In this document: one piece after another, positions 1-64,000 of the stretch
Position numbering within the stretch: the first letter of the stretch is position 1
Layout of the letters: each line of letters opens with the position of its first letter
Assembly (NCBI GenBank): GCA_947369165.1
Contig: CANBKJ010000002.1
Location: 16,076 to 80,075, forward strand
Direction: 5' to 3'
DNA length: 64,000 nt
Source of the DNA: an uncultured Lachnoclostridium sp.
GTDB lineage: Bacteria; Bacillota; Clostridia; Lachnospirales; Lachnospiraceae
Made by a program: the position numbers and the translations under genes
The notes under the pieces: generated by a model
What the model was told of the DNA's origin: nothing
The model's database searches: none
The model's input: only the letters and a program-made list of their open reading frames with translations

Positions 1-1591
1 GAAAAACTTTATTTGTGAAATTCTTGAAGGGCTGCGGAGGGTGCATCCGCTGGACGTAGTCCACTGTGATATTGCGCCGGAAACAATTCTTGTCACGTCG
101 GCGGGGGAAATTAAGCTGCTTGATTTTGGCGCGACCAGGTATGTGACAACGGCCAATTCAAAGAGTCTTGCAATCATATTGAAACAGGGGTATGCGCCGG
201 AAGAGCAGTACCGCAGCAGCGGAGTCCGAGGACCATGGACAGACGTATATGCACTGGGGGCGGTTATGTATCATATGATCACGGGGACGGTTCCCCTTGA
301 GGCGGTAGACCGTGCCCTTGTCGACGAGTTAAAGGATCCTTCCCAGCTTGGGATACAGATCCCGCCCAATATGGAAAGTGCGTTAATGAATGCCCTGAAC
401 GTATACCAGAAAGACCGCACCCCTTCTGCCGAGGTGTTCTATCAGGAGCTGAACAGTGCCCAGGTTAAGCGCATTCAGGTAAAAAAGCGGAAATACGAAA
501 CCGGGAAATTTCCGGCGTGGGCAAAGGCCCTTGTGGCGGGACTGCTTTGTGCTGCGTTAGCTGGTGGGGCATATATACTTCTCAGCCCGAATAGAGGGGA
601 GAAGGTGGAAGGCGAGGCAGCTGATTCAAAAAAGGAGCCGGCGCTGAATATTATCGGAATGACAGAAGGGGAGGCTGAGGAAGCATTAAAATCAAAAGGG
701 ATAAAGTATGAACTGGGCAGGAAAGTTGTTTTTGATCCGGATGTAAAAAACGGGAGCGAAATACTCTCTCAAGAGCCCGCCGCGGGAACCGTGCCGGAGA
801 AAGGAACAGTGACAGCGGAGATAATACTCAGCAGCGAGAAATGTCTGTATCGGGATCTTCTGGAGGAGGAGGAAGTCAATTCTTTATGTGAAAAGTTTGG
901 GATAGATGTGCAGAAGGTGAGCGCCTCCGAAGAAAAGGATGCAGATGATCCAGAAAAGACCTATGGCAGGCTGTATTCTGTCATACTGGCGGACGGAAGG
1001 GTGCTAAAGCCGAAAGACCTGAAAAGTAAGGACATCATGACCCTGTCGGACATACAGTCTGTAACCTACTATGTCAGCCCGTACTTTTATGTAAAAAAGC
1101 TGGAGAATTACAAAGGGAAAAATATAGGGAAGATCAAGTTTCATAAGTATACCGAAAAGAAAGGGAAAAAGGTAAAGGCCGGAACCGGCAGGCCGCCATG
1201 TTCCTATACATATTTTTCTTTTGAGGAAGAGAGAGGCTGTATAGTCAGCCAGAGGAAGGCGAAGGGGAAAAGCTATCGCTCAGACAGAGATAACGGAAGC
1301 CTGTTTGACGTGGTGAAAGAGAAGATCAGCTGGAAAGGGAAAAAAGCGGATGAACTGATTTCAGAGTTGGAAGACAGAGGGTTTAAGAAGGACAAGCTGG
1401 TGGTAAAGGGAAATGGTACGGAGATCGGTGAGATCAAAGTGAGCGGAAAAGGAGGAAAAAAATTCTTTACCGCCAGGGACAGGATCACGATAACCCGAAA
1501 AAAGCAGGAGGCCAGACCGCAGGCAGCTAAGCCGAGTGGTAAGAAAAATAAGGAGATAACCAGTGGGGACGGGAACGGAGATTGGAATTAA
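1..1591 (+). CDS. Ser/Thr protein kinase C-terminal part with TM segment and PASTA-like domains (5' truncated by window edge)
   Basis: Frame is open to the window start; HCDIAPETIL...LLDFGATR kinase motifs, TM FPAWAKALVAGLLCAALAGGAYILL, PASTA-like NIIGMTEGEAEEALKSKGI... Confidence 0.85.
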   Translation, partial: KNFICEILEGLRRVHPLDVVHCDIAPETILVTSAGEIKLLDFGATRYVTTANSKSLAIILKQGYAPEEQYRSSGVRGPWTDVYALGAVMYHMITGTVPLEAVDRALVDELKDPSQLGIQIPPNMESALMNALNVYQKDRTPSAEVFYQELNSAQVKRIQVKKRKYETGKFPAWAKALVAGLLCAALAGGAYILLSPNRGEKVEGEAADSKKEPALNIIGMTEGEAEEALKSKGIKYELGRKVVFDPDVKNGSEILSQEPAAGTVPEKGTVTAEIILSSEKCLYRDLLEEEEVNSLCEKFGIDVQKVSASEEKDADDPEKTYGRLYSVILADGRVLKPKDLKSKDIMTLSDIQSVTYYVSPYFYVKKLENYKGKNIGKIKFHKYTEKKGKKVKAGTGRPPCSYTYFSFEEERGCIVSQRKAKGKSYRSDRDNGSLFDVVKEKISWKGKKADELISELEDRGFKKDKLVVKGNGTEIGEIKVSGKGGKKFFTARDRITITRKKQEARPQAAKPSGKKNKEITSGDGNGDWN

Positions 1592-1616
1592 GAAAAATAC
1601 AAGGAGGAAAGAACCC

Positions 1617-3764
1617 ATGACCCTATGTTACAACTGCATGACCCGGCTGTCAGACCAAAAACTACATACATGCCCCCGCTGTGGCCAGCCGCTGCAGCCA
1701 GCCGCAGTAGAGCCGGATGTCCTTCTGCCCGGGACCGTTTTGCAGGGAAGGTTTATTCTGGGGCGACTTCTGGGGTTTGGCGGTTTTGGGAATACATATA
1801 TAGGATGGAACCAGATACTGGCGTGCCGGGTTGCAGTGAAGGAATTTTTCCCGCGGAGCATGTCGGCGAGGGGGCAGGACAGGAAGACGATTTCCGTGTC
1901 GGGAGAAACGATGCAGGCGCGATACAGGCAGAGCCTGCGCAGTTTCCTGGAAGAGGCGCGGAGGCTGGCGGAACTAAATGATGTTCCGGGGATACCGGAT
2001 ATTTACAGTTATTTTGAAGAAAACGGAACCGGCTATATCGTGATGGAGTACCTGGAGGGAGTTACAGTAAAGACACTGATGAAGGATTCGGGGGGCAGGC
2101 TCAGTTACGAGTTCAGCCGCCAGATCATCCTTTCTGTGCTTTATCTGTTGAAGGAAGTTCACAGGAGAGGGATTCTGCACAGGGACATCGCGCCGGACAA
2201 TATCATGATAACGGACGATGGCATAGTTGAGCTGATCGACTTTGGCGTGTCGAAAAGAAGCATGAGCGATATGGCAGATCCGGTTCTTATACTGAAAGCC
2301 GGGTATTCGCCGCTGGAGCAATATTCCCGGGGAGCGGCACAGGGCGTATACACTGACCTGTATTCGGTGGCGGCCACCTTTTACCACATGGTAACGGGAG
2401 TAAAGCCGCCGGGGGCAATGGACCGCATCCATGCGGATACGCTGCTGCCACTTACGGCTTACGGCGTGGGCTGCACCAGCCAGGCAGAGATGGCAGTTAT
2501 GATGTGCCTGTATTTAAAGCCGGAACACCGTCTGGCAAACGTAGAAGAATTTATCATGGCGCTGGATGGCGGGAATTTCAGGCCTGTCACAGAATGGAAG
2601 CCACCCATGCCGGCCGGAGATGGAAAACGGGCGGAAAAAAGAAATGGGGAATTTCCGGCGTGGGCAAAGGTCCTTGTGGCGGGACTGCTTTGTGTTGCGT
2701 TAGCTGGCGGGGCATATATACTTCTCAGTCCGAATAGAGGGGAGAAGGTGGAAGGCGAGGCAGCTGATTCAAAAGAGGAGCCGGCACTGAATATTATCGG
2801 AATGACGGAAGGGGAGGCTGAGGAGACATTAAAATCAAAAGGGATAAAGTATGAACTGGGCAGGGAGATTATTTTTGATCCGGATGTAAAAAACGGGAGC
2901 GAAATACTCTCTCAAGAGCCCGCCGCGGGAACCGTGCCGGAGAAAGGAACAGTGACAGCGGAGATAATACTCAGCAGCGAGAAATGTCTGTATCGGGATC
3001 TTCTGGAGGAGGAGGAAGTCAATTCTTTATGTGAAAAGTTTGGGATAGATGTGCAGAAGGTGAGCGCCTCCGAAGAAAAGGATGCAGATGATCCAGAAAA
3101 GACCTATGGCAGGCTGTATTCTGTCATACTGGCGGACGGAAGGGTGCTAAAGCCGAAAGACCTGAAAAGTAAGGACATCATGACCCTGTCGGACATACAG
3201 TCTGTAACCTACTATGTCAGCCCGTACTTTTATGTAAAAAAGCTGGAGAATTACAAAGGGAAAAATATAGGGAAGATCAAGTTTCATAAGTATACCGAAA
3301 AGAAAGGGAAAAAGGTAAAGGCCGGAACCGGCAGGCCGCCATGTTCCTATACATATTTTTCTTTTGAGGAAGAGAGAGGCTGTATAGTCAGCCAGAGGAA
3401 GGCGAAGGGGAAAAGCTATCGCTCAGACAGAGATAACGGAAGCCTGTTTGACGTGGTGAAAGAGAAGATCAGCTGGAAAGGGAAAAAAGCGGATGAACTG
3501 ATTTCAGAGTTGGAAGACAGAGGGTTTAAGAAGGACAAGCTGGTGGTAAAGGGAAATGGTACGGAGATCGGTGAGATCAAAGTGAGCGGAAAAGGAGGAA
3601 AAAAATTCTTTACCGCCAGGGACAGGATCACGATAACCCGAAAAAAGCAGGAGGCCAGACCGCAGGCAGCTAAGCCGAGTGGTAAGAAAAATAAGGAGAT
3701 AACCAGTGGGGACGGGAACGGAAGTTGGGGAATGTCCGGTGACGGCAATGGCGACTGGAATTAA
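1617..3764 (+). CDS. Zinc-ribbon Ser/Thr protein kinase with TM and PASTA-like domains
   Basis: CYNCMTRLSDQKLHTCPRCG zinc ribbon; GFGGFGNTYIG, VAVKEFF, LHRDIAPDNIM, LIDFG; start set at ATG 1617 after aaggagg. Confidence 0.9.
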   Translation: MTLCYNCMTRLSDQKLHTCPRCGQPLQPAAVEPDVLLPGTVLQGRFILGRLLGFGGFGNTYIGWNQILACRVAVKEFFPRSMSARGQDRKTISVSGETMQARYRQSLRSFLEEARRLAELNDVPGIPDIYSYFEENGTGYIVMEYLEGVTVKTLMKDSGGRLSYEFSRQIILSVLYLLKEVHRRGILHRDIAPDNIMITDDGIVELIDFGVSKRSMSDMADPVLILKAGYSPLEQYSRGAAQGVYTDLYSVAATFYHMVTGVKPPGAMDRIHADTLLPLTAYGVGCTSQAEMAVMMCLYLKPEHRLANVEEFIMALDGGNFRPVTEWKPPMPAGDGKRAEKRNGEFPAWAKVLVAGLLCVALAGGAYILLSPNRGEKVEGEAADSKEEPALNIIGMTEGEAEETLKSKGIKYELGREIIFDPDVKNGSEILSQEPAAGTVPEKGTVTAEIILSSEKCLYRDLLEEEEVNSLCEKFGIDVQKVSASEEKDADDPEKTYGRLYSVILADGRVLKPKDLKSKDIMTLSDIQSVTYYVSPYFYVKKLENYKGKNIGKIKFHKYTEKKGKKVKAGTGRPPCSYTYFSFEEERGCIVSQRKAKGKSYRSDRDNGSLFDVVKEKISWKGKKADELISELEDRGFKKDKLVVKGNGTEIGEIKVSGKGGKKFFTARDRITITRKKQEARPQAAKPSGKKNKEITSGDGNGSWGMSGDGNGDWN

Positions 3765-3846
3765 TCCTAATCATTTATTCCCCGCACCCATCCCCAGACT
3801 GTCATAAACGTCACAACAGCGGAATATTACAAAGGAGGCTTGTAGA

Positions 3847-4884
3847 TTGAGTACAAAGACGGGAAAAAGATTGGTTGACCCAAACAGGCTGTGCATGGGA
3901 TGCATGGGGCTGTGGGAGGCGCCGATAGCAGTGTGCCCTTACTGCGGGTTTTCCCTGCAGCATTATGAACAGGCAGGGAACAGCCTGCCGCCGTATGAGA
4001 TATTGGACGGGAAGTATCTGGTCGGAAGGGTGATCGGCATCGGTGGATTTGGGATCACCTATATCGGCTGGGATTTTTATCAAGGCAGAAAAATATGTAT
4101 TAAGGAGTATTTTCCCCAGGGCGTGGCAGCACGGCTTACTGGAAGGGAATGGGAGTCAATGGGGGAAGTTTCCCTTTCCTGCAGCTTAAATGTCTATACC
4201 CAGAACACGAGGCAGGCGCAGCAGGCGTATGCACACGGGTTGGAAACCTATATCAAAGAGGCACAGACGCTGGCGAGATTTTTTCAAATGCCAGGCATTG
4301 TATCGGTGCGCGACTTTTTTTATGGAAATATGACAGCATATATTGTTATGGAGTTTATCGACGGAATTGATCTCCGTCAATATGCGAAAAGATGCGGGGG
4401 CAGGATGGAACCGGGACAGCTGCTGCCATTATTAAAAAATGTGTTGAGGGCGCTGCACGAGGTACATAAGGCGGGGATTATCCATCGGGACATCAGTCCG
4501 GATAATATGATGATGTCGGTTGACGGAGACGTGAAGCTGATCGATTTCGGAGCGGCAAAAAATTATGAAACTGACCGGGATCTGAGTGTCCTTTTGAAAC
4601 ACGGCTATGCGCCTGTTGAGCAATATGACCGAAATGGGAATCAGGGCCCGTGGACGGATATTTACAGCATATGCGCCAGTATTTATTATCTTCTCACAGG
4701 GATAAAGATTCCCCGGGCGACAGAACGGGAACAGAAGGATACCGTGATTCTACTGCAGGCGCAGGGGGTTCCGATTCCGGAGGAGCAGGATTTTGTGATC
4801 CGGAAGGGGATGAGCATCCGGCAGGAAGACCGCTATCAGGACGTGGCAGATTTTTACCATGCATTGTACGGGCAAAAGCTGTAA
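3847..4884 (+). CDS. Zinc-ribbon Ser/Thr protein kinase, no TM (TTG start)
   Basis: CMGCMGLWEAPIAVCPYCG; GIGGFGITYIG, IHRDISPDNMM, LIDFGAAK; aaaggagg upstream. Confidence 0.88.
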   Translation: MSTKTGKRLVDPNRLCMGCMGLWEAPIAVCPYCGFSLQHYEQAGNSLPPYEILDGKYLVGRVIGIGGFGITYIGWDFYQGRKICIKEYFPQGVAARLTGREWESMGEVSLSCSLNVYTQNTRQAQQAYAHGLETYIKEAQTLARFFQMPGIVSVRDFFYGNMTAYIVMEFIDGIDLRQYAKRCGGRMEPGQLLPLLKNVLRALHEVHKAGIIHRDISPDNMMMSVDGDVKLIDFGAAKNYETDRDLSVLLKHGYAPVEQYDRNGNQGPWTDIYSICASIYYLLTGIKIPRATEREQKDTVILLQAQGVPIPEEQDFVIRKGMSIRQEDRYQDVADFYHALYGQKL

Positions 4885-4903
4885 GGGCAGGAGGGAAACG
4901 GGC

Positions 4904-6292
4904 ATGGAGAAGCTGACTGTTTGTAAAGGTTGTTTTACGGAGTGGAATGACGTGGACTTTCAGTGCCAGTGGTGCGGCTGGTGTCCTGACATGGAACCGG
5001 GGAGGAGTGGCATGGGGGAATGGAGCCTGGGGACCCTTCTGGAAAAGAGGTATCTGCTTGGAAATATTTACTTGAAGACAATGGACGGGTACACGGTGTG
5101 GCGGGTGTATGACCGCCATCTGGACATAAAGTGCTTCTTTCTGGCTGCAAAAAGTGAAAATGTACACTGGCTGACAAAGATTGCATGGGGGTTTTTTGAA
5201 CGGCCGGAGGGCGGCATAAAGGTTCTTGGATTAAGAGAATTCTGTGGGAAATATGTTCTCATTTTCAGGATGAAAGATAATTTTCTGCCCATTGAGACGT
5301 TCCAGGGCATGGTTCATCCGAGAGAAGAAAATGCCAATTCGGCAGCCGGGCGCATTGATACCAAAATAAATGTGGCGGTGCGGGAAGTTGTGCTGCCGGA
5401 GAACACCCTGCTTGGCGGGCGGTACCAGGTGATAGGCTGTCTTGGCATCGGTGGATTTGGGATCATGTACTTGTGTGAAGATATATTGCTGCAGCGGGAC
5501 GTAGCGGTAAAGGAATATTTTCCGGGTAAATGGGCGGAACGGGAAGGCATTTATGTAGGAAGCCGCACATCGGGGACGCTGCAGGCGTATCGGTTTGGAT
5601 TAACTTCCTTTCTGGAGGAAGCGAAAATAACGGCCAAGTTTATTGATGTGAAGCATATTGTGACGGCATACGACGTGTTTCGGGAAAATGACACGGCTTA
5701 TATTGTGATGGAATACGTGCCGGGAAAAAGCATAGCGAAGGAATTTGGGAAACGGGACTTCCGCCCTTACAGCCCCTACCGGACAGTGGAAATACTTGTT
5801 CCGGTACTCCTTGCACTAGAAGAGCTTCATAATCAGAAGGTCATACACGGAGATCTTTCGCCGGGAAATATTATGCGGACACCAAAGGGGGAAATCGTCC
5901 TCATTGACTTCGGGGCGGCGAGGTACTATTTGGAAAAAGGGAAGAACCGGGTAACTCCTTTCTTAAAGACGGATTATGCGGCACCGGAACAGTTCCGGGC
6001 GGTGAAGACGGGAAATTTGGGGGAAGAGGGACCGTGGACAGATGTTTACGCGGTTGGCGCGATCATGTACTATTTTCTAACCGGGCATAAACCGGCGGCT
6101 GCATTGCTCCGGATGTCTGCAAGGTCATCAGAATTAGTGACGCCCAAAAAGTACGGCGTAAAACTGAAGAAGGGGTGGATGAAGCTGATCCACCGATGCG
6201 TAGAGCTGGAATATAAAAAACGGATTCCCTCCTGCCGGACGGTGATAGAGGAAATGCTGAATTTATTGAAACATGAAAAAGAGGGGGGATGA
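4904..6292 (+). CDS. Zinc-ribbon Ser/Thr protein kinase with an extra N-terminal degenerate kinase-lobe-like segment
   Basis: CKGCFTEWNDVDFQCQWCGWC; GIGGFGIMYLCED, VAVKEYF, IHGDLSPGNIM, LIDFGAAR; internal ATG 4904 chosen. Confidence 0.85.
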   Translation: MEKLTVCKGCFTEWNDVDFQCQWCGWCPDMEPGRSGMGEWSLGTLLEKRYLLGNIYLKTMDGYTVWRVYDRHLDIKCFFLAAKSENVHWLTKIAWGFFERPEGGIKVLGLREFCGKYVLIFRMKDNFLPIETFQGMVHPREENANSAAGRIDTKINVAVREVVLPENTLLGGRYQVIGCLGIGGFGIMYLCEDILLQRDVAVKEYFPGKWAEREGIYVGSRTSGTLQAYRFGLTSFLEEAKITAKFIDVKHIVTAYDVFRENDTAYIVMEYVPGKSIAKEFGKRDFRPYSPYRTVEILVPVLLALEELHNQKVIHGDLSPGNIMRTPKGEIVLIDFGAARYYLEKGKNRVTPFLKTDYAAPEQFRAVKTGNLGEEGPWTDVYAVGAIMYYFLTGHKPAAALLRMSARSSELVTPKKYGVKLKKGWMKLIHRCVELEYKKRIPSCRTVIEEMLNLLKHEKEGG

Positions 6293-6296
6293 GGAG

Positions 6297-7022
6297 GTGC
6301 TTTACATTGGAATTTGCGATGACGAGAAGGAATGCCGGAGTCAGGTAAGGGAACTGTTCAGCCGTGCCCTGTTCCAATACGACGAGATCGAAACTGTCCT
6401 TTTTAAAAATGCCGTGGAGGTGATCAAGGCGATCGAAAAAGACGAGTTTTGCATCGACCTCCTGCTGCTTGACATACACATGCCGGGTAAAAGCGGTCTC
6501 GCCCTGGCAGAGTACATCCGCATGAACCAGATCGACGTGGATATTATTTTTATAACGGTATCGCATGACCACGTATTTGACGGATATACGTATCAGGCAT
6601 TTACATATCTTCTAAAGCCGCTTGATTATGAGCGGATCAAAGAGGAGGTCAAACGATATGTGGAGCTTAAGAATAAGAACACAGACTGCCTTCATATCAG
6701 GATCAATGGGAGGAGTGAAAAGGTAATCCTGAACCAGGTGTTTTACATTTCAGCGGTGGGGCGCAAGGTTTCATTTCATAACAGGGATGGTGAACTGTCT
6801 GCTTATGCGAAACTGGGCGACCTGGAGGAAACCCTGGAAGAGTATGGCTTTTTCCGTTGCCACCAAAGCTATTTGATCAATAAAAAGTTTGTGCAGTCAC
6901 ATTCCCGGTCAGTACTGACGGTGGCGGGCGAGGAAATCCCGGTCAGCCGCAGGTATATCGAAAGTGTCAGAAACATAATGGAGGCGGAGACGCAAGGAAA
7001 TGTGAAGGAAGGAGGAGGATAA
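6297..7022 (+). CDS. LytTR-family response regulator (receiver + LytTR DNA-binding domain)
   Basis: YIGICDDEKE...DLLLLDIHMPGKSG...LLKPLDYER; C-terminal LytTR-like FYISAVGRKVSFH...FFRCHQSYLINKKFV; GTG 6297 or ATG 6273 start. Confidence 0.88.
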   Translation: MLYIGICDDEKECRSQVRELFSRALFQYDEIETVLFKNAVEVIKAIEKDEFCIDLLLLDIHMPGKSGLALAEYIRMNQIDVDIIFITVSHDHVFDGYTYQAFTYLLKPLDYERIKEEVKRYVELKNKNTDCLHIRINGRSEKVILNQVFYISAVGRKVSFHNRDGELSAYAKLGDLEETLEEYGFFRCHQSYLINKKFVQSHSRSVLTVAGEEIPVSRRYIESVRNIMEAETQGNVKEGGG

Positions 7023-7024
7023 CG

Positions 7025-7399
7025 ATGCCGGAAATCAATACGAGGGAGACGATGCAGGTTACGCGGAGCCTGGCGCTGTCGTCGGAGGCGGCAGGCGGCC
7101 TAATCTGTATCCGGGGAAACCACCTTGGCCACATGATCCCGCTGCCTGGCGATAAAACGGTCACGTTTGGACGTGACCCAGTGGCGTGTCAGGTCGTGCT
7201 GGACGACGGGCAGGTCAGCAGAAAACACTGCCAGATCACGTACATAGCATCGCTTAAGCAGTATCGTATTATTGATCTTTCAAAAAATGGGACTTTTTTC
7301 GCTGATGGCACGCGGCTGAAACAGGGGAAAAAATATTATGTGAAGCCTGCGGCTGAGATTTACATGGGAAACGGCGACAACTTATACAAATTCAGATAG
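7025..7399 (+). CDS. FHA-domain protein
   Basis: VTFGRDPVACQVVLDDGQVSRKHCQITY...LSKNGTF. Confidence 0.88.
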   Translation: MPEINTRETMQVTRSLALSSEAAGGLICIRGNHLGHMIPLPGDKTVTFGRDPVACQVVLDDGQVSRKHCQITYIASLKQYRIIDLSKNGTFFADGTRLKQGKKYYVKPAAEIYMGNGDNLYKFR

Positions 7400-7411
7400 G
7401 AGGAGATACAT

Positions 7412-8608
7412 ATGGTTTGTAATTATTGCGGCAGTCACATCCCGGATGGAAGTGCCGTCTGTCCGTACTGCCAGAAACCGGTCGGCGGCATGGGTTATCC
7501 GGGAAATGGGCAGTTTCCGGGCAGTGCACAGAATCAGCCCATAAAGGCAGGCAATATTTTTTCAGCACTGGTTTATGAAAAAACGCCTGGGGCTATTTGG
7601 GAATTTTCCCTGTGGTGTGTGGTGTGCGTATGCGTGGTTCTTTCTTTGGCGGCGACGGTGTCAGTAAGCTCGTGGATCAACGGCGAGAGTTATTTCCGCT
7701 TTATATGGCTGTACCTGATGACTGCGGAAACCATAATCGGTTTTTTTATGGCAGTTCGAAAGAAACCGGAGGCCATGTCTGCCACTGTCGGCTCCATACA
7801 ATTTTTGATGCCGGTTATTCTGTTTACCGTATATGGCAGGGCATTCGATAAAATAAAGGGCAGTATTCCAGCGGTAATGGTTATACTGTTTGTACTTGTG
7901 TTTTTAGCGGCACTGGGCTTGCTGGTCTGTTCTTTTATCCAGTTTCATTCCAGTGCGTATTTAGGAAAGGTAGCAGCAATACTGGATGCCGCCACCACGG
8001 GAGCGATCCTGCTTTTCATCATAGGAATTGGAGCCTCGTCGGGCTTTATAAGCAGCTGGGTCATCTCAAAAAGCGGGTTTGGTCCTGGTGCCGTCTCGCT
8101 GGTCTGTTTCACTATCGTAATGGCTGTTTACTTCATGCTGTTTTTCTTTGGGTGTATCGACAGCAGAATTGACAAGGTCACCAGTGGCATAAAGCTTTTT
8201 ACTGTGAGTAATTTCGGTCAGCGGGGTACGGCCGGAGGTGATTTTGGTAAAAAAAATTTTAGCGGGAGTTCAGGACAGGCGCTGGGATTTGTACCAGGTG
8301 TACAGTGCATCCGCGGTCAGTACCAGGGACAGGTTATGTACTTAAATGGAAAGGAACTGGTCTTTGGCTCACAGGCCGGCGCAGCGAATATTATTATTGT
8401 GAATCCGTATATCAGCCACAGGCACTGTTCCATACGGTATAATTACCATTCGGGAATGTACGAGATTCTGGATATGTCGTCAAATGGGGTTTATATCACT
8501 GCTCCGAACGGAGGTGCGGACAGGATTCCGGCCGGGCAGTATATTCCGTGCCAGCGCGGGAATGTGATCAGTCTGGGCGGTATGGAGCAGCAGTTCAGAC
8601 TGCTTTAA
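7412..8608 (+). CDS. Zinc-ribbon, multi-TM, C-terminal FHA protein
   Basis: CNYCGSHIPDGSAVCPYCQ; several hydrophobic segments; NPYISHRHCSIRY...DMSSNGVYI. Confidence 0.85.
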   Translation: MVCNYCGSHIPDGSAVCPYCQKPVGGMGYPGNGQFPGSAQNQPIKAGNIFSALVYEKTPGAIWEFSLWCVVCVCVVLSLAATVSVSSWINGESYFRFIWLYLMTAETIIGFFMAVRKKPEAMSATVGSIQFLMPVILFTVYGRAFDKIKGSIPAVMVILFVLVFLAALGLLVCSFIQFHSSAYLGKVAAILDAATTGAILLFIIGIGASSGFISSWVISKSGFGPGAVSLVCFTIVMAVYFMLFFFGCIDSRIDKVTSGIKLFTVSNFGQRGTAGGDFGKKNFSGSSGQALGFVPGVQCIRGQYQGQVMYLNGKELVFGSQAGAANIIIVNPYISHRHCSIRYNYHSGMYEILDMSSNGVYITAPNGGADRIPAGQYIPCQRGNVISLGGMEQQFRLL

Positions 8609-8638
8609 ACAAATTAATAAAAAAGGGGTAAAAGATAC

Positions 8639-9949
8639 ATGAAAGAAAAAAATACAATGAAGTTATGGCAGATGTTGTCTCTGGCAGTGATCTGTGTCGG
8701 ATTGCTCGTTAATATGTTTTTGCCACTTTGGAATACAAATGGGACGAAGATCATGGACTGGATGCTGGATTCTGTTTCAGAGAATCCGGAGCAGGCAGGT
8801 TCATTATTTTCCTCATTAAGCGAAATGAATATTAGTAAAGAAGAGTTAAGCATAGCTCTTGGTAAACTGGAAGAAGGTGATCCAGATACAAAAAGAAAAT
8901 TAGAAGAGTCCATAGATGACATAGATGACAACCTGGAAAAAATTGAAGACAAACTGGGGATAAATTTGTTCTCCATGAGCGGTTTTGATCTTATCACTAT
9001 GGATGTAAATGCCTTTCTTTTAGGTGATAAAAATTATACGGAAGAGGAGTTGGAGGAATTTGAACAAAAGTTCGAAAAAGAAGAAAGGGAATCAGAAAAA
9101 GTTACAGCAGATTCATTGGAAGAGATCAGAGGGAAGATTATAAGCGGTAAAATAGTGTGTATGACCATGTATGTCTGTACAGGTATCGTTCTGCTTCTTA
9201 TTTTTCTGGGATTTTTTCTTGGATGGAACAAGCTTATTGTTTCAATCTCCAGTTCTGTCCTGGGAGCTGGAATTATGTGTTATCATGGGTGGATGTGGTG
9301 GGCGACACCGAATTATGCTGTGGGACAGATGGAAGAAGGAGATATGGTGCTTCCATATATCCAATCATTTTGGGGATCGATTGTGTCAATTGGAATTATA
9401 GCAGGTTTCATCCTTGGGGCACTTTTTCTGCTTATGGCTCTCACCACCTGCTTCGTGGGAAGACCGGAAGTGATTCCAGAACCAGAACCGTTACCAGAAC
9501 CAAACCCGTTCCCATTTCCAGAACCGTTTCCAGAGCCAAACCCGTTCCCATTTCCAGAACCGTTTCCAGAGCCAAAACCATTCCCCAATCCAACACCGTT
9601 CCCCCAACCGGTTCCCCCACCGCCAGTACCGGTTCCGCCAAAGAGCGGGCGTGTCAAGTGTACACAAGGAGTTGCTGTCGGGCAGGGATATAAGCTGCCG
9701 GAGGACAGAAAGGTCATCGTGGGAAAAAGCCCGCAAAATGCGACGCTGGTCATTCATGACCAGCATGTGAGCAACATTCACTGCAGTATTCGGTACCGTG
9801 CAGAAACTGACACTTATATAGTAAAAGACCATTCTACAAATGGCACGTTTGTGCACGGAGTCCGGCTTGGTAAGGATGTAGCGGTGGAGTATCCGTCAGG
9901 AACGGTACTTTCGCTTGCAGACGGCACAAACAAGATCACCCTGGGGTGA
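8639..9949 (+). CDS. Membrane protein with Pro-rich repeat linker and C-terminal FHA domain
   Basis: TM segments; PEPNPFPFPEPFPEPNPFPFPEPFPEP; VIHDQHVSNIHCSIRY...DHSTNGTFVHG. Confidence 0.85.
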   Translation: MKEKNTMKLWQMLSLAVICVGLLVNMFLPLWNTNGTKIMDWMLDSVSENPEQAGSLFSSLSEMNISKEELSIALGKLEEGDPDTKRKLEESIDDIDDNLEKIEDKLGINLFSMSGFDLITMDVNAFLLGDKNYTEEELEEFEQKFEKEERESEKVTADSLEEIRGKIISGKIVCMTMYVCTGIVLLLIFLGFFLGWNKLIVSISSSVLGAGIMCYHGWMWWATPNYAVGQMEEGDMVLPYIQSFWGSIVSIGIIAGFILGALFLLMALTTCFVGRPEVIPEPEPLPEPNPFPFPEPFPEPNPFPFPEPFPEPKPFPNPTPFPQPVPPPPVPVPPKSGRVKCTQGVAVGQGYKLPEDRKVIVGKSPQNATLVIHDQHVSNIHCSIRYRAETDTYIVKDHSTNGTFVHGVRLGKDVAVEYPSGTVLSLADGTNKITLG

Positions 9950-10045
9950 GTGTGGAGATATTATAACCACATTTAACAAAAACAATGTTCTTCTGGCATT
10001 GTTGTCGTCAAATGTTTTGTAAAAAAATGATTGGAGGAAAGACCA

Positions 10046-10588
10046 ATGGGTAAAAAATGTCCAAAATGTAATAGAATACTGCCGGATCATGCTGCTTCAT
10101 GCGTATGTGGTGCAAAATTTCAGCCACATGGGGCGCATCTGCCGTATCCGGTGGGTCACCAGCCGTATCAGGGAGGCCAGCCGTATCAGGGAGGCCAGCC
10201 ATATCAGGGAGGCCAGCCGTATCAGGGAGGCCAGCCGTATCAGGGAGGCCAGCCATATCAGGGAGGCCAGCCATATCAGGGAGGTCAGCCATATCAGGGA
10301 GGTCAGCCGTATCAGGGAGGCCAGGTTGCATACAAGGGGGGCGCCGGGCTGGCAATCGGATCGATGGTACTTGGAATCCTTTCGCTTGTTTTATCCTGTT
10401 TCGGTTTTTCCGTCGTTCTGGCAATTATCAGTTTGGCTCTGGGAGGTGCCAGCCTGAAGGGAAACAGGGAAGGACGGGGAATGGCCACAGCTGGGATAGT
10501 GTGTTCGGTGATTGCATTTATGGTGTTCTTAGTGCTGCTTCTAATAGGAGTATCCATTTTGAGCCAGTCTGGAATGCAGAGTTGGTAA
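10046..10588 (+). CDS. Zinc-ribbon protein with QPYQGG repeats and DUF4190-like TM domain
   Basis: CPKCNRILPDHAASCVCG; nine QPYQGG repeats; GLAIGSMVLGILSLVLS... Confidence 0.75.
   Translation: MGKKCPKCNRILPDHAASCVCGAKFQPHGAHLPYPVGHQPYQGGQPYQGGQPYQGGQPYQGGQPYQGGQPYQGGQPYQGGQPYQGGQPYQGGQVAYKGGAGLAIGSMVLGILSLVLSCFGFSVVLAIISLALGGASLKGNREGRGMATAGIVCSVIAFMVFLVLLLIGVSILSQSGMQSW
10160..10321 (+). repeat. 18-bp coding tandem repeat, about 9 copies
   Basis: cagcc(g/a)tatcagggagg(c/t) repeated in frame. Confidence 0.9.
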
Positions 10589-10777
10589 GAGGGCGGGGGA
10601 ACGAAGCAGGGACATATGCAAAGAATAATGAAGATAGATAATATTATCTGCATAGCCTCCTTGTGCCAAAAACAACATAAAAAGTGTTAATTATTACATA
10701 TTCCGTCAGACAGGAAAAGCCTTGTTATAATGAGTTCATCATTAAAAAATACCAAAAAGAAAGGAATGGTGATCATT

Positions 10778-12241
10778 ATGAAGGTATTGTTTAAAAAAAT
10801 CAGTTTGGCGGTGGCGGCATTTACACTTGCCCTTGCTGCAGGGATCTGTGGCCGACAGCCTGCCGAAGCAGGTGCGGCTGTGAAGGGCTATACGATCGGC
10901 ACATCAAATGTACAGGTGTATTCAAACACAGGGCTGACAAACAGGTATGGCGCGATCTATCCGTCGGATGAGGTTACAGTCAATACTGTAACTGACCGCT
11001 ATTGCAAGGTAACGTATCCGGTCGCAAGAGGAAGGAAGACCGGATATATCAGTACAAAGAAGATTTTAACTAAGACGACAGGGAACAATTATACCTCAAG
11101 GGCAAAGATCACGACATACCGGCGGGCAGGTGGCAGCACCTATGGCTACGTTTCAAAGGGAGATGTGGTGAAGGTGCTGGGGGCCTCGGGTGGATACACG
11201 CAGATCAAGTATCCGGTTAGTGGCGGATACAAATATGCATTTATAAAGACGGCGGATTTAAATGCCAGCATACTGCCGGCTGCCTCGAACACGGGGATTA
11301 TCAAGAATGGCACGTACAAGCTCGTATCTGCCCTGAATGGGAATTATGTTATGGACGTCAACGGGGCGTCTGTATACAATGGCGCCAACGTGCAGCTGTA
11401 TGCTGACAACGGGAGCAATGCCCAGAAGTTTACATTTACCCGCCAGTCCGACGGCTATTATACGATCAGTAATGTAAACAGTGGGAAAATGCTGGATTGT
11501 TCCGGTGCAGGAAGGACGAACGGAACGAACATCCAGCAGTATCAGTCGAACTATTCGGCGGCGCAGCGATGGAAGGTAACATCTGCCGGAAATGGATATT
11601 ACACATTGACGTGCAAATGCAATGGCCTTTTGGCGGATGTGACGGGGGCCAAAGTTGCAAAGGGAACTAACATCCAGATGTATTCGGCCAATAGAAGTGC
11701 AGCCCAAAAATGGAAACTGGTTCCCGCAACCGCCTCCAGCAAGCCGGGAAATTCTGATATTGGACGGAAAATTGTGGATTATGAACTGTCACAGGTAGGC
11801 ATAGGAGATTTCAGGGGAAATAACCGGGTAATATACAACGACTGGTTCTATAAAAGACCGGTGTCCGGACCCGGATACGCATGGTGCATGGTGTTCCAGT
11901 CATACTGTGCGGAAAAGATGGGTATACTTGGCACCGGGATTCCCAGGACGGCCAGCTGCAGGGAAGCGGCAGACTGGTACAGGAAAAATAACCGGTTTAA
12001 AGACAGCAGATATTATGGCGGATCTTATACACCCAAAGCGGGTGATCTGGTATTTTATTATGAAAAGGGAAGTTACAGCCATGTCGGCATGGTCACGGCG
12101 CCCCCAGTCAATGGCTATTTGCAGACGGTAGAGGGAAATTCCAGGGAATCCAATGGAAATTACAGCGTTGTCCGCTTTACCAGGAATGCCAAAAGAACCA
12201 TCCATAACAGCTACGTGCGCGGATATGGCCTGTTGTATTGA
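10778..12241 (+). CDS. Secreted SH3-like / ricin-type lectin / CHAP-domain cell-wall hydrolase candidate
   Basis: Signal peptide; SH3-like repeats; ricin QxW-type repeats (NAQKFTF, AAQRWKV, AAQKWKL); CHAP-like YAWCMVFQSYCAEKMG...AGDLVFYYEKGSYSHVGMV. Confidence 0.82.
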   Translation: MKVLFKKISLAVAAFTLALAAGICGRQPAEAGAAVKGYTIGTSNVQVYSNTGLTNRYGAIYPSDEVTVNTVTDRYCKVTYPVARGRKTGYISTKKILTKTTGNNYTSRAKITTYRRAGGSTYGYVSKGDVVKVLGASGGYTQIKYPVSGGYKYAFIKTADLNASILPAASNTGIIKNGTYKLVSALNGNYVMDVNGASVYNGANVQLYADNGSNAQKFTFTRQSDGYYTISNVNSGKMLDCSGAGRTNGTNIQQYQSNYSAAQRWKVTSAGNGYYTLTCKCNGLLADVTGAKVAKGTNIQMYSANRSAAQKWKLVPATASSKPGNSDIGRKIVDYELSQVGIGDFRGNNRVIYNDWFYKRPVSGPGYAWCMVFQSYCAEKMGILGTGIPRTASCREAADWYRKNNRFKDSRYYGGSYTPKAGDLVFYYEKGSYSHVGMVTAPPVNGYLQTVEGNSRESNGNYSVVRFTRNAKRTIHNSYVRGYGLLY

Positions 12242-12293
12242 CAGAAGTATTTTATATCTTACTTGACACTACCGAAAACATCGGAGGTTATAA

Positions 12294-12878
12294 ATGAGAA
12301 AAGGTTATCAAAGAGGAATTGCTCTAATTATCGTAATCATGTTGTTTCTAATTACAGGCTGCGGAACGGAAAGCAGATGGTTGAAAAAATCATCCCGTGA
12401 AGAAAACGAATCACGTTCGGATTTTGGATTTCAGAAGGAAAATCCCCTCTCATCGTTGGCTGCAAAAGACGAGGAGAGAGCAGAGGAAGAGGATCTACAG
12501 ACGATCAATACAGTGTTATCGGCATTTACGACTGCAATTGCAGATGCGAAAGCGACTGGAACAGGAATAATTACGATAGATAGTGAATCTACGCTCAAGC
12601 AGGCTGAAACGGATGGAAAGGATACTCAGAGAGTACTGGATATTATGGTAGAAGTGTTGGGAGACGGAGAAATTAAATTAAAGTCAGATGTGGGGAAAGG
12701 GCGGGAGTTTATATGTTACTATGAGGCTTCAAAAAATTTGGTCGAAGTATATGTGGCGCAGCATGACGATTCCGTTGGCGGTAGTGAGATATCACCGCAT
12801 AGTAATAGTGGAGTTGTCGTGCAAAATTGTAAGTATCATGATAATACACCTTTGATGGCAGCAAATTATAGTTTGTGA
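12294..12878 (+). CDS. Putative lipoprotein
   Basis: MRKGYQRGIALIIVIMLFLITGCGTES lipobox. Confidence 0.65.
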   Translation: MRKGYQRGIALIIVIMLFLITGCGTESRWLKKSSREENESRSDFGFQKENPLSSLAAKDEERAEEEDLQTINTVLSAFTTAIADAKATGTGIITIDSESTLKQAETDGKDTQRVLDIMVEVLGDGEIKLKSDVGKGREFICYYEASKNLVEVYVAQHDDSVGGSEISPHSNSGVVVQNCKYHDNTPLMAANYSL

Positions 12879-12891
12879 AATATTAAATGAG

Positions 12892-12930
12892 TCGGAAGAT
12901 CCTAATATTAGGTTTTCCGGCTTTATCTTT
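12892..12930 (+). terminator. Rho-independent terminator candidate
   Basis: gtcggaagatcctaatattaggttttccggc followed by T-rich tract. Confidence 0.6.
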
Positions 12931-13059
12931 TGTACTGATAATATAAAATGTCAAAATAGACATAAAAGTTGTTATTTTTTACATTTTTCGTTTGACTAAA
13001 CAAATTATATTACAATTAATATAAAATAAAACATCAGCAAGAAAGGAAAGGTGGTAAAT

Positions 13060-15324
13060 ATGAAAAGAAATATTGTAGTATTTTTAGTAATCGCATTACT
13101 TGTTGGATTGATACCGGATACGGGTATTTCAGCAAAGGCGGGCTATGTTAAGCTGACCAGCAAGTCAGCGGAATTATCAGTAACAGAAGATGAGGATGGC
13201 ACTACATATGAAACAACCCGGATAAAGCTGAAAAAGGCGTACGGCGTAAAGGTAATAAAGACAACCTATGCTTCTCAAAACAAAAAAATAGCGACTGTGA
13301 CAGCCAAAGGAAAAGTAAGGGCAAGGAAGCAGGGAACCACCCGCATAACCATAACCGTGAGATACAAACGCCTGGGGAGACAATACGTAAAAAAATTAAC
13401 GTTTACCGTAAAAGTGGTAGAAATCGTAGATTACGATTCTGAGGAACAGGAGTCAGAAGAGACAGAAACAGAACCGGAAGAGATCGACGATCCAGGAGAG
13501 GATCAGATGAGTGGGCCCGGCAGAAAAGCGCCGATTCAGATTGCAAACACCGTGAAACCGACTGCAAAACCAACGGTAAAACCGACTGTGAAACCAACGG
13601 TAAAGCCGATTGCAAAACCGACTGTGAAACCTACCGCAAAACCAACTGTGAAGTCGACCGTGAAACCCACCGCGAAGCCGACCAAAAAAACAACTCCTAC
13701 ACCAGTTCCATATAAGATGCTCCCGAATGGGGTATACAAGCTTAACACAAAGCTGCATAGCAGTATGATGCTGGATGTATCGGGACATGGGACAAGTGAT
13801 GGGGCAAACATCCAGATTTACCAGAACAATGACAGCGGTGCCCAGAAATTTTATGTGGAGCATGTGGGGAATGGCTGGTATACCATTTCAAACACATATC
13901 CTAAAAAGTGTTTGGATGTACAGGGGGCTTCAAATAAAAGCGGAACCAATGTGCAGCTTTATCAATCTAATGGTTCGGACGCGCAAAAATGGCGGTTTTA
14001 CCCGACTGGCGACGGTTATTACACCATTTTGAACAAATGCGGACATTACTTGGATGTAGCCGGGGGAAGTGCAAAGAACGATACCAACGTGCAGGTATAT
14101 ACATACAATGGGACAAATGCCCAAAGGTGGAAACTGGTTGCTGCCAGACAGGACTATGTGAACATTGCGGACAGCCTTTATACCATTAAAGCTCAGGTTG
14201 GAAACGGCATGACGCTGGACGTATCAGGCTGCGGAACAACAGATGGAACTAACATACAGGTTTATCAGGGCAATAACAGCATTGCACAGAAGTTTAAGGT
14301 ACAAAGCACAGGAGATGGCTGGTTTAAGATTTCTAACCCGTTTTCAGGGAAGTGCCTGGACGTGCAGGGAGGAAGTGCAAAAAGCGGAACCAATGTGCAA
14401 TTATATACTTATAACGGAAGCAACGCGCAGAAATGGCGTTTTTACAAGGAAGGAGACTGCTTTGTCATAAAAAACAAGCTTGGATGTTATCTGGATGTAG
14501 ACGGAGGAAAAAACAAAAACGGAACTAATGTATTGGTTTATACAAAAAACGGGACGCCTGCGCAAAAATGGAAAATACAGGAGACCAGCGCAATTGTAGC
14601 GAACTCGTCCAGTTTTACGCTGGATGGATTGGGACAAACGAAAACAATATCCATTTCCTATGAACCGGCATATATTTTTGCATTAAATAAAACGATCCAA
14701 TGGAGCTCTTCGCAGCCCAAGGTCGCAACGGTGTCGAACGGGGTAGTAAAGGCGGTAGGAGCAGGAACGGCTACCATCGTGGCGAGGGCTTTTAATGGAC
14801 AGACATGCCTCATAACGGTTACGGTAAAGACGACTGCGGCTTCGTCAAACGGCCAGGCGCTGGGAGCGCCGGTTCCAGCCGGATGCAAATTCACTAAAAA
14901 GACAAATGATGGCGGATGGTTTGGTTTTCATGATATAAATAGAGGCGTTAAAATAGGGACACCAGTATATGCGGTCGCAGATGGAACGGTTACTTTTAAA
15001 CAGGCGTATACAGTATTTGGCGGCGTTCAAAAGCTGACCAGTTACGGAAATTTTATTGAATTGAAGACGACGAATGGTTATAAGGCGAAATACTGCCATC
15101 TAAACAGCTTTGTAAATGTGGCGCAGAAAATCAGAAGTACAAATACGGTACAGCAGGGAGGCAGCAGTGGGACGTATACTCTAGGAACGAGAAACGTAAA
15201 AAAAGGCGAGGTAATCGGATATATCGGGACAACCGGTAATTCATCGGGTGCGCATCTCCATTTTGAACTTTATAAGAACGGAGGGCGTATCGATCCGACT
15301 TCGGTTATCAAAGGGCTCTACTAA
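13060..15324 (+). CDS. Secreted Ig-like / two ricin-type lectin domains / Big_2-like / M23-type peptidase domain protein
   Basis: Signal peptide; KPTVKPTAKPT linker; QKF/QKW ricin repeats; C-terminal GTPVYAVADGTVTF...GAHLHFELYKNGGRIDP. Confidence 0.85.
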   Translation: MKRNIVVFLVIALLVGLIPDTGISAKAGYVKLTSKSAELSVTEDEDGTTYETTRIKLKKAYGVKVIKTTYASQNKKIATVTAKGKVRARKQGTTRITITVRYKRLGRQYVKKLTFTVKVVEIVDYDSEEQESEETETEPEEIDDPGEDQMSGPGRKAPIQIANTVKPTAKPTVKPTVKPTVKPIAKPTVKPTAKPTVKSTVKPTAKPTKKTTPTPVPYKMLPNGVYKLNTKLHSSMMLDVSGHGTSDGANIQIYQNNDSGAQKFYVEHVGNGWYTISNTYPKKCLDVQGASNKSGTNVQLYQSNGSDAQKWRFYPTGDGYYTILNKCGHYLDVAGGSAKNDTNVQVYTYNGTNAQRWKLVAARQDYVNIADSLYTIKAQVGNGMTLDVSGCGTTDGTNIQVYQGNNSIAQKFKVQSTGDGWFKISNPFSGKCLDVQGGSAKSGTNVQLYTYNGSNAQKWRFYKEGDCFVIKNKLGCYLDVDGGKNKNGTNVLVYTKNGTPAQKWKIQETSAIVANSSSFTLDGLGQTKTISISYEPAYIFALNKTIQWSSSQPKVATVSNGVVKAVGAGTATIVARAFNGQTCLITVTVKTTAASSNGQALGAPVPAGCKFTKKTNDGGWFGFHDINRGVKIGTPVYAVADGTVTFKQAYTVFGGVQKLTSYGNFIELKTTNGYKAKYCHLNSFVNVAQKIRSTNTVQQGGSSGTYTLGTRNVKKGEVIGYIGTTGNSSGAHLHFELYKNGGRIDPTSVIKGLY

Positions 15325-15385
15325 AAATAGAAACTGGTAAAGCAGGCAGAGGATATGCTTCATCCCCGCAGGAGGGCAGGTATCT

Positions 15386-17371
15386 CTACCCCACCCTCCT
15401 GCAGTTCCCCTCCAGATCATAATCCCTCGTGTACCCATCGTCCTCATATAGGAGGTATGAACTACCTTTATAGCCGATCATTTTCATATGATCCGTATCG
15501 ATGCTGGATACACATTCAGCCACATCAGCAAGAGGTATGCACCTGCCCTGGCGTATGAAAAGGGGGACAACGTTCAGTGGCACAGAGATATAATGATGTC
15601 CCTGGGGAAGTATTTCCTCCGAGATTTCACCATCTGGAAGAAACCGGATGAACATCATCTCTTCCGGGAGATAGACATAGCGTCCTTTTGCATTCTGGGT
15701 GTACACAGGGGCGATCATCAGCTCACCGCCAAGCATAAGCTGATCTTCCACATTGGCCGCCATAGAGTCGTGAGGAAAATCAAAAGCCAGAGGCTTAAAG
15801 AACATATCATCCTTCAAGGCTGCCTTCATATACTCGCTGTAGAGATAAGGAAGAAGCCGGTAGCGGACGCCGATGATATGCCGGAAGTCCTCGATATGTT
15901 CAAAACGGTAGCATTCCTGATCCCTGGTTCCCAGTGCGGCGTGGTTGCGCATAAGAGGGGTAAATACGCCGAGAGCCAGCCAGCGCAATAATAAATCCCG
16001 TGAAGCATCCGCACCGAAGCCCCCCAGATCCGCACCGATATAAAGAAAACCGCACATGTTCAGGGAGGGAAGCATTTTCAAGTTCAGAAGAATGTGCGAC
16101 CACCAGGATTTATTGTCGCCGGTCCATATGCCGCCATAGCGGTGCATGCCGATATAGGAGGAGCGTGAGAAGAGCAGGCAGCGTTTTTCAGGGGAAATGC
16201 TTCGCAGAGCTTCGCCGGCAGCCCTTGTCATGTTAAAACCATACAGATTATGAAGCTTTTCGTGGCAGACCAAGGATCCATTTATGTTGTGGTAAATGGA
16301 GGCATAATCAGCAGGGGAATTTGCCAGACTCATCACCTCATTCTGCATGTTCCACACATCGTCTTTGTTTTCATCCTGCTCGATAAAAGTTTTCATCTTA
16401 TTTTTAATATTTTGTATGCCCTCCGGTGTGTAGAACATTGCCGGTTCATTCATATCATTCCAGAAGCCCTCGATGCCCTGATCCGTCAGTATACGGTATT
16501 TGGAACCGAACCATCTGCGTACTTCTGGGTTCAGCACATCGGGAAGATGTGTATATCCTGGCCAGACCGCAGCGACGAAATCGCTGCCATCTTTTTTCTT
16601 ACAGAAATAATTATTTTTTACCCCTTCTTCATATATTTCGTAGTCTTTTTCGATCTTTACCCCAGCATCGATAATCGGGATCAGGCGGATGCCGTTCTTT
16701 TTCATATTATGTACAAAAGCCGGAAAGTCTGCAAACTCATTGTTTACCGTGAAATCTTTATAGTCTTCCATATAATCAATATCCATGTAGATCATATCGA
16801 TGGGAATATGATTGCGGCGGTAACCGCGGGCCACCTCAAGAAAGTCCTCTGTTGTCCTGTACCCCCAGCGGCTCTGGCCAAAACCAAAAGCGAACTTTGG
16901 AGGGATATAGCTTCTGCCGATCATTTTTCGGAACTGCTTTGTGATGTGGTACGCGCCATCCCCCTCGATGATGTATAAGTCCAGATCCGCCTCCTGGCAA
17001 TGGATCTTTAACTCATCTGTCCGGGTAAAACCGATATCAAAAGTCAATGAAGACGGATAGTCGATATAGATTCCAAAAGTCAGGACACCGGAAACAACGA
17101 TAAAATTATGGGCGCCATAGAGGGAAATGGTATCTTCCAGATGGTTCGGATTATCGCTGCAGTTACTGGTATAGACAAATCCTCTCTTATTGATTCCGCG
17201 GTTTGCCTCACCAAGACCATAGACAATGTCCTCGGAATCCATGTGGAAGGAGAAGGTAAATCCGTTCTCCAGGCTGACTTCTCCATACTCCGGAACCCCC
17301 TGGGCAGGTTCGATGGGAACAATAATGCTTTCTGTGGGAAAGGGTGTGCCGAAGATGTATTTTTTTATCAT
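15386..17371 (-). CDS. GH31 family glycosidase (alpha-glucosidase/xylosidase-like)
   Basis: FGFGQSRWGYR, IDMIYMDIDYMEDYKDFT, GFWNDMNEPAMF, GADLGGFG motifs. Confidence 0.9.
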   Translation of the reverse strand: MIKKYIFGTPFPTESIIVPIEPAQGVPEYGEVSLENGFTFSFHMDSEDIVYGLGEANRGINKRGFVYTSNCSDNPNHLEDTISLYGAHNFIVVSGVLTFGIYIDYPSSLTFDIGFTRTDELKIHCQEADLDLYIIEGDGAYHITKQFRKMIGRSYIPPKFAFGFGQSRWGYRTTEDFLEVARGYRRNHIPIDMIYMDIDYMEDYKDFTVNNEFADFPAFVHNMKKNGIRLIPIIDAGVKIEKDYEIYEEGVKNNYFCKKKDGSDFVAAVWPGYTHLPDVLNPEVRRWFGSKYRILTDQGIEGFWNDMNEPAMFYTPEGIQNIKNKMKTFIEQDENKDDVWNMQNEVMSLANSPADYASIYHNINGSLVCHEKLHNLYGFNMTRAAGEALRSISPEKRCLLFSRSSYIGMHRYGGIWTGDNKSWWSHILLNLKMLPSLNMCGFLYIGADLGGFGADASRDLLLRWLALGVFTPLMRNHAALGTRDQECYRFEHIEDFRHIIGVRYRLLPYLYSEYMKAALKDDMFFKPLAFDFPHDSMAANVEDQLMLGGELMIAPVYTQNAKGRYVYLPEEMMFIRFLPDGEISEEILPQGHHYISVPLNVVPLFIRQGRCIPLADVAECVSSIDTDHMKMIGYKGSSYLLYEDDGYTRDYDLEGNCRRVG

Positions 17372-17568
17372 AGGGGGTTCCTCCTTTTGGATCCATCGTG
17401 GTATATGTATTCTTTATAGCATAATTTTACCTGTTGTGCAACAATATAAAGTCAAAGCCTTTAGTGGAAGAATGAATATTGACTAATGATAAATAAAAAT
17501 GTTTCATTGTAACATTTCACGGACATTTGCCTGTTATACTATCTGCAAAAAGAAAAGGAAGTGACGAT

Positions 17569-18261
17569 ATGAAGCAGATTTTAATTGTCGAGGACGACAG
17601 TTTTTTGAATAAGATGTTGGCCTACAACCTGACCGCTGACGGTTACGGTGTGACCTCTGCCCTGAACGCCAGGACAGCCACCGAAGCCCTGCACACGCGA
17701 GAATTTGATTTAGTCCTGCTGGACATCAACCTGCCGGATGGCAGTGGCTACGACCTATGCCGGTTGATTAAGCCGGAACACCCGGACACTATTGTGATCT
17801 TCCTGACCGCCAACGATCAGGAGAGCGACCAGATACGGGGCTATGAGGTGGGCGCGGTGGACTATATCACAAAGCCCTTTGTGATTGGAGCATTGCAGCG
17901 GAAAATCAAAGCCATGTTCGCCATGCTGGAACACCACAGGCCCGCAAAGGATATTTACGATGATGGGCGGCTGTTTCTGGACTTCTCCGAGCAGGCCGCA
18001 GACCTGAACGGAAAGCCGCTGTCCTTATCCCCAATGGAGTATAAAATGCTGAACCTGTTCCGCAAAAACCCGAAGCAGGTACTTACACGCCAGCAGCTTT
18101 TGGAAAGGCTGTGGGATGTGGACGAGCGTTTTGTTGACGAACACACCCTGACAACCTCTATCAGCCGTATTCGCAGCAAGATCGAAGCGGATGGCGGTGC
18201 GCCCTATATCAAGACGATTTACGGCATGGGCTATCAATGGACGGGAGGCGAGAAGAAATGA
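17569..18261 (+). CDS. OmpR-family response regulator
   Basis: ILIVEDDSFLNKML...LVLLDINLPDGSGYDLC...ITKPF; winged-helix C-terminus. Confidence 0.9.
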   Translation: MKQILIVEDDSFLNKMLAYNLTADGYGVTSALNARTATEALHTREFDLVLLDINLPDGSGYDLCRLIKPEHPDTIVIFLTANDQESDQIRGYEVGAVDYITKPFVIGALQRKIKAMFAMLEHHRPAKDIYDDGRLFLDFSEQAADLNGKPLSLSPMEYKMLNLFRKNPKQVLTRQQLLERLWDVDERFVDEHTLTTSISRIRSKIEADGGAPYIKTIYGMGYQWTGGEKK

Positions 18262-19289
18262 CGCTCAAAGACCTATCGGTAAAAAAGCTGTTCCGTCTGG
18301 TGGTGGCTGGTCTGCTGCTTTCCATGACGGCGATCACGCTGGCCCTGTTCCTTGTGACAAAACAGACGGCGGTATTGCTTGCAGGTGGCGCACTGTTTCT
18401 CTGCACCCTCGTCTGGTTTTTTCTGCTGACGTTAGCTTTTGGAAAGCGCCTGTCCCTGTTTACCTCTGACCTGTGCCAGACCCTTGACCACATGATTGAG
18501 GGTGAGGTCGCACCCCAGCGTGCAGAGGACAGCGAAACCATGCTGGCCCGTATAAGCCATCGGCTTTCCCGCCTCTATCAAATTATGCAGGAGAACCGGC
18601 GTAAGGTGGATGAAGAACGGCAGGAGCTTCAAGCCCTGGTATCGGATATTTCCCACCAGATAAAAACGCCGGTGAGCAATCTGAAAATGGCAGCGGACAC
18701 TCTGCTGGAAAAGCCTATGGCCGAAACGGAGCGTACCGATTTCATCCGGGGTATTCGTACCCAAACGGATAAGCTGGATTTTCTTTTTCAGGCGCTTGTG
18801 AAAACCTCCCGTCTGGAAACGGGCGTCATTCAGTTGAATAAGAAACCGGGCTGTCTCTTTGATACTGTGGCCCAGGCCATGAGCGGGATCGTGTATGCTG
18901 CGGAGAAAAAACAAATCGCCGTGTCCGTGGACTGCCCGGAAGATCTCACCCTCTCCCATGACAGCAAATGGACAAGCGAAGCCCTGTTCAATCTGCTGGA
19001 CAATGCGGTAAAGTACACCCCGGCAGGAGGAAACATTTCTGTATCGGTGATGGAATGGGAAATGTATGTGGAGGTCAAAGTCACCGACACCGGCAAGGGC
19101 ATTTCCGAGAGCAGCCAGGCGGCTGTCTTCCGGCGATTCTACCGGGAGGAAGCAGTGCATGAGCAGCAGGGCGTGGGCATTGGCCTGTATCTGGCCCGTG
19201 AAATTGTGACCCGGCAGGGCGGCTATATCAAAGTGGTTTCAGAGCCGGGGCAAGGTTCTGCTTTTTCCATTATGCTCCCTGTGAAGTAA
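18258..19289 (+). CDS. Sensor histidine kinase
   Basis: VSDISHQIKTPVSNLKM H-box; NLLDNAVKYTPAGG N-box; GKGISESS, GVGIGLYLA; ATGA overlap with upstream gene. Confidence 0.9.
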   Translation: MTLKDLSVKKLFRLVVAGLLLSMTAITLALFLVTKQTAVLLAGGALFLCTLVWFFLLTLAFGKRLSLFTSDLCQTLDHMIEGEVAPQRAEDSETMLARISHRLSRLYQIMQENRRKVDEERQELQALVSDISHQIKTPVSNLKMAADTLLEKPMAETERTDFIRGIRTQTDKLDFLFQALVKTSRLETGVIQLNKKPGCLFDTVAQAMSGIVYAAEKKQIAVSVDCPEDLTLSHDSKWTSEALFNLLDNAVKYTPAGGNISVSVMEWEMYVEVKVTDTGKGISESSQAAVFRRFYREEAVHEQQGVGIGLYLAREIVTRQGGYIKVVSEPGQGSAFSIMLPVK

Positions 19290-19465
19290 AGGACAGCGGG
19301 CGGCCTTTTCCGGCTGTCTGCTGAAATTTTCTTGAAATGTCCGAGCATTGTAATAATTCACCCTGATTTTCATTAAAATTTTTTTGCCGCTGTAACATTT
19401 CGCGGACATTTGGGTTTTACAATAGCCTTATCAACAGGTAAAAGCCTTGAAAGGAGTATTTGAAC

Positions 19466-20131
<666 letters not shown>

Positions 20132-20146
20132 AGGAGGTGGCAGGCT

Positions 20147-22522
20147 ATGACGTGGCCTTTTGAAAATGATACCTGCACCATTGAAAAAAAGCTGGCGAAA
20201 AGAAGTCTGAAAAGCGAAAAACGCCGAAACATGATGGTGATGATCTCTGTTGCGCTGGCTGCATTTTTGGTTTGCTTTACAGGAATTGTATCTACCTCTG
20301 TAATGCAAATACAGCGCAATCAGGTTGTCGATACTTACGAGGTCGTTTGGCTGGGAATTGACGAAACCGATATAGAAACCTTAAAAGGGCTGCCGGAGTT
20401 TGCCCGTGTGGGCGGTTACTATGAGCTCGGGCAGGAACACTCTGAACAGGGCTATCATGCGTCCTATGTATATTGCGACGAGGAAATGATGTATATTGCC
20501 CGCGACCAGATGAATCTGCTGGAGGGCCGTGTGCCTGAAAAAGCGAACGAGGTTGTGGTAAGTGAATATTTTCTAGCCACTTATGGAAATAACGCCAAGA
20601 TTGGGGAAACTGTCATTTTACATACAGACAGCTTTCACGGAGAATATACCGTAACAGGCATTATGGACAGCGTGGGAGAAAAAGAGGCAAATACCTGCGC
20701 TATAATTCTTTCAAAGGCAGCACTGACTGAATGGACAGGTTTTGATTCGGCGGGGTATCGTGCCTATGTGCATTTTAAAAATGATACGCAACTGGATGAA
20801 GAAACCATGACAGCTTATTGCCGGGAAATTGCCAGCAACTATGATCTGCCTCCTGTGGGAATGAACAGCACCTATTTAACTTACTATTCCAGGTCGATAG
20901 ATTTTGCTGCTCTTGGCAGTGTCGCATTACTTGTTTTGGTTGGTGGATATATCGTCATTCAGAGTATCTTCCGTATCTCTATCAATGACAAGATAAAAAG
21001 CTATGGGCAGTTTCGTACCATTGGCACAACACAGAAACAAGTCAGACGGATTGTGAAGAAAGAGGGGCAGCGGCTCGGCAGTATCGGTATTGTGGCTGGT
21101 GTGATGTTAGGCGTATGCGGCGGATATATCCTGTTCCCCAAAGGTTTCAATGCTTTCTATTATGGGGGAGTCATTGTTTTAGCAGTGCTGATCTGCTGGT
21201 TTATGGTGTCCATTTCGATTCGGAAACCGATTAAAATTGCCTCAAACATTTCACCATTAGAAGCAGTACGCTTCTCCGCTGAACAGAAAACCATACACTG
21301 CCGGAAGAAAAATATCAAGCTCAACCCTGTTTCGATGGGCATTGCAAATTTCAAGCGTGACCGCAAAAAGACGATCAGCATTGTGGCCTCGTTAAGTTTA
21401 GGCGGTATTTTCCTTTTGATTATTGCATCTGCACTTTTGACAAGATCGCCGGAACAGTATGCACGGCAATTCTACCCGGATGGTGATTATAAAATCTATA
21501 TGGATTCAGATCAATCCGAAATAGAGCTGATGGCCGTAGGAAATCCCTTAAATGAAGAATTGAGGCTGGAAATCTTATCCATCGACGGCGTGACCGATGT
21601 AATTGAGAAAAGAGAAGCGATTCACGGAAAGGTTACAGCAGCAAATAGTAATTCCACAAGTGGAGCGTGTGATTTTCTTAACGAAGAAAATTACCATGAA
21701 GCCGAACACGCTTTAATTGCTGGTTCTCTGCCAACGGGTGAACATGAGGTTGTGATTGGGCAGCTTATTCAGGAATACCTCGGAGATATAGAAATTGGCA
21801 CAACACTTGAACTTTCTGTTGGGCAAGAGGTTGTCCCCATTACGGTATCTGGTATATTTGATACAAAGAAAGTTACAAACGGTCATGGGGCTTTAGCAAT
21901 GGATGCAACACAAATGTTCCTTTCCAGAGAATTTGCAGAGAAAGTCTTTCCTGAAATCGAGAACTTCAATTATTCATGGAGTATTGTAAGCGAACCTGAA
22001 AAAGCGCAAAGCGTAGAAAATGGACTACGCAATATCGTCGCAAACCACAGCAACATTTCTTTAGATGCTTTTAGCATACAGAAGGAGTATCAGGAAGCGC
22101 AAAGTTCAATTATATTTGGTGGTTTACAGGCACTTTCTTGGATGATCTTCCTGTTTGGTGTTATCAACCTTATTAACACCACACTCTCAAATCAGATTTC
22201 ACGCAAGAAGGAAAACAGCATTTTACGATCTGTCGGTTTAACCGGGAAACAGCTCTGTCAGATGAATGTTTACGAGGGGTTGTGTTATGCGTCCTCTGCT
22301 GCATTGGTAACCCTGATTGTTGGACTACCTATAGCAATCATCGTTAGTAGGAAGATAAGCACGGTGGCCTTTGCCGGTGAAATAGTTCCTTACCAGTTCC
22401 CGGTTTTAGAAATGGGACTGTTCATCCTGGTGCTGTTTGGGATGGAATTGATTCTGTCTGTGTGGACGGTGAACAGGCAGAAAAAGCAATCTCTGATCGA
22501 GCAAATGCGTTCAATAGAATGA
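20147..22522 (+). CDS. ABC transporter permease, FtsX-type (BceB-like)
   Basis: About 790 aa, two FtsX-like TM blocks around large extracytoplasmic regions; downstream of ATPase. Confidence 0.85.
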   Translation: MTWPFENDTCTIEKKLAKRSLKSEKRRNMMVMISVALAAFLVCFTGIVSTSVMQIQRNQVVDTYEVVWLGIDETDIETLKGLPEFARVGGYYELGQEHSEQGYHASYVYCDEEMMYIARDQMNLLEGRVPEKANEVVVSEYFLATYGNNAKIGETVILHTDSFHGEYTVTGIMDSVGEKEANTCAIILSKAALTEWTGFDSAGYRAYVHFKNDTQLDEETMTAYCREIASNYDLPPVGMNSTYLTYYSRSIDFAALGSVALLVLVGGYIVIQSIFRISINDKIKSYGQFRTIGTTQKQVRRIVKKEGQRLGSIGIVAGVMLGVCGGYILFPKGFNAFYYGGVIVLAVLICWFMVSISIRKPIKIASNISPLEAVRFSAEQKTIHCRKKNIKLNPVSMGIANFKRDRKKTISIVASLSLGGIFLLIIASALLTRSPEQYARQFYPDGDYKIYMDSDQSEIELMAVGNPLNEELRLEILSIDGVTDVIEKREAIHGKVTAANSNSTSGACDFLNEENYHEAEHALIAGSLPTGEHEVVIGQLIQEYLGDIEIGTTLELSVGQEVVPITVSGIFDTKKVTNGHGALAMDATQMFLSREFAEKVFPEIENFNYSWSIVSEPEKAQSVENGLRNIVANHSNISLDAFSIQKEYQEAQSSIIFGGLQALSWMIFLFGVINLINTTLSNQISRKKENSILRSVGLTGKQLCQMNVYEGLCYASSAALVTLIVGLPIAIIVSRKISTVAFAGEIVPYQFPVLEMGLFILVLFGMELILSVWTVNRQKKQSLIEQMRSIE

Positions 22523-22560
22523 GCTCGAACCCATGCAGGATAAGCTGGTGGAGTACGCCT

Positions 22561-22582
22561 AGCTCGATGGCGCCATCGAGCT
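22561..22582. repeat. Perfect 22-bp palindrome
   Basis: agctcgatggcgccatcgagct equals its own reverse complement. Confidence 0.85.
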
Positions 22583-22740
22583 ACAAGGAGTTGTCCGATG
22601 AACCATCGGAGTTGATTTGTATTGGGATATAGGCATAGTTACTATCAGACAATAGTTCTACTTGTCCTTCGATTAAAAGAATGATACAATAGAATAAAGC
22701 AACAGAAAATGGAAGAATTGTTATTTCTGGAGGTGACTAT

Positions 22741-22995
22741 ATGGCACGGAGATGTAGTGTCGAGAGGGCAAATCAGCAGATTGGCAGCTTTGCCAGTGCC
22801 AGGAAAAATCTGATCATACAGTATCAGGGGCGGGAACGCTCGGAAAAGCATTTGCTTGACCTGATCTATCAGGATATTCTGGACCGGGGTGTGCAGGAGA
22901 CAGAGATTGAGGACATAGACATTTATGTAAAGCCAGAGGATCAGGCAGTATTTTACGTAATAAATAAAATGATAGAAGGGCAGATTGCTTTTTAA
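22741..22995 (+). CDS. Small conserved protein, DUF6465-like
   Basis: C-terminal DIDIYVKPEDQAVFYVINKMIEGQIAF; ggaggtgact RBS. Confidence 0.55.
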   Translation: MARRCSVERANQQIGSFASARKNLIIQYQGRERSEKHLLDLIYQDILDRGVQETEIEDIDIYVKPEDQAVFYVINKMIEGQIAF

Positions 22996-23028
22996 TCTAT
23001 GCTTAAATGCAAAAGATGGAGGAGAACT

Positions 23029-23808
23029 ATGGCAGTAACATATGTGATCGCAAACCAAAAAGGCGGGATAGGGAAGACAACGACAGCGACGACGCTGGCA
23101 GGGATTCTAGGGACGAAGGGAAAAACATTATTGATCGATGCCGATCCCCAGGGGAACAGCACAAGCACCTATCAGGCTCTGATTGAAGATCAGGCTACGC
23201 TGTATGATGTGATGGTTGACTCTGATGCCTTGCCGATCGAAGAAGCGATCCAGCACATGCCCAATGGAGATATTGTGGCGTCAGACCCATTGCTTGCCAA
23301 AGCTGGGAAAATGCTGGATGGAAACGTGGAGGGACTTTACCGGCTGCAGGATGCGCTGGAATTATTAGAGGGATACGATTATATCGTGATTGACACAGCG
23401 CCATCATTAGATGTCGTATTATATAACTGTCTGATCGCGGCAGACCGGGTGATTATCCCGGTGACAGCGGATGCTTATGCGATGCAGGGATTATCCAAAT
23501 TAAATGAGACCATCAAGGCGGTACAGAAACGCCAAAATCCCAAATTGGAGATCGCAGGACTTTTGCTGGTAAAATATGCAGGGCGTTCCAATCTTGAAAA
23601 AAATGTAAAAGAAGAGATTCAGCAAGTCGCAGACCAGATCGGAACCAGACTCTTTCCAACCGCGGTGCGCGAGTGCGTGAAGACAAAGGAAGCACAGATG
23701 AATAAGAAACTGTTGATCGATTATGCTCCGAACTGTACCACGATGCAGGATTACCGGGAATTTGTGGAGGAGCTGCTGGCAGGTGAGGATGGAAGTGCCC
23801 GTGCCTGA
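23029..23808 (+). CDS. ParA/Soj-family ATPase
   Basis: ANQKGGIGKTTTATTLAGIL deviant Walker A; LLIDADPQGNSTS. Confidence 0.92.
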   Translation: MAVTYVIANQKGGIGKTTTATTLAGILGTKGKTLLIDADPQGNSTSTYQALIEDQATLYDVMVDSDALPIEEAIQHMPNGDIVASDPLLAKAGKMLDGNVEGLYRLQDALELLEGYDYIVIDTAPSLDVVLYNCLIAADRVIIPVTADAYAMQGLSKLNETIKAVQKRQNPKLEIAGLLLVKYAGRSNLEKNVKEEIQQVADQIGTRLFPTAVRECVKTKEAQMNKKLLIDYAPNCTTMQDYREFVEELLAGEDGSARA

Positions 23809-23867
23809 GACATACGATTGCAGGCAATTTACAGTTGACAATCCGCATCCAAATGATTATAATAGCC

Positions 23868-24155
23868 ATAACACGTTGAAGAGACGAGTAAAATGCGGTA
23901 ACATGACAGAGAAGGGTGTCGGAATGCAGGCGGTTTTAAAGTGACCAAAGGCATCGGGCTGGAAGCACCCCCATGGGAAACATTTGAAAACTACCTCTGA
24001 GTGGCCCTCATCCGGTCCGGTGACTCCGTTATCGTCAAATGAAGCCGGGTATCCTTCGGGTGAAGAGATGCCAATTAGGGTGGAACCGCGGGAATTAACA
24101 GATGATTATGCCCCGTCCCTGTAAACAAAAACTGTTTGCCGGGACGGGGCTTCGT
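23868..24155 (+). ncRNA. T-box leader of thrS
   Basis: T-box agggtggaaccgcg at 24077-24090; terminator stem gccccgtccc/gggacggggc 24110-24150; candidate ACC (Thr) specifier at 23944-23946; thrS follows. Confidence 0.88.
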
Positions 24156-24279
24156 GCGTGTAAACAACAAGATACGCATCTCCCCTGGAGACAGCCGATT
24201 TCATGCCTGCATGTAAAAATAGCTGCATCTGGGAGGAATATGTGACGACTTAAATGAATGGGAAAGGAATGGAATAAAC

Positions 24280-26259
24280 ATGAAAGTATTATTAAAAGAT
24301 GGTTCCAGCAAAGAATATGCGGATCCAATGGCGATCATTGATATTGCGAAGGACATCAGCGAAGGGCTTGCCAGAGTGGCCTGTGTGGCAGAGCTGGATG
24401 GTGAGACGGTGGATCTTCGTACGGTGGTGGACGGAGAGCATGAGTTAAATATACTAACTTTTGACAGCGAGGAAGGAAAGGCGGCCTATCGGCACACCGC
24501 TTCCCATGTGCTGGCGCAGGCAGTCAAGCGTCTGTACCCGGAGGCAAAATGTGCCATCGGTCCTTCGATCGCCGATGGATTTTACTATGATTTTGATATG
24601 GAGTCATTGGACAGGGAAGCCCTGGATAAAATAGAAAAAGAGATGAAAAAGATCGTGAAGGAGGGGGCAGAGCTTGAGCGTTTTACCCTTCCGAGACAGG
24701 AAGCGATCGAATTGATGAAAAAGCGGGAAGAGCCATATAAAGTAGAACTGATCGAAGATCTTCCAGAAGACGCACAGATCTCCTTCTACCAGCAGGGCGA
24801 ATATATCGACCTGTGCGCCGGTCCACATCTGATGAGTACAAAGCCATTAAAAGCAATGAAATTGATCTCGTCCTCTGGAGCATACTGGAGAGGAAATGAA
24901 AAAAATAAGATGCTGACCCGCGTATATGGTACGGCATTTACCAAAAAGGCAGACCTGGATGCCCATATGGAACATCTGGCGGACATTAAAAAACGGGATC
25001 ACAATAAACTGGGCCGGGAGATGGAGCTCTTCACCACGGTGGATGTGATCGGACAGGGACTTCCTCTGATCATGCCAAACGGAGCGAAAATGATCATGAA
25101 GCTTCAGCGCTGGATCGAGGATCTGGAGGATAAAGAGTGGGGCTATATCCGGACAAAGACACCGCTTATGGCAAAGAGCGATCTGTATAAGATTTCCGGG
25201 CACTGGGACCACTATACCGATGGAATGTTTGTGCTGGGAGATGAGGAAAAAGACAAAGAAGTTTTTGCACTGCGGCCTATGACCTGTCCCTTCCAGTATT
25301 ATGTGTTCAAAGCCAGCCAGAAATCCTATCGTGACCTGCCATGCCGTTATGGCGAGACTTCTACCCTGTTTCGGAATGAAGAGTCGGGAGAGATGCACGG
25401 TCTCACCCGTGTAAGACAGTTCACGATCTCCGAGGGACATCTGGTGGTGCGTCCTGATCAGATGGTGGAGGAATTCAAAGGTTGTATCGCATTGGCACAG
25501 TACTGTCTTCAGACCCTTGGTCTGGAAGAGGATGTGACCTATCATCTGTCCAAATGGGATCCGGAGAATAAAGAAAAATATATAGGTGAGGCAGAAGTCT
25601 GGGAGGAGACGGAACAGCATATCCGCAATATTCTTAAGGAACTGAACATTCCTTTTACCGAGGACGTGGGCGAAGCTGCCTTTTATGGTCCGAAGGTAGA
25701 TATCAATGCGAAAAACGTCTATGGCAAAGAGGATACCATGATTACCATTCAGTGGGATGCCCTGCTGGCAGAGCAGTTTGACATGTACTATATCGATGAA
25801 AATGGGGAAAAGGTACGTCCCTATATCATCCACAGGACTTCCCTTGGGTGCTATGAGAGAACACTGGCATGGCTGATCGAAAAATATGCAGGTTTGTTCC
25901 CGACATGGCTGTGTCCGGAGCAGGTTCGTGTCCTTCCTATATCAGAAAAATATTCTGAGTATGCGGAACAGGTAAAGGCGGAACTGGATAAGAATGGTGT
26001 GGATGCCACAGTGGACAGCCGTTCGGAAAAGATCGGGTTTAAGATCCGTGAGGCGAGACTCAAAAAGATTCCTTATATGCTGATCGTTGGCCAGAAGGAA
26101 CAGGAAGAAAACCTGGTATCTTTGCGGAGCCGTTATAAGGGGGATGAAGGTCAGGTAGCGCTTTCTGATTTCATTCAGGATATCGTAGAAGAGATCCGAA
26201 CCAAAGAGATCCGAAAGATTGAAGTAGAGGAACAGCCTTCGGAGGGAAAGAAAGGTTGA
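24280..26259 (+). CDS. thrS: Threonyl-tRNA synthetase
   Basis: TGS-like N-terminus, RHTASHVLAQAVKRLYP, MTCPFQYYVFK, class II synthetase motifs. Confidence 0.96.
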   Translation: MKVLLKDGSSKEYADPMAIIDIAKDISEGLARVACVAELDGETVDLRTVVDGEHELNILTFDSEEGKAAYRHTASHVLAQAVKRLYPEAKCAIGPSIADGFYYDFDMESLDREALDKIEKEMKKIVKEGAELERFTLPRQEAIELMKKREEPYKVELIEDLPEDAQISFYQQGEYIDLCAGPHLMSTKPLKAMKLISSSGAYWRGNEKNKMLTRVYGTAFTKKADLDAHMEHLADIKKRDHNKLGREMELFTTVDVIGQGLPLIMPNGAKMIMKLQRWIEDLEDKEWGYIRTKTPLMAKSDLYKISGHWDHYTDGMFVLGDEEKDKEVFALRPMTCPFQYYVFKASQKSYRDLPCRYGETSTLFRNEESGEMHGLTRVRQFTISEGHLVVRPDQMVEEFKGCIALAQYCLQTLGLEEDVTYHLSKWDPENKEKYIGEAEVWEETEQHIRNILKELNIPFTEDVGEAAFYGPKVDINAKNVYGKEDTMITIQWDALLAEQFDMYYIDENGEKVRPYIIHRTSLGCYERTLAWLIEKYAGLFPTWLCPEQVRVLPISEKYSEYAEQVKAELDKNGVDATVDSRSEKIGFKIREARLKKIPYMLIVGQKEQEENLVSLRSRYKGDEGQVALSDFIQDIVEEIRTKEIRKIEVEEQPSEGKKG

Positions 26260-26287
26260 AAACCTTCGGTTGAAAAGGAGACGAGTC

Positions 26288-26632
26288 ATGGAAACAAACA
26301 ATAGACCGAACACAAAGGCGATTGCGTCCCTGGTAATATCCTGCATATCGGTGTTGAATTGCTGCCTGTGGCAGTTAGCGATACTGTGTGCTGTGGTAGG
26401 GATCGTACTTGGGATCATCGCACTGCGGGAAGAGAACCAGAGACAGAAGGATCTGGCGGTTGCCGGTATTGTAGTGGGAGCAGTGGGGCTGACACTGAGT
26501 ATAACCCTGGTTGTGATCAGTATCATGTTATATTCAGAAGGAGGCGGCGTGAATCCGGGAACTGTCCCAGCCGGAAAAGATACAGTAATGGCAGCATTTT
26601 ATATCTGGGGACAAAAAATCTTTTGTCCCTGA
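26288..26632 (+). CDS. DUF4190-like small membrane protein
   Basis: Two hydrophobic helices, NTKAIASLVISCISVLNCCLW...GIVLGIIAL. Confidence 0.65.
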   Translation: METNNRPNTKAIASLVISCISVLNCCLWQLAILCAVVGIVLGIIALREENQRQKDLAVAGIVVGAVGLTLSITLVVISIMLYSEGGGVNPGTVPAGKDTVMAAFYIWGQKIFCP

Positions 26633-26658
26633 ACATAACGGAAAAGGAGTAGAGATAA

Positions 26659-27024
26659 ATGGAAGAGAATGCAAAAAAAGGACTGGGTATTGCAGCAGTC
26701 ATATTGGGGGGATTTTCCATCCTCTGCTGTACCTGTCTGGGATTTGGAATGATACCGGCGATCGTAGGTATGATTTTTTCGATTATATGTATTGTAAAGG
26801 GGACTGGTTCCGGCAAAACGCTGGGAATCGTCGGAATTATCCTGAATGGGATCGGAATCCTGTTAGGGGTCTATATATTGTTCAGCCTGGCTATGATGAT
26901 CGATTGGAACAATGTAATGGATCCTCAGATCTGGGATCAGTTGGATCAGATTGACCCCAATGACCAGAATCAGGTCAGGGACTGGATGCAGCAGTTTTTC
27001 CGAATGGACATCAGTTATTATTGA
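26659..27024 (+). CDS. DUF4190-like small membrane protein
   Basis: LGIAAVILGGFSILCCTCLGFGMIPAIVGMIFSIICIVKGTGSGKTLGIVGIILNGIGILLG. Confidence 0.65.
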   Translation: MEENAKKGLGIAAVILGGFSILCCTCLGFGMIPAIVGMIFSIICIVKGTGSGKTLGIVGIILNGIGILLGVYILFSLAMMIDWNNVMDPQIWDQLDQIDPNDQNQVRDWMQQFFRMDISYY

Positions 27025-27033
27025 TTAATGCAG

Positions 27034-27495
27034 TCAGCACATTAGCAGTAATAAGTTCTTAATCATCCATTGTAATAGTATGATGACAATGCCGAAGTAA
27101 ACATAACTGATACGAAAAGAAAGTCCTCTTGCAAAAGGAGATCTGCAGGGGGCTTTTTTTTTCCAGATACAGATTTTTTGCAGTGTATGGCTTGCCATAT
27201 ACAGGACATACATCACAAAACAGTAAAATACAAATGGATGATAGACAAAGCAGGAGATGAAATCCCCCTGTAACAGTGATGTAAAGGCGCGGGTTCCCCC
27301 GCAGCCGGGACAGTAAAGACCGGTGATCCGGTGAAACAGGCAGGGGTAAAGTAACTGTGAAAAATTTATCACTTCCCAATTTTGCAAAATAGAAATAATA
27401 ATACCTGCCATAAACAAAAAAATGCCAAGACGGTATAAAACTTTATCTGTCAGAGAGATCACCTGCTTTCCGCACAAACCAAGTTGCACAGGCAA
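27034..27495 (-). CDS. DUF2752-family membrane protein
   Basis: CPGCGGTRAFTSLLQGDF motif and TM segments; true start may be internal. Confidence 0.7.
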   Translation of the reverse strand: MPVQLGLCGKQVISLTDKVLYRLGIFLFMAGIIISILQNWEVINFSQLLYPCLFHRITGLYCPGCGGTRAFTSLLQGDFISCFVYHPFVFYCFVMYVLYMASHTLQKICIWKKKAPCRSPFARGLSFRISYVYFGIVIILLQWMIKNLLLLMC

Positions 27496-27682
27496 CTTGC
27501 TAATAACTTAGTCAGAAGTTATTTTAACACATCAAAACGGGGTTGACAATGTAGTTTATGAGGGGATTTTTGCTATTTTTTGGAGTAATATTTCTTGACA
27601 ACATAAGTAAATTATGATCTAATAATGTATGTAAATTGTTTGAAAAAACAAAAGATAAAGAATAAATTAGGAGGAAGAAAAA

Positions 27683-28006
27683 ATGAATTCAAAGTACAAA
27701 AGATTATGTGAGAGATTAGCAGTTGTAGTTTTGGTGTTGGGAATTATTGGTTCGATATTTCTTGCTGCAAAATATGGGGAAGTTAAAGAGGTGTCTTATT
27801 CCCGATATTATGGTGTATCAGGGGAGGCAAAACGGGATGTTGCTTTGACACTTTCCATTTTAGTTTCAAGTATTTTCAGCACGGGTGTTTTGTATGCGAT
27901 TCTAGCAGGCTTAGGTGAAGCTTTGGAATATTTGGAGAGGTTGTCTAAAAAAGAAGAAGAGAGTAGTACTAGTATTTTTGAACAGTCAAAATTACCACCG
28001 TTATAA
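27683..28006 (+). CDS. Small membrane protein of unknown function
   Basis: Two hydrophobic segments; aggagga RBS. Confidence 0.55.
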   Translation: MNSKYKRLCERLAVVVLVLGIIGSIFLAAKYGEVKEVSYSRYYGVSGEAKRDVALTLSILVSSIFSTGVLYAILAGLGEALEYLERLSKKEEESSTSIFEQSKLPPL

Positions 28007-28023
28007 AAAAGAGGTCAGGCAGG

Positions 28024-30000
28024 ATGAAAGAACGCTATCGAAGAATACTAAGTATAGATGAAATGTATTACCAGGAGGAATCACCGTTACTTCTTAAGAA
28101 AGCAGCCTTATTATTTGATGAACAAAAGGAAATTAATATTTTTCAAGGCAAGTTTACGAATGTACAAAGTCTCCCAATAGCGGCTGTATATGTGGATATT
28201 ACTTGTTATGATATTTCCGGAAAAGAGCTCGGCATTGTTCAAGGAATTTATCTTGACATGAATATTCATCAAAACTCATCTTTTGGAACAGATATTCCAG
28301 TAGAAATTCCATATGCAGATGCGAGAAAATTTGCTTTTGCAATAACGAAAACAGCGTATACAAATGGGACAATAAGTGATCAGAATGTTTCATTACATAG
28401 TATTCCTAAAATTGAAAGATTAATTATAGACAGTCCAGATATGGAACAATATATTCGTGAAATCAGTCTTTTAAATTCAAGGGTGAAATGCAAAAATTTG
28501 TTGGTGGAAAATGAAGAATACTGGATATGTCCTTGTGGTATTTTGAATGCTAAAAGAGGTAAAACATGCCGCAAATGTGGTTTGAATATTGATGAATTAA
28601 CGAAATTATCTGATAAATCATATTTGAATCAGAGGTACATGGAATATGAAGAAGAAATACGAAGAAAAGAGGAAATAGAGAAACAACAGGAAGAAGAAAG
28701 ACGCAGGGATAAACATAACCAGAACATAAAACGGGTTAAGTTATTTTCCATCTGTGTATTAATTTTAATCTGTGTATTTTTGTTGGCAAAATATGTGGTT
28801 TTGCCTCGATACTACAGTGGTGAGGCCCAGAGATATTTAAATGAAAAGGATTTTGATTCTGCTGAAAAAACCTATCAGAAGATAACAGGCTCATTACGAA
28901 CATCTAGAGAATTAGAAGGATATTATGATTACTGCATTAAGTTTCTGAATGAAAATGATATTGAAAGTGCAGAAACATGTTACGGGAAAATCCAGAACAC
29001 AGAGGAAGCAAAAGGTAATGAATTAAATGAACTGTGGAAAAAAGCATGTATAGATGAAGCAAATAATAGTAACCAGGATAATATGCTTTTATGTTATTCC
29101 AATATTAAAAATCAAGACATAATAGAAAGCAAGGAATTAAATGACACTTTGCTGCAATGTGGTAAAAAATTATTAATTAATTTGGATTTTGAAAACGCAA
29201 AAGAGTTATATTTATCGAAAGTTGTAGATAAATACTCTGCTTCCATAGAAAATGTGTACTATGAAAGTGCATTATGTTTGATTGAAGAAGGAAATTACAT
29301 AGAGGCTGTTGAACATTGCTATGAGCATATTTCCTCTGCACATATATCTGAATTAAGCAGTGATTTAAAAAAGGCATACTTACTTTCTATTGACAAAAAA
29401 TATACAGACGTCAATAACTTTAGCGAAATACAGGAATATTTATTGAAAGAAGATGTATCTTCAATTCAAAAGGCCTTGTATACAAAAGGCAAAAAGAATT
29501 TGAGGAATAATGAATATAGTGCTTTTTCTGATTACTGTTTTGCTCAATTGAAGAATTACAAAGATTCAGCAAAGTATCGTAAGTTTTTGGAAATTGTTAA
29601 ATCGGGTGATATCCGAGGCGTTTATAAAAAACTACAAAAGCTGAATAGCGGAATTGCAAAAAGGTATCTCAGAGAAAATATAGAAATGAAGGAATATAAA
29701 GAATCCCTGAAGGAAATCATAGGCTCCTGGAAAGGAAACGGTTCAGGATATGATTATTATGTTACCATCTCCGAATCAAAGGTTACCTATAAAAGGTATT
29801 ATGATGATAAGCCTGTATGGGGAATAGTAGATCCACGGGCAGGAGAATTGAGAGATTCTGATAGTTATAAACTTGAATATTCTTCTTACTATGGGTGGTA
29901 TTATACTCGGTTTGGAAAAAATTTGAAAATAAAACGTACCGGAAATGTACTTAAATTTGAGTTTTATGATGTGTGGAAAAGAACAATAAAAATGCATTAA
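28024..30000 (+). CDS. Zinc-ribbon, single-TM protein with TPR-like C-terminal repeats
   Basis: CPCGILNAKRGKTCRKCG; TM LFSICVLILICVFLLAKYVV; repeated Y/F-x-A-E/A-x-x-x-Y helical units. Confidence 0.65.
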   Translation: MKERYRRILSIDEMYYQEESPLLLKKAALLFDEQKEINIFQGKFTNVQSLPIAAVYVDITCYDISGKELGIVQGIYLDMNIHQNSSFGTDIPVEIPYADARKFAFAITKTAYTNGTISDQNVSLHSIPKIERLIIDSPDMEQYIREISLLNSRVKCKNLLVENEEYWICPCGILNAKRGKTCRKCGLNIDELTKLSDKSYLNQRYMEYEEEIRRKEEIEKQQEEERRRDKHNQNIKRVKLFSICVLILICVFLLAKYVVLPRYYSGEAQRYLNEKDFDSAEKTYQKITGSLRTSRELEGYYDYCIKFLNENDIESAETCYGKIQNTEEAKGNELNELWKKACIDEANNSNQDNMLLCYSNIKNQDIIESKELNDTLLQCGKKLLINLDFENAKELYLSKVVDKYSASIENVYYESALCLIEEGNYIEAVEHCYEHISSAHISELSSDLKKAYLLSIDKKYTDVNNFSEIQEYLLKEDVSSIQKALYTKGKKNLRNNEYSAFSDYCFAQLKNYKDSAKYRKFLEIVKSGDIRGVYKKLQKLNSGIAKRYLRENIEMKEYKESLKEIIGSWKGNGSGYDYYVTISESKVTYKRYYDDKPVWGIVDPRAGELRDSDSYKLEYSSYYGWYYTRFGKNLKIKRTGNVLKFEFYDVWKRTIKMH

Positions 30001-30024
30001 TCGGAAATTTATAATGAAAAAAAC

Positions 30025-30054
30025 TTGACACATTACGCTCCTCTATGGTAAAAT
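30025..30054 (+). promoter_or_regulatory. Sigma-A-type promoter for infC operon
   Basis: ttgaca-N18-taaaat. Confidence 0.75.
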
Positions 30055-30055
30055 A

Positions 30056-30198
30056 GCAAAGGTGCAAAAAGCAGAGTTATCCACTCTCACCTTGCCGCCA
30101 TATGAGGAGCGCGCAATGGTCAACCATTTTTTCAAAATGAAAGAATACTGAATTTATGTGGATAGCTGGCTTTAAAAACAGTTATCTTTTTTTATTAC
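30056..30198 (+). ncRNA. L20-type autoregulatory leader upstream of infC-rpmI-rplT
   Basis: gttatccac (about 30075) can pair with gtggatagc (about 30157); terminator-like gatagctg...cagttatc followed by a T run. Confidence 0.6.
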
Positions 30199-30215
30199 AT
30201 TTGGAGGTGCAGGTT

Positions 30216-30722
30216 ATCAGCGATTTAATGATTAACGAGCAGATTCGCGACAGAGAAGTGCGCGTGATCGGCCCGGACGGAGAACAGCTTGGAATTATGT
30301 CAGCGAAAGAAGCTTATTTGAAAGCAAAGGATGCTGACCTTGATCTGGTTAAGATTGCCCCGACGGCAAAGCCGCCGGTATGTAAGATCATCAATTACGG
30401 AAAATTCCGATATGATCAGGCAAGAAAAGAAAAAGAAGCCAAGAAGAAGCAGAGAACGATAGATGTGAAGGAGATTCGTCTTTCGCCGAACATTGATACA
30501 AATGATTTAAATACAAAGGCTAATCAGGCTCGTAAATTCCTGTCCAAGGGTGACAAGGTAAAAGTGACCCTTCGTTTCCGTGGCCGTGAGATGGCGCATA
30601 AGGATGTGGGGCGCGAAGTTCTCAATGCATTTTATGAGAAATTAGAAGACGTCGCTGCGATCGATAAGGAAGCCAAAATGGAAGGAAGAAGCATGATCAT
30701 GTTTTTAACAGCCGCAAAATAG
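30216..30722 (+). CDS. infC: Translation initiation factor IF-3 (ATC start proposed)
   Basis: ISDLMINEQIRDREVRVIGPDGEQLG...; ggagg 8 nt upstream of ATC. Confidence 0.93.
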   Translation: MSDLMINEQIRDREVRVIGPDGEQLGIMSAKEAYLKAKDADLDLVKIAPTAKPPVCKIINYGKFRYDQARKEKEAKKKQRTIDVKEIRLSPNIDTNDLNTKANQARKFLSKGDKVKVTLRFRGREMAHKDVGREVLNAFYEKLEDVAAIDKEAKMEGRSMIMFLTAAK

Positions 30723-30763
30723 TGGTAGATATCTGCTACCAAATATAAATGGAGGAAATAATC

Positions 30764-30967
30764 ATGGCAAATCAGAAAATGAAGACAAAAAGAGCCGCTG
30801 CAAAGCGATTCAAAGTAACCGGAACTGGCAAACTGGTTCGTAACAAAGCTTACAAGAGCCATATCCTGACTAAGAAGACCACGAAGAGAAAAAGAAATCT
30901 CAGAAAATCAACTCTTGTGGATGATACCAACGTAAAGACAATGAAGAAGATCATGCCATATATCTGA
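30764..30967 (+). CDS. rpmI: 50S ribosomal protein L35
   Basis: [24 protein letters not shown]. Confidence 0.96.
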
Positions 30968-30994
30968 TGGATTGGCGAAGGAGGTAAATGACAA

Positions 30995-31351
30995 ATGGCT
31001 AGAATTAAAGGCGGATTGAACGCAAAGAAAAAACATAAAAGAGTATTGAAACTGGCAAAAGGTTACAGAGGCGCCAGATCCAAACAGTACCGTGTGGCAA
31101 AGCAGTCAGTAATGCGTGCCCTGGAGACTTCTTACACAGGAAGAAAGCAGAGAAAAAGACAGTTCAGACAGCTGTGGATCGCACGTATCAATGCGGCAGC
31201 ACGCATCAATGGACTTTCTTACAGTAAGTTTATGCATGGTCTGAAGCTTGCAGAGGTGGATGTAAACCGTAAAATGCTTTCCGAGATGGCGATCAGTGAT
31301 CCAGAAGGATTTGCAGCTCTTGTTGATGTGGCAAAGAGCAAACTTGCATAG
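30995..31351 (+). CDS. rplT: 50S ribosomal protein L20
   Basis: [37 protein letters not shown]. Confidence 0.97.
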
Positions 31352-31407
31352 CTCGATGGTGCTATTTTTGACATAGTTTTCAGTTAAACTGTCTATAATG
31401 AATTTAG

Positions 31408-31441
31408 AAAGGGTACTTCATCCATATGAGGTACCCTTTTT
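31408..31441 (+). terminator. Rho-independent terminator
   Basis: aaagggtac...gtaccctttt. Confidence 0.8.
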
Positions 31442-31485
31442 AGACCAGACGGGCTTAGTGTCGTCGAGTAAAGAGGTGGGAAAGG

Positions 31486-33186
31486 ATGAAAATGATAAGC
31501 AGTAAAAAAGCATGGTTGAGAGTATGGCTGATTCTGTTATTTATTTTAGGCTGTACGGTGTGGGAACCGGTGAAGGCGGAGCAGACCGATAGGGCGGGGG
31601 ATTTTGCTGTAACCCAGACGCCTCTTCCGGAAATGCCTGTATTTCCTTCGGAAACATCTGCCCCTGCTGAAGTGACAGTTCCCACAGAAACGCCATTGCC
31701 ACCGACGCCTGCTCCCACTGCTTCCCCGGCTCCGCTGGTGCTTAAAAACAAAAACGCGGCTTATCGTGCAGGGAAACAAAAAGGGATCGGATATGGAAAG
31801 ATAAAAAAGGGAAAAATATACCGCATATCATCCTATGGTTCTGATCCTGTCAGGCTGCTGCCGTCAAAGAAATCTACTTTTCGTATAATAGGAGGGATAC
31901 GGAAGAAGGATATCACCTCAAAAAAGATAAAGGTCTCGCGGGCGGGGGTTGTTTCCTGTGCCGATAGGGCAAGGGACAAAAAACAGTATGCTATCGTGCA
32001 GGTGACGGCAAAGGAGACTGGGGAAAGTATTTTCGTGTACATTTATTTTGCCCCGCGCCTCTATACAAAGACGCCGGCAAAGCAGGTGGTGTATCAGGGA
32101 AAGACGACGAGACTGTCATATAATTATTCGGCCAAAAAGATTAAGTTCAAATCTTCTAATAAAAAAGTGGCGCGTGTTGATAAAAAAGGAATTGTGACGG
32201 CGAGACAGAAGGGAACAGCTGTCATCGAGGCGAAGGTCAGAGGGTCCCAGAAGAACTTAGTTAAAGTTAAGATTATTGTAAAAGAAGAACCCTGGCTGGT
32301 CAATGACAGGGACACGGTATACAGTTATGAGGATATGACAGAGGATATGCAGCAGATTGCCAGAAAATACCGCGGCAGGGCGGCACTCAAATGTCTTGGA
32401 ACAAGCGAAGATGGGAGAAATATCTGGTGCCTTCGCATTGGCAGTCCTTCCGCGGGGAGAAAGCTTCTGCTGGATGGGGGCATCCATGCGAGAGAATGGC
32501 TGAATTCACTGATGCTTATGCGGAAGAGCGAGGAGATACTGAGACAGTATTCCGATTATAAAAACACGCTGGCACATACATGTCTTTATGTGGTACCCAT
32601 GATCAATCCAGACGGCGTGACGATCTCACAGTCCGGATTTGGTTCTATCAGGAATAAAAAGTTGCGAAAAATCTGCAAAAAGACAAAAAAATCTGCCCGT
32701 ACATGGAAGGGAAATGCCAGAGGGGTAAATCTGAATCTGAATTTTCCTGGGGGCTGGAACACAAAAAACAAGTCTAAAAAACCCGATGGGATGACATATC
32801 CGGGCGAAAAGGCAGCCTCAGAAAAAGAGACGAAGGCAATGATGAGGTTTGTCAACAGCATATCCGGTCTTAAGGAGGCGTTGAATTATCATTCCACCGG
32901 GAGCATTCTCTACTGGAACTATAACGTGGAGGGGACGCCGGCACTCTATAACAGACAGAAGGCACTGGCGGAAAAGGTGAATGAATTTACCGGCTACCGG
33001 CTTATGCCAAAATCCATCAGCACAGATCCCAACGGCGGCTTTGGTGACTGGCTGATCTACAACAAAAAGATTCCCAATGTGACGGTGGAGACGGGATCTG
33101 TTATGTGTCCGCTCCCTCATTCACAGCTGGGGAAAATTACCCGGGAAAACAGCAGCCTGCTCTCCTGGTTTGCCGGAAGCAGATAA
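31486..33186 (+). CDS. Secreted M14 zinc carboxypeptidase with Ig-like domain
   Basis: Signal peptide, Pro/Thr linker, Ig-like KKIKFKSSNKKVARVDKKGIVTARQKG, M14 motifs GGIHAREW, NYHSTG, VTVETG. Confidence 0.88.
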   Translation: MKMISSKKAWLRVWLILLFILGCTVWEPVKAEQTDRAGDFAVTQTPLPEMPVFPSETSAPAEVTVPTETPLPPTPAPTASPAPLVLKNKNAAYRAGKQKGIGYGKIKKGKIYRISSYGSDPVRLLPSKKSTFRIIGGIRKKDITSKKIKVSRAGVVSCADRARDKKQYAIVQVTAKETGESIFVYIYFAPRLYTKTPAKQVVYQGKTTRLSYNYSAKKIKFKSSNKKVARVDKKGIVTARQKGTAVIEAKVRGSQKNLVKVKIIVKEEPWLVNDRDTVYSYEDMTEDMQQIARKYRGRAALKCLGTSEDGRNIWCLRIGSPSAGRKLLLDGGIHAREWLNSLMLMRKSEEILRQYSDYKNTLAHTCLYVVPMINPDGVTISQSGFGSIRNKKLRKICKKTKKSARTWKGNARGVNLNLNFPGGWNTKNKSKKPDGMTYPGEKAASEKETKAMMRFVNSISGLKEALNYHSTGSILYWNYNVEGTPALYNRQKALAEKVNEFTGYRLMPKSISTDPNGGFGDWLIYNKKIPNVTVETGSVMCPLPHSQLGKITRENSSLLSWFAGSR

Positions 33187-33212
33187 AAATAGATAAAAAA
33201 ATGAAAAAACAT

Positions 33213-33241
33213 TTGACAATGAGGAAGAAATCTGGTATTAT
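33213..33241 (+). promoter_or_regulatory. Sigma-A-type promoter upstream of tRNA-Leu
   Basis: ttgaca-N17-tattat. Confidence 0.75.
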
Positions 33242-33264
33242 AGTCAAGCAGTGTTAAATTGCAT

Positions 33265-33347
33265 GCGGAGTTGCTGGAATTGGCAGACAGGCATGACTAA
33301 GGATCATGTGTCTCTGAGACGTGTGGGTTCAAGTCCCATACTCCGCA
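33265..33347 (+). tRNA. tRNA-Leu (anticodon AAG)
   Basis: Acceptor gcggagt/actccgc, anticodon arm catga-ctaagga-tcatg, long variable arm, gggttcaagtccc T-arm; CCA not encoded. Confidence 0.9.
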
Positions 33348-33498
33348 TTGGCAAAATGATAGGAACCGCCTTGGATGGGCGGTTTTTGTCGTTATGTATG
33401 GATCAATGACTTTCGGGGAAATGGTATCCGTGCCGTTGAGCTGACTCGATGGCATATCGGGCCGGAGACGGGCATAAGAAATGAGAGGAGAGGGAAAG

Positions 33499-34227
33499 AT
33501 GAAGTTGAATGTGAAAGTAAAATTAGCTTCGGCGGTTATTTTGACAGGCTTGTGCCTGTCGTTTTCGGCGGCAGATGCAAAGGAGGCCTGTGCGGCGAGG
33601 CAGAAGGTTATAGCCATCGATGCGGGGCATCAGCTGCGGGGAAACAACGCGAAGGAACCTAATGGCCCAGGTTCTTCTACAAAAAAGGCAAAGGTGACGT
33701 CGGGTACCTCCGGCTGTGCAACAAAACTGCCTGAATATAAACTGAACCTTCAGGTGGCTAAGAAGTTAAAGAAAGAACTGGTGAAGCGGGGCTACAAGGT
33801 GGTCATGATCCGCACCAGCCATAATGTAAATATATCCAATGTTCAGCGGGCCCAGGTGGCAAACCAGGCAAAAGCAGATGCCTTTGTGAGAATCCATGCA
33901 AATTCCGCTTCCAGTTCCTCGGTCAGCGGGGCGCTGACCATCGCTCCGACGAACAAAAACCGGTATCTGTCAAAAAAAGTACGGAGCGCCAGCCAGAAAT
34001 TTTCCAAAAAGGTTATTGATGCTTTCTGCCGTGCCACAGGAGCGAAGAACCGTGGTGTCATGTATACGGACACAATGACGGGAATTAACTGGTGTAAGAT
34101 TCCTGTAACTATCATTGAAATGGGCTTTATGAGCAATCCGGCGGAAGACCGGAAGATGTCTTCGGCTTCCTATCAGAAAAAGATGGTAAAGGGAATTGCG
34201 GATGGAATAGATTCATATCTTGCCTGA
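33499..34227 (+). CDS. N-acetylmuramoyl-L-alanine amidase (Amidase_3)
   Basis: KVIAIDAGHQ...EYKLNLQVAKKLKKEL...IRIHANS-like VRIHANSAS...VTIIEMGFMSNPAED. Confidence 0.9.
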   Translation: MKLNVKVKLASAVILTGLCLSFSAADAKEACAARQKVIAIDAGHQLRGNNAKEPNGPGSSTKKAKVTSGTSGCATKLPEYKLNLQVAKKLKKELVKRGYKVVMIRTSHNVNISNVQRAQVANQAKADAFVRIHANSASSSSVSGALTIAPTNKNRYLSKKVRSASQKFSKKVIDAFCRATGAKNRGVMYTDTMTGINWCKIPVTIIEMGFMSNPAEDRKMSSASYQKKMVKGIADGIDSYLA

Positions 34228-34248
34228 TGCCATTTTTTGTGGTAAAAT
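34220..34248 (+). promoter_or_regulatory. Putative promoter for tandem RNA element / SEC-C gene
   Basis: ttgcct-N17-taaaat ending just before the first RNA copy; -35 overlaps the amidase stop region. Confidence 0.5.
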
Positions 34249-34252
34249 GAAC

Positions 34253-34378
34253 GCATAAGCGCGAACGCAGACTTTTAAAGAATGCGGCGCCTGTTTACAG
34301 GCAGATCGCATTCTGAAAAAGGCTATGTGAGCCAAACGAACAGGGAGAAACCGCAGGTTTCGACGTGAGCGCTTATGC
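34253..34378 (+). ncRNA. Structured RNA-like element, copy 1
   Basis: Closing stem gcataagcgc/gcgcttatgc; GA/GA internal loop; variable hairpin gaatgcg...cgcattc; hairpins ggct-atgtg-agcc and gaaacc-gca-ggtttc. Confidence 0.65.
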
Positions 34379-34387
34379 AGATAACAT

Positions 34388-34505
34388 GCGAACGCAGACT
34401 TTCAGGAGCATACATGTCTGCCAGCAGTCAGATGTATGTGACAGAAAGGCTATGTGAGCCAAACGAACAGGGAGAAACCGCAGGTTTCGACGTGAGCGCT
34501 TATGC
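34388..34505 (+). ncRNA. Structured RNA-like element, copy 2
   Basis: Same gcgaacgcagacttt 5' block and identical 61-nt 3' block as copy 1; different variable hairpin catacat(g)tctg/cagatgtatg. Confidence 0.65.
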
Positions 34506-34591
34506 CAGTGAAGTATAAAATAAGTACATTATGGGGCTGCCGCCCTGTCCGGCAGAACAAAAACAGAGAAAAAGCCAGGGAGGACAATTGA

Positions 34592-35101
34592 ATGGCATTA
34601 TTACAGGAATGGAGAGATTATGCATACGCAGAGGATATGCAGAATTCCAAAAAGGGAGAAGAACTTTGGAGAAATTATTTTGAACTGGAAAAAGGAATCT
34701 ATGAGCAGCTTCTGGCGAACCCGGAGGAAGTAGTCGAGGGGACAGTAGAAGGGCTGGCAGAAAAATATGATGTGCCCCTTTCTATGATGGTTGGATTTTT
34801 AGATGGTATTAACGACAGTCTGAAGGAGCCCAATCCCATTGACACGATGGAGAAGGACACACAGGTAAAGCTCGATATTGACTGCGAAAAATTATACTAC
34901 AATATGGTTGAGTGCAATGCCGAGTGGCTGTATACGCTTCCCCAGTGGGACGAGATTCTGACTAAGGAGCGTCAGAAGGAGTTGTACCGCAAACAGAAGG
35001 ACTCTGGTACAGTGCGCAATGAAGAACCGAAAGTGGGAAGAAATGAGCCCTGTCCATGCGGCAGCGGTAAGAAATACAAACATTGCTGCGGTAGAAAATA
35101 A
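34592..35101 (+). CDS. SEC-C metal-binding motif protein
   Basis: C-terminal [21 protein letters not shown]. Confidence 0.85.
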
Positions 35102-35190
35102 GTTCTGGCGAACTTATTTGCGAGTTTTTGCAAAACTCGGGATGAGCAGAAATCATGTACAGAAATTAAAAATAAAATGGAGGTAAGGAA

Positions 35191-36054
35191 ATGTTAGTTT
35201 CAGCAAAAGAGATGCTTACAAAAGCAAAGGCAGGAAAATATGCGGTAGGACAGTTTAATATCAACAATCTTGAGTGGACAAAATCAATTCTCCTCACAGC
35301 AGAAGAGTTAAAATCCCCTGTTATTCTTGGTGTATCTGAGGGAGCGGGAAAGTACATGTGCGGTTATAAGACTGTTGTGGGTATGGTAAATGGAATGTTG
35401 GAGGAGCTTGGAATCACCGTACCAGTAGCCCTTCATCTTGACCATGGCAGCTATGAGGGAGCAAAGGCATGTATCGAAGCAGGTTTTTCTTCTATTATGT
35501 TTGATGGATCTCATTATCCGATCGAGGAAAATGTGGCAAAGACAAAAGAACTGGTAGCAGTCTGCAATGAAAAAGGCATGTCCATTGAGGCAGAGGTTGG
35601 TTCTATCGGCGGTGAAGAGGATGGAGTCGTTGGCGCAGGAGAGTGCGCAGATCCTGAAGAATGTAAGATGATCGCAGACCTTGGTGTTACTATGCTGGCA
35701 GCCGGAATCGGAAATATTCACGGAAAATACCCAGAGAACTGGGCGGGTCTCAGCTTTGAGACACTGGATGCTGTACAGCAGCTGACAGGAGATATGCCGT
35801 TGGTACTTCACGGTGGAACAGGAATCCCTGAGGATATGATTAAAAAGGCCATTAGCCTTGGAGTTTCTAAGATTAATGTAAATACAGAGTGTCAGCTTTC
35901 CTTTGCAGATGCGACACGTAAATATATTGAGGCTGGAAAAGATCTGGAAGGAAAGGGCTTTGACCCACGTAAGCTTCTGGCTCCGGGTGCCGAAGCAATT
36001 AAAGCTACAGTAAAAGAAAAAATGGAATTATTTGGTTCAGTTGGAAAAGCTTGA
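35191..36054 (+). CDS. fba: Class II fructose-bisphosphate aldolase
   Basis: AVGQFNINNLEW, VALHLDHGS, MFDGSHYPIEEN, VLHGGTGIP. Confidence 0.95.
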   Translation: MLVSAKEMLTKAKAGKYAVGQFNINNLEWTKSILLTAEELKSPVILGVSEGAGKYMCGYKTVVGMVNGMLEELGITVPVALHLDHGSYEGAKACIEAGFSSIMFDGSHYPIEENVAKTKELVAVCNEKGMSIEAEVGSIGGEEDGVVGAGECADPEECKMIADLGVTMLAAGIGNIHGKYPENWAGLSFETLDAVQQLTGDMPLVLHGGTGIPEDMIKKAISLGVSKINVNTECQLSFADATRKYIEAGKDLEGKGFDPRKLLAPGAEAIKATVKEKMELFGSVGKA

Positions 36055-36128
36055 TCAGTATAACGTCATATAAAAAAGCCATACTATTCCTGTAACGTTA
36101 ACACATTACAAACAGGAGGAATACTACA

Positions 36129-36398
36129 ATGGCTAAGAATTTTTTAGACGATTTCAATGAAAAGAACAGTACAAACAACAACTCGAACAACAGCACGAAG
36201 AATAGTACAAATAACAGTACTAACAACAGGTCAAACTGCTCAAACTGCCGGAACTCTTCAGGTTGCAAGAACAGCACAAACAACAACTCGAACAACAGCA
36301 CAAAGAACACAAGCAGCAACTCAAGTAACAGTTCAAGTAAGAATTCCAGCAAAAATTCTACAAAGAATGCAAACAATTCTTACAACAGCACAAAGTAG
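36129..36398 (+). CDS. Asn/Ser/Thr/Lys low-complexity protein with Cys cluster
   Basis: aggagg RBS; MAKNFLDDFNEKNSTNNN...NCSNCRNSSGCKN... Confidence 0.65.
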   Translation: MAKNFLDDFNEKNSTNNNSNNSTKNSTNNSTNNRSNCSNCRNSSGCKNSTNNNSNNSTKNTSSNSSNSSSKNSSKNSTKNANNSYNSTK

Positions 36399-36647
36399 TT
36401 TGCCACAGCGATCAGGCCGTCACCATTTGGGGGCGGCTTGATTTGTGCGGAAGGCACAAGCCATGGTGCGCCCGCGAACCCGAGTGGTCTCGCGAAGCGT
36501 GAGGCTCATGGTTTACGCGGAGGTAGTTTAATGGAGCCCATTACGCCAGTACGGCTTGGTGAGCAAAATGGGCTGTCGGCGTTATTCTTATGGGTCACGT
36601 TTTACATAATCATGTCATATAATGTAATAAAAAAGAACGTGATAAGT

Positions 36648-36968
36648 ATGAGTTTTTCGATAATACCCATCCAGGATCTGGAGAATTATCTCAGAAGACC
36701 GGGAACAATTCTCATAGATTTACGGGAGGAAGAAGATTATGAACATGGCCATATAAAAGGTGCTAAAAATATACCTTATGAGCGCTGGCAGGTGGAAAAA
36801 GAAACCTGGACCCACAGATACGACACCGTGGTGTTTTATTGTGAACGGGGGAATCAGAGTATGTATGCGGCGAGGGAAATGAACAAGAAGGGCTATTATG
36901 CCATCAGCATCGCCGGGGGATACCAGGGATATAAGGTATGGAAAAGAAAGGAAACGAATGCTGAATGA
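36648..36968 (+). CDS. Rhodanese-like domain protein
   Basis: LIDLREEEDYEHGHIKGAKNIPYERW...VVFYCERGNQSMYAAREM; internal ATG preferred to 36438. Confidence 0.85.
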   Translation: MSFSIIPIQDLENYLRRPGTILIDLREEEDYEHGHIKGAKNIPYERWQVEKETWTHRYDTVVFYCERGNQSMYAAREMNKKGYYAISIAGGYQGYKVWKRKETNAE

Positions 36969-38113
36969 AAAATAACACATATGAGCTGATCGCACCATGC
37001 CATTTTGGAATGGAAGCAGTGTTAAAACGGGAAATTCTGGATCTTGGCTATGAGATTTCGGCAGTGGATAATGGAAAAGTTACTTTTCGGGCAGATGCGG
37101 AGGGAATTTGCCGGGCTAATATTTTCCTGCGGACAACAGAACGGATTCTTTTGAAGGTGGCAGAATTTAAGGCATATACCTTTGATGAACTGTTTGAAAA
37201 TATTAAGGCGCTGCCATGGGACAGATACATCCCCAAAGATGGAAAATTCTGGGTAGCTAAAGCTTCCTCGGTAAACAGCCAGCTGTTCAGCCCATCAGAT
37301 ATTCAGCGCATTGTAAAAAAGGCAATGGTAGAAAGTCTGAAACAGACTTATCGCCAGGAGTGGTTTGCGGAGGACGGGGCAGAATATCCTCTGCGTATCA
37401 GTATTCTAAAAAATGTTGTGACGGTGGGGCTTGATACGACAGGGACGTCTCTTCACAAGAGAGGTTACCGTAAGTATACAGCTCCCGCACCGGTGACGGA
37501 GACGCTGGCGGCAGCGCTGCTCCTTCTTTCGCCATGGAAAAAGGACCGGATTCTGGTGGATCCATTTTGTGGAAGTGGCACAATCCTCATTGAGGCAGCG
37601 ATGATCGCCATGAATATGGCTCCAGGGATGAACCGGGAATTTACTGCCGAGGGCTGGACCAACCTCATTCCTAAAAAGGAGTGGTACTCAGTGGTAGAGG
37701 AAGCTTCTGATCTATTGGAAGAGGAAGCAGAGGTTAACATACAGGGCTACGATATCGACGGAGAAGTTTTGAAAATGGCAAGGGCAAATGCGGCACTTGC
37801 CGGTGTGGACAAGCAGATTCATTTTCAACAGAGAGACATCATTAATTTCAGTTCACCGAAAAAATATGGTTTTGTTATATCCAATCCACCCTATGGTGAG
37901 AGACTTTCATCTAAAAAGGAAATGGAGCTGTTATACCGTACTATTGGCAACATCATTCGAGAAAATGAGACTTGGTCTTTCTTCCTTCTGAGCGGTTTTG
38001 AGGAAGCGCAGAAGGCCATCGGAAAAAAAGCGACGAAAAACCGGAAGATCTATAACGGCATGATGAAGACCTACCTTTATCAGTACATGGGGACAAAGCC
38101 TCCAAGACGCTGA
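36965..38113 (+). CDS. THUMP-domain class I rRNA methyltransferase (RlmL/YpsC-like)
   Basis: LVDPFCGSGTILIEAAMIAMNMAPG; FVISNPPYGERL. Confidence 0.92.
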   Translation: MKNNTYELIAPCHFGMEAVLKREILDLGYEISAVDNGKVTFRADAEGICRANIFLRTTERILLKVAEFKAYTFDELFENIKALPWDRYIPKDGKFWVAKASSVNSQLFSPSDIQRIVKKAMVESLKQTYRQEWFAEDGAEYPLRISILKNVVTVGLDTTGTSLHKRGYRKYTAPAPVTETLAAALLLLSPWKKDRILVDPFCGSGTILIEAAMIAMNMAPGMNREFTAEGWTNLIPKKEWYSVVEEASDLLEEEAEVNIQGYDIDGEVLKMARANAALAGVDKQIHFQQRDIINFSSPKKYGFVISNPPYGERLSSKKEMELLYRTIGNIIRENETWSFFLLSGFEEAQKAIGKKATKNRKIYNGMMKTYLYQYMGTKPPRR

Positions 38114-38204
38114 TTTATTCCTGCTCATTTTGATATGTAAATGTAAAAGTCGCTTGCTATTTTACGCTGTACCGATTATACTAAGAAAGAAGTGAGGAAA
38201 TATT

Positions 38205-38789
38205 ATGGCAAAGAAACTTATATTTGCGACCAATAATCAGGGAAAAGTAAATGAGATCCGCCAGATTCTGGGAGAGGGTTATGACGTATATTCTCTCAAA
38301 GATTTGGACATACATACTGATATCGTGGAAGATGGAGCCAGTTTTGAAGAAAATGCTGTGATCAAAGCAAAGGCCATCTGTGAGGAGACAGGAGAGATGG
38401 TACTGGCGGATGATTCCGGTTTTGAGGTAGATTATCTGAATGGTGAACCTGGCATCTATTCTGCCAGATATCTGGGAGAAGAGACATCCTACGATATTAA
38501 AAATGCAGATCTGCTCCGCCGTTGCGAAGCGGCCGGAGAAGGTGAAAGGACGGCGCGGTTTGTGTGCGTGATCGCATGTGCTTACCCAGATGGAAGAGTC
38601 GATACCACCAGAGGGGTAATTGAAGGAGTACTGGCGCATGAGCCGAAGGGAACCAATGGATTTGGCTACGATCCGATCTTTTATCTGCCGGAGCGGGGCT
38701 GCACTACCGGGGAACTGGAGCCGGAGGAAAAGAACCGCATCAGCCACCGGGGGATCGCATTGAGAAAAATGGTAGAAAAATTAAAGTAG
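38205..38789 (+). CDS. rdgB: XTP/dITP diphosphatase (RdgB/HAM1)
   Basis: LIFATNNQGKVNEIRQIL, LADDSGFEVDYLNGEPGIYSARY. Confidence 0.93.
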   Translation: MAKKLIFATNNQGKVNEIRQILGEGYDVYSLKDLDIHTDIVEDGASFEENAVIKAKAICEETGEMVLADDSGFEVDYLNGEPGIYSARYLGEETSYDIKNADLLRRCEAAGEGERTARFVCVIACAYPDGRVDTTRGVIEGVLAHEPKGTNGFGYDPIFYLPERGCTTGELEPEEKNRISHRGIALRKMVEKLK

Positions 38790-38848
38790 TACTTGAAAAA
38801 AGTAGTATTTGTTGTACTGGCGGCACCTTTATCGGGAGAATATATGAT

Positions 38849-39331
38849 ATGGCAAAATATCTAGTGTTCAGCGACTCACATGGAAGAGATGAGAAAATGC
38901 TGGACATCATTAAACAATATAAAGAAGCAGAGGGAGTTTTTTTCCTGGGAGACATAGAAAATCATGGAGACAGGCTGAGAAATTCCATTCCAGGACCTGT
39001 TTATATGGTCAGGGGAAATTGTGACTGGTCTTCGGATGCGCCGGAGTTTCTTACGTTTCCGTTGCATGGCCACCGCATCGCCATGACTCATGGGCACAGA
39101 CAGCACGTGGTTGGCGGAGTAAACATCCTTAAGTATTGGGCGTTGGAACAGGAAGCGGATATCGTGATGTATGGTCACACCCATGTTCCTTTTGTGGAGC
39201 AGACCTCCCAACTGACGATTCTAAATCCAGGCAGCATCTCCAAACCGAGACAGGGTGATGGCATACCTACTTATGCGGTAATTGATTTTGCAGAGGGTGG
39301 AGAAGTTCAGATTGAGATTTGTAAAGTATGA
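38849..39331 (+). CDS. YfcE-type metallophosphoesterase
   Basis: SDSHGRDEKM, VRGNCDW, MTHGH, YGHTHVPF. Confidence 0.9.
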   Translation: MAKYLVFSDSHGRDEKMLDIIKQYKEAEGVFFLGDIENHGDRLRNSIPGPVYMVRGNCDWSSDAPEFLTFPLHGHRIAMTHGHRQHVVGGVNILKYWALEQEADIVMYGHTHVPFVEQTSQLTILNPGSISKPRQGDGIPTYAVIDFAEGGEVQIEICKV

Positions 39332-39378
39332 GATGCCGCTCTCACCGGCACTACCATAAAGGAAAGGATTAATATAAA

Positions 39379-39870
39379 ATGTTACAGTATTTGATTGTTT
39401 TTTTAGTATCTATGGTACCCATCGTTGAATTGAGGGGAGCGATTCCCATTGCAGCGACCTATATGGCGGCGGGATATGATATTTCTATGCCGATATCTTT
39501 TGTCGTAGCAGTGGTGGGAAATATGCTTCCGGTTCCTTTTATCTACCTCTTTGCCAGAAAACTGCTGGAATGGGGGGCGGACAAGCCGGTTATCGGAAAG
39601 TTCTTCACCTTTTGTCTGGAAAAAGGCGAAAAGGGAGGAAAGAAGCTTCAGGAAAAGGCTGGGAAAGGTCTTTTTGTGGCCCTTCTTCTGTTTGTGGGTA
39701 TTCCTCTTCCAGGGACAGGTGCATGGACTGGTACTTTAGCAGCAAGTCTTCTGGATATGGATTTCAAGTCCAGTGCGTTAGCAGCTATGGGTGGAGTGCT
39801 TCTGGCGGGCGTGATTATGTATACGCTCAGTGTGGTGGCAGCAGGAACTTTTACGGCATTATTCCTCTAG
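39379..39870 (+). CDS. Small multidrug export-like membrane protein (COG2426)
   Basis: VPIVELRGAIPIAATYMAAG; IPLPGTGAWTGTLAA. Confidence 0.85.
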   Translation: MLQYLIVFLVSMVPIVELRGAIPIAATYMAAGYDISMPISFVVAVVGNMLPVPFIYLFARKLLEWGADKPVIGKFFTFCLEKGEKGGKKLQEKAGKGLFVALLLFVGIPLPGTGAWTGTLAASLLDMDFKSSALAAMGGVLLAGVIMYTLSVVAAGTFTALFL

Positions 39871-39948
39871 AAAATTAAGTTAATTTTCCATGAAAAAACG
39901 GTCTTATGGAAAAAATAAATAAAAAAATAGAAAAAAGTCAAAAAAGGC

Positions 39949-39977
39949 TTGACAAATTTGTCTTGTCCTAATATAAT
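39949..39977 (+). promoter_or_regulatory. Sigma-A-type promoter for tRNA pair
   Basis: ttgaca-N17-tataat. Confidence 0.8.
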
Positions 39978-40011
39978 AATCAATGGCGCTGCTGATAAGC
40001 GAATGGCGTAT

Positions 40012-40084
40012 GGGATCTTAGCTCAGCTGGGAGAGCATCTGCCTTACAAGCAGAGGGTCACAGGTTCGAGCCCTGTAGGTCCCA
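40012..40084 (+). tRNA. tRNA-Val (anticodon TAC)
   Basis: Acceptor gggatct/aggtccc; anticodon loop cttacaa; T-arm aggttcgagccct. Confidence 0.95.
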
Positions 40085-40137
40085 TTTATTTTCTTATTTT
40101 GTGGCAGCTTAATATAAAGCCATTTTATATGGCATAT

Positions 40138-40211
40138 GGCGGGATAGCTCAGTTGGCAAGAGCACACGGTTCATACCCGTGGTGTCGGGGGTTCAAATCC
40201 CTTTCCCGCTA
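40138..40211 (+). tRNA. tRNA-Met (anticodon CAT)
   Basis: ggcgggatagctcagttgg...cacggttcatacccgtg...ggttcaaatcc...tcccgcta. Confidence 0.92.
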
Positions 40212-40264
40212 CTTGTAAGCCTTGATTATTCAAGGCTTTTTTTGCGCGAAGGCTACAAGCCGTG

Positions 40265-40374
40265 TGTCAGAAAATACCATCTACTTGTTGTGAGCTTGCT
40301 CACATAAAAGTAGATGAGTGTTTTCTGACATAGGGCGCCAGCCCGCGATTCTTCGCTGCGGAGCAGCGAAGAAT
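40265..40374. repeat. Nested intergenic inverted repeats
   Basis: tgtcagaaaatac-catctactt...aagtagatg-agtgttttctgaca (40265-40330) and attcttcgctgc-gga-gcagcgaagaat (40348-40374). Confidence 0.8.
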
Positions 40375-40432
40375 GCACGGCGAGTGAAAGAAGGGCGAAC
40401 GGGGAAGTTCTCAGTAAAAAGGAGGTCATCTT

Positions 40433-40909
40433 ATGCGGATTGGCACAGGATATGATGTACACAGGCTGGTTAAGGGTAGAGGTCTGATACTTGGTGGGGT
40501 AAAGATCGATCATGAATATGGACTGCTTGGTCATTCTGACGCAGATGTATTGGTACATGCCATCATGGATGCTCTTCTGGGAGCAGCGGCTTTGGGAGAC
40601 ATAGGAAAGCATTTTCCCGATACAGAGCAAATCTATCGGGGGATCTCCAGTATCTCCCTGCTGGAGCATGTGGCGGGGCTGCTAAAGGAAAATGGATACT
40701 CCGTAGGGAATATCGATTCTGTCATTATCGCCCAAAGTCCTAAAATGGCACCACATATAGAGAATATGCGAGAAAATATAGCCAGAGCGCTCTCTATAGA
40801 GCTTGGTCAGATCAGTATAAAGGCGACAACAGAAGAAGGGCTCGGGTTCACGGGAGCTGGGGAAGGGATATCTTCTCATGCGGTGTGCATATTAAACAAC
40901 AATGTCTGA
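40433..40909 (+). CDS. ispF: 2-C-methyl-D-erythritol 2,4-cyclodiphosphate synthase
   Basis: [45 protein letters not shown]. Confidence 0.97.
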
Positions 40910-40968
40910 CTTGGTGCCATTGAGCTAGTCAGGCGATGCCATCGATAGAAAGAGAGGGATTCTCTGGA

Positions 40969-41829
40969 ATGAACCATCGGGAACTTTGGAAAGAAATATT
41001 TGGTGATACGGACAAATATATCGATTATTATTTTAAAGAAAAGGCGAAAAAAAGTAAAATTTATTCCATATATGAGAGTGACGAATTGGTGAGTATGGCG
41101 TTTTTTACGCCTTATGAGATGGTCTGCCGGGGGGAGCTCTGCTCCTGTCCCTATATTGTAGGCGTGGCGACCAGGGAAGAAAGCCGTGGCCGGGGACACA
41201 TGAGAACAAATATCGAACAGGGGCTGGGTGAATTTCGGGAGGCTGGAGCCCGACTTGCTTTTCTCAGTCCGGCGGATGAGAAGATTTATCGGCCTCTTGG
41301 GTTTTTGCCAGTATATTACCATGAGCGAATTGAGGTGTATGGGCATAAAAAGAAGTGGTATGAGGTGGTGTCTTTGTCTCAGATGGACAAGGAAAAAATG
41401 AAGGAGATGGAGAAATTTTGCTGTGATCTTTTGACTGCTTCTGACCTGGATCTCTACATGTATCACAGCACAAAATATTTGTCACAGCTTCATAAGGAAA
41501 TGAAGGCTTTGGAAGGTGAAGTGGTTGCCTTATGGGAAGGTGAGAGAATTTGCGGCGTGGCAGCTTACACCCGGGAAGAAGATGTTTATGAGGTGACAGA
41601 AGTGATCTGTGATCCCAAAGATGGCAGAAAGGTCATGGAATCACTATGTGCTTATCTGGATGAAGAGGAGACCAAAAAAGTTACCATTTTGGACGGATAT
41701 TTTCTGGGAGAGGTGTCTGGTGAGGGAATCCAAATTATGCAGTCGAACAAACCGTATATCATGGTAAAGCCGCTGAATATGAAAGAAGAAGTAACCGGAT
41801 TACGTGTATATATAAACGACATTACCTGA
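40969..41829 (+). CDS. GNAT-family N-acetyltransferase
   Basis: VGVATREESRGRGHMRTNIEQGL acetyl-CoA loop; start 40936 also possible. Confidence 0.82.
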   Translation: MNHRELWKEIFGDTDKYIDYYFKEKAKKSKIYSIYESDELVSMAFFTPYEMVCRGELCSCPYIVGVATREESRGRGHMRTNIEQGLGEFREAGARLAFLSPADEKIYRPLGFLPVYYHERIEVYGHKKKWYEVVSLSQMDKEKMKEMEKFCCDLLTASDLDLYMYHSTKYLSQLHKEMKALEGEVVALWEGERICGVAAYTREEDVYEVTEVICDPKDGRKVMESLCAYLDEEETKKVTILDGYFLGEVSGEGIQIMQSNKPYIMVKPLNMKEEVTGLRVYINDIT

Positions 41830-41846
41830 ATGTGAAGGAGAAGAAA

Positions 41847-42605
41847 ATGGAAGATGAGAGCAGATTAGAGGGGCGTCACAGCGTATTAGAGGCATTTCGC
41901 GCGGGAAAGCTGATCGAAAAGCTGTTTGTGCTCAAAGGATGTAAGGACGGTCCGGTGCTGAGCATATTGAGGGAGGCAAAAAAAGCAGGAACCCTGGTAG
42001 ATTTTGTTCCGAAAGAGCGCCTGGACCATATGAGTGAAACCGGGAAGCATCAAGGGGTGGTGGCCGTTCTGTCGGCATTTCATTACAGTACTGTAGAAGA
42101 TATGTTTGAGCTGGCAGAGCAGAGAGGAGAGGAGCCTTTTATTTTTCTGCTGGATGGTATTGAGGATCCCCATAACCTGGGAGCTATTATCCGTACCGCC
42201 AACCTGGCAGGGGCACATGGAGTGATTATCCCGAAGCGCCGGGCGGTGGGACTGACTGCCACGGTGGTGAAAGCATCTGCCGGAGCGATCCATTATACCC
42301 CGGTGGCAAAGGTGACAAATCTTTCTGCCGAGATGGAGCAGCTCAAGGAAAAGGGAATGTGGTTTGTGTGCGCGGATATGGAAGGAGAGATCATGTACCA
42401 CCAGAATCTGAAAGGCTCTATTGGCCTGGTGATTGGGAATGAAGGTTCTGGGGTGTCGAGGCTGGTGAATGAGCACTGCGATTTTAAGTCAGCGATCCCC
42501 ATGTCAGGAGATATCGATTCCCTGAATGCCTCTGTGGCGGCAGGAGTTCTTGCATTTGAGATTTTAAGACAAAGGAAATATGCAAATATAACGAATATTA
42601 AGTAA
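41847..42605 (+). CDS. rlmB: 23S rRNA 2'-O-methyltransferase RlmB (TrmH/SpoU family)
   Basis: LDGIEDPHNLGAIIRTANLAGAHGVIIP; LVIGNEGSGVSRLV; SLNASVAAGVLAFEI. Confidence 0.93.
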   Translation: MEDESRLEGRHSVLEAFRAGKLIEKLFVLKGCKDGPVLSILREAKKAGTLVDFVPKERLDHMSETGKHQGVVAVLSAFHYSTVEDMFELAEQRGEEPFIFLLDGIEDPHNLGAIIRTANLAGAHGVIIPKRRAVGLTATVVKASAGAIHYTPVAKVTNLSAEMEQLKEKGMWFVCADMEGEIMYHQNLKGSIGLVIGNEGSGVSRLVNEHCDFKSAIPMSGDIDSLNASVAAGVLAFEILRQRKYANITNIK

Positions 42606-42649
42606 TTAACTTAATGTCTGTTGTATTTACTGAGGGGAAAGGGAAATGT

Positions 42650-43264
42650 ATGGCAGAGCGGTATGATGATTTGACTGATGAGGAAATCATATTTCAAATC
42701 CGGCAGGGGGACAATTCTGGTGTAGATTATCTCATGGAAAAATATAAAAATCTGGTGCGCAAAAAGGCAAGGGCGCTTTACTTGATCGGTGGCGACAGTG
42801 ACGATCTGATCCAGGAGGGGATGATCGGGCTGTTTAAGGCGATTCGTGATTATCAGCGGGAAAAAGAAAATTCTTTTTATGGATTTGCTAATCTATGTGT
42901 CGAGCGGCAGCTGTATAATGCAGTAAAGGGAGCAAACCGGCTCAAGAACTCGCCCCTGAATTCCTATGTTTCTCTGGATGTCCCGGTGGGAGGTGCCGGA
43001 ACCGAGGAGACAGGACAAACTCTGGGGGAAACTTTGGAGAAAAATGGAATATCCAATCCTGAAGATATTATGATCGACAGGGAAAGGGTGGGCAAGATCG
43101 AGGCATACATTCAGAACCAACTGAGCCAGTTCGAGCAAAATGTGGTAAATTTATACATTGAGGGCATGAATTATCAGCAGATTGCAGAGCGTTTGGGACG
43201 TACACCAAAGTCGATCGATAATGCTCTTCAGCGCATTAAGAAAAAATTAGGTGAATTGTGTTGA
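42650..43264 (+). CDS. sigH: RNA polymerase sigma-H factor (SigH)
   Basis: YDDLTDEEIIFQIRQGDNSGVDYLMEKYKNLVRKKARALYLIGGDSDDLIQEGMIGLFKAIRDY. Confidence 0.9.
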   Translation: MAERYDDLTDEEIIFQIRQGDNSGVDYLMEKYKNLVRKKARALYLIGGDSDDLIQEGMIGLFKAIRDYQREKENSFYGFANLCVERQLYNAVKGANRLKNSPLNSYVSLDVPVGGAGTEETGQTLGETLEKNGISNPEDIMIDRERVGKIEAYIQNQLSQFEQNVVNLYIEGMNYQQIAERLGRTPKSIDNALQRIKKKLGELC

Positions 43265-43271
43265 TTACCTG

Positions 43272-43300
43272 TTGACATAATCATATTACTCTGCTACAAT
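43272..43300 (+). promoter_or_regulatory. Sigma-A-type promoter for tRNA-Thr
   Basis: ttgaca-N17-tacaat. Confidence 0.8.
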
Positions 43301-43326
43301 AATGCGTGGGTTAAAAATTAATCTAA

Positions 43327-43399
43327 GCTGGCGTGGCACAGTCGGTAGCGCACTTCATTGGTAGTGAAGAGGTCACGGGTTCGATTCCCGTCGCTAGCT
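43327..43399 (+). tRNA. tRNA-Thr (anticodon GGT)
   Basis: Acceptor gctggcg/cgctagc; anticodon arm cttca-ttggtag-tgaag; cgggttcgattcccg. Confidence 0.93.
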
Positions 43400-43426
43400 T
43401 TATAAAATTATAAGTTGTGAAAGATA

Positions 43427-43469
43427 GGAAAAGAGGAGACGTGAGTTAGCTCATGGGATTCTCTTTTTT
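43427..43469 (+). terminator. Rho-independent terminator after tRNA-Thr
   Basis: aaaagaggagacgtgagttagctcatgggattctctttttt. Confidence 0.65.
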
Positions 43470-43572
43470 CAATTTACAGGACATAAACCTTAGGTATCAA
43501 TTGGGGGTAATCTGCCTTTTGCTCCCAATATAACAAGGATAGAACATCGCGGAGAGCACGTAGGAGGGAGTT

Positions 43573-45708
43573 ATGGACGCTTCAAGAAGCAGAGGGGAGA
43601 TTATCGCCTCCCACACCTTTACTTATTTTAATTTTCTGAATCTTGTACTTGCGGGTTTGATCCTCTTTTCAGGCCAGTATAAAAATATGCTGTTTATGGG
43701 GATCGTCATTACCAATGCCCTGATTGGAATCATCCAGGAAATAAAAGTAAAGAAACTGGTGGATGCGCTGTCTGTAGTAACTGCCACAAAGGCTAAACTT
43801 GTGCTGGGGGAGGAGATTCGTGAAGTTCCGATTGAAAGCCTGAAGAAAGGAGACACGATCCAGATATCTATAGGCGACCAGATCCCGGTGGATTGTGTGA
43901 CCAGAGAATCTCAGGGATTAGAGGTAAATGAGTCCCTTCTCACCGGTGAATCACTGGCAGTTTTGAAAAAAGGCGGCGATATACTATATTCAGGAAGTAC
44001 AGCAGTGGCAGGTACGGCGGCGGCAGAAGTGATTCATGTAGGTGAAGATAATTATGCGACTCAGCTTGTAAAAAAAGCAAAGACAAAAAGGCGGGCTACT
44101 TCTGAGATGCAGATCGCCATCAAAAAGATTATAAAATATGTTGGCTACGCCATCGTGCCCATCGGAACGGTATTGTTTGTTATCCAGCGGCAGGTGGCAG
44201 GAAATGATATATCCGATTCCCTGGTGAACACTGTGGCAGGAGTACTTGGAATGATTCCGGAGGGCCTGGTACTTCTGACCAGTATATCTTTCATTCTTGG
44301 TGTGGGAAGGCTGGCGAAGAAGAATGCCCTGGTTCAGGAGATGGAGGCCATCGAGGCGCTGGCAAGAGTGGATGTGCTCTGCCTTGATAAGACAGGTACG
44401 ATCACCACCGGAGAACTCCTGGTAGAAAAGGTGCTACCAGGAGAAGGCGCAGAAGAAAAGGAAGTGTATTCTGCCATGGAAAGTCTCTCCTACGCTTTTG
44501 AGGAGACCAACAGCACCACAGAGGCACTGAGGAATCATTTTAAAAATACGGGGAGACTGGAAGTCATAGATAAGATTCCATTTAGTTCAGAAAGAAAGTA
44601 TATGGGAATCACGGTGAGGTGCGCAGAGGGAAAAAGAAAGTATTTTCTTGGGGCGCCAGAATATCTCACAGAGGAAAGACAGTCGCTGGAACAGGCGGAG
44701 CAGTTCGCTTCAGAGGGGATGCGGGTTCTGCTGCTGGCAGATGAAAAAAGACAACCCCTTGCACTTATCGTCCTGGCAGATGTAATAAAAGGGGACGCCC
44801 CGGAGACATTTCATTTTTTCCGGGAGAAAGGTGTGAATATCAAAATTTTGTCGGGTGATAATCCATTGACGGTATCTGTTGTGGCGAAGCGGGCAGGGCT
44901 TGACGGGGCAGAAAGATATGTGGATGCAAGGGAACTGCCGGAACAACCGGAGCAGCTTCGGAAAGAAATCAATAAGTATCAGGTGTTTGGCAGAGTATCT
45001 CCGGAGAAAAAACAATGTATCGTAAAAGCTCTTGAGGCAGAAGGAAATGTGACAGGAATGGTGGGAGACGGCGTCAATGATGTTCTGGCGCTGAAGGATG
45101 CGGATTGCGGGATCGCCATGGCCTCCGGCAGCGATGCGGCAAAGCAGAGCGCTCATATCGTACTTCTGGATTCGGATTTTTCCTCTATGAAAGAAATCGT
45201 AAATGAAGGAAGGACGATCATATCCAATATAGAAAGAGTTAGTGCATTATATTTGACCAAGACATTATATTCTATTTTATTATGTGTGTTTTTTATTATT
45301 ATCGGAAAAACGTATCCCTTCATACCGATCCAGCTCAGTCTGATCGGCGCGACATCCATCGGCATTCCCAGTTTTGTGCTGGCACTGGAGCGCCATGAGG
45401 ATACGATTCCCAGAGGTTTTTTGAAAAATGTCCTGCGAATATCACTGCCGGCAGCAGTTACTTTGACCGGAGGCCTGGTGGTTATCGCATTTTTCAGCCA
45501 TCTATTTCATATGGGCGAGGTGGCAGTCTCCACATGCAATCTATTGGCTGGCGGTTTTGTGAGTTTCGCTGTGCTCCTGGTGGTCTGCATGCCGATGAGC
45601 AGAATGCGCTTTGGTCTCTGTGTGACGGTGATCGGCTTATTTTGTGGGGCTGTGCTCCTGTTTCCGCATTTTTTCAATGTCATATCCATCTTTGAATTAT
45701 TGTTCTGA
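43573..45708 (+). CDS. P-type cation-transporting ATPase
   Basis: LLTGES, CLDKTGTITTGEL, GMVGDGVNDVLALKDADCGIAMASGSDAAKQ. Confidence 0.93.
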   Translation: MDASRSRGEIIASHTFTYFNFLNLVLAGLILFSGQYKNMLFMGIVITNALIGIIQEIKVKKLVDALSVVTATKAKLVLGEEIREVPIESLKKGDTIQISIGDQIPVDCVTRESQGLEVNESLLTGESLAVLKKGGDILYSGSTAVAGTAAAEVIHVGEDNYATQLVKKAKTKRRATSEMQIAIKKIIKYVGYAIVPIGTVLFVIQRQVAGNDISDSLVNTVAGVLGMIPEGLVLLTSISFILGVGRLAKKNALVQEMEAIEALARVDVLCLDKTGTITTGELLVEKVLPGEGAEEKEVYSAMESLSYAFEETNSTTEALRNHFKNTGRLEVIDKIPFSSERKYMGITVRCAEGKRKYFLGAPEYLTEERQSLEQAEQFASEGMRVLLLADEKRQPLALIVLADVIKGDAPETFHFFREKGVNIKILSGDNPLTVSVVAKRAGLDGAERYVDARELPEQPEQLRKEINKYQVFGRVSPEKKQCIVKALEAEGNVTGMVGDGVNDVLALKDADCGIAMASGSDAAKQSAHIVLLDSDFSSMKEIVNEGRTIISNIERVSALYLTKTLYSILLCVFFIIIGKTYPFIPIQLSLIGATSIGIPSFVLALERHEDTIPRGFLKNVLRISLPAAVTLTGGLVVIAFFSHLFHMGEVAVSTCNLLAGGFVSFAVLLVVCMPMSRMRFGLCVTVIGLFCGAVLLFPHFFNVISIFELLF

Positions 45709-45712
45709 AGGA

Positions 45713-46144
45713 TTATTGAGAGTCGTCTGCAAGACCAAGCCGGATCAGTTCCAGCAGACGTTCCATTTCACCGTTCAGATACAGGTATCCTATTAGCGCC
45801 TCAAAACCGGTGGCAGTACGGTAGTCGTGGATATCAGCGTTTTTAGCTACAGAATGAGACTTGGCATTGCGTCCTCTCTTAAAGATGGAAATTTCTTGTT
45901 CTGTCAAAGCACCCATGATCCGGGACATAAGTTCAGCCTGTGCTTTCGCATTGACGAGATCGCTTGACTGCCGGTGCAGGGATTTTACGGTGCCAGATTT
46001 TTTCTCAACAATAATTGTCCGGATTATGATTTCAAAGACGGCATCTCCCAGATAGGCGAGGGTAAGGGGGGGATAGCTGTTGATCTCTTTCTGGCTGATG
46101 TGAAAGAAGTCGTGAATGTCATCGAGAAAATGATTTGTGTTCAT
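45713..46144 (-). CDS. mrnC: Mini-ribonuclease III
   Basis: LAYLGDAVFEIIIRTIIV...KRGRNAKSHSVAKNADIHDYRTATGFEALIGYLYL. Confidence 0.92.
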   Translation of the reverse strand: MNTNHFLDDIHDFFHISQKEINSYPPLTLAYLGDAVFEIIIRTIIVEKKSGTVKSLHRQSSDLVNAKAQAELMSRIMGALTEQEISIFKRGRNAKSHSVAKNADIHDYRTATGFEALIGYLYLNGEMERLLELIRLGLADDSQ

Positions 46145-46428
46145 GTTAAATAGTTCTCCTTATTTTTCAAATAGTATCTATATCCGCCATAGGAATGACA
46201 AAATGTTTCTATATATTGTATCTTGAAACAACCAGAGAAGTCAATTCTAAAAAGAAACAAAATGTGAATAAATTGTAAATAATGTAAAAACAAGGGGGGA
46301 TGTGAGAGGGGGCTAAAATGAAAAATAGCCTTGCATATTGGACAGAGTGGTGATATAATGATGATAATTTCATTGCGGAAGAAATGGAGTTTTTCCGCAG
46401 TAAGAAAAACAATTTAGGAGGTATTTCG

Positions 46429-49356
46429 ATGAGACAAATCGGTACACAGTCACACAAGTGTTTCAGAAGGATTGTCACATTTTTACTGGCGATTGCCATG
46501 GTGTTGACATCTTTGGCTGTTTCATCCGTTGACTCTCAGGCAGCGACTAAGAAGGTTAAAAAAGTTTCTATCGGAGTCAAAGTGGGCGGTTCTGGCATAC
46601 TTGTATTGAAAAAAGGACAGAAGAAAAAGTTAAATGTTTCTGTGACCCCTAAAAAGGCGAGCAAAAAGGTATCTTACAAGTCAAGTAAAAAATCCGTTGT
46701 AAGTGTCAGCTCAAAGGGTGTTGTCAAAGCTCGCAAGAGCAAAGGTTCTGCGAAGATCACAGTGACATCCAAGCAGAATAAAAAGAAAAAAGCAACGATC
46801 AAGGTTAAGATTGGTACACCGGTAAAGAAAGTATCTATCGATTCCAAAGCTGTTTGCTCATGGAGCAGTGCGAACTGGGTACTTAAAACAGTAAACGGAC
46901 AGATGCAGAAGGTGTATCCAAAATATAAAGAGACGTTGAAGGTGTCAAAGGGTACATACACGGTCATGAGAGGAAGGGAACTGACTCTTAAGAGTTCAGT
47001 TTCTCCGAAAAAGGCGACCCATAAAAAATTGTACTGGAAATCCAGTAAATCCAGCGTAGCTTTCATTCCGGAGGCGTACAGGGCTGGTACCAGCACAAAG
47101 ATTACCCCCAAAAAAGAGGGAACAGCTAAGATTACAGCAACAGCCATGGACGGAAGCGGCAAGAAGGCAAGTGTGAAGCTGAAAGTTGTTAAATTCATTA
47201 CGGACAAGACAGCAGCACCAACAGCGCCTCCAGATACCAGGAAGTATACGATGGTCGAGGATTTTGAGAGTTATCCAGTGGGAACAACCTGGACGAAATA
47301 CACATCTGCCGGAAAGAATTCCGGACATATGACAGTGGTACAGGATCCGGAGAATCCGGAAAATAAATGTCTGGAGATCAGGATGGATGGACCGGATAAA
47401 GCATTTGACTTTGCGCCGATATTCAGTGTAGATACTGCCAACCTGAAAGATTCTGAAGGAGTTTCCGCAGCAGGAAAGACGCTGGGCAATTATACCACGA
47501 TCCGTGCAGACTGGCGTGTAGTTGGAAATGCACCGGATATTAAGTATAAAGAGATCCGCTGTTATTTTGACCAGTATGGGGCGATCAAGACAACAGATTT
47601 CTTCTCTACTACAAATAATGAGACGGATTCAGCACACGTGGCAGGTCATCCGGAATACCGTTTTGGAAAGAATATTTCCATGGCAACGGGAAGTGATAAA
47701 GAAGTAGGAATAACTCTTCACAACGATAAAGCTTCGAAGGAAGTACATAAGTATCTTCCGACATACCACGATAACGTATGGAAGATGGAGCAGCCGAATA
47801 CCCACTTCATTGAGAATTCCTGTACAAAAGGATTTAAGATGAACGAGGCGCAGGCAAAAGTTGGCTTTGCTACCAGAAACCTGATCTTCAATACATCACG
47901 TATTAAAGAGGCAGACGATACCTTGTTGAATCAGACTAAGTTTGATGTGGTTATGGGCAGTACCTATGAGGGAGATACGCTGTATGCTTCCACAGGTGTA
48001 AGCCTTGTATATTACATGGACAATGTAGCACTTGTATCAGACGATGTTCCGATCACTGGATTTGATCTTGCTTTGAGCGAGGGCGGCGATGTTGTTTATC
48101 CGGGCGGATCTACGAATGTTAATGTGAAGTTTACTCCAGAGGATACGACACAGAAAGACCTTACCTGGACATCGAACAATGCACAGGTGACAGTAAGCAG
48201 TGAAGGAAAAGTAACAGTACCTGAGAACTTTGACTACGCAGGTGCGGAGACCGTTGAGGTCGTGGTTACTGCTACATCTAAGGTAAACCCAGCTCTGACA
48301 AAGAGTGTGACCATTAAGGTCTGCAAGCTGGTACTTCCTACTGTGCCATATTATGTGGATTTAGATGCATGGTATGATCCAGAGCTTTCTGGAGATCTGA
48401 AACCAGAGAAGACCACTGACAGCGAAGGTACTGAGTGCTGGAAGTTTACATTTACAGATAAGAACCAGAGAATTTATTTCAAATTGCCGGAAGAAGTGAA
48501 TCTGTCGGCATATCAGAAGGCAGAGCTGAAAGGATTTTCGACTTTCCAGACCACTCTGGACTTCTATGACAAGAATCTGCCAGAACAGCAGAAAGTAACG
48601 GATGCTGAGTGGTGGAAGAATGCAGCGATAGCGACCCAGCCATTCTATGATGGTTCATCACCGGATCGAAATGATAAAGGTGAATTTGTTACTAGCGGTA
48701 TTGAGACTTTCTCAGAACTGTTGAGTACTTTGAAATCCACCGAGGCGACAGCAGGTAATTTCAATGCAGTCAAATATATTGCCATCGGAAATGCCTGCAA
48801 CGATAATGGTCCAGGAGAGTTCTTTGTTTACTCTCTCAGACTGACACCAAAACCACAGGGTGATCTGCCGAAACTTCCTGTTGCAGATATGCCGGATGGA
48901 AAGTTTGCAGAGTCCATGGAAGGTGAAAGTGTTTCTCTTCTGGGAGCCACAAATTCGACAGTAGCTGAGGGCGATGCAAAAGACGGTACACATTATCTGA
49001 AAGTAGCCGAGGGAGATAAACCATCAATCCTGATCGACAACCGTGCCGGTGAAGAAGAGAAGCAGTATATGGTAAGTGCATGGGTAAGAGCCGAGGATGC
49101 AAATTCCGGTACTGTGACTGTACTCAGTCCGAAAACCTATATGAAGGCAGAGTACGAGAATTACGAAGATTATGATAAGGTTGAAAAGTTGATTTGGAAC
49201 CAGGCAACAAAACAGGATTTGTCAGGAAACAGTGAATGGGTTCAGATCAGAGCAAGAATCCGGGTTAGTGCAGGAAAGATATCAGAAGTAGGATTTGGTC
49301 CTGAAGATGATACGGCATCCTTTGCATTCCAGCTGGATAATATTACGATAGAGTGA
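46429..49356 (+). CDS. Secreted Ig-like/carbohydrate-binding-like surface protein
   Basis: Signal peptide, Lys-rich Ig-like repeats, VEDFESYPVGTTW jelly-roll-like module, Big_2-like segment; no recognised catalytic motif. Confidence 0.8.
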   Translation: MRQIGTQSHKCFRRIVTFLLAIAMVLTSLAVSSVDSQAATKKVKKVSIGVKVGGSGILVLKKGQKKKLNVSVTPKKASKKVSYKSSKKSVVSVSSKGVVKARKSKGSAKITVTSKQNKKKKATIKVKIGTPVKKVSIDSKAVCSWSSANWVLKTVNGQMQKVYPKYKETLKVSKGTYTVMRGRELTLKSSVSPKKATHKKLYWKSSKSSVAFIPEAYRAGTSTKITPKKEGTAKITATAMDGSGKKASVKLKVVKFITDKTAAPTAPPDTRKYTMVEDFESYPVGTTWTKYTSAGKNSGHMTVVQDPENPENKCLEIRMDGPDKAFDFAPIFSVDTANLKDSEGVSAAGKTLGNYTTIRADWRVVGNAPDIKYKEIRCYFDQYGAIKTTDFFSTTNNETDSAHVAGHPEYRFGKNISMATGSDKEVGITLHNDKASKEVHKYLPTYHDNVWKMEQPNTHFIENSCTKGFKMNEAQAKVGFATRNLIFNTSRIKEADDTLLNQTKFDVVMGSTYEGDTLYASTGVSLVYYMDNVALVSDDVPITGFDLALSEGGDVVYPGGSTNVNVKFTPEDTTQKDLTWTSNNAQVTVSSEGKVTVPENFDYAGAETVEVVVTATSKVNPALTKSVTIKVCKLVLPTVPYYVDLDAWYDPELSGDLKPEKTTDSEGTECWKFTFTDKNQRIYFKLPEEVNLSAYQKAELKGFSTFQTTLDFYDKNLPEQQKVTDAEWWKNAAIATQPFYDGSSPDRNDKGEFVTSGIETFSELLSTLKSTEATAGNFNAVKYIAIGNACNDNGPGEFFVYSLRLTPKPQGDLPKLPVADMPDGKFAESMEGESVSLLGATNSTVAEGDAKDGTHYLKVAEGDKPSILIDNRAGEEEKQYMVSAWVRAEDANSGTVTVLSPKTYMKAEYENYEDYDKVEKLIWNQATKQDLSGNSEWVQIRARIRVSAGKISEVGFGPEDDTASFAFQLDNITIE

Positions 49357-49462
49357 AAATAATCACTTATTAAATAACCATGTATTAAGCGGGGGCCTTC
49401 CCCCGGGAAGGCCACTGTTTAAGGAATTTTATAAATTCTATAAAAATTAGGAGGTAAGAGTT

Positions 49463-51313
49463 TTGAAAAGAAATTTCAAAAGAACTTTAGCTAAAGTTAT
49501 GGCCGTTGCCCTGACAGTTGCTCTGGCAGGAACTGCAGCACCGGAAGCTGACGCAGCTAAGAAAGCGAAGCTTTCCGCGAAATCCGTAACAGTAGTTAAG
49601 GGAAAGAGCAAAAAAGTAACTATTAAGAACGTTAAAGCAAAGCAGGTTAAAAAACTGGCAGTAACAACTTCTAACAAAAAGATTGCTACTGTAAAGAAAA
49701 AAGGAAAAACAGCTTTTAATGTAACTGGTAAAAAGGCTGGAAATGCTAAAGTTACAGTTAAAGTTACAGTTAAAGGAAAGAAGAAAGCTACAAAGCTGAC
49801 TTTGAAAGTAAAAGTTAAAAATGCTACGACACCTAAGGTGACGACGGCACCTACAGCAGTTCCTACTACGGCACCTACAACAACACCTGTTGTGACACCG
49901 CCGACTACTACAGATGCACCACAGACGACACAGACACCACAGAAGACAAAGAAACCAACTCCAACGCCTACGCCGGCATGGGAGGTAAATCCCATTAAGA
50001 ATATCCAGCTTGGTGGTAACGCAGCTTCTAAGCTGACTTACTTCAATGTGGATGAGAATGGTACTGCTGATCTGATCCTCAATGAGAGTGCAAAATATGG
50101 TAATGTATATACCTATTTTGATGTTGTTCTTCCTGAAGGATCTACAGTAAAAGATCTTTACAGTGTAAAATTTGATTTTGACGCTGTATCCGGAGACTTG
50201 GAGAATAAGAAGGTATATCTTCTTGCAGGAAGCACAGATAATGATTCACTGGATGCATTCCCAGGAGAGTTGCTGTATGAGTGGGATCCTGTAAATCAGT
50301 TTACAAATATTAAAAATATTGCCGTTGATGAGTATGCAATCAGCTTCAGCAATGCCGGTCTTCTGGAGGATCAGGAGCTTGAGATCGATACAGCAATACT
50401 TGAAGATATGGAACTTAAAGACAACAAGATTCGTTTTAGTATTTTTGCAATCCTGGATGGAGTGAAGGGTGCAAATACCGAGTATAAAGTTGGTAACATT
50501 CGTGTATTAAGCAAAAATGGTGTGACAGATGGCAATGATAAGCCTTCCGATAAGATTGACGCTACAGAAGGTATCGCTCCAGCTGGACTTGTTGCACTTG
50601 GCAGAGGAACCATTGGAGTAGGAGATGAGACAACTGCTGAGGCTGTTGTAAAGAATGCTTCTATCGTTGGTGATATTAAAGAAGCTAAGTGGAGTACAGA
50701 TGGAACAGATGTAGTTGAGCTTAAAGCTAACGCAGATGATCCTAAGCTGGCAACTATTACTGCTAAGGCAGCTGGTGTAGAGACCGTTTCTGTAGAAATT
50801 ACTACGACAAAGGATAAGAAAGTCACATTTACAAAACAGATTACTGTTACTGCTGAAAAACCTGTAATCGAAGACATTACATTAGAGTTGACAGAGAATA
50901 ATGTAGTTACCATTGCTAAGGATACCGCACAGGGTAAAGGAAAGGGAACCATTGATATTACAAAACTTATCGAGGGTGTTGATCTTGCTAACTATGAGAA
51001 CATTACGATGTTCGGTAGTGCTACCTATAAGGGTGAATCCTTAGAGGATGATGGAATCCTGACCCTGCAGTTTGTAAATACGGATGCTTCCGACACAGGT
51101 CTTGTGACCGTTCACAACATTAAGGGAAGCAGCCTGGCAGAAGGTAAAGGAATTGTTGCTGAAGGTTCTCTTGAGACACTTATAAGTGGTTCCAGCATGT
51201 TGAAACTTCTCTTCCAGAATTCTGTAGCACTTACAGATGGTGACCTTGTAATTACAATTGATAAGGTTGTACTGAATGCAAAGAAAGATGCAACAGAGGA
51301 GCCAGCAGAGTAA
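49463..51313 (+). CDS. Secreted Lys-rich Ig-like surface protein (TTG start)
   Basis: aggaggt RBS; signal peptide; KSKKVTIKNVKAKQVKKLAVTTSNKKIATVKKKGKTAFNVTGKKAG; Thr/Pro linker. Confidence 0.8.
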   Translation: MKRNFKRTLAKVMAVALTVALAGTAAPEADAAKKAKLSAKSVTVVKGKSKKVTIKNVKAKQVKKLAVTTSNKKIATVKKKGKTAFNVTGKKAGNAKVTVKVTVKGKKKATKLTLKVKVKNATTPKVTTAPTAVPTTAPTTTPVVTPPTTTDAPQTTQTPQKTKKPTPTPTPAWEVNPIKNIQLGGNAASKLTYFNVDENGTADLILNESAKYGNVYTYFDVVLPEGSTVKDLYSVKFDFDAVSGDLENKKVYLLAGSTDNDSLDAFPGELLYEWDPVNQFTNIKNIAVDEYAISFSNAGLLEDQELEIDTAILEDMELKDNKIRFSIFAILDGVKGANTEYKVGNIRVLSKNGVTDGNDKPSDKIDATEGIAPAGLVALGRGTIGVGDETTAEAVVKNASIVGDIKEAKWSTDGTDVVELKANADDPKLATITAKAAGVETVSVEITTTKDKKVTFTKQITVTAEKPVIEDITLELTENNVVTIAKDTAQGKGKGTIDITKLIEGVDLANYENITMFGSATYKGESLEDDGILTLQFVNTDASDTGLVTVHNIKGSSLAEGKGIVAEGSLETLISGSSMLKLLFQNSVALTDGDLVITIDKVVLNAKKDATEEPAE

Positions 51314-51366
51314 GATACTTTGTAAAACAAATCAAATAGTAGGTAAATCGTTACCTGATTAAAAAC

Positions 51367-51404
51367 AAAAAAAGGTGCATTCCTATGCGTATGCACCTTT
51401 TTTT
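51367..51404 (+). terminator. Rho-independent terminator
   Basis: aaaaaaaggtgcat...atgcacctttttttt-type stem with T run. Confidence 0.85.
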
Positions 51405-51439
51405 AAAAGATAGTTCTAAATAAAAAGGAGGTATTACTT

Positions 51440-53848
51440 ATGCACAAAAATGTAAAAGGTGCATTAGCCAAAACGCTGATCGCTGCCATGGCTATTACTA
51501 TGGCTGGTGTGCAGGCTCCAGATTCGTCTGCCGCAAAAAAACCAGCACTTAGCACGAAAAAAGCGACAGTAGAGGTTAAAAAATCCAAGAAAGTAACGAT
51601 TAAAAATGTAAAGGCAAAGGCAGTCAAAAAGCTTACAGTTAAGTCCAGTAAGACGAAGATTGCAACTGTCAAGAAAAAGGGAAAAACAGCATTTACTATC
51701 ACTGGTAAGAAAGCAGGAAAAGCGACAATTACTGCGAAACTTACTTTGAAGGGGAAGAAAAAGGCCACAAGTCTTAAAGTCCAGGTTACTGTGAAGAAGG
51801 CGGCACCAAAAACGACAAGTGCTCCTGATGTGACCAGCACACCGACCGCAGCTCCGACGAATGCGCCAACTACGCCACCTGCGGGAACACCAGGAAATCC
51901 AACTTCAACACCAGGGGATGACAATGGACCAAAACCAGACTATACAGCCGCTCCTAACGCTGGTGAAAAGCGAATCAAACATAAGAGTAGTATAGCAGAT
52001 CCTAAGATCAATAATATTACGATCTGGGGGCTTCGTGATAATCCATACCTGGAAACCGGATATGATTATACTCAGTTTGGAACTTTCTCAGGACTGTTTT
52101 CAAAATGGTATGATGCAAAGGATAACTTTAAGACTCTTCACGAATTGTTTACAGCAAGTACAGCTCAAAGCCTTAATTCCATGAAATTGATGGCTGATGA
52201 GACTACTGATACAGAGGGTCCTCTTTATACAATCGGTGAGACCAGTGATAAGAGTGTAAAATCAATTGTTTCTACTGGTAAGTTGAATTGGGATAAAAAA
52301 GAGTATTTCGACATGGTTGAGCACTCAGTAGATTTCAATTCCAGAACAACTTCTGATAATACAGATCAGAGAGTAACTGTTGTTGATGCGGGTACTTTAG
52401 AGCCGACAGATAGTGGAAACGGACCAGCTGTACTTGTATCTGGCCGTAAAGATAACTGGCATGGAATTCAGATTGAAATCACAGATTACTTAGTAGATCC
52501 TTCCAAAGACTATCGAATCTCTATCGATGTAAGACATACGAATCCTAAGCATAACGGTAGTGCTTTCTACGGACAGATTTTGTTTGTAGATGAAAATGGT
52601 GAAGAGGCTAATGACAGGCCGATGCTTGTTCAGGAGAGAGTAACTTCTGGAAGCTGGAAAACACTTGCAGCCAACTATTCCACCAATGGGGTAAACGCAG
52701 CCAAGATTTTTGTATGTATGAACTGGTATGGAAATACTACAACTCATGATGATTTCTATATCAAAGATGTAAAGGTTACAGAGATTGCTTCTGATAAAGA
52801 GGATGCTTCCGCAGAGACCTTGAAATATTCTCCGCTTTATGAGAATACAGAAGATAAATTCGGATTTACCATTGGCGGTGTAATTTCAAATACGAACTTC
52901 AAAGATGAGAGTTATAAGGCTGTACTTAATAGACATTTTTCAAGTATGACCATTGACAATGATCTGAAATTGTATGGACTTCTTGATCAGGATGCGACGG
53001 TTGCAAATGCAAACGGTGACGGTATGCCTGTTCTCAGGAAAGACTTCAGTGGAGAGAATATGGTTAAGTGGGCATATGAGAATGGTATTGGCGTTCGTGG
53101 ACATACCATCGTGTGTGATTCTAACATGGACACAAACTGTAAATTCTTCTTCCATGAAGACTACGATACTACAAAACCGCTGGCAAGTAAAGAGGTTATG
53201 CTGGAGCGTTTGAGAAGCATCACCAAACAGGCAATTATGTATTTTGAAGAGAAGTATCCTGGAACAATTCACACATGGGATGTTGTAAACGAAGCGATTG
53301 ATACAGGAAACGGCCAGTATGAGAAAGGTGATGATCGTAAAATCCAGATCAATAATAACCTTTTCTACGATACGATTGGACGTGATTATGTAGAGTATTC
53401 CTTCCTCTTTGCAAGAGAAGCTGTGGATGAGCTGAAAGCACTGTATCCAGATCGTGACATTAACATCAAACTTTTCTATAATGACTTTGGTTGCTTCCAG
53501 AGAAACAAGCGTGATGCGATATGTGCATTGATTGAAAGCATCAAGGCTTTCGGAAACGAAAGAGGAAAAGGTGATTTGATTGATGGTGTAGGTATGCAGT
53601 GTTATCTTGGAAGCAGTACAAGTGAGTTTAGAGATGATCTTCTTCTTCCGACAGAGAAGGCAACTGCTGACAGTATCCCGAATGCTGTATTTAAGTTCAC
53701 TGACTTAGGAGTTCAGGTTCAGTTTACTGAGCTGACCATCAAGAACTATGATGAGTCCAGAAATGCAGCACAGGCAGCATATTATAAAAAATTCATGCAG
53801 ATGGCCATTGACATCAACAATGGAACTATGCAGCCAGTATTAGAGTAA
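51440..53848 (+). CDS. Secreted GH10-like enzyme, apparently circularly permuted, with CBM-like region
   Basis: HTWDVVNEAID and VQVQFTELTI retain GH10 acid/base and nucleophile motifs; terminal-strand motif ITIWGLRDN lies near the N-terminus. Confidence 0.85.
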   Translation: MHKNVKGALAKTLIAAMAITMAGVQAPDSSAAKKPALSTKKATVEVKKSKKVTIKNVKAKAVKKLTVKSSKTKIATVKKKGKTAFTITGKKAGKATITAKLTLKGKKKATSLKVQVTVKKAAPKTTSAPDVTSTPTAAPTNAPTTPPAGTPGNPTSTPGDDNGPKPDYTAAPNAGEKRIKHKSSIADPKINNITIWGLRDNPYLETGYDYTQFGTFSGLFSKWYDAKDNFKTLHELFTASTAQSLNSMKLMADETTDTEGPLYTIGETSDKSVKSIVSTGKLNWDKKEYFDMVEHSVDFNSRTTSDNTDQRVTVVDAGTLEPTDSGNGPAVLVSGRKDNWHGIQIEITDYLVDPSKDYRISIDVRHTNPKHNGSAFYGQILFVDENGEEANDRPMLVQERVTSGSWKTLAANYSTNGVNAAKIFVCMNWYGNTTTHDDFYIKDVKVTEIASDKEDASAETLKYSPLYENTEDKFGFTIGGVISNTNFKDESYKAVLNRHFSSMTIDNDLKLYGLLDQDATVANANGDGMPVLRKDFSGENMVKWAYENGIGVRGHTIVCDSNMDTNCKFFFHEDYDTTKPLASKEVMLERLRSITKQAIMYFEEKYPGTIHTWDVVNEAIDTGNGQYEKGDDRKIQINNNLFYDTIGRDYVEYSFLFAREAVDELKALYPDRDINIKLFYNDFGCFQRNKRDAICALIESIKAFGNERGKGDLIDGVGMQCYLGSSTSEFRDDLLLPTEKATADSIPNAVFKFTDLGVQVQFTELTIKNYDESRNAAQAAYYKKFMQMAIDINNGTMQPVLE

Positions 53849-53889
53849 TAGTTTTTTAAGATTTGGATATTATATATATTCAGATACTC

Positions 53890-53925
53890 AGAACTGCCAC
53901 AGACAATATTGCCTGTGGCAGTTCT
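53890..53925 (+). terminator. Rho-independent terminator
   Basis: agaactgccacag...ctgtggcagttct. Confidence 0.75.
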
Positions 53926-53953
53926 ATAAAAAAATAGAGAAAAGAGGGACATG

Positions 53954-54832
53954 ATGAAGGGTATCATATTAGCAGGAGGATCAGGGACAAGATTGTATCC
54001 TTTGACGAAAGTGACTTCCAAGCAGCTTCTTCCGGTTTACGATAAACCTATGATCTATTATCCGCTCTCTACATTAATGCTGGCAGGCATTAGGGATATT
54101 CTGATCATTTCCACGCCGACGGACCTGCCAAATTTTGAACGCCTTCTCGGCGATGGTTCCCGTCTTGGAATGCATTTGGAATACAAAGTACAGCCTAGTC
54201 CGGATGGACTGGCGCAGGCCTTTTTGATTGGTGAGGAGTTTATTGACGGGGATTCCTGTGCTATGGTGTTAGGAGATAATATATTTTACGGAAGCGGGCT
54301 TGGGCAGCATCTGCGGAATGCAGCGGCAAAGCAGGAAGGAGCTACGGTATTTGGCTACTATGTTGATGATCCAGAGCGTTTTGGTATTGTGGAGTTTGAT
54401 GAAAATGGAAAAGCGATATCCATAGAAGAAAAGCCCAAGGTTCCAAAATCAAATTATTGTATTACCGGTCTGTATTTTTATGATAACCGGGTTGTGGAAT
54501 TTGCTAAAAGAGTAAGACCATCAGCGCGGGGGGAACTGGAAATCACAGATTTGAATCGCATGTATCTGGAAGAGGAAAAATTGAATGTGGTCACATTGGG
54601 ACGTGGATTTGCCTGGCTGGATACTGGTACGATGGACGCTTTGGCAGACGCCAGTGATTTCGTCCGTGTTATTGAAAAAAGACAGGGCATTATGCTTTCG
54701 GCAGTAGAAGAAATTTCTTATAAAAATGGATGGATTGACAGGGACAGATTGATTGAGGAAGCAAATTCCTATGGGAATTCAAGCTATGGAAAACATCTGA
54801 TGCAGGTGGCAAATGGAAAGATCCTGCACTAA
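53954..54832 (+). CDS. rfbA: Glucose-1-phosphate thymidylyltransferase
   Basis: [44 protein letters not shown]. Confidence 0.97.
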
Positions 54833-54918
54833 TCTTTCTTAGTTTCCTTGGCGTGAATTCCAACTCTGTTTCGTCTGTTTTTCAGAAATATTTACCAGGC
54901 TTAATTTACTTATAAATT

Positions 54919-54947
54919 GTATAATCACCTGAATTCAGGCAAGAATA
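54919..54947 (+). promoter_or_regulatory. Sporulation sigma-F-like promoter candidate
   Basis: gtata-N14-ggcaagaata; -10 fits GGNNANANTR. Confidence 0.45.
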
Positions 54948-54975
54948 TAGATAAAACTTGAATTGAGGTGATAAA

Positions 54976-55689
54976 ATGTTTTATAAAGAAAAAGGATTTT
55001 ATATATCGCTGATCTGTGGAATCGTATGTCTGGTGGCTTTTGGTGCGATCTGTATGAATGTTTTTTCAGATAGTGGAAAGGATCAGGGCAATATACCAGT
55101 GGCACAGGAAACTCCCATGCCGACGGCGCCGGCAGAGGCGGCAGCGACCCAGGAACCACAAACTGAGGAAGCAACAACGGATAATGTAAAATCCGAAGTG
55201 AAAAAGAAAACTCCGGCACCAACTCCAAAAGCAAAGACAACGATGAAAAAGGTATCTGCTGAGGATCGGCTTCATTTTGACCAGGAAACGGGACTTTTGT
55301 GGCCCGTGGAGGGAGATATTTTGATCGAGTACAGTGCCGATAAGGTTGTTTTTTTTCCAACCCTGTCACAGTTTAAGACCAATCCAGCGTTGATAATTGG
55401 CAGTAAAGTGGGAGAAGATGTAAAGGCAAGTGCTGCTGGAATCGTGAAACGCATAGAGAAAAATGACGAGACAGGTACGACCGTGACGATGGCGATTGGC
55501 GACGATTTTAAGGTGATCTATGGTCAGTTGAAAGATGTAACTGTATCCAAGGGAGACGAAGTGAGTGAGGGACAGGTGATTGGCAAGATTGCTAAGCCTA
55601 CGAAGTATTATTCCGTGGAAGGTGCAAATTTATATTATCAGGTGAAGCAAAAGGGAGAGACGATAAATCCACTGGTGCTTCTGCGATAA
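54976..55689 (+). CDS. SpoIIQ-like membrane protein with M23/LytM-like domain
   Basis: N-terminal TM, Thr/Pro linker, LWPVEGDILIEYS...VKASAAGIVKRIEK...LYYQVKQKGETINPL. Confidence 0.8.
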   Translation: MFYKEKGFYISLICGIVCLVAFGAICMNVFSDSGKDQGNIPVAQETPMPTAPAEAAATQEPQTEEATTDNVKSEVKKKTPAPTPKAKTTMKKVSAEDRLHFDQETGLLWPVEGDILIEYSADKVVFFPTLSQFKTNPALIIGSKVGEDVKASAAGIVKRIEKNDETGTTVTMAIGDDFKVIYGQLKDVTVSKGDEVSEGQVIGKIAKPTKYYSVEGANLYYQVKQKGETINPLVLLR

Positions 55690-55709
55690 TAAAGTTTTAA
55701 GGGGCGTTC

Positions 55710-57131
55710 TCAGTCGCCCCTTTTCTTATTAGAAATTTCCTGGAGGACCTGGTGTACATCAGAATCATCCTTATCTTTTAATGCAGTGGTTTGTTCTTCG
55801 TCAATTCCTTCTGTAGATTCACGCTTAAATACAATTTTCATTGTCATGAGTATAAGTTTTATATCGAGCCAGAGAGAATAGTGCTCGATATAAAAAAGGT
55901 CTAATTTCAGTTTGTCGTAAGGAACGGTGTTGTATTTTCCATAAATCTGGGCAAAGCCCGTAAGTCCTGCTTTGACACGCATACGGAATTCAAATTCCGG
56001 CATTTCTTTTCGGTAATCCTCTATGATCTCCGGGCGCTCAGGTCTTGGTCCCACAAAGGACATATTTCCTTTTAAAATATTAAAAAGTTGAGGCAGCTCG
56101 TCGATTCTGGTAGAACGAATCAGTTTTCCAACAGGAGTGATGCGGGCGTCATGAGAAGAGGCTAATTTGGCAATGCCATCCTTTTCTGCATCTTCCACCA
56201 TGGAACGAAACTTTATAATAGAAAAAGTTCGCCCCTCCTGGGTGCAGCGAGTCTGCCGGTAAAGTATGCTTCCACCGTCGTAGAGCTTGATTGCAGCAGC
56301 GGTAATGAGCATAATAGGAGAAGAGAGCAGGATCATAGGAATCGAGAGAAAGATATCCAGTGCCCGCTTCATAAAGCGCTGATCAAAGCTCAGAGAATAT
56401 CCTTTAGCGAGAAGAAACGGGGTGTCGAAGATATGAATCCGGTCACTTCCCATCATAATGATATCTGATATTTTGGGAATGACATAGGCCCGAATTCCAT
56501 TTCCATAACAAAATTTAAGCACATCATTTCTCTGATGGGAAGGAATATCTCCAATGATCACAGCTTCAAAATCATTTACTTTCCTGGCGATTGCCTCCAT
56601 TCCTTCGTTTACATTAATAGCGTCGTGAATGGCATATTTGTCACGCCGTTCCTCTACTTTATAAACAAGGTCAGTGGCGGGACGGTCTCCATAAATGAGA
56701 AGAATCTTCCAGGATTTAAATATGCGTCCATAGATCCGTCCTGCTAAAAAGGTCCAGAGAGTCGTAATTATAAAGTCCCCCATGGTCATAAAGAGCATGG
56801 GAAGTATGTTGACAAAGCGGAATGCCAGCAGGGAAATGATTACATATGTGATCAGATTTGAAATAAATATGGAGAGATACTGGGATAAAATAACTTCTAT
56901 ACGACGAAGTTGTCCTATTTTCATTGCTCCGTACATGCGGGTAAAGAAAATGAGGAACACGGCATACAAAATGATGACGACATAGTTACCTCTTCGGTAA
57001 AACTGAAAAGTGTACATTGTTTCCGCAAAATAGTGATACCAGAAGTAAGAAAACAGTATCGTCATCAAAATGATATTGAGCAGGGATAAGAAGAACAGAA
57101 TCGTCTTTTTATATGGATCAAAGTTTCTCAT
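55710..57131 (-). CDS. Polyprenyl-phosphate sugar transferase (WcaJ/CpsE-like)
   Basis: TM-rich N-terminus; KRALDIFLSIPMILLSSPIMLITAAAIKLYDGGSILYRQTRCTQEGRTFSIIKFRSM; DELPQLFNILKGNMSFVGPRPERPE. Confidence 0.93.
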   Translation of the reverse strand: MRNFDPYKKTILFFLSLLNIILMTILFSYFWYHYFAETMYTFQFYRRGNYVVIILYAVFLIFFTRMYGAMKIGQLRRIEVILSQYLSIFISNLITYVIISLLAFRFVNILPMLFMTMGDFIITTLWTFLAGRIYGRIFKSWKILLIYGDRPATDLVYKVEERRDKYAIHDAINVNEGMEAIARKVNDFEAVIIGDIPSHQRNDVLKFCYGNGIRAYVIPKISDIIMMGSDRIHIFDTPFLLAKGYSLSFDQRFMKRALDIFLSIPMILLSSPIMLITAAAIKLYDGGSILYRQTRCTQEGRTFSIIKFRSMVEDAEKDGIAKLASSHDARITPVGKLIRSTRIDELPQLFNILKGNMSFVGPRPERPEIIEDYRKEMPEFEFRMRVKAGLTGFAQIYGKYNTVPYDKLKLDLFYIEHYSLWLDIKLILMTMKIVFKRESTEGIDEEQTTALKDKDDSDVHQVLQEISNKKRGD

Positions 57132-57161
57132 GGTACACCTCTGTTTTTAAGTCAGTATTTG

Positions 57162-59069
57162 TTATTGCCGTTCGTCTGACCGGATGATGCGGTTTACAGC
57201 ATATCCGGTGCCCAGTAAAGTCCAGTAGATTACCTGTGTGCCGATGATCGTGTCATTCGTAATACCTGATACAGCAAAGGAGAAGATTCCCACCAGAAGT
57301 CCTAGTCCTATCATATCGATGTTACGGTATTGTTTTCTGCGCCAGAAGAGACGAATTCCGCCAATTATATAGAGAACCCAGAGTCCTCCGTAGGCCAAGG
57401 CAGATATTCCACCAGTCTGTATATAGATCTGAAGAAAAGCATTATGAGGCTTATCTACAAGAGTAGTGGTATCGCCTACACGTTTTGATCCTACAAAGTC
57501 GTCGTTTGGAAAGGCAATGATAAAGGCATTCGGTCCGATACCTTTGAACCAATAATCCTTCATCAGAGGGATGGTTCGGGACCAGATAAATCCACGACGG
57601 TTTGCGATATTCTGATAATCTTTAAAGCCAAAACTTTCCACTTCATGAAGCCGGGTAAACTTACCAAATGGAGTATAATATCTCCATTTGCCATCTTTAA
57701 ATACAAAAGTCCAGGAGATATTATTTGGGGTATCCTTAATTTTGAAGCCAGAATAAACCTGGTTTTCAATACTAAAATTATTAACTGCCAGTGTGATCAT
57801 GGAAAAACGCTGATCGGATAATGAATATATACCCTGTTCAGCAGTCTGCTGAATACTGATTGGTTTCTTGGAGTCGTCATAAGCAGTAATCGTAAACTGA
57901 CCATTTGTATCTACCTTTGGCGCCAGGGTGAAATGAGTGTCATTCCGCAGGGTAATATCCAGTTCATCTGCTTTATTATTGACAATAGAAGCGACATTTC
58001 TTGTGTCGTTTCCACCTTCAAGCAGTTTGTTGAGGGTGTTTTGGATGTAGCTGCTCTGTAAAGAGAAGATTCCGGCAGTGACCAGCACAGCCACAGCACA
58101 CAGACCGATGATAAGTCCCTTTTTACTATTTCTATGGGGGTGCTCGTCAGAATCCGTTTTTTCTTCTGTTTCTGGTCGTTTTCCCCAGAAAAATCCAGAG
58201 AGGATCAGGATCAGTGCAAATACGACGCCTGCCAGAACAGAAATGATACCGGCAGAGGAAGATGATCCGATCAGTGTTCTGACCAATCCATTGACAATCA
58301 GTACACCAGCTATTTTGGCTGCAATAGCTTTGCTCTTATCTTCGGATGCCCGCAGAAAAATAAAAGCTGCTGAAACAGGAAGAATAAGTGCTATATAGGG
58401 ACCGACGTAGTTAGGATTATTGAAAGACAGGATAACATTGGATACCCCCTCTTTAAAATCGATGCCTTCTACGTTACTTTGACTGGTGATGATATTTTGA
58501 ACCCATTTCCAGCTGAGAGGGTTGTGTCCCAACGTCTGGAGAACTCCCATAAGAGCCAGTATGCCTGTGGTTATCATGAGAAATTTAATAGTCAGTAATC
58601 CTCGTTTTTCAGAGTTGATAAAAAGATATGCGTACATAAACAACATTCCATAACCCAGAAGAACCCACATCGTCTGCCACTGTCCGTATCCGCCGCCGTG
58701 AAAGACAAGATTCGTGTGCTGGCTGAAAACAGAAGAGATTATGACCATGACCAGGTATACTGCCAAAAGTATAATAACTTTCAGATCCGCATTTTCAAAA
58801 AGTCGTTTCTTTTTCTGCATTTTACCGTATTCGCTAAAACCAATGATAACAGCAGCGATGGCTCCCATAATGATTACCAGAACACCCTTGGCATATTCAA
58901 AGGAATCGATCTGATTAAGTTCCGTGTTATTAAACCAGGGAAATTTGCTAAATTCCGTCTGATAATCCTTGGTCAGTATGACCAGGGGAATCAGGCATAA
59001 TGCGATCAGAACGGGAAGCAGCGCCTGTATATCTTTTTTTGTTGTATCTTCTTTTTGTACTGTTTTCAT
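57162..59069 (-). CDS. O-antigen ligase (Wzy/WaaL-like) family membrane protein
   Basis: Multi-TM, large loop, GIGPNAFIIAFP...KPHNAFLQIYIQTG. Confidence 0.85.
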   Translation of the reverse strand: MKTVQKEDTTKKDIQALLPVLIALCLIPLVILTKDYQTEFSKFPWFNNTELNQIDSFEYAKGVLVIIMGAIAAVIIGFSEYGKMQKKKRLFENADLKVIILLAVYLVMVIISSVFSQHTNLVFHGGGYGQWQTMWVLLGYGMLFMYAYLFINSEKRGLLTIKFLMITTGILALMGVLQTLGHNPLSWKWVQNIITSQSNVEGIDFKEGVSNVILSFNNPNYVGPYIALILPVSAAFIFLRASEDKSKAIAAKIAGVLIVNGLVRTLIGSSSSAGIISVLAGVVFALILILSGFFWGKRPETEEKTDSDEHPHRNSKKGLIIGLCAVAVLVTAGIFSLQSSYIQNTLNKLLEGGNDTRNVASIVNNKADELDITLRNDTHFTLAPKVDTNGQFTITAYDDSKKPISIQQTAEQGIYSLSDQRFSMITLAVNNFSIENQVYSGFKIKDTPNNISWTFVFKDGKWRYYTPFGKFTRLHEVESFGFKDYQNIANRRGFIWSRTIPLMKDYWFKGIGPNAFIIAFPNDDFVGSKRVGDTTTLVDKPHNAFLQIYIQTGGISALAYGGLWVLYIIGGIRLFWRRKQYRNIDMIGLGLLVGIFSFAVSGITNDTIIGTQVIYWTLLGTGYAVNRIIRSDERQ

Positions 59070-59162
59070 ACTTCATTTGCCCCTTTTTGATTTTGTGTAC
59101 AAAGATATCATACTATATTTGTCACTGTTTATCTACTATTTTTTAAAAAAAGAACAGAATAA

Positions 59163-59199
59163 AAAGAGGATATTTCTGCCTGTGGGAAATATCCTCTTT
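59163..59199 (-). terminator. Rho-independent terminator
   Basis: aaagaggatatttc...gaaatatcctcttt. Confidence 0.75.
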
Positions 59200-59229
59200 A
59201 TTCTTATCAGTGAAATATATTAATACTTT

Positions 59230-60933
59230 TTAAGAATACCATATTCCTGCCGCGTTCATGAAGGAATAGTAGGATTCTTTGGGATCTGTGATCGAGTTGC
59301 CAAAAAGGAGGGGTCTTGTATTTGCCTTCCAGGAACATTTATCATAAAGTCCCCAGACCGTTACACTGGCAATTCCCTTTTCATTTTTGGTTCGGTCCAG
59401 ATTTTTCTGCTTGGATACGATCGTTTCCATCAGACTCTTAATATAGTCTGCCTGGTCTTCATCGGTCTGTCCCAAATCGGTATAGGCCCATTTATCCCAT
59501 CCTTGAGCATCCTTGTCGCCAGTTTTGCCATAATTAATGGAAGCATCCAGTTCGGTAATACTGACTTCAAGTCCTGTATTCAGAAATTTTTCCAGAGTGT
59601 CACCATAACTTTCTATGGTTGGATAATCCACGCATAGATGACTCTGCATACCGATACCGCTACAGATATTCACAGGTTTTCCTGATTTATCAGTGGCATC
59701 GCTGTTGATAAAGTTTACGACGGAAATAATATCATCGGCGCATTCATATGTGTTGTAATCATTTATATAAAGGACAACTTTATCCTGCACACCGTAATTT
59801 TCCAGTTCTTCATAAGCGATCTCAAATGCCTTCTTTACATAAGAAGGTTCCAGCCCCATATCACCATATACGTCGTGCCAGCTGATGCGTGTGGCCTCGT
59901 GAGTGCGGTGTATATATTCATTTACCACATCCCAGGCATAGACCAGTGTTCCGGCGGAACCAGTCAGTTCTTTTTCTTTGTCCATGACATGACGCATCAT
60001 GTTCCTGACAAAGAACTCAAGTCTTGCATCCATTGTTTCAGGAGTCACTTTTGAGTTTCCGGAATAATTTTTAACAAAAAATTCTGCTGGTGTCTGCTGG
60101 TGCCATACAAAAGTATGGCCTCTCATCTGAAGTCCTTCTTTTTTTAGTGTCTCCAGTGTACTGTCTATCGTATCATAATTTATGAGTGGAACCTTGCTCT
60201 CCGGATAATTCTCTGGAATATAATAGCCCATTTCTTTTGCCTGACTTAATGTAATTTGTTGTATGCCTATGCCCCAGGTGCTTAGGGTAGAATCTGGTTT
60301 CATTTCATTTTCAAGAGTAATACTGTTAAAATTTTCCTTGATAAAATCAAGATTGCTGCGGGTTCTCAACTGATCCTTCTTCTCATCATAGCCATAATAA
60401 TTAGCGCAGACCCCCATATGTTCGAAAATACCATCATAGGCTTCCAGAATATTTGATGGTTCCTGCCATGGCTTACTGCTGACTGCCGGAGGCTGGGATA
60501 CTGCTGGTGTTCCGGCTGGAGGATGTGATGTTGCAGCAACGGTAGGTTTCGGTGTGGTGACGGGTTTTTTGTCCTTTTTAACTGTCACAGTAACGACAGA
60601 TGAAACTGGTTTTTTCTTTGTTTTCAGATAGATTTTTGCTGTTACTTTTGTAGTGCCGGTCTTTTTTCCTTTAATACTGGCGGCGAGCTTTCCGCTTTTC
60701 TTGACAGTAACAATCTTTTTGTTTTTTGCTTTCCAGGTGATTTTTTTCAGTTGTTTTTTCTTAACGTTTTTAACCTGAACCTTTTTGGATTTACCAAGGT
60801 TCAGCGTCAACTTTTTGACACTCAGTTTGGGTTTGGCAGCGGCTTCTGCCTGGGAAGCCTGAGTGTATGGTAACACTGCCGAGAGTAAAAGTGTGCCTGC
60901 CATCAGCAGAGCAATGTGTTGTATTCGTTTCAT
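59230..60933 (-). CDS. Secreted GH10 endo-1,4-beta-xylanase with N-terminal Ig-like module
   Basis: TLENEMKPDS, RGHTFVWHQQTP, AWDVVNEYI, VSITELDASI, SVTVWGLYDKCSWK. Confidence 0.92.
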   Translation of the reverse strand: MKRIQHIALLMAGTLLLSAVLPYTQASQAEAAAKPKLSVKKLTLNLGKSKKVQVKNVKKKQLKKITWKAKNKKIVTVKKSGKLAASIKGKKTGTTKVTAKIYLKTKKKPVSSVVTVTVKKDKKPVTTPKPTVAATSHPPAGTPAVSQPPAVSSKPWQEPSNILEAYDGIFEHMGVCANYYGYDEKKDQLRTRSNLDFIKENFNSITLENEMKPDSTLSTWGIGIQQITLSQAKEMGYYIPENYPESKVPLINYDTIDSTLETLKKEGLQMRGHTFVWHQQTPAEFFVKNYSGNSKVTPETMDARLEFFVRNMMRHVMDKEKELTGSAGTLVYAWDVVNEYIHRTHEATRISWHDVYGDMGLEPSYVKKAFEIAYEELENYGVQDKVVLYINDYNTYECADDIISVVNFINSDATDKSGKPVNICSGIGMQSHLCVDYPTIESYGDTLEKFLNTGLEVSITELDASINYGKTGDKDAQGWDKWAYTDLGQTDEDQADYIKSLMETIVSKQKNLDRTKNEKGIASVTVWGLYDKCSWKANTRPLLFGNSITDPKESYYSFMNAAGIWYS

Positions 60934-60972
60934 GATAACCTCCTTAAGTTTTTTACATTAATATTAATATAG

Positions 60973-62613
60973 TTATGATTGATGCCATACCTCCGCTGCA
61001 TTTAAAAACTCTTCAAAAGATGGTTTCGGATCGTTGATGGAAGTATCAAAGAGTGTAGGATGGCTGTTTCCTTTTTGCTGGGCTCCGCCTCTCCATGACA
61101 CACTGTCATACAGTCCCCAGATGGTAAGACTGGTGATTCCCTTTGGATTGACTGTTGTGTCCCGGTTTTTCTGGGTATCCACGACCATTTCCATAAAGTC
61201 CCGGACATAAGGCGCCTGGTCTTCGTCGGTCTGACCTTCATCTTTATAATCATAGGATGACTTGTGATCCCAGTTGATGGTTACATCCAGCTCCGTGATC
61301 TGAATCTCCAGACCGGTATCCAGGAACATATCCAATGCTTTTTTATAGACATCGATGGTGGGGCGGTCCACGTCTAAGTGGCTCTGCATACCAATACCGC
61401 TGCAGATCTCAGTTTCTTCCCCTTCATTGATATAATTCACGAGTTTCACGAGATGATCCGCATTGAAATAGGTGTCATAGTCGTTATAAAACAGAGTCAC
61501 TTTATCCTGCGCGTCATATTTTACCAGCTGCTCATAGGCAAGTTCGTATGCTTTCTTTACATAGGTAGGTTTCAAATTCTGTTCGCCGTACACGGAAGTC
61601 CAGGTGGTGATGTTGCCGGCATAACCGTGATGAAGATATTCATTTACCACATCCCAGGCATATACGATACTTCCTGCCTCGCCCGTCAGTTCTATTTCTT
61701 TTTCCATGACATGGGACATAACGGTGGAAACGTAAAATTCCAGTCTTGCGTCCATGACCTCTTTAGTGACAACAGTGGATCCGTTTTTGTAATCCTTAAC
61801 GAAAAACCACTGCGGTGTCTGGCTGTGCCAGAGCAGGGTGTGACCGCGCATTTTAAGGTCATTGTTGTATGCGACTTCAAGGGATTTGTCCAGCTGTTCA
61901 AAGTTGAGCTGGGGCACATAGGTTTCCTTATATGTATCTGGCAGGATGTATCCCTTTTCCCTTGCCTGTTTCTTGGAAATGGGAGTAGCCCAAAAGCCCA
62001 GCAGGGAGTTCGGTTTCATCTCGTTCTCAAGGGTAAAGCTGTTATAATGTTTTTTTACATGGCTCATAATTTCGGCATCCTGAAACTGCCAGCTGTTGAG
62101 ACAGTTTCCAAGATAAGGGAAAATGTCACCGTATTTTCCTAAAATGCTGTTAGGATCTGGTGTTGGAGCTGGCGTTGGTGTTTCCGGTGGTGTTATAATT
62201 GGCGCCGGAGCCGGAGTGGCAGGGGGCGTATTCGTCGGTACAGGGGTTTTCTTCGATGAATCGATCTTCTTCGAAGGCTGGACCGTAACCTTACATTTCA
62301 ATGTAGTAGTTTTTTTACCTTTTTTGATCCGGCAGGTGATCACAGCATTTCCACGTTTTACCCCTGTAATCTTACAACCGTATTTTCCGCTGGCTTTCAC
62401 CTTCGCAATCTTTTTTTTGCTGCTCTTCCAGCTAATCTTTGCCTTAGCAGCATTTTTTACTTTTAATGCTGCTGTTTTACCGGTTTTTACGCTAAGCCTG
62501 CTCTTTGAGAGTTTCGGTTTTTTTGCTGCACCTTCTGCTGCTGTTGGAACCATTAGTGTTATGCAGAGCGCTGCTGTAAGTACCCCGGCGGCTGTTTTTC
62601 TGAATCTTGTCAT
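60973..62613 (-). CDS. Secreted GH10 endo-1,4-beta-xylanase with N-terminal Ig-like module
   Basis: TLENEMKPNS, RGHTLLWHSQTP, AWDVVNEYL, IQITELDVTI, SLTIWGLYDSVSWR. Confidence 0.93.
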   Translation of the reverse strand: MTRFRKTAAGVLTAALCITLMVPTAAEGAAKKPKLSKSRLSVKTGKTAALKVKNAAKAKISWKSSKKKIAKVKASGKYGCKITGVKRGNAVITCRIKKGKKTTTLKCKVTVQPSKKIDSSKKTPVPTNTPPATPAPAPIITPPETPTPAPTPDPNSILGKYGDIFPYLGNCLNSWQFQDAEIMSHVKKHYNSFTLENEMKPNSLLGFWATPISKKQAREKGYILPDTYKETYVPQLNFEQLDKSLEVAYNNDLKMRGHTLLWHSQTPQWFFVKDYKNGSTVVTKEVMDARLEFYVSTVMSHVMEKEIELTGEAGSIVYAWDVVNEYLHHGYAGNITTWTSVYGEQNLKPTYVKKAYELAYEQLVKYDAQDKVTLFYNDYDTYFNADHLVKLVNYINEGEETEICSGIGMQSHLDVDRPTIDVYKKALDMFLDTGLEIQITELDVTINWDHKSSYDYKDEGQTDEDQAPYVRDFMEMVVDTQKNRDTTVNPKGITSLTIWGLYDSVSWRGGAQQKGNSHPTLFDTSINDPKPSFEEFLNAAEVWHQS

Positions 62614-62639
62614 TTTCCTTCTCCTTTAATTTTATTTCA

Positions 62640-63257
62640 TCAATTACATATAGACTGTACGTAGTTTTTGATACATTCTACCGTTTTGTCAATGCCGATG
62701 CGGTCACTGCGGAGTGCCAGGTCGTAGTTGAAAAGATTATCCCATCGCTCCCCGGCGTGATAGCGGTAATAATTTCCGCGGCTTTTATCCTTTTTGGATA
62801 CGGTTTCGGCAGCGTTTTCCGGCGGGATCTGATCGATCTCGATGGAGCGCTGGATACGAAAATCAAGGTTGGCACTGATGAATACATTTACTATATCATC
62901 TAAATCTTTCAAAATGTAGTCAGCGCATCTTCCGACGATCACACAGGCGCCTTCCTCTGCCACCTTCCGGATCACATTGGACTGGGCGAGAAATATCCGG
63001 TCATCTAAAGAAAGCCCTGCAAATCCGGTGTCTTGACTGGTAAATACGTTCATGCCCATGGCAATGGAGTAAAGAAGACTGTTCGTCGCCTTATCTTCTA
63101 CGGATTCAAAAGCGGCCTCTGAAAAACCGGTTTCTTTGGCAGCCCTGGAAATGATCTCGTTGTCATAAAAAGGGATCCCCAGCTGGTCAGCCAGTTTTTT
63201 TCCGATTTCTCGTCCTCCGCTTCCGTATTGTCTGCTGATCGTGATTACTGTTTTCAT
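62640..63257 (-). CDS. Cytidylate kinase-like family protein
   Basis: ITISRQYGSGGREIGKKLADQLGIPFYDNEII. Confidence 0.88.
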   Translation of the reverse strand: MKTVITISRQYGSGGREIGKKLADQLGIPFYDNEIISRAAKETGFSEAAFESVEDKATNSLLYSIAMGMNVFTSQDTGFAGLSLDDRIFLAQSNVIRKVAEEGACVIVGRCADYILKDLDDIVNVFISANLDFRIQRSIEIDQIPPENAAETVSKKDKSRGNYYRYHAGERWDNLFNYDLALRSDRIGIDKTVECIKNYVQSICN

Positions 63258-63517
63258 TTAAAATCACCATGCCTTTCTATCAATTTAGAACAAATCTTTA
63301 AAAATTCTTAACTGATATTTTAATTATACAAAATTTTTAGCGGAAATACTAGTGAATTCTTTGAAAAATAAGTATTGTCATATCCTAAAAATGTATTATA
63401 ATTAATATGATACCAGGGTCACAAAGTGCGGAGCAATCCGTGTATCATTGGGGGCAAAAACTTTTTGGCCCCAACGTCTTAATGTTGAAAAAATTGGAAA
63501 GGGTTCAGGTGATAAAC

Positions 63518-63895
63518 ATGAAAAAAATTATAGCTACGAAACAGGCTCCTGCAGCAATTGGTCCATATTCTCAGGCGGTTGAAGTAAATGGACTGCTCTT
63601 TACATCCGGCGTGATCCCGATCATACCGGAGACAGGGGAACTTGTGGATGGCGGTATAGAAGCACAGGCAGAACAGGCGATCGGCAATCTGGCGGCGCTG
63701 GTCCAGGCTTCCGGTGCCAGTTTGGAAAATACGATTAAAACCACGGTGTTTATTAAAAATATGGATGATTTCGCCCTGGTAAATGAGATCTATGCGAAAT
63801 ATTTTACAAAGGATTTCCCAGCGCGCTCCTGTGTAGAGGTGGCACGTCTTCCCAAGGATGTACTGATCGAGATCGAAGCGATTGTAGAAAAATAG
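63518..63895 (+). CDS. ridA: RidA-family enamine/imine deaminase
   Basis: ATKQAPAAIGPYSQAVEVNGLLFTSGVIPI...ARSCVEVARLPKDVLIEIEAIV. Confidence 0.94.
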   Translation: MKKIIATKQAPAAIGPYSQAVEVNGLLFTSGVIPIIPETGELVDGGIEAQAEQAIGNLAALVQASGASLENTIKTTVFIKNMDDFALVNEIYAKYFTKDFPARSCVEVARLPKDVLIEIEAIVEK

Positions 63896-63945
63896 AAGGT
63901 TGATTTACTGGAAGAATGAGGAATGCCGATAAATCGGTATTTTTC

Positions 63946-63974
63946 TTGACAAGGCGGTATAATGTTGGTATACT
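63946..63974 (+). promoter_or_regulatory. Sigma-A-type promoter reading off the right edge
   Basis: ttgaca-N17-tatact. Confidence 0.65.
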
Positions 63975-64000
63975 TAAAACCTGGATGTAATATTTTTGTA

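Follow-up and report, generated by a model that had tools for sequence, protein, structure and literature searches.

A predicted GH10 xylanase of a gut bacterium with a naturally circularly permuted catalytic barrel

Within the window, the whole stretch of 64,000 nucleotides that was analysed, one gene very probably encodes a secreted GH10-type endo-β-1,4-xylanase (a predicted activity) whose catalytic (β/α)8 barrel is circularly permuted. As judged from alignments, the GH10 domain is shown to be whole and present once, and to be cut between α7 and β8. The usual order of eight β/α units in one continuous GH10 domain is absent; the eighth unit comes first, before a CBM. The layout of the gene is as follows.

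51440..53848, + strand: permuted GH10 gene, 802 aa; open reading frame with Pfam matches to GH10 and CBM_4_9, and the same order in nine copies from seven genomes
51440..51799, + strand: signal peptide and basic Ig-like module, residues 1-120, approximate limits, from the sequence
51800..52003, + strand: Thr/Pro-rich linker and short conserved lead-in, residues 121-188, from the sequence
52004..52150, + strand: relocated β8-α8 unit, residues 189-237, with Trp196 of the WGL motif; from profile hits and a barrel-dependent strand
52253..52789, + strand: CBM22-like β-sandwich, residues ~272-450; Pfam CBM_4_9 on 323-427 and a CBM22 fold match
52823..53824, + strand: GH10 barrel β1-α7, residues 462-795; profile positions 3-307 and a GH10 fold match

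An earlier, sequence-only reading of this DNA had quoted the open reading frame, its C-terminal end (INNGTMQPVLE, directly before the stop) and the N-terminal WGL segment correctly. That reading had also placed the relocated unit near the N-terminus, which holds, at 52001-52160, limits now corrected to 52004-52150; the CBM-like region that it saw after the unit is confirmed and can be specified as CBM22-like by fold and CBM_4_9 in Pfam. The β-sandwich bridges what were originally the N- and C-termini of the barrel, and the basic Ig-like module recurs in many secreted proteins of the genus.

Pfam GH10 (PF00331) matches the protein at 149 bits (E 2.4e-43; gathering cut-off 22.1) over residues 470-794, which correspond to profile positions 6-268 of 311 only. 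Because the best ~150 GH10 domain matches listed from the 39 genomes of the genus all extend to at least position 297, an end missing at position 268 is exceptional in the genus. We built a GH10 profile from 37 non-redundant ordinary GH10s, leaving the permuted proteins out. This profile matched the window protein in two segments, with model positions 308-354 on residues 186-235 (20.6 bits) and positions 3-307 on residues 462-795 (293 bits). The segments meet at model positions 305-310 in all nine permuted copies, always in exchanged order, and moving the N-terminal piece to the end gave a single hit over positions 3-354 at 327 bits. The two reversed hits sought by the earlier reading are thus present, and they abut; a complete domain in two abutting segments of exchanged order is the mark of a natural permutation. 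A profile of the β8-α8 end of ordinary GH10s scored 37.5 bits on the window protein, compared to 13.6 bits for the best of 20,000 shuffles, which excludes a chance match of the N-terminal unit. Each permuted gene has one such unit. A search for a second or decayed β8 unit, in any frame, found none after the stop or in the flanks, in the window and at the orthologous loci, in agreement with the earlier claim that none lies beyond the stop at 53848. A profile of the permuted units run over the genus picked up nine N-terminal units (143-159 bits) and otherwise matched, at 25-46 bits, the C-termini of ordinary GH10s and one lone 74-aa ORF (G031). Against PDB chains, the β8-α8 unit alone gave no significant hit.

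Orthologues with the same unit order, for which the earlier reading had proposed a search, were found in seven of the 39 genomes of the genus. There are nine permuted copies, three in G023 and one apiece in the other six genomes. They are 57-100% identical and come from separate public assemblies of different projects. A scan of one genome per species returned seven loci, in separate assemblies titled Eubacterium, Roseburia and Eubacteriaceae. Outside the genus, the permuted order was found in none of 397 genomes of the family and 399 of the phylum, where all matches lacked profile positions 1-60 and none took in the N-terminal unit. Of seven stronger hits checked there, six were ordinary and the seventh (L102) was broken over two frames in normal order. 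L102 (G660:C1:1916500-1920500) is a CBM-GH10 gene from another family of the phylum, in which an in-frame TAG splits the GH10 over two open frames. GH10 content is uneven in the genus itself, with up to 16 matches per genome in 18 of the 39 genomes and zero in 21.

In the barrel tree and in the unit tree alike, the permuted proteins form a single clade nested in one shared 22-row GH10 subclade, which has support of 100/100 in the barrel tree and 100/99 in the unit tree; the latter comprises 51 columns only, and its placement is readable to subclade level, not within. One change of order is seen on the tree. Since unit and barrel belong to the same subclade, these results argue that a single gene, or closely similar copies, underwent rotation, rather than that an end was captured from nearby tandem GH10s. 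Two such genes lie in the window.

59230..60933, - strand: ordinary GH10 (control), profile positions 18-310 of 311, β8 unit C-terminal
60973..62613, - strand: ordinary GH10 (control), profile positions 10-310 of 311, β8 unit C-terminal

Their C-terminal unit had been noted before, and the profile match to position 310 agrees. They belong to another subclade, and a unit borrowed from these neighbouring tandem GH10s was rejected on that ground. Comparison of four closer orthologues gave dN/dS of 0.03-0.12 for the β8-α8 unit and 0.02-0.12 for the barrel; the linker has the highest values in the protein, 0.24-0.43. By this measure, the unit and the barrel are both under strong purifying selection. 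Collectively, these comparisons of sequences show a single origin of the permuted order and its maintenance by selection. The earlier proposal that β8-α8 was relocated to the N-terminus is borne out by the abutting reversed hits, the orthologues and the congruent unit and barrel trees.

We performed structure prediction on residues 178-802 using AlphaFold2 with nine sequences in the input. The mean pLDDT was 71 (moderate) and the β8-α8 loop was below 50. A strand was predicted for residues 190-195 (INNITI, directly before WGL; fragment 13-18), whose block has pLDDT 81; it is followed in order by seven more barrel strands. In a control fold without the barrel (residues 178-462) the INNITI strand was lost and the block fell to pLDDT 35; most of the CBM stayed at pLDDT ~73-89. 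The strand appears to need the barrel, because residues 190-195 lose it once the barrel is removed. The model of residues 178-802 matched solved GH10 barrels with TM up to 0.80 on the target. The best fold matches of the CBM module in the predicted model were CBM22 domains (TM 0.66-0.69 on the target), and the CBM from the control fold again matched CBM22. The models indirectly support closure of the barrel by the N-terminal unit, and from homology we infer that the residues before WGL pair with β7 and β1.

The positions that bear on catalysis were compared by column with the ordinary GH10s.

53291..53293, + strand: Glu618, acid/base by homology (VVNEA), invariant in all compared GH10s
53729..53731, + strand: Glu764, nucleophile by homology (FTELT), invariant in all compared GH10s
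53114..53140, + strand: Cys559 to Cys567, from the column comparison

E618, E764, N507, K510, H555 and N617 are all invariant, and the permuted protein also retains the remaining residues that nearly all GH10s in the comparison share. By descent and by these aligned residues the protein is a GH10, lying outside the usual unit order of the family. Cys559 is found in all nine permuted copies at the position after GHT where all 37 ordinary GH10s have Trp, presumably W84 in Cex numbering. Cys567 sits in a three-residue insert and is invariant in the nine permuted copies and present in none of the 37 ordinary GH10s. The two changes hint at an altered subsite or a disulfide, and the change of an active-site Trp to Cys could alter or abolish xylanase activity. 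The permuted protein probably cleaves xylan with Glu618 and Glu764; the Trp to Cys559 change and the Cys567 insert are the main reason for caution over a plain-xylanase label.

A module of ~200 residues joins the β8-α8 unit to β1, and the sequence fits closure of the barrel in cis or in trans alike. The N-terminal β8-α8 could thus complete the barrel of a neighbouring molecule in a domain swap, making the enzyme an obligate oligomer. We consider this improbable, as AlphaFold2, folding a monomer, already gives the strand within a single chain, and the strand disappears once the barrel is taken away. Moreover, the N- and C-termini of solved GH10s can be in contact (PMC2893209), so closure in cis needs no long reach. 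A seven-stranded, C-terminally truncated GH10, atrophied or dying, with the N-terminal WGL as a non-functional remnant of another GH10, would have a precedent in the partial GH10 domains proposed as cases of domain atrophy (PMC4432964), and would fit the change of the active-site Trp to Cys in every copy. It is nevertheless very unlikely, given that the motif of the unit is kept in nine copies at a barrel-like dN/dS of 0.03-0.12, that the two pieces are exactly adjacent on the family model, that unit and barrel share a subclade and that the catalytic residues are intact.

The window comes from a draft assembly of 123 contigs, which could raise suspicion of an assembly or sequencing artefact, or of a deletion, confined to this genome, between its tandem GH10 genes. 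The chance of either is close to nil. The same order occurs in seven genomes of different projects at 57-100% identity, and because the nine copies stand in separate assemblies, sequencing error and local deletion are ruled out; a fusion of tandem GH10s is refuted by the same orthologues. Furthermore, no β8 remnant follows the stop, no GH10 debris lies nearby, and the tandem GH10s fall in another subclade.

We therefore favour a permuted barrel that closes within one chain. The chain would run from signal peptide, Ig-like module and linker through β8-α8 and the CBM22-like module to β1-α7. The N-terminal strand would insert between β7 and β1 of the same chain, restoring a working barrel with Glu618 as acid/base, Glu764 as nucleophile and Trp196 in the active site. 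We take the cut between α7 and β8 to fall, as in TIM barrels generally, in a loop on the barrel face away from the active site. The old termini of the barrel would lie near each other at its bottom, which would allow the CBM to complete the ring. This module would become a doubly tethered internal domain and, being held at both ends, should be restricted in its orientation to the barrel. The enzyme is predicted to be secreted and is probably tethered through the N-terminal Ig-like module, in which case the surface tether would now attach at β8.

The permuted gene likely arose from a normal-order CBM22-GH10 gene like L011 that was duplicated or rearranged in tandem; trimming would then have left β8-α8 of one copy before the CBM-β1-α7 of the next. 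Tandem duplication with trimming is likely the simplest route. In the ordinary relative L011/L085 the CBM and GH10 have the same relative position with β8 at the end, which places the permuted form one move away in layout. A direct intermediate of the permutation was not found, and neither was GH10 debris near the permuted gene as a trace of a tandem intermediate. At L103 (G031:C167, 3291-3512, - strand), a 74-aa ORF has an Ig-like tail fused directly to a lone β8-α8 (...KKTGKTMVKAVSIWGWQDDPTL...) and looks similar to the N-terminal half of the permuted protein. It seems to have arisen by internal deletion from an ordinary GH10 gene akin to L012. This shows that a fusion of Ig-like tail and β8-α8 can arise in the genus, as a parallel and not an ancestor.

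The best sequence and fold match of the permuted protein is Clostridium thermocellum Xyn10B (PDB 2w5f, 2wys), a CBM22-GH10 xylanase with, as here, a CBM22-like module beside the GH10 barrel. Xyn10B has the normal order, with β8-α8 at the C-terminus of the barrel, whereas the permuted protein has it at the N-terminus. In Xyn10C-type GH10s of gut Bacteroidetes (Pm25), a CBM4 is inserted between β3 and α3 and the barrel order is unchanged (PMC7848910). Both types thus have a CBM inside the GH10 domain sequence, but in the permuted protein it lies between α8 and β1 and β8 comes first. GH70 glucansucrases are permuted relatives of GH13 (PMC9732880, PMC4919382). Like the protein described here, they have a glycoside hydrolase TIM barrel that is circularly permuted in nature and has known non-permuted relatives. 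We take GH70 to differ in clan, chemistry and cut site. MalS (GH13 subfamily 19), also a secreted glycosidase with a naturally permuted domain order, has its C-domain split into halves flanking the A and B domains (PMC10223318); here, in contrast, the catalytic barrel itself is split between α7 and β8. Transaldolase B and class I aldolase are related by a natural TIM-barrel permutation of whole β/α units (PMC2213659), as are the permuted and ordinary GH10s. That pair is very remote and shifted by two units, whereas the shift here is of one unit within one subclade. A natural permuted GH10 was not found in the open-access literature searched, where absence is not proof; within that literature the permuted order is not previously described for GH10, and permuted CAZymes of other families are known.

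Catalytic TIM barrels with a natural internal permutation are seldom found together with close unpermuted kin. Since permuted and ordinary members of the subclade occur in the same genomes, the steps, costs and benefits of the permutation can be tested on natural pairs. The enzyme is carried by a gut bacterium and some close relatives, with a stably inherited order of units, and represents a different way for a GH10 to incorporate a CBM. If annotated by Pfam only, it would be listed as a truncated xylanase.

Two secreted proteins are encoded upstream of the permuted gene.

46384..49356, + strand: 990-aa secreted Big_2 protein, Pfam Big_2 in three stretches; relatives upstream in L035-L038, L071 and L074
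49463..51313, + strand: 616-aa secreted protein; relatives upstream of the permuted gene in L035-L038, L068, L071, L072 and L074

The conserved order is the 990-aa gene, then the 616-aa gene, directly upstream of and adjoining the permuted gene, and then the permuted GH10. The 990-aa and 616-aa proteins carry related Ig-like modules, and the 616-aa protein had no significant relative in Pfam, NCBIfam or PDB. It is possible, though rather unlikely, that the doubly tethered CBM22, locked against the barrel by the permutation, and the Cys559/Cys567 pair give this GH10 clade a new substrate specificity or a redox- or CBM-gated active site, and that the enzyme works with these two conserved partner proteins. 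The three-gene arrangement is found again at the orthologous loci, and the three G023 copies keep most of it. The gene pair at 46384-51313 of the window travels with the permuted GH10, and the gene group is multiplied in G023. At L071, the homologue of the 616-aa protein is divided between two frames.
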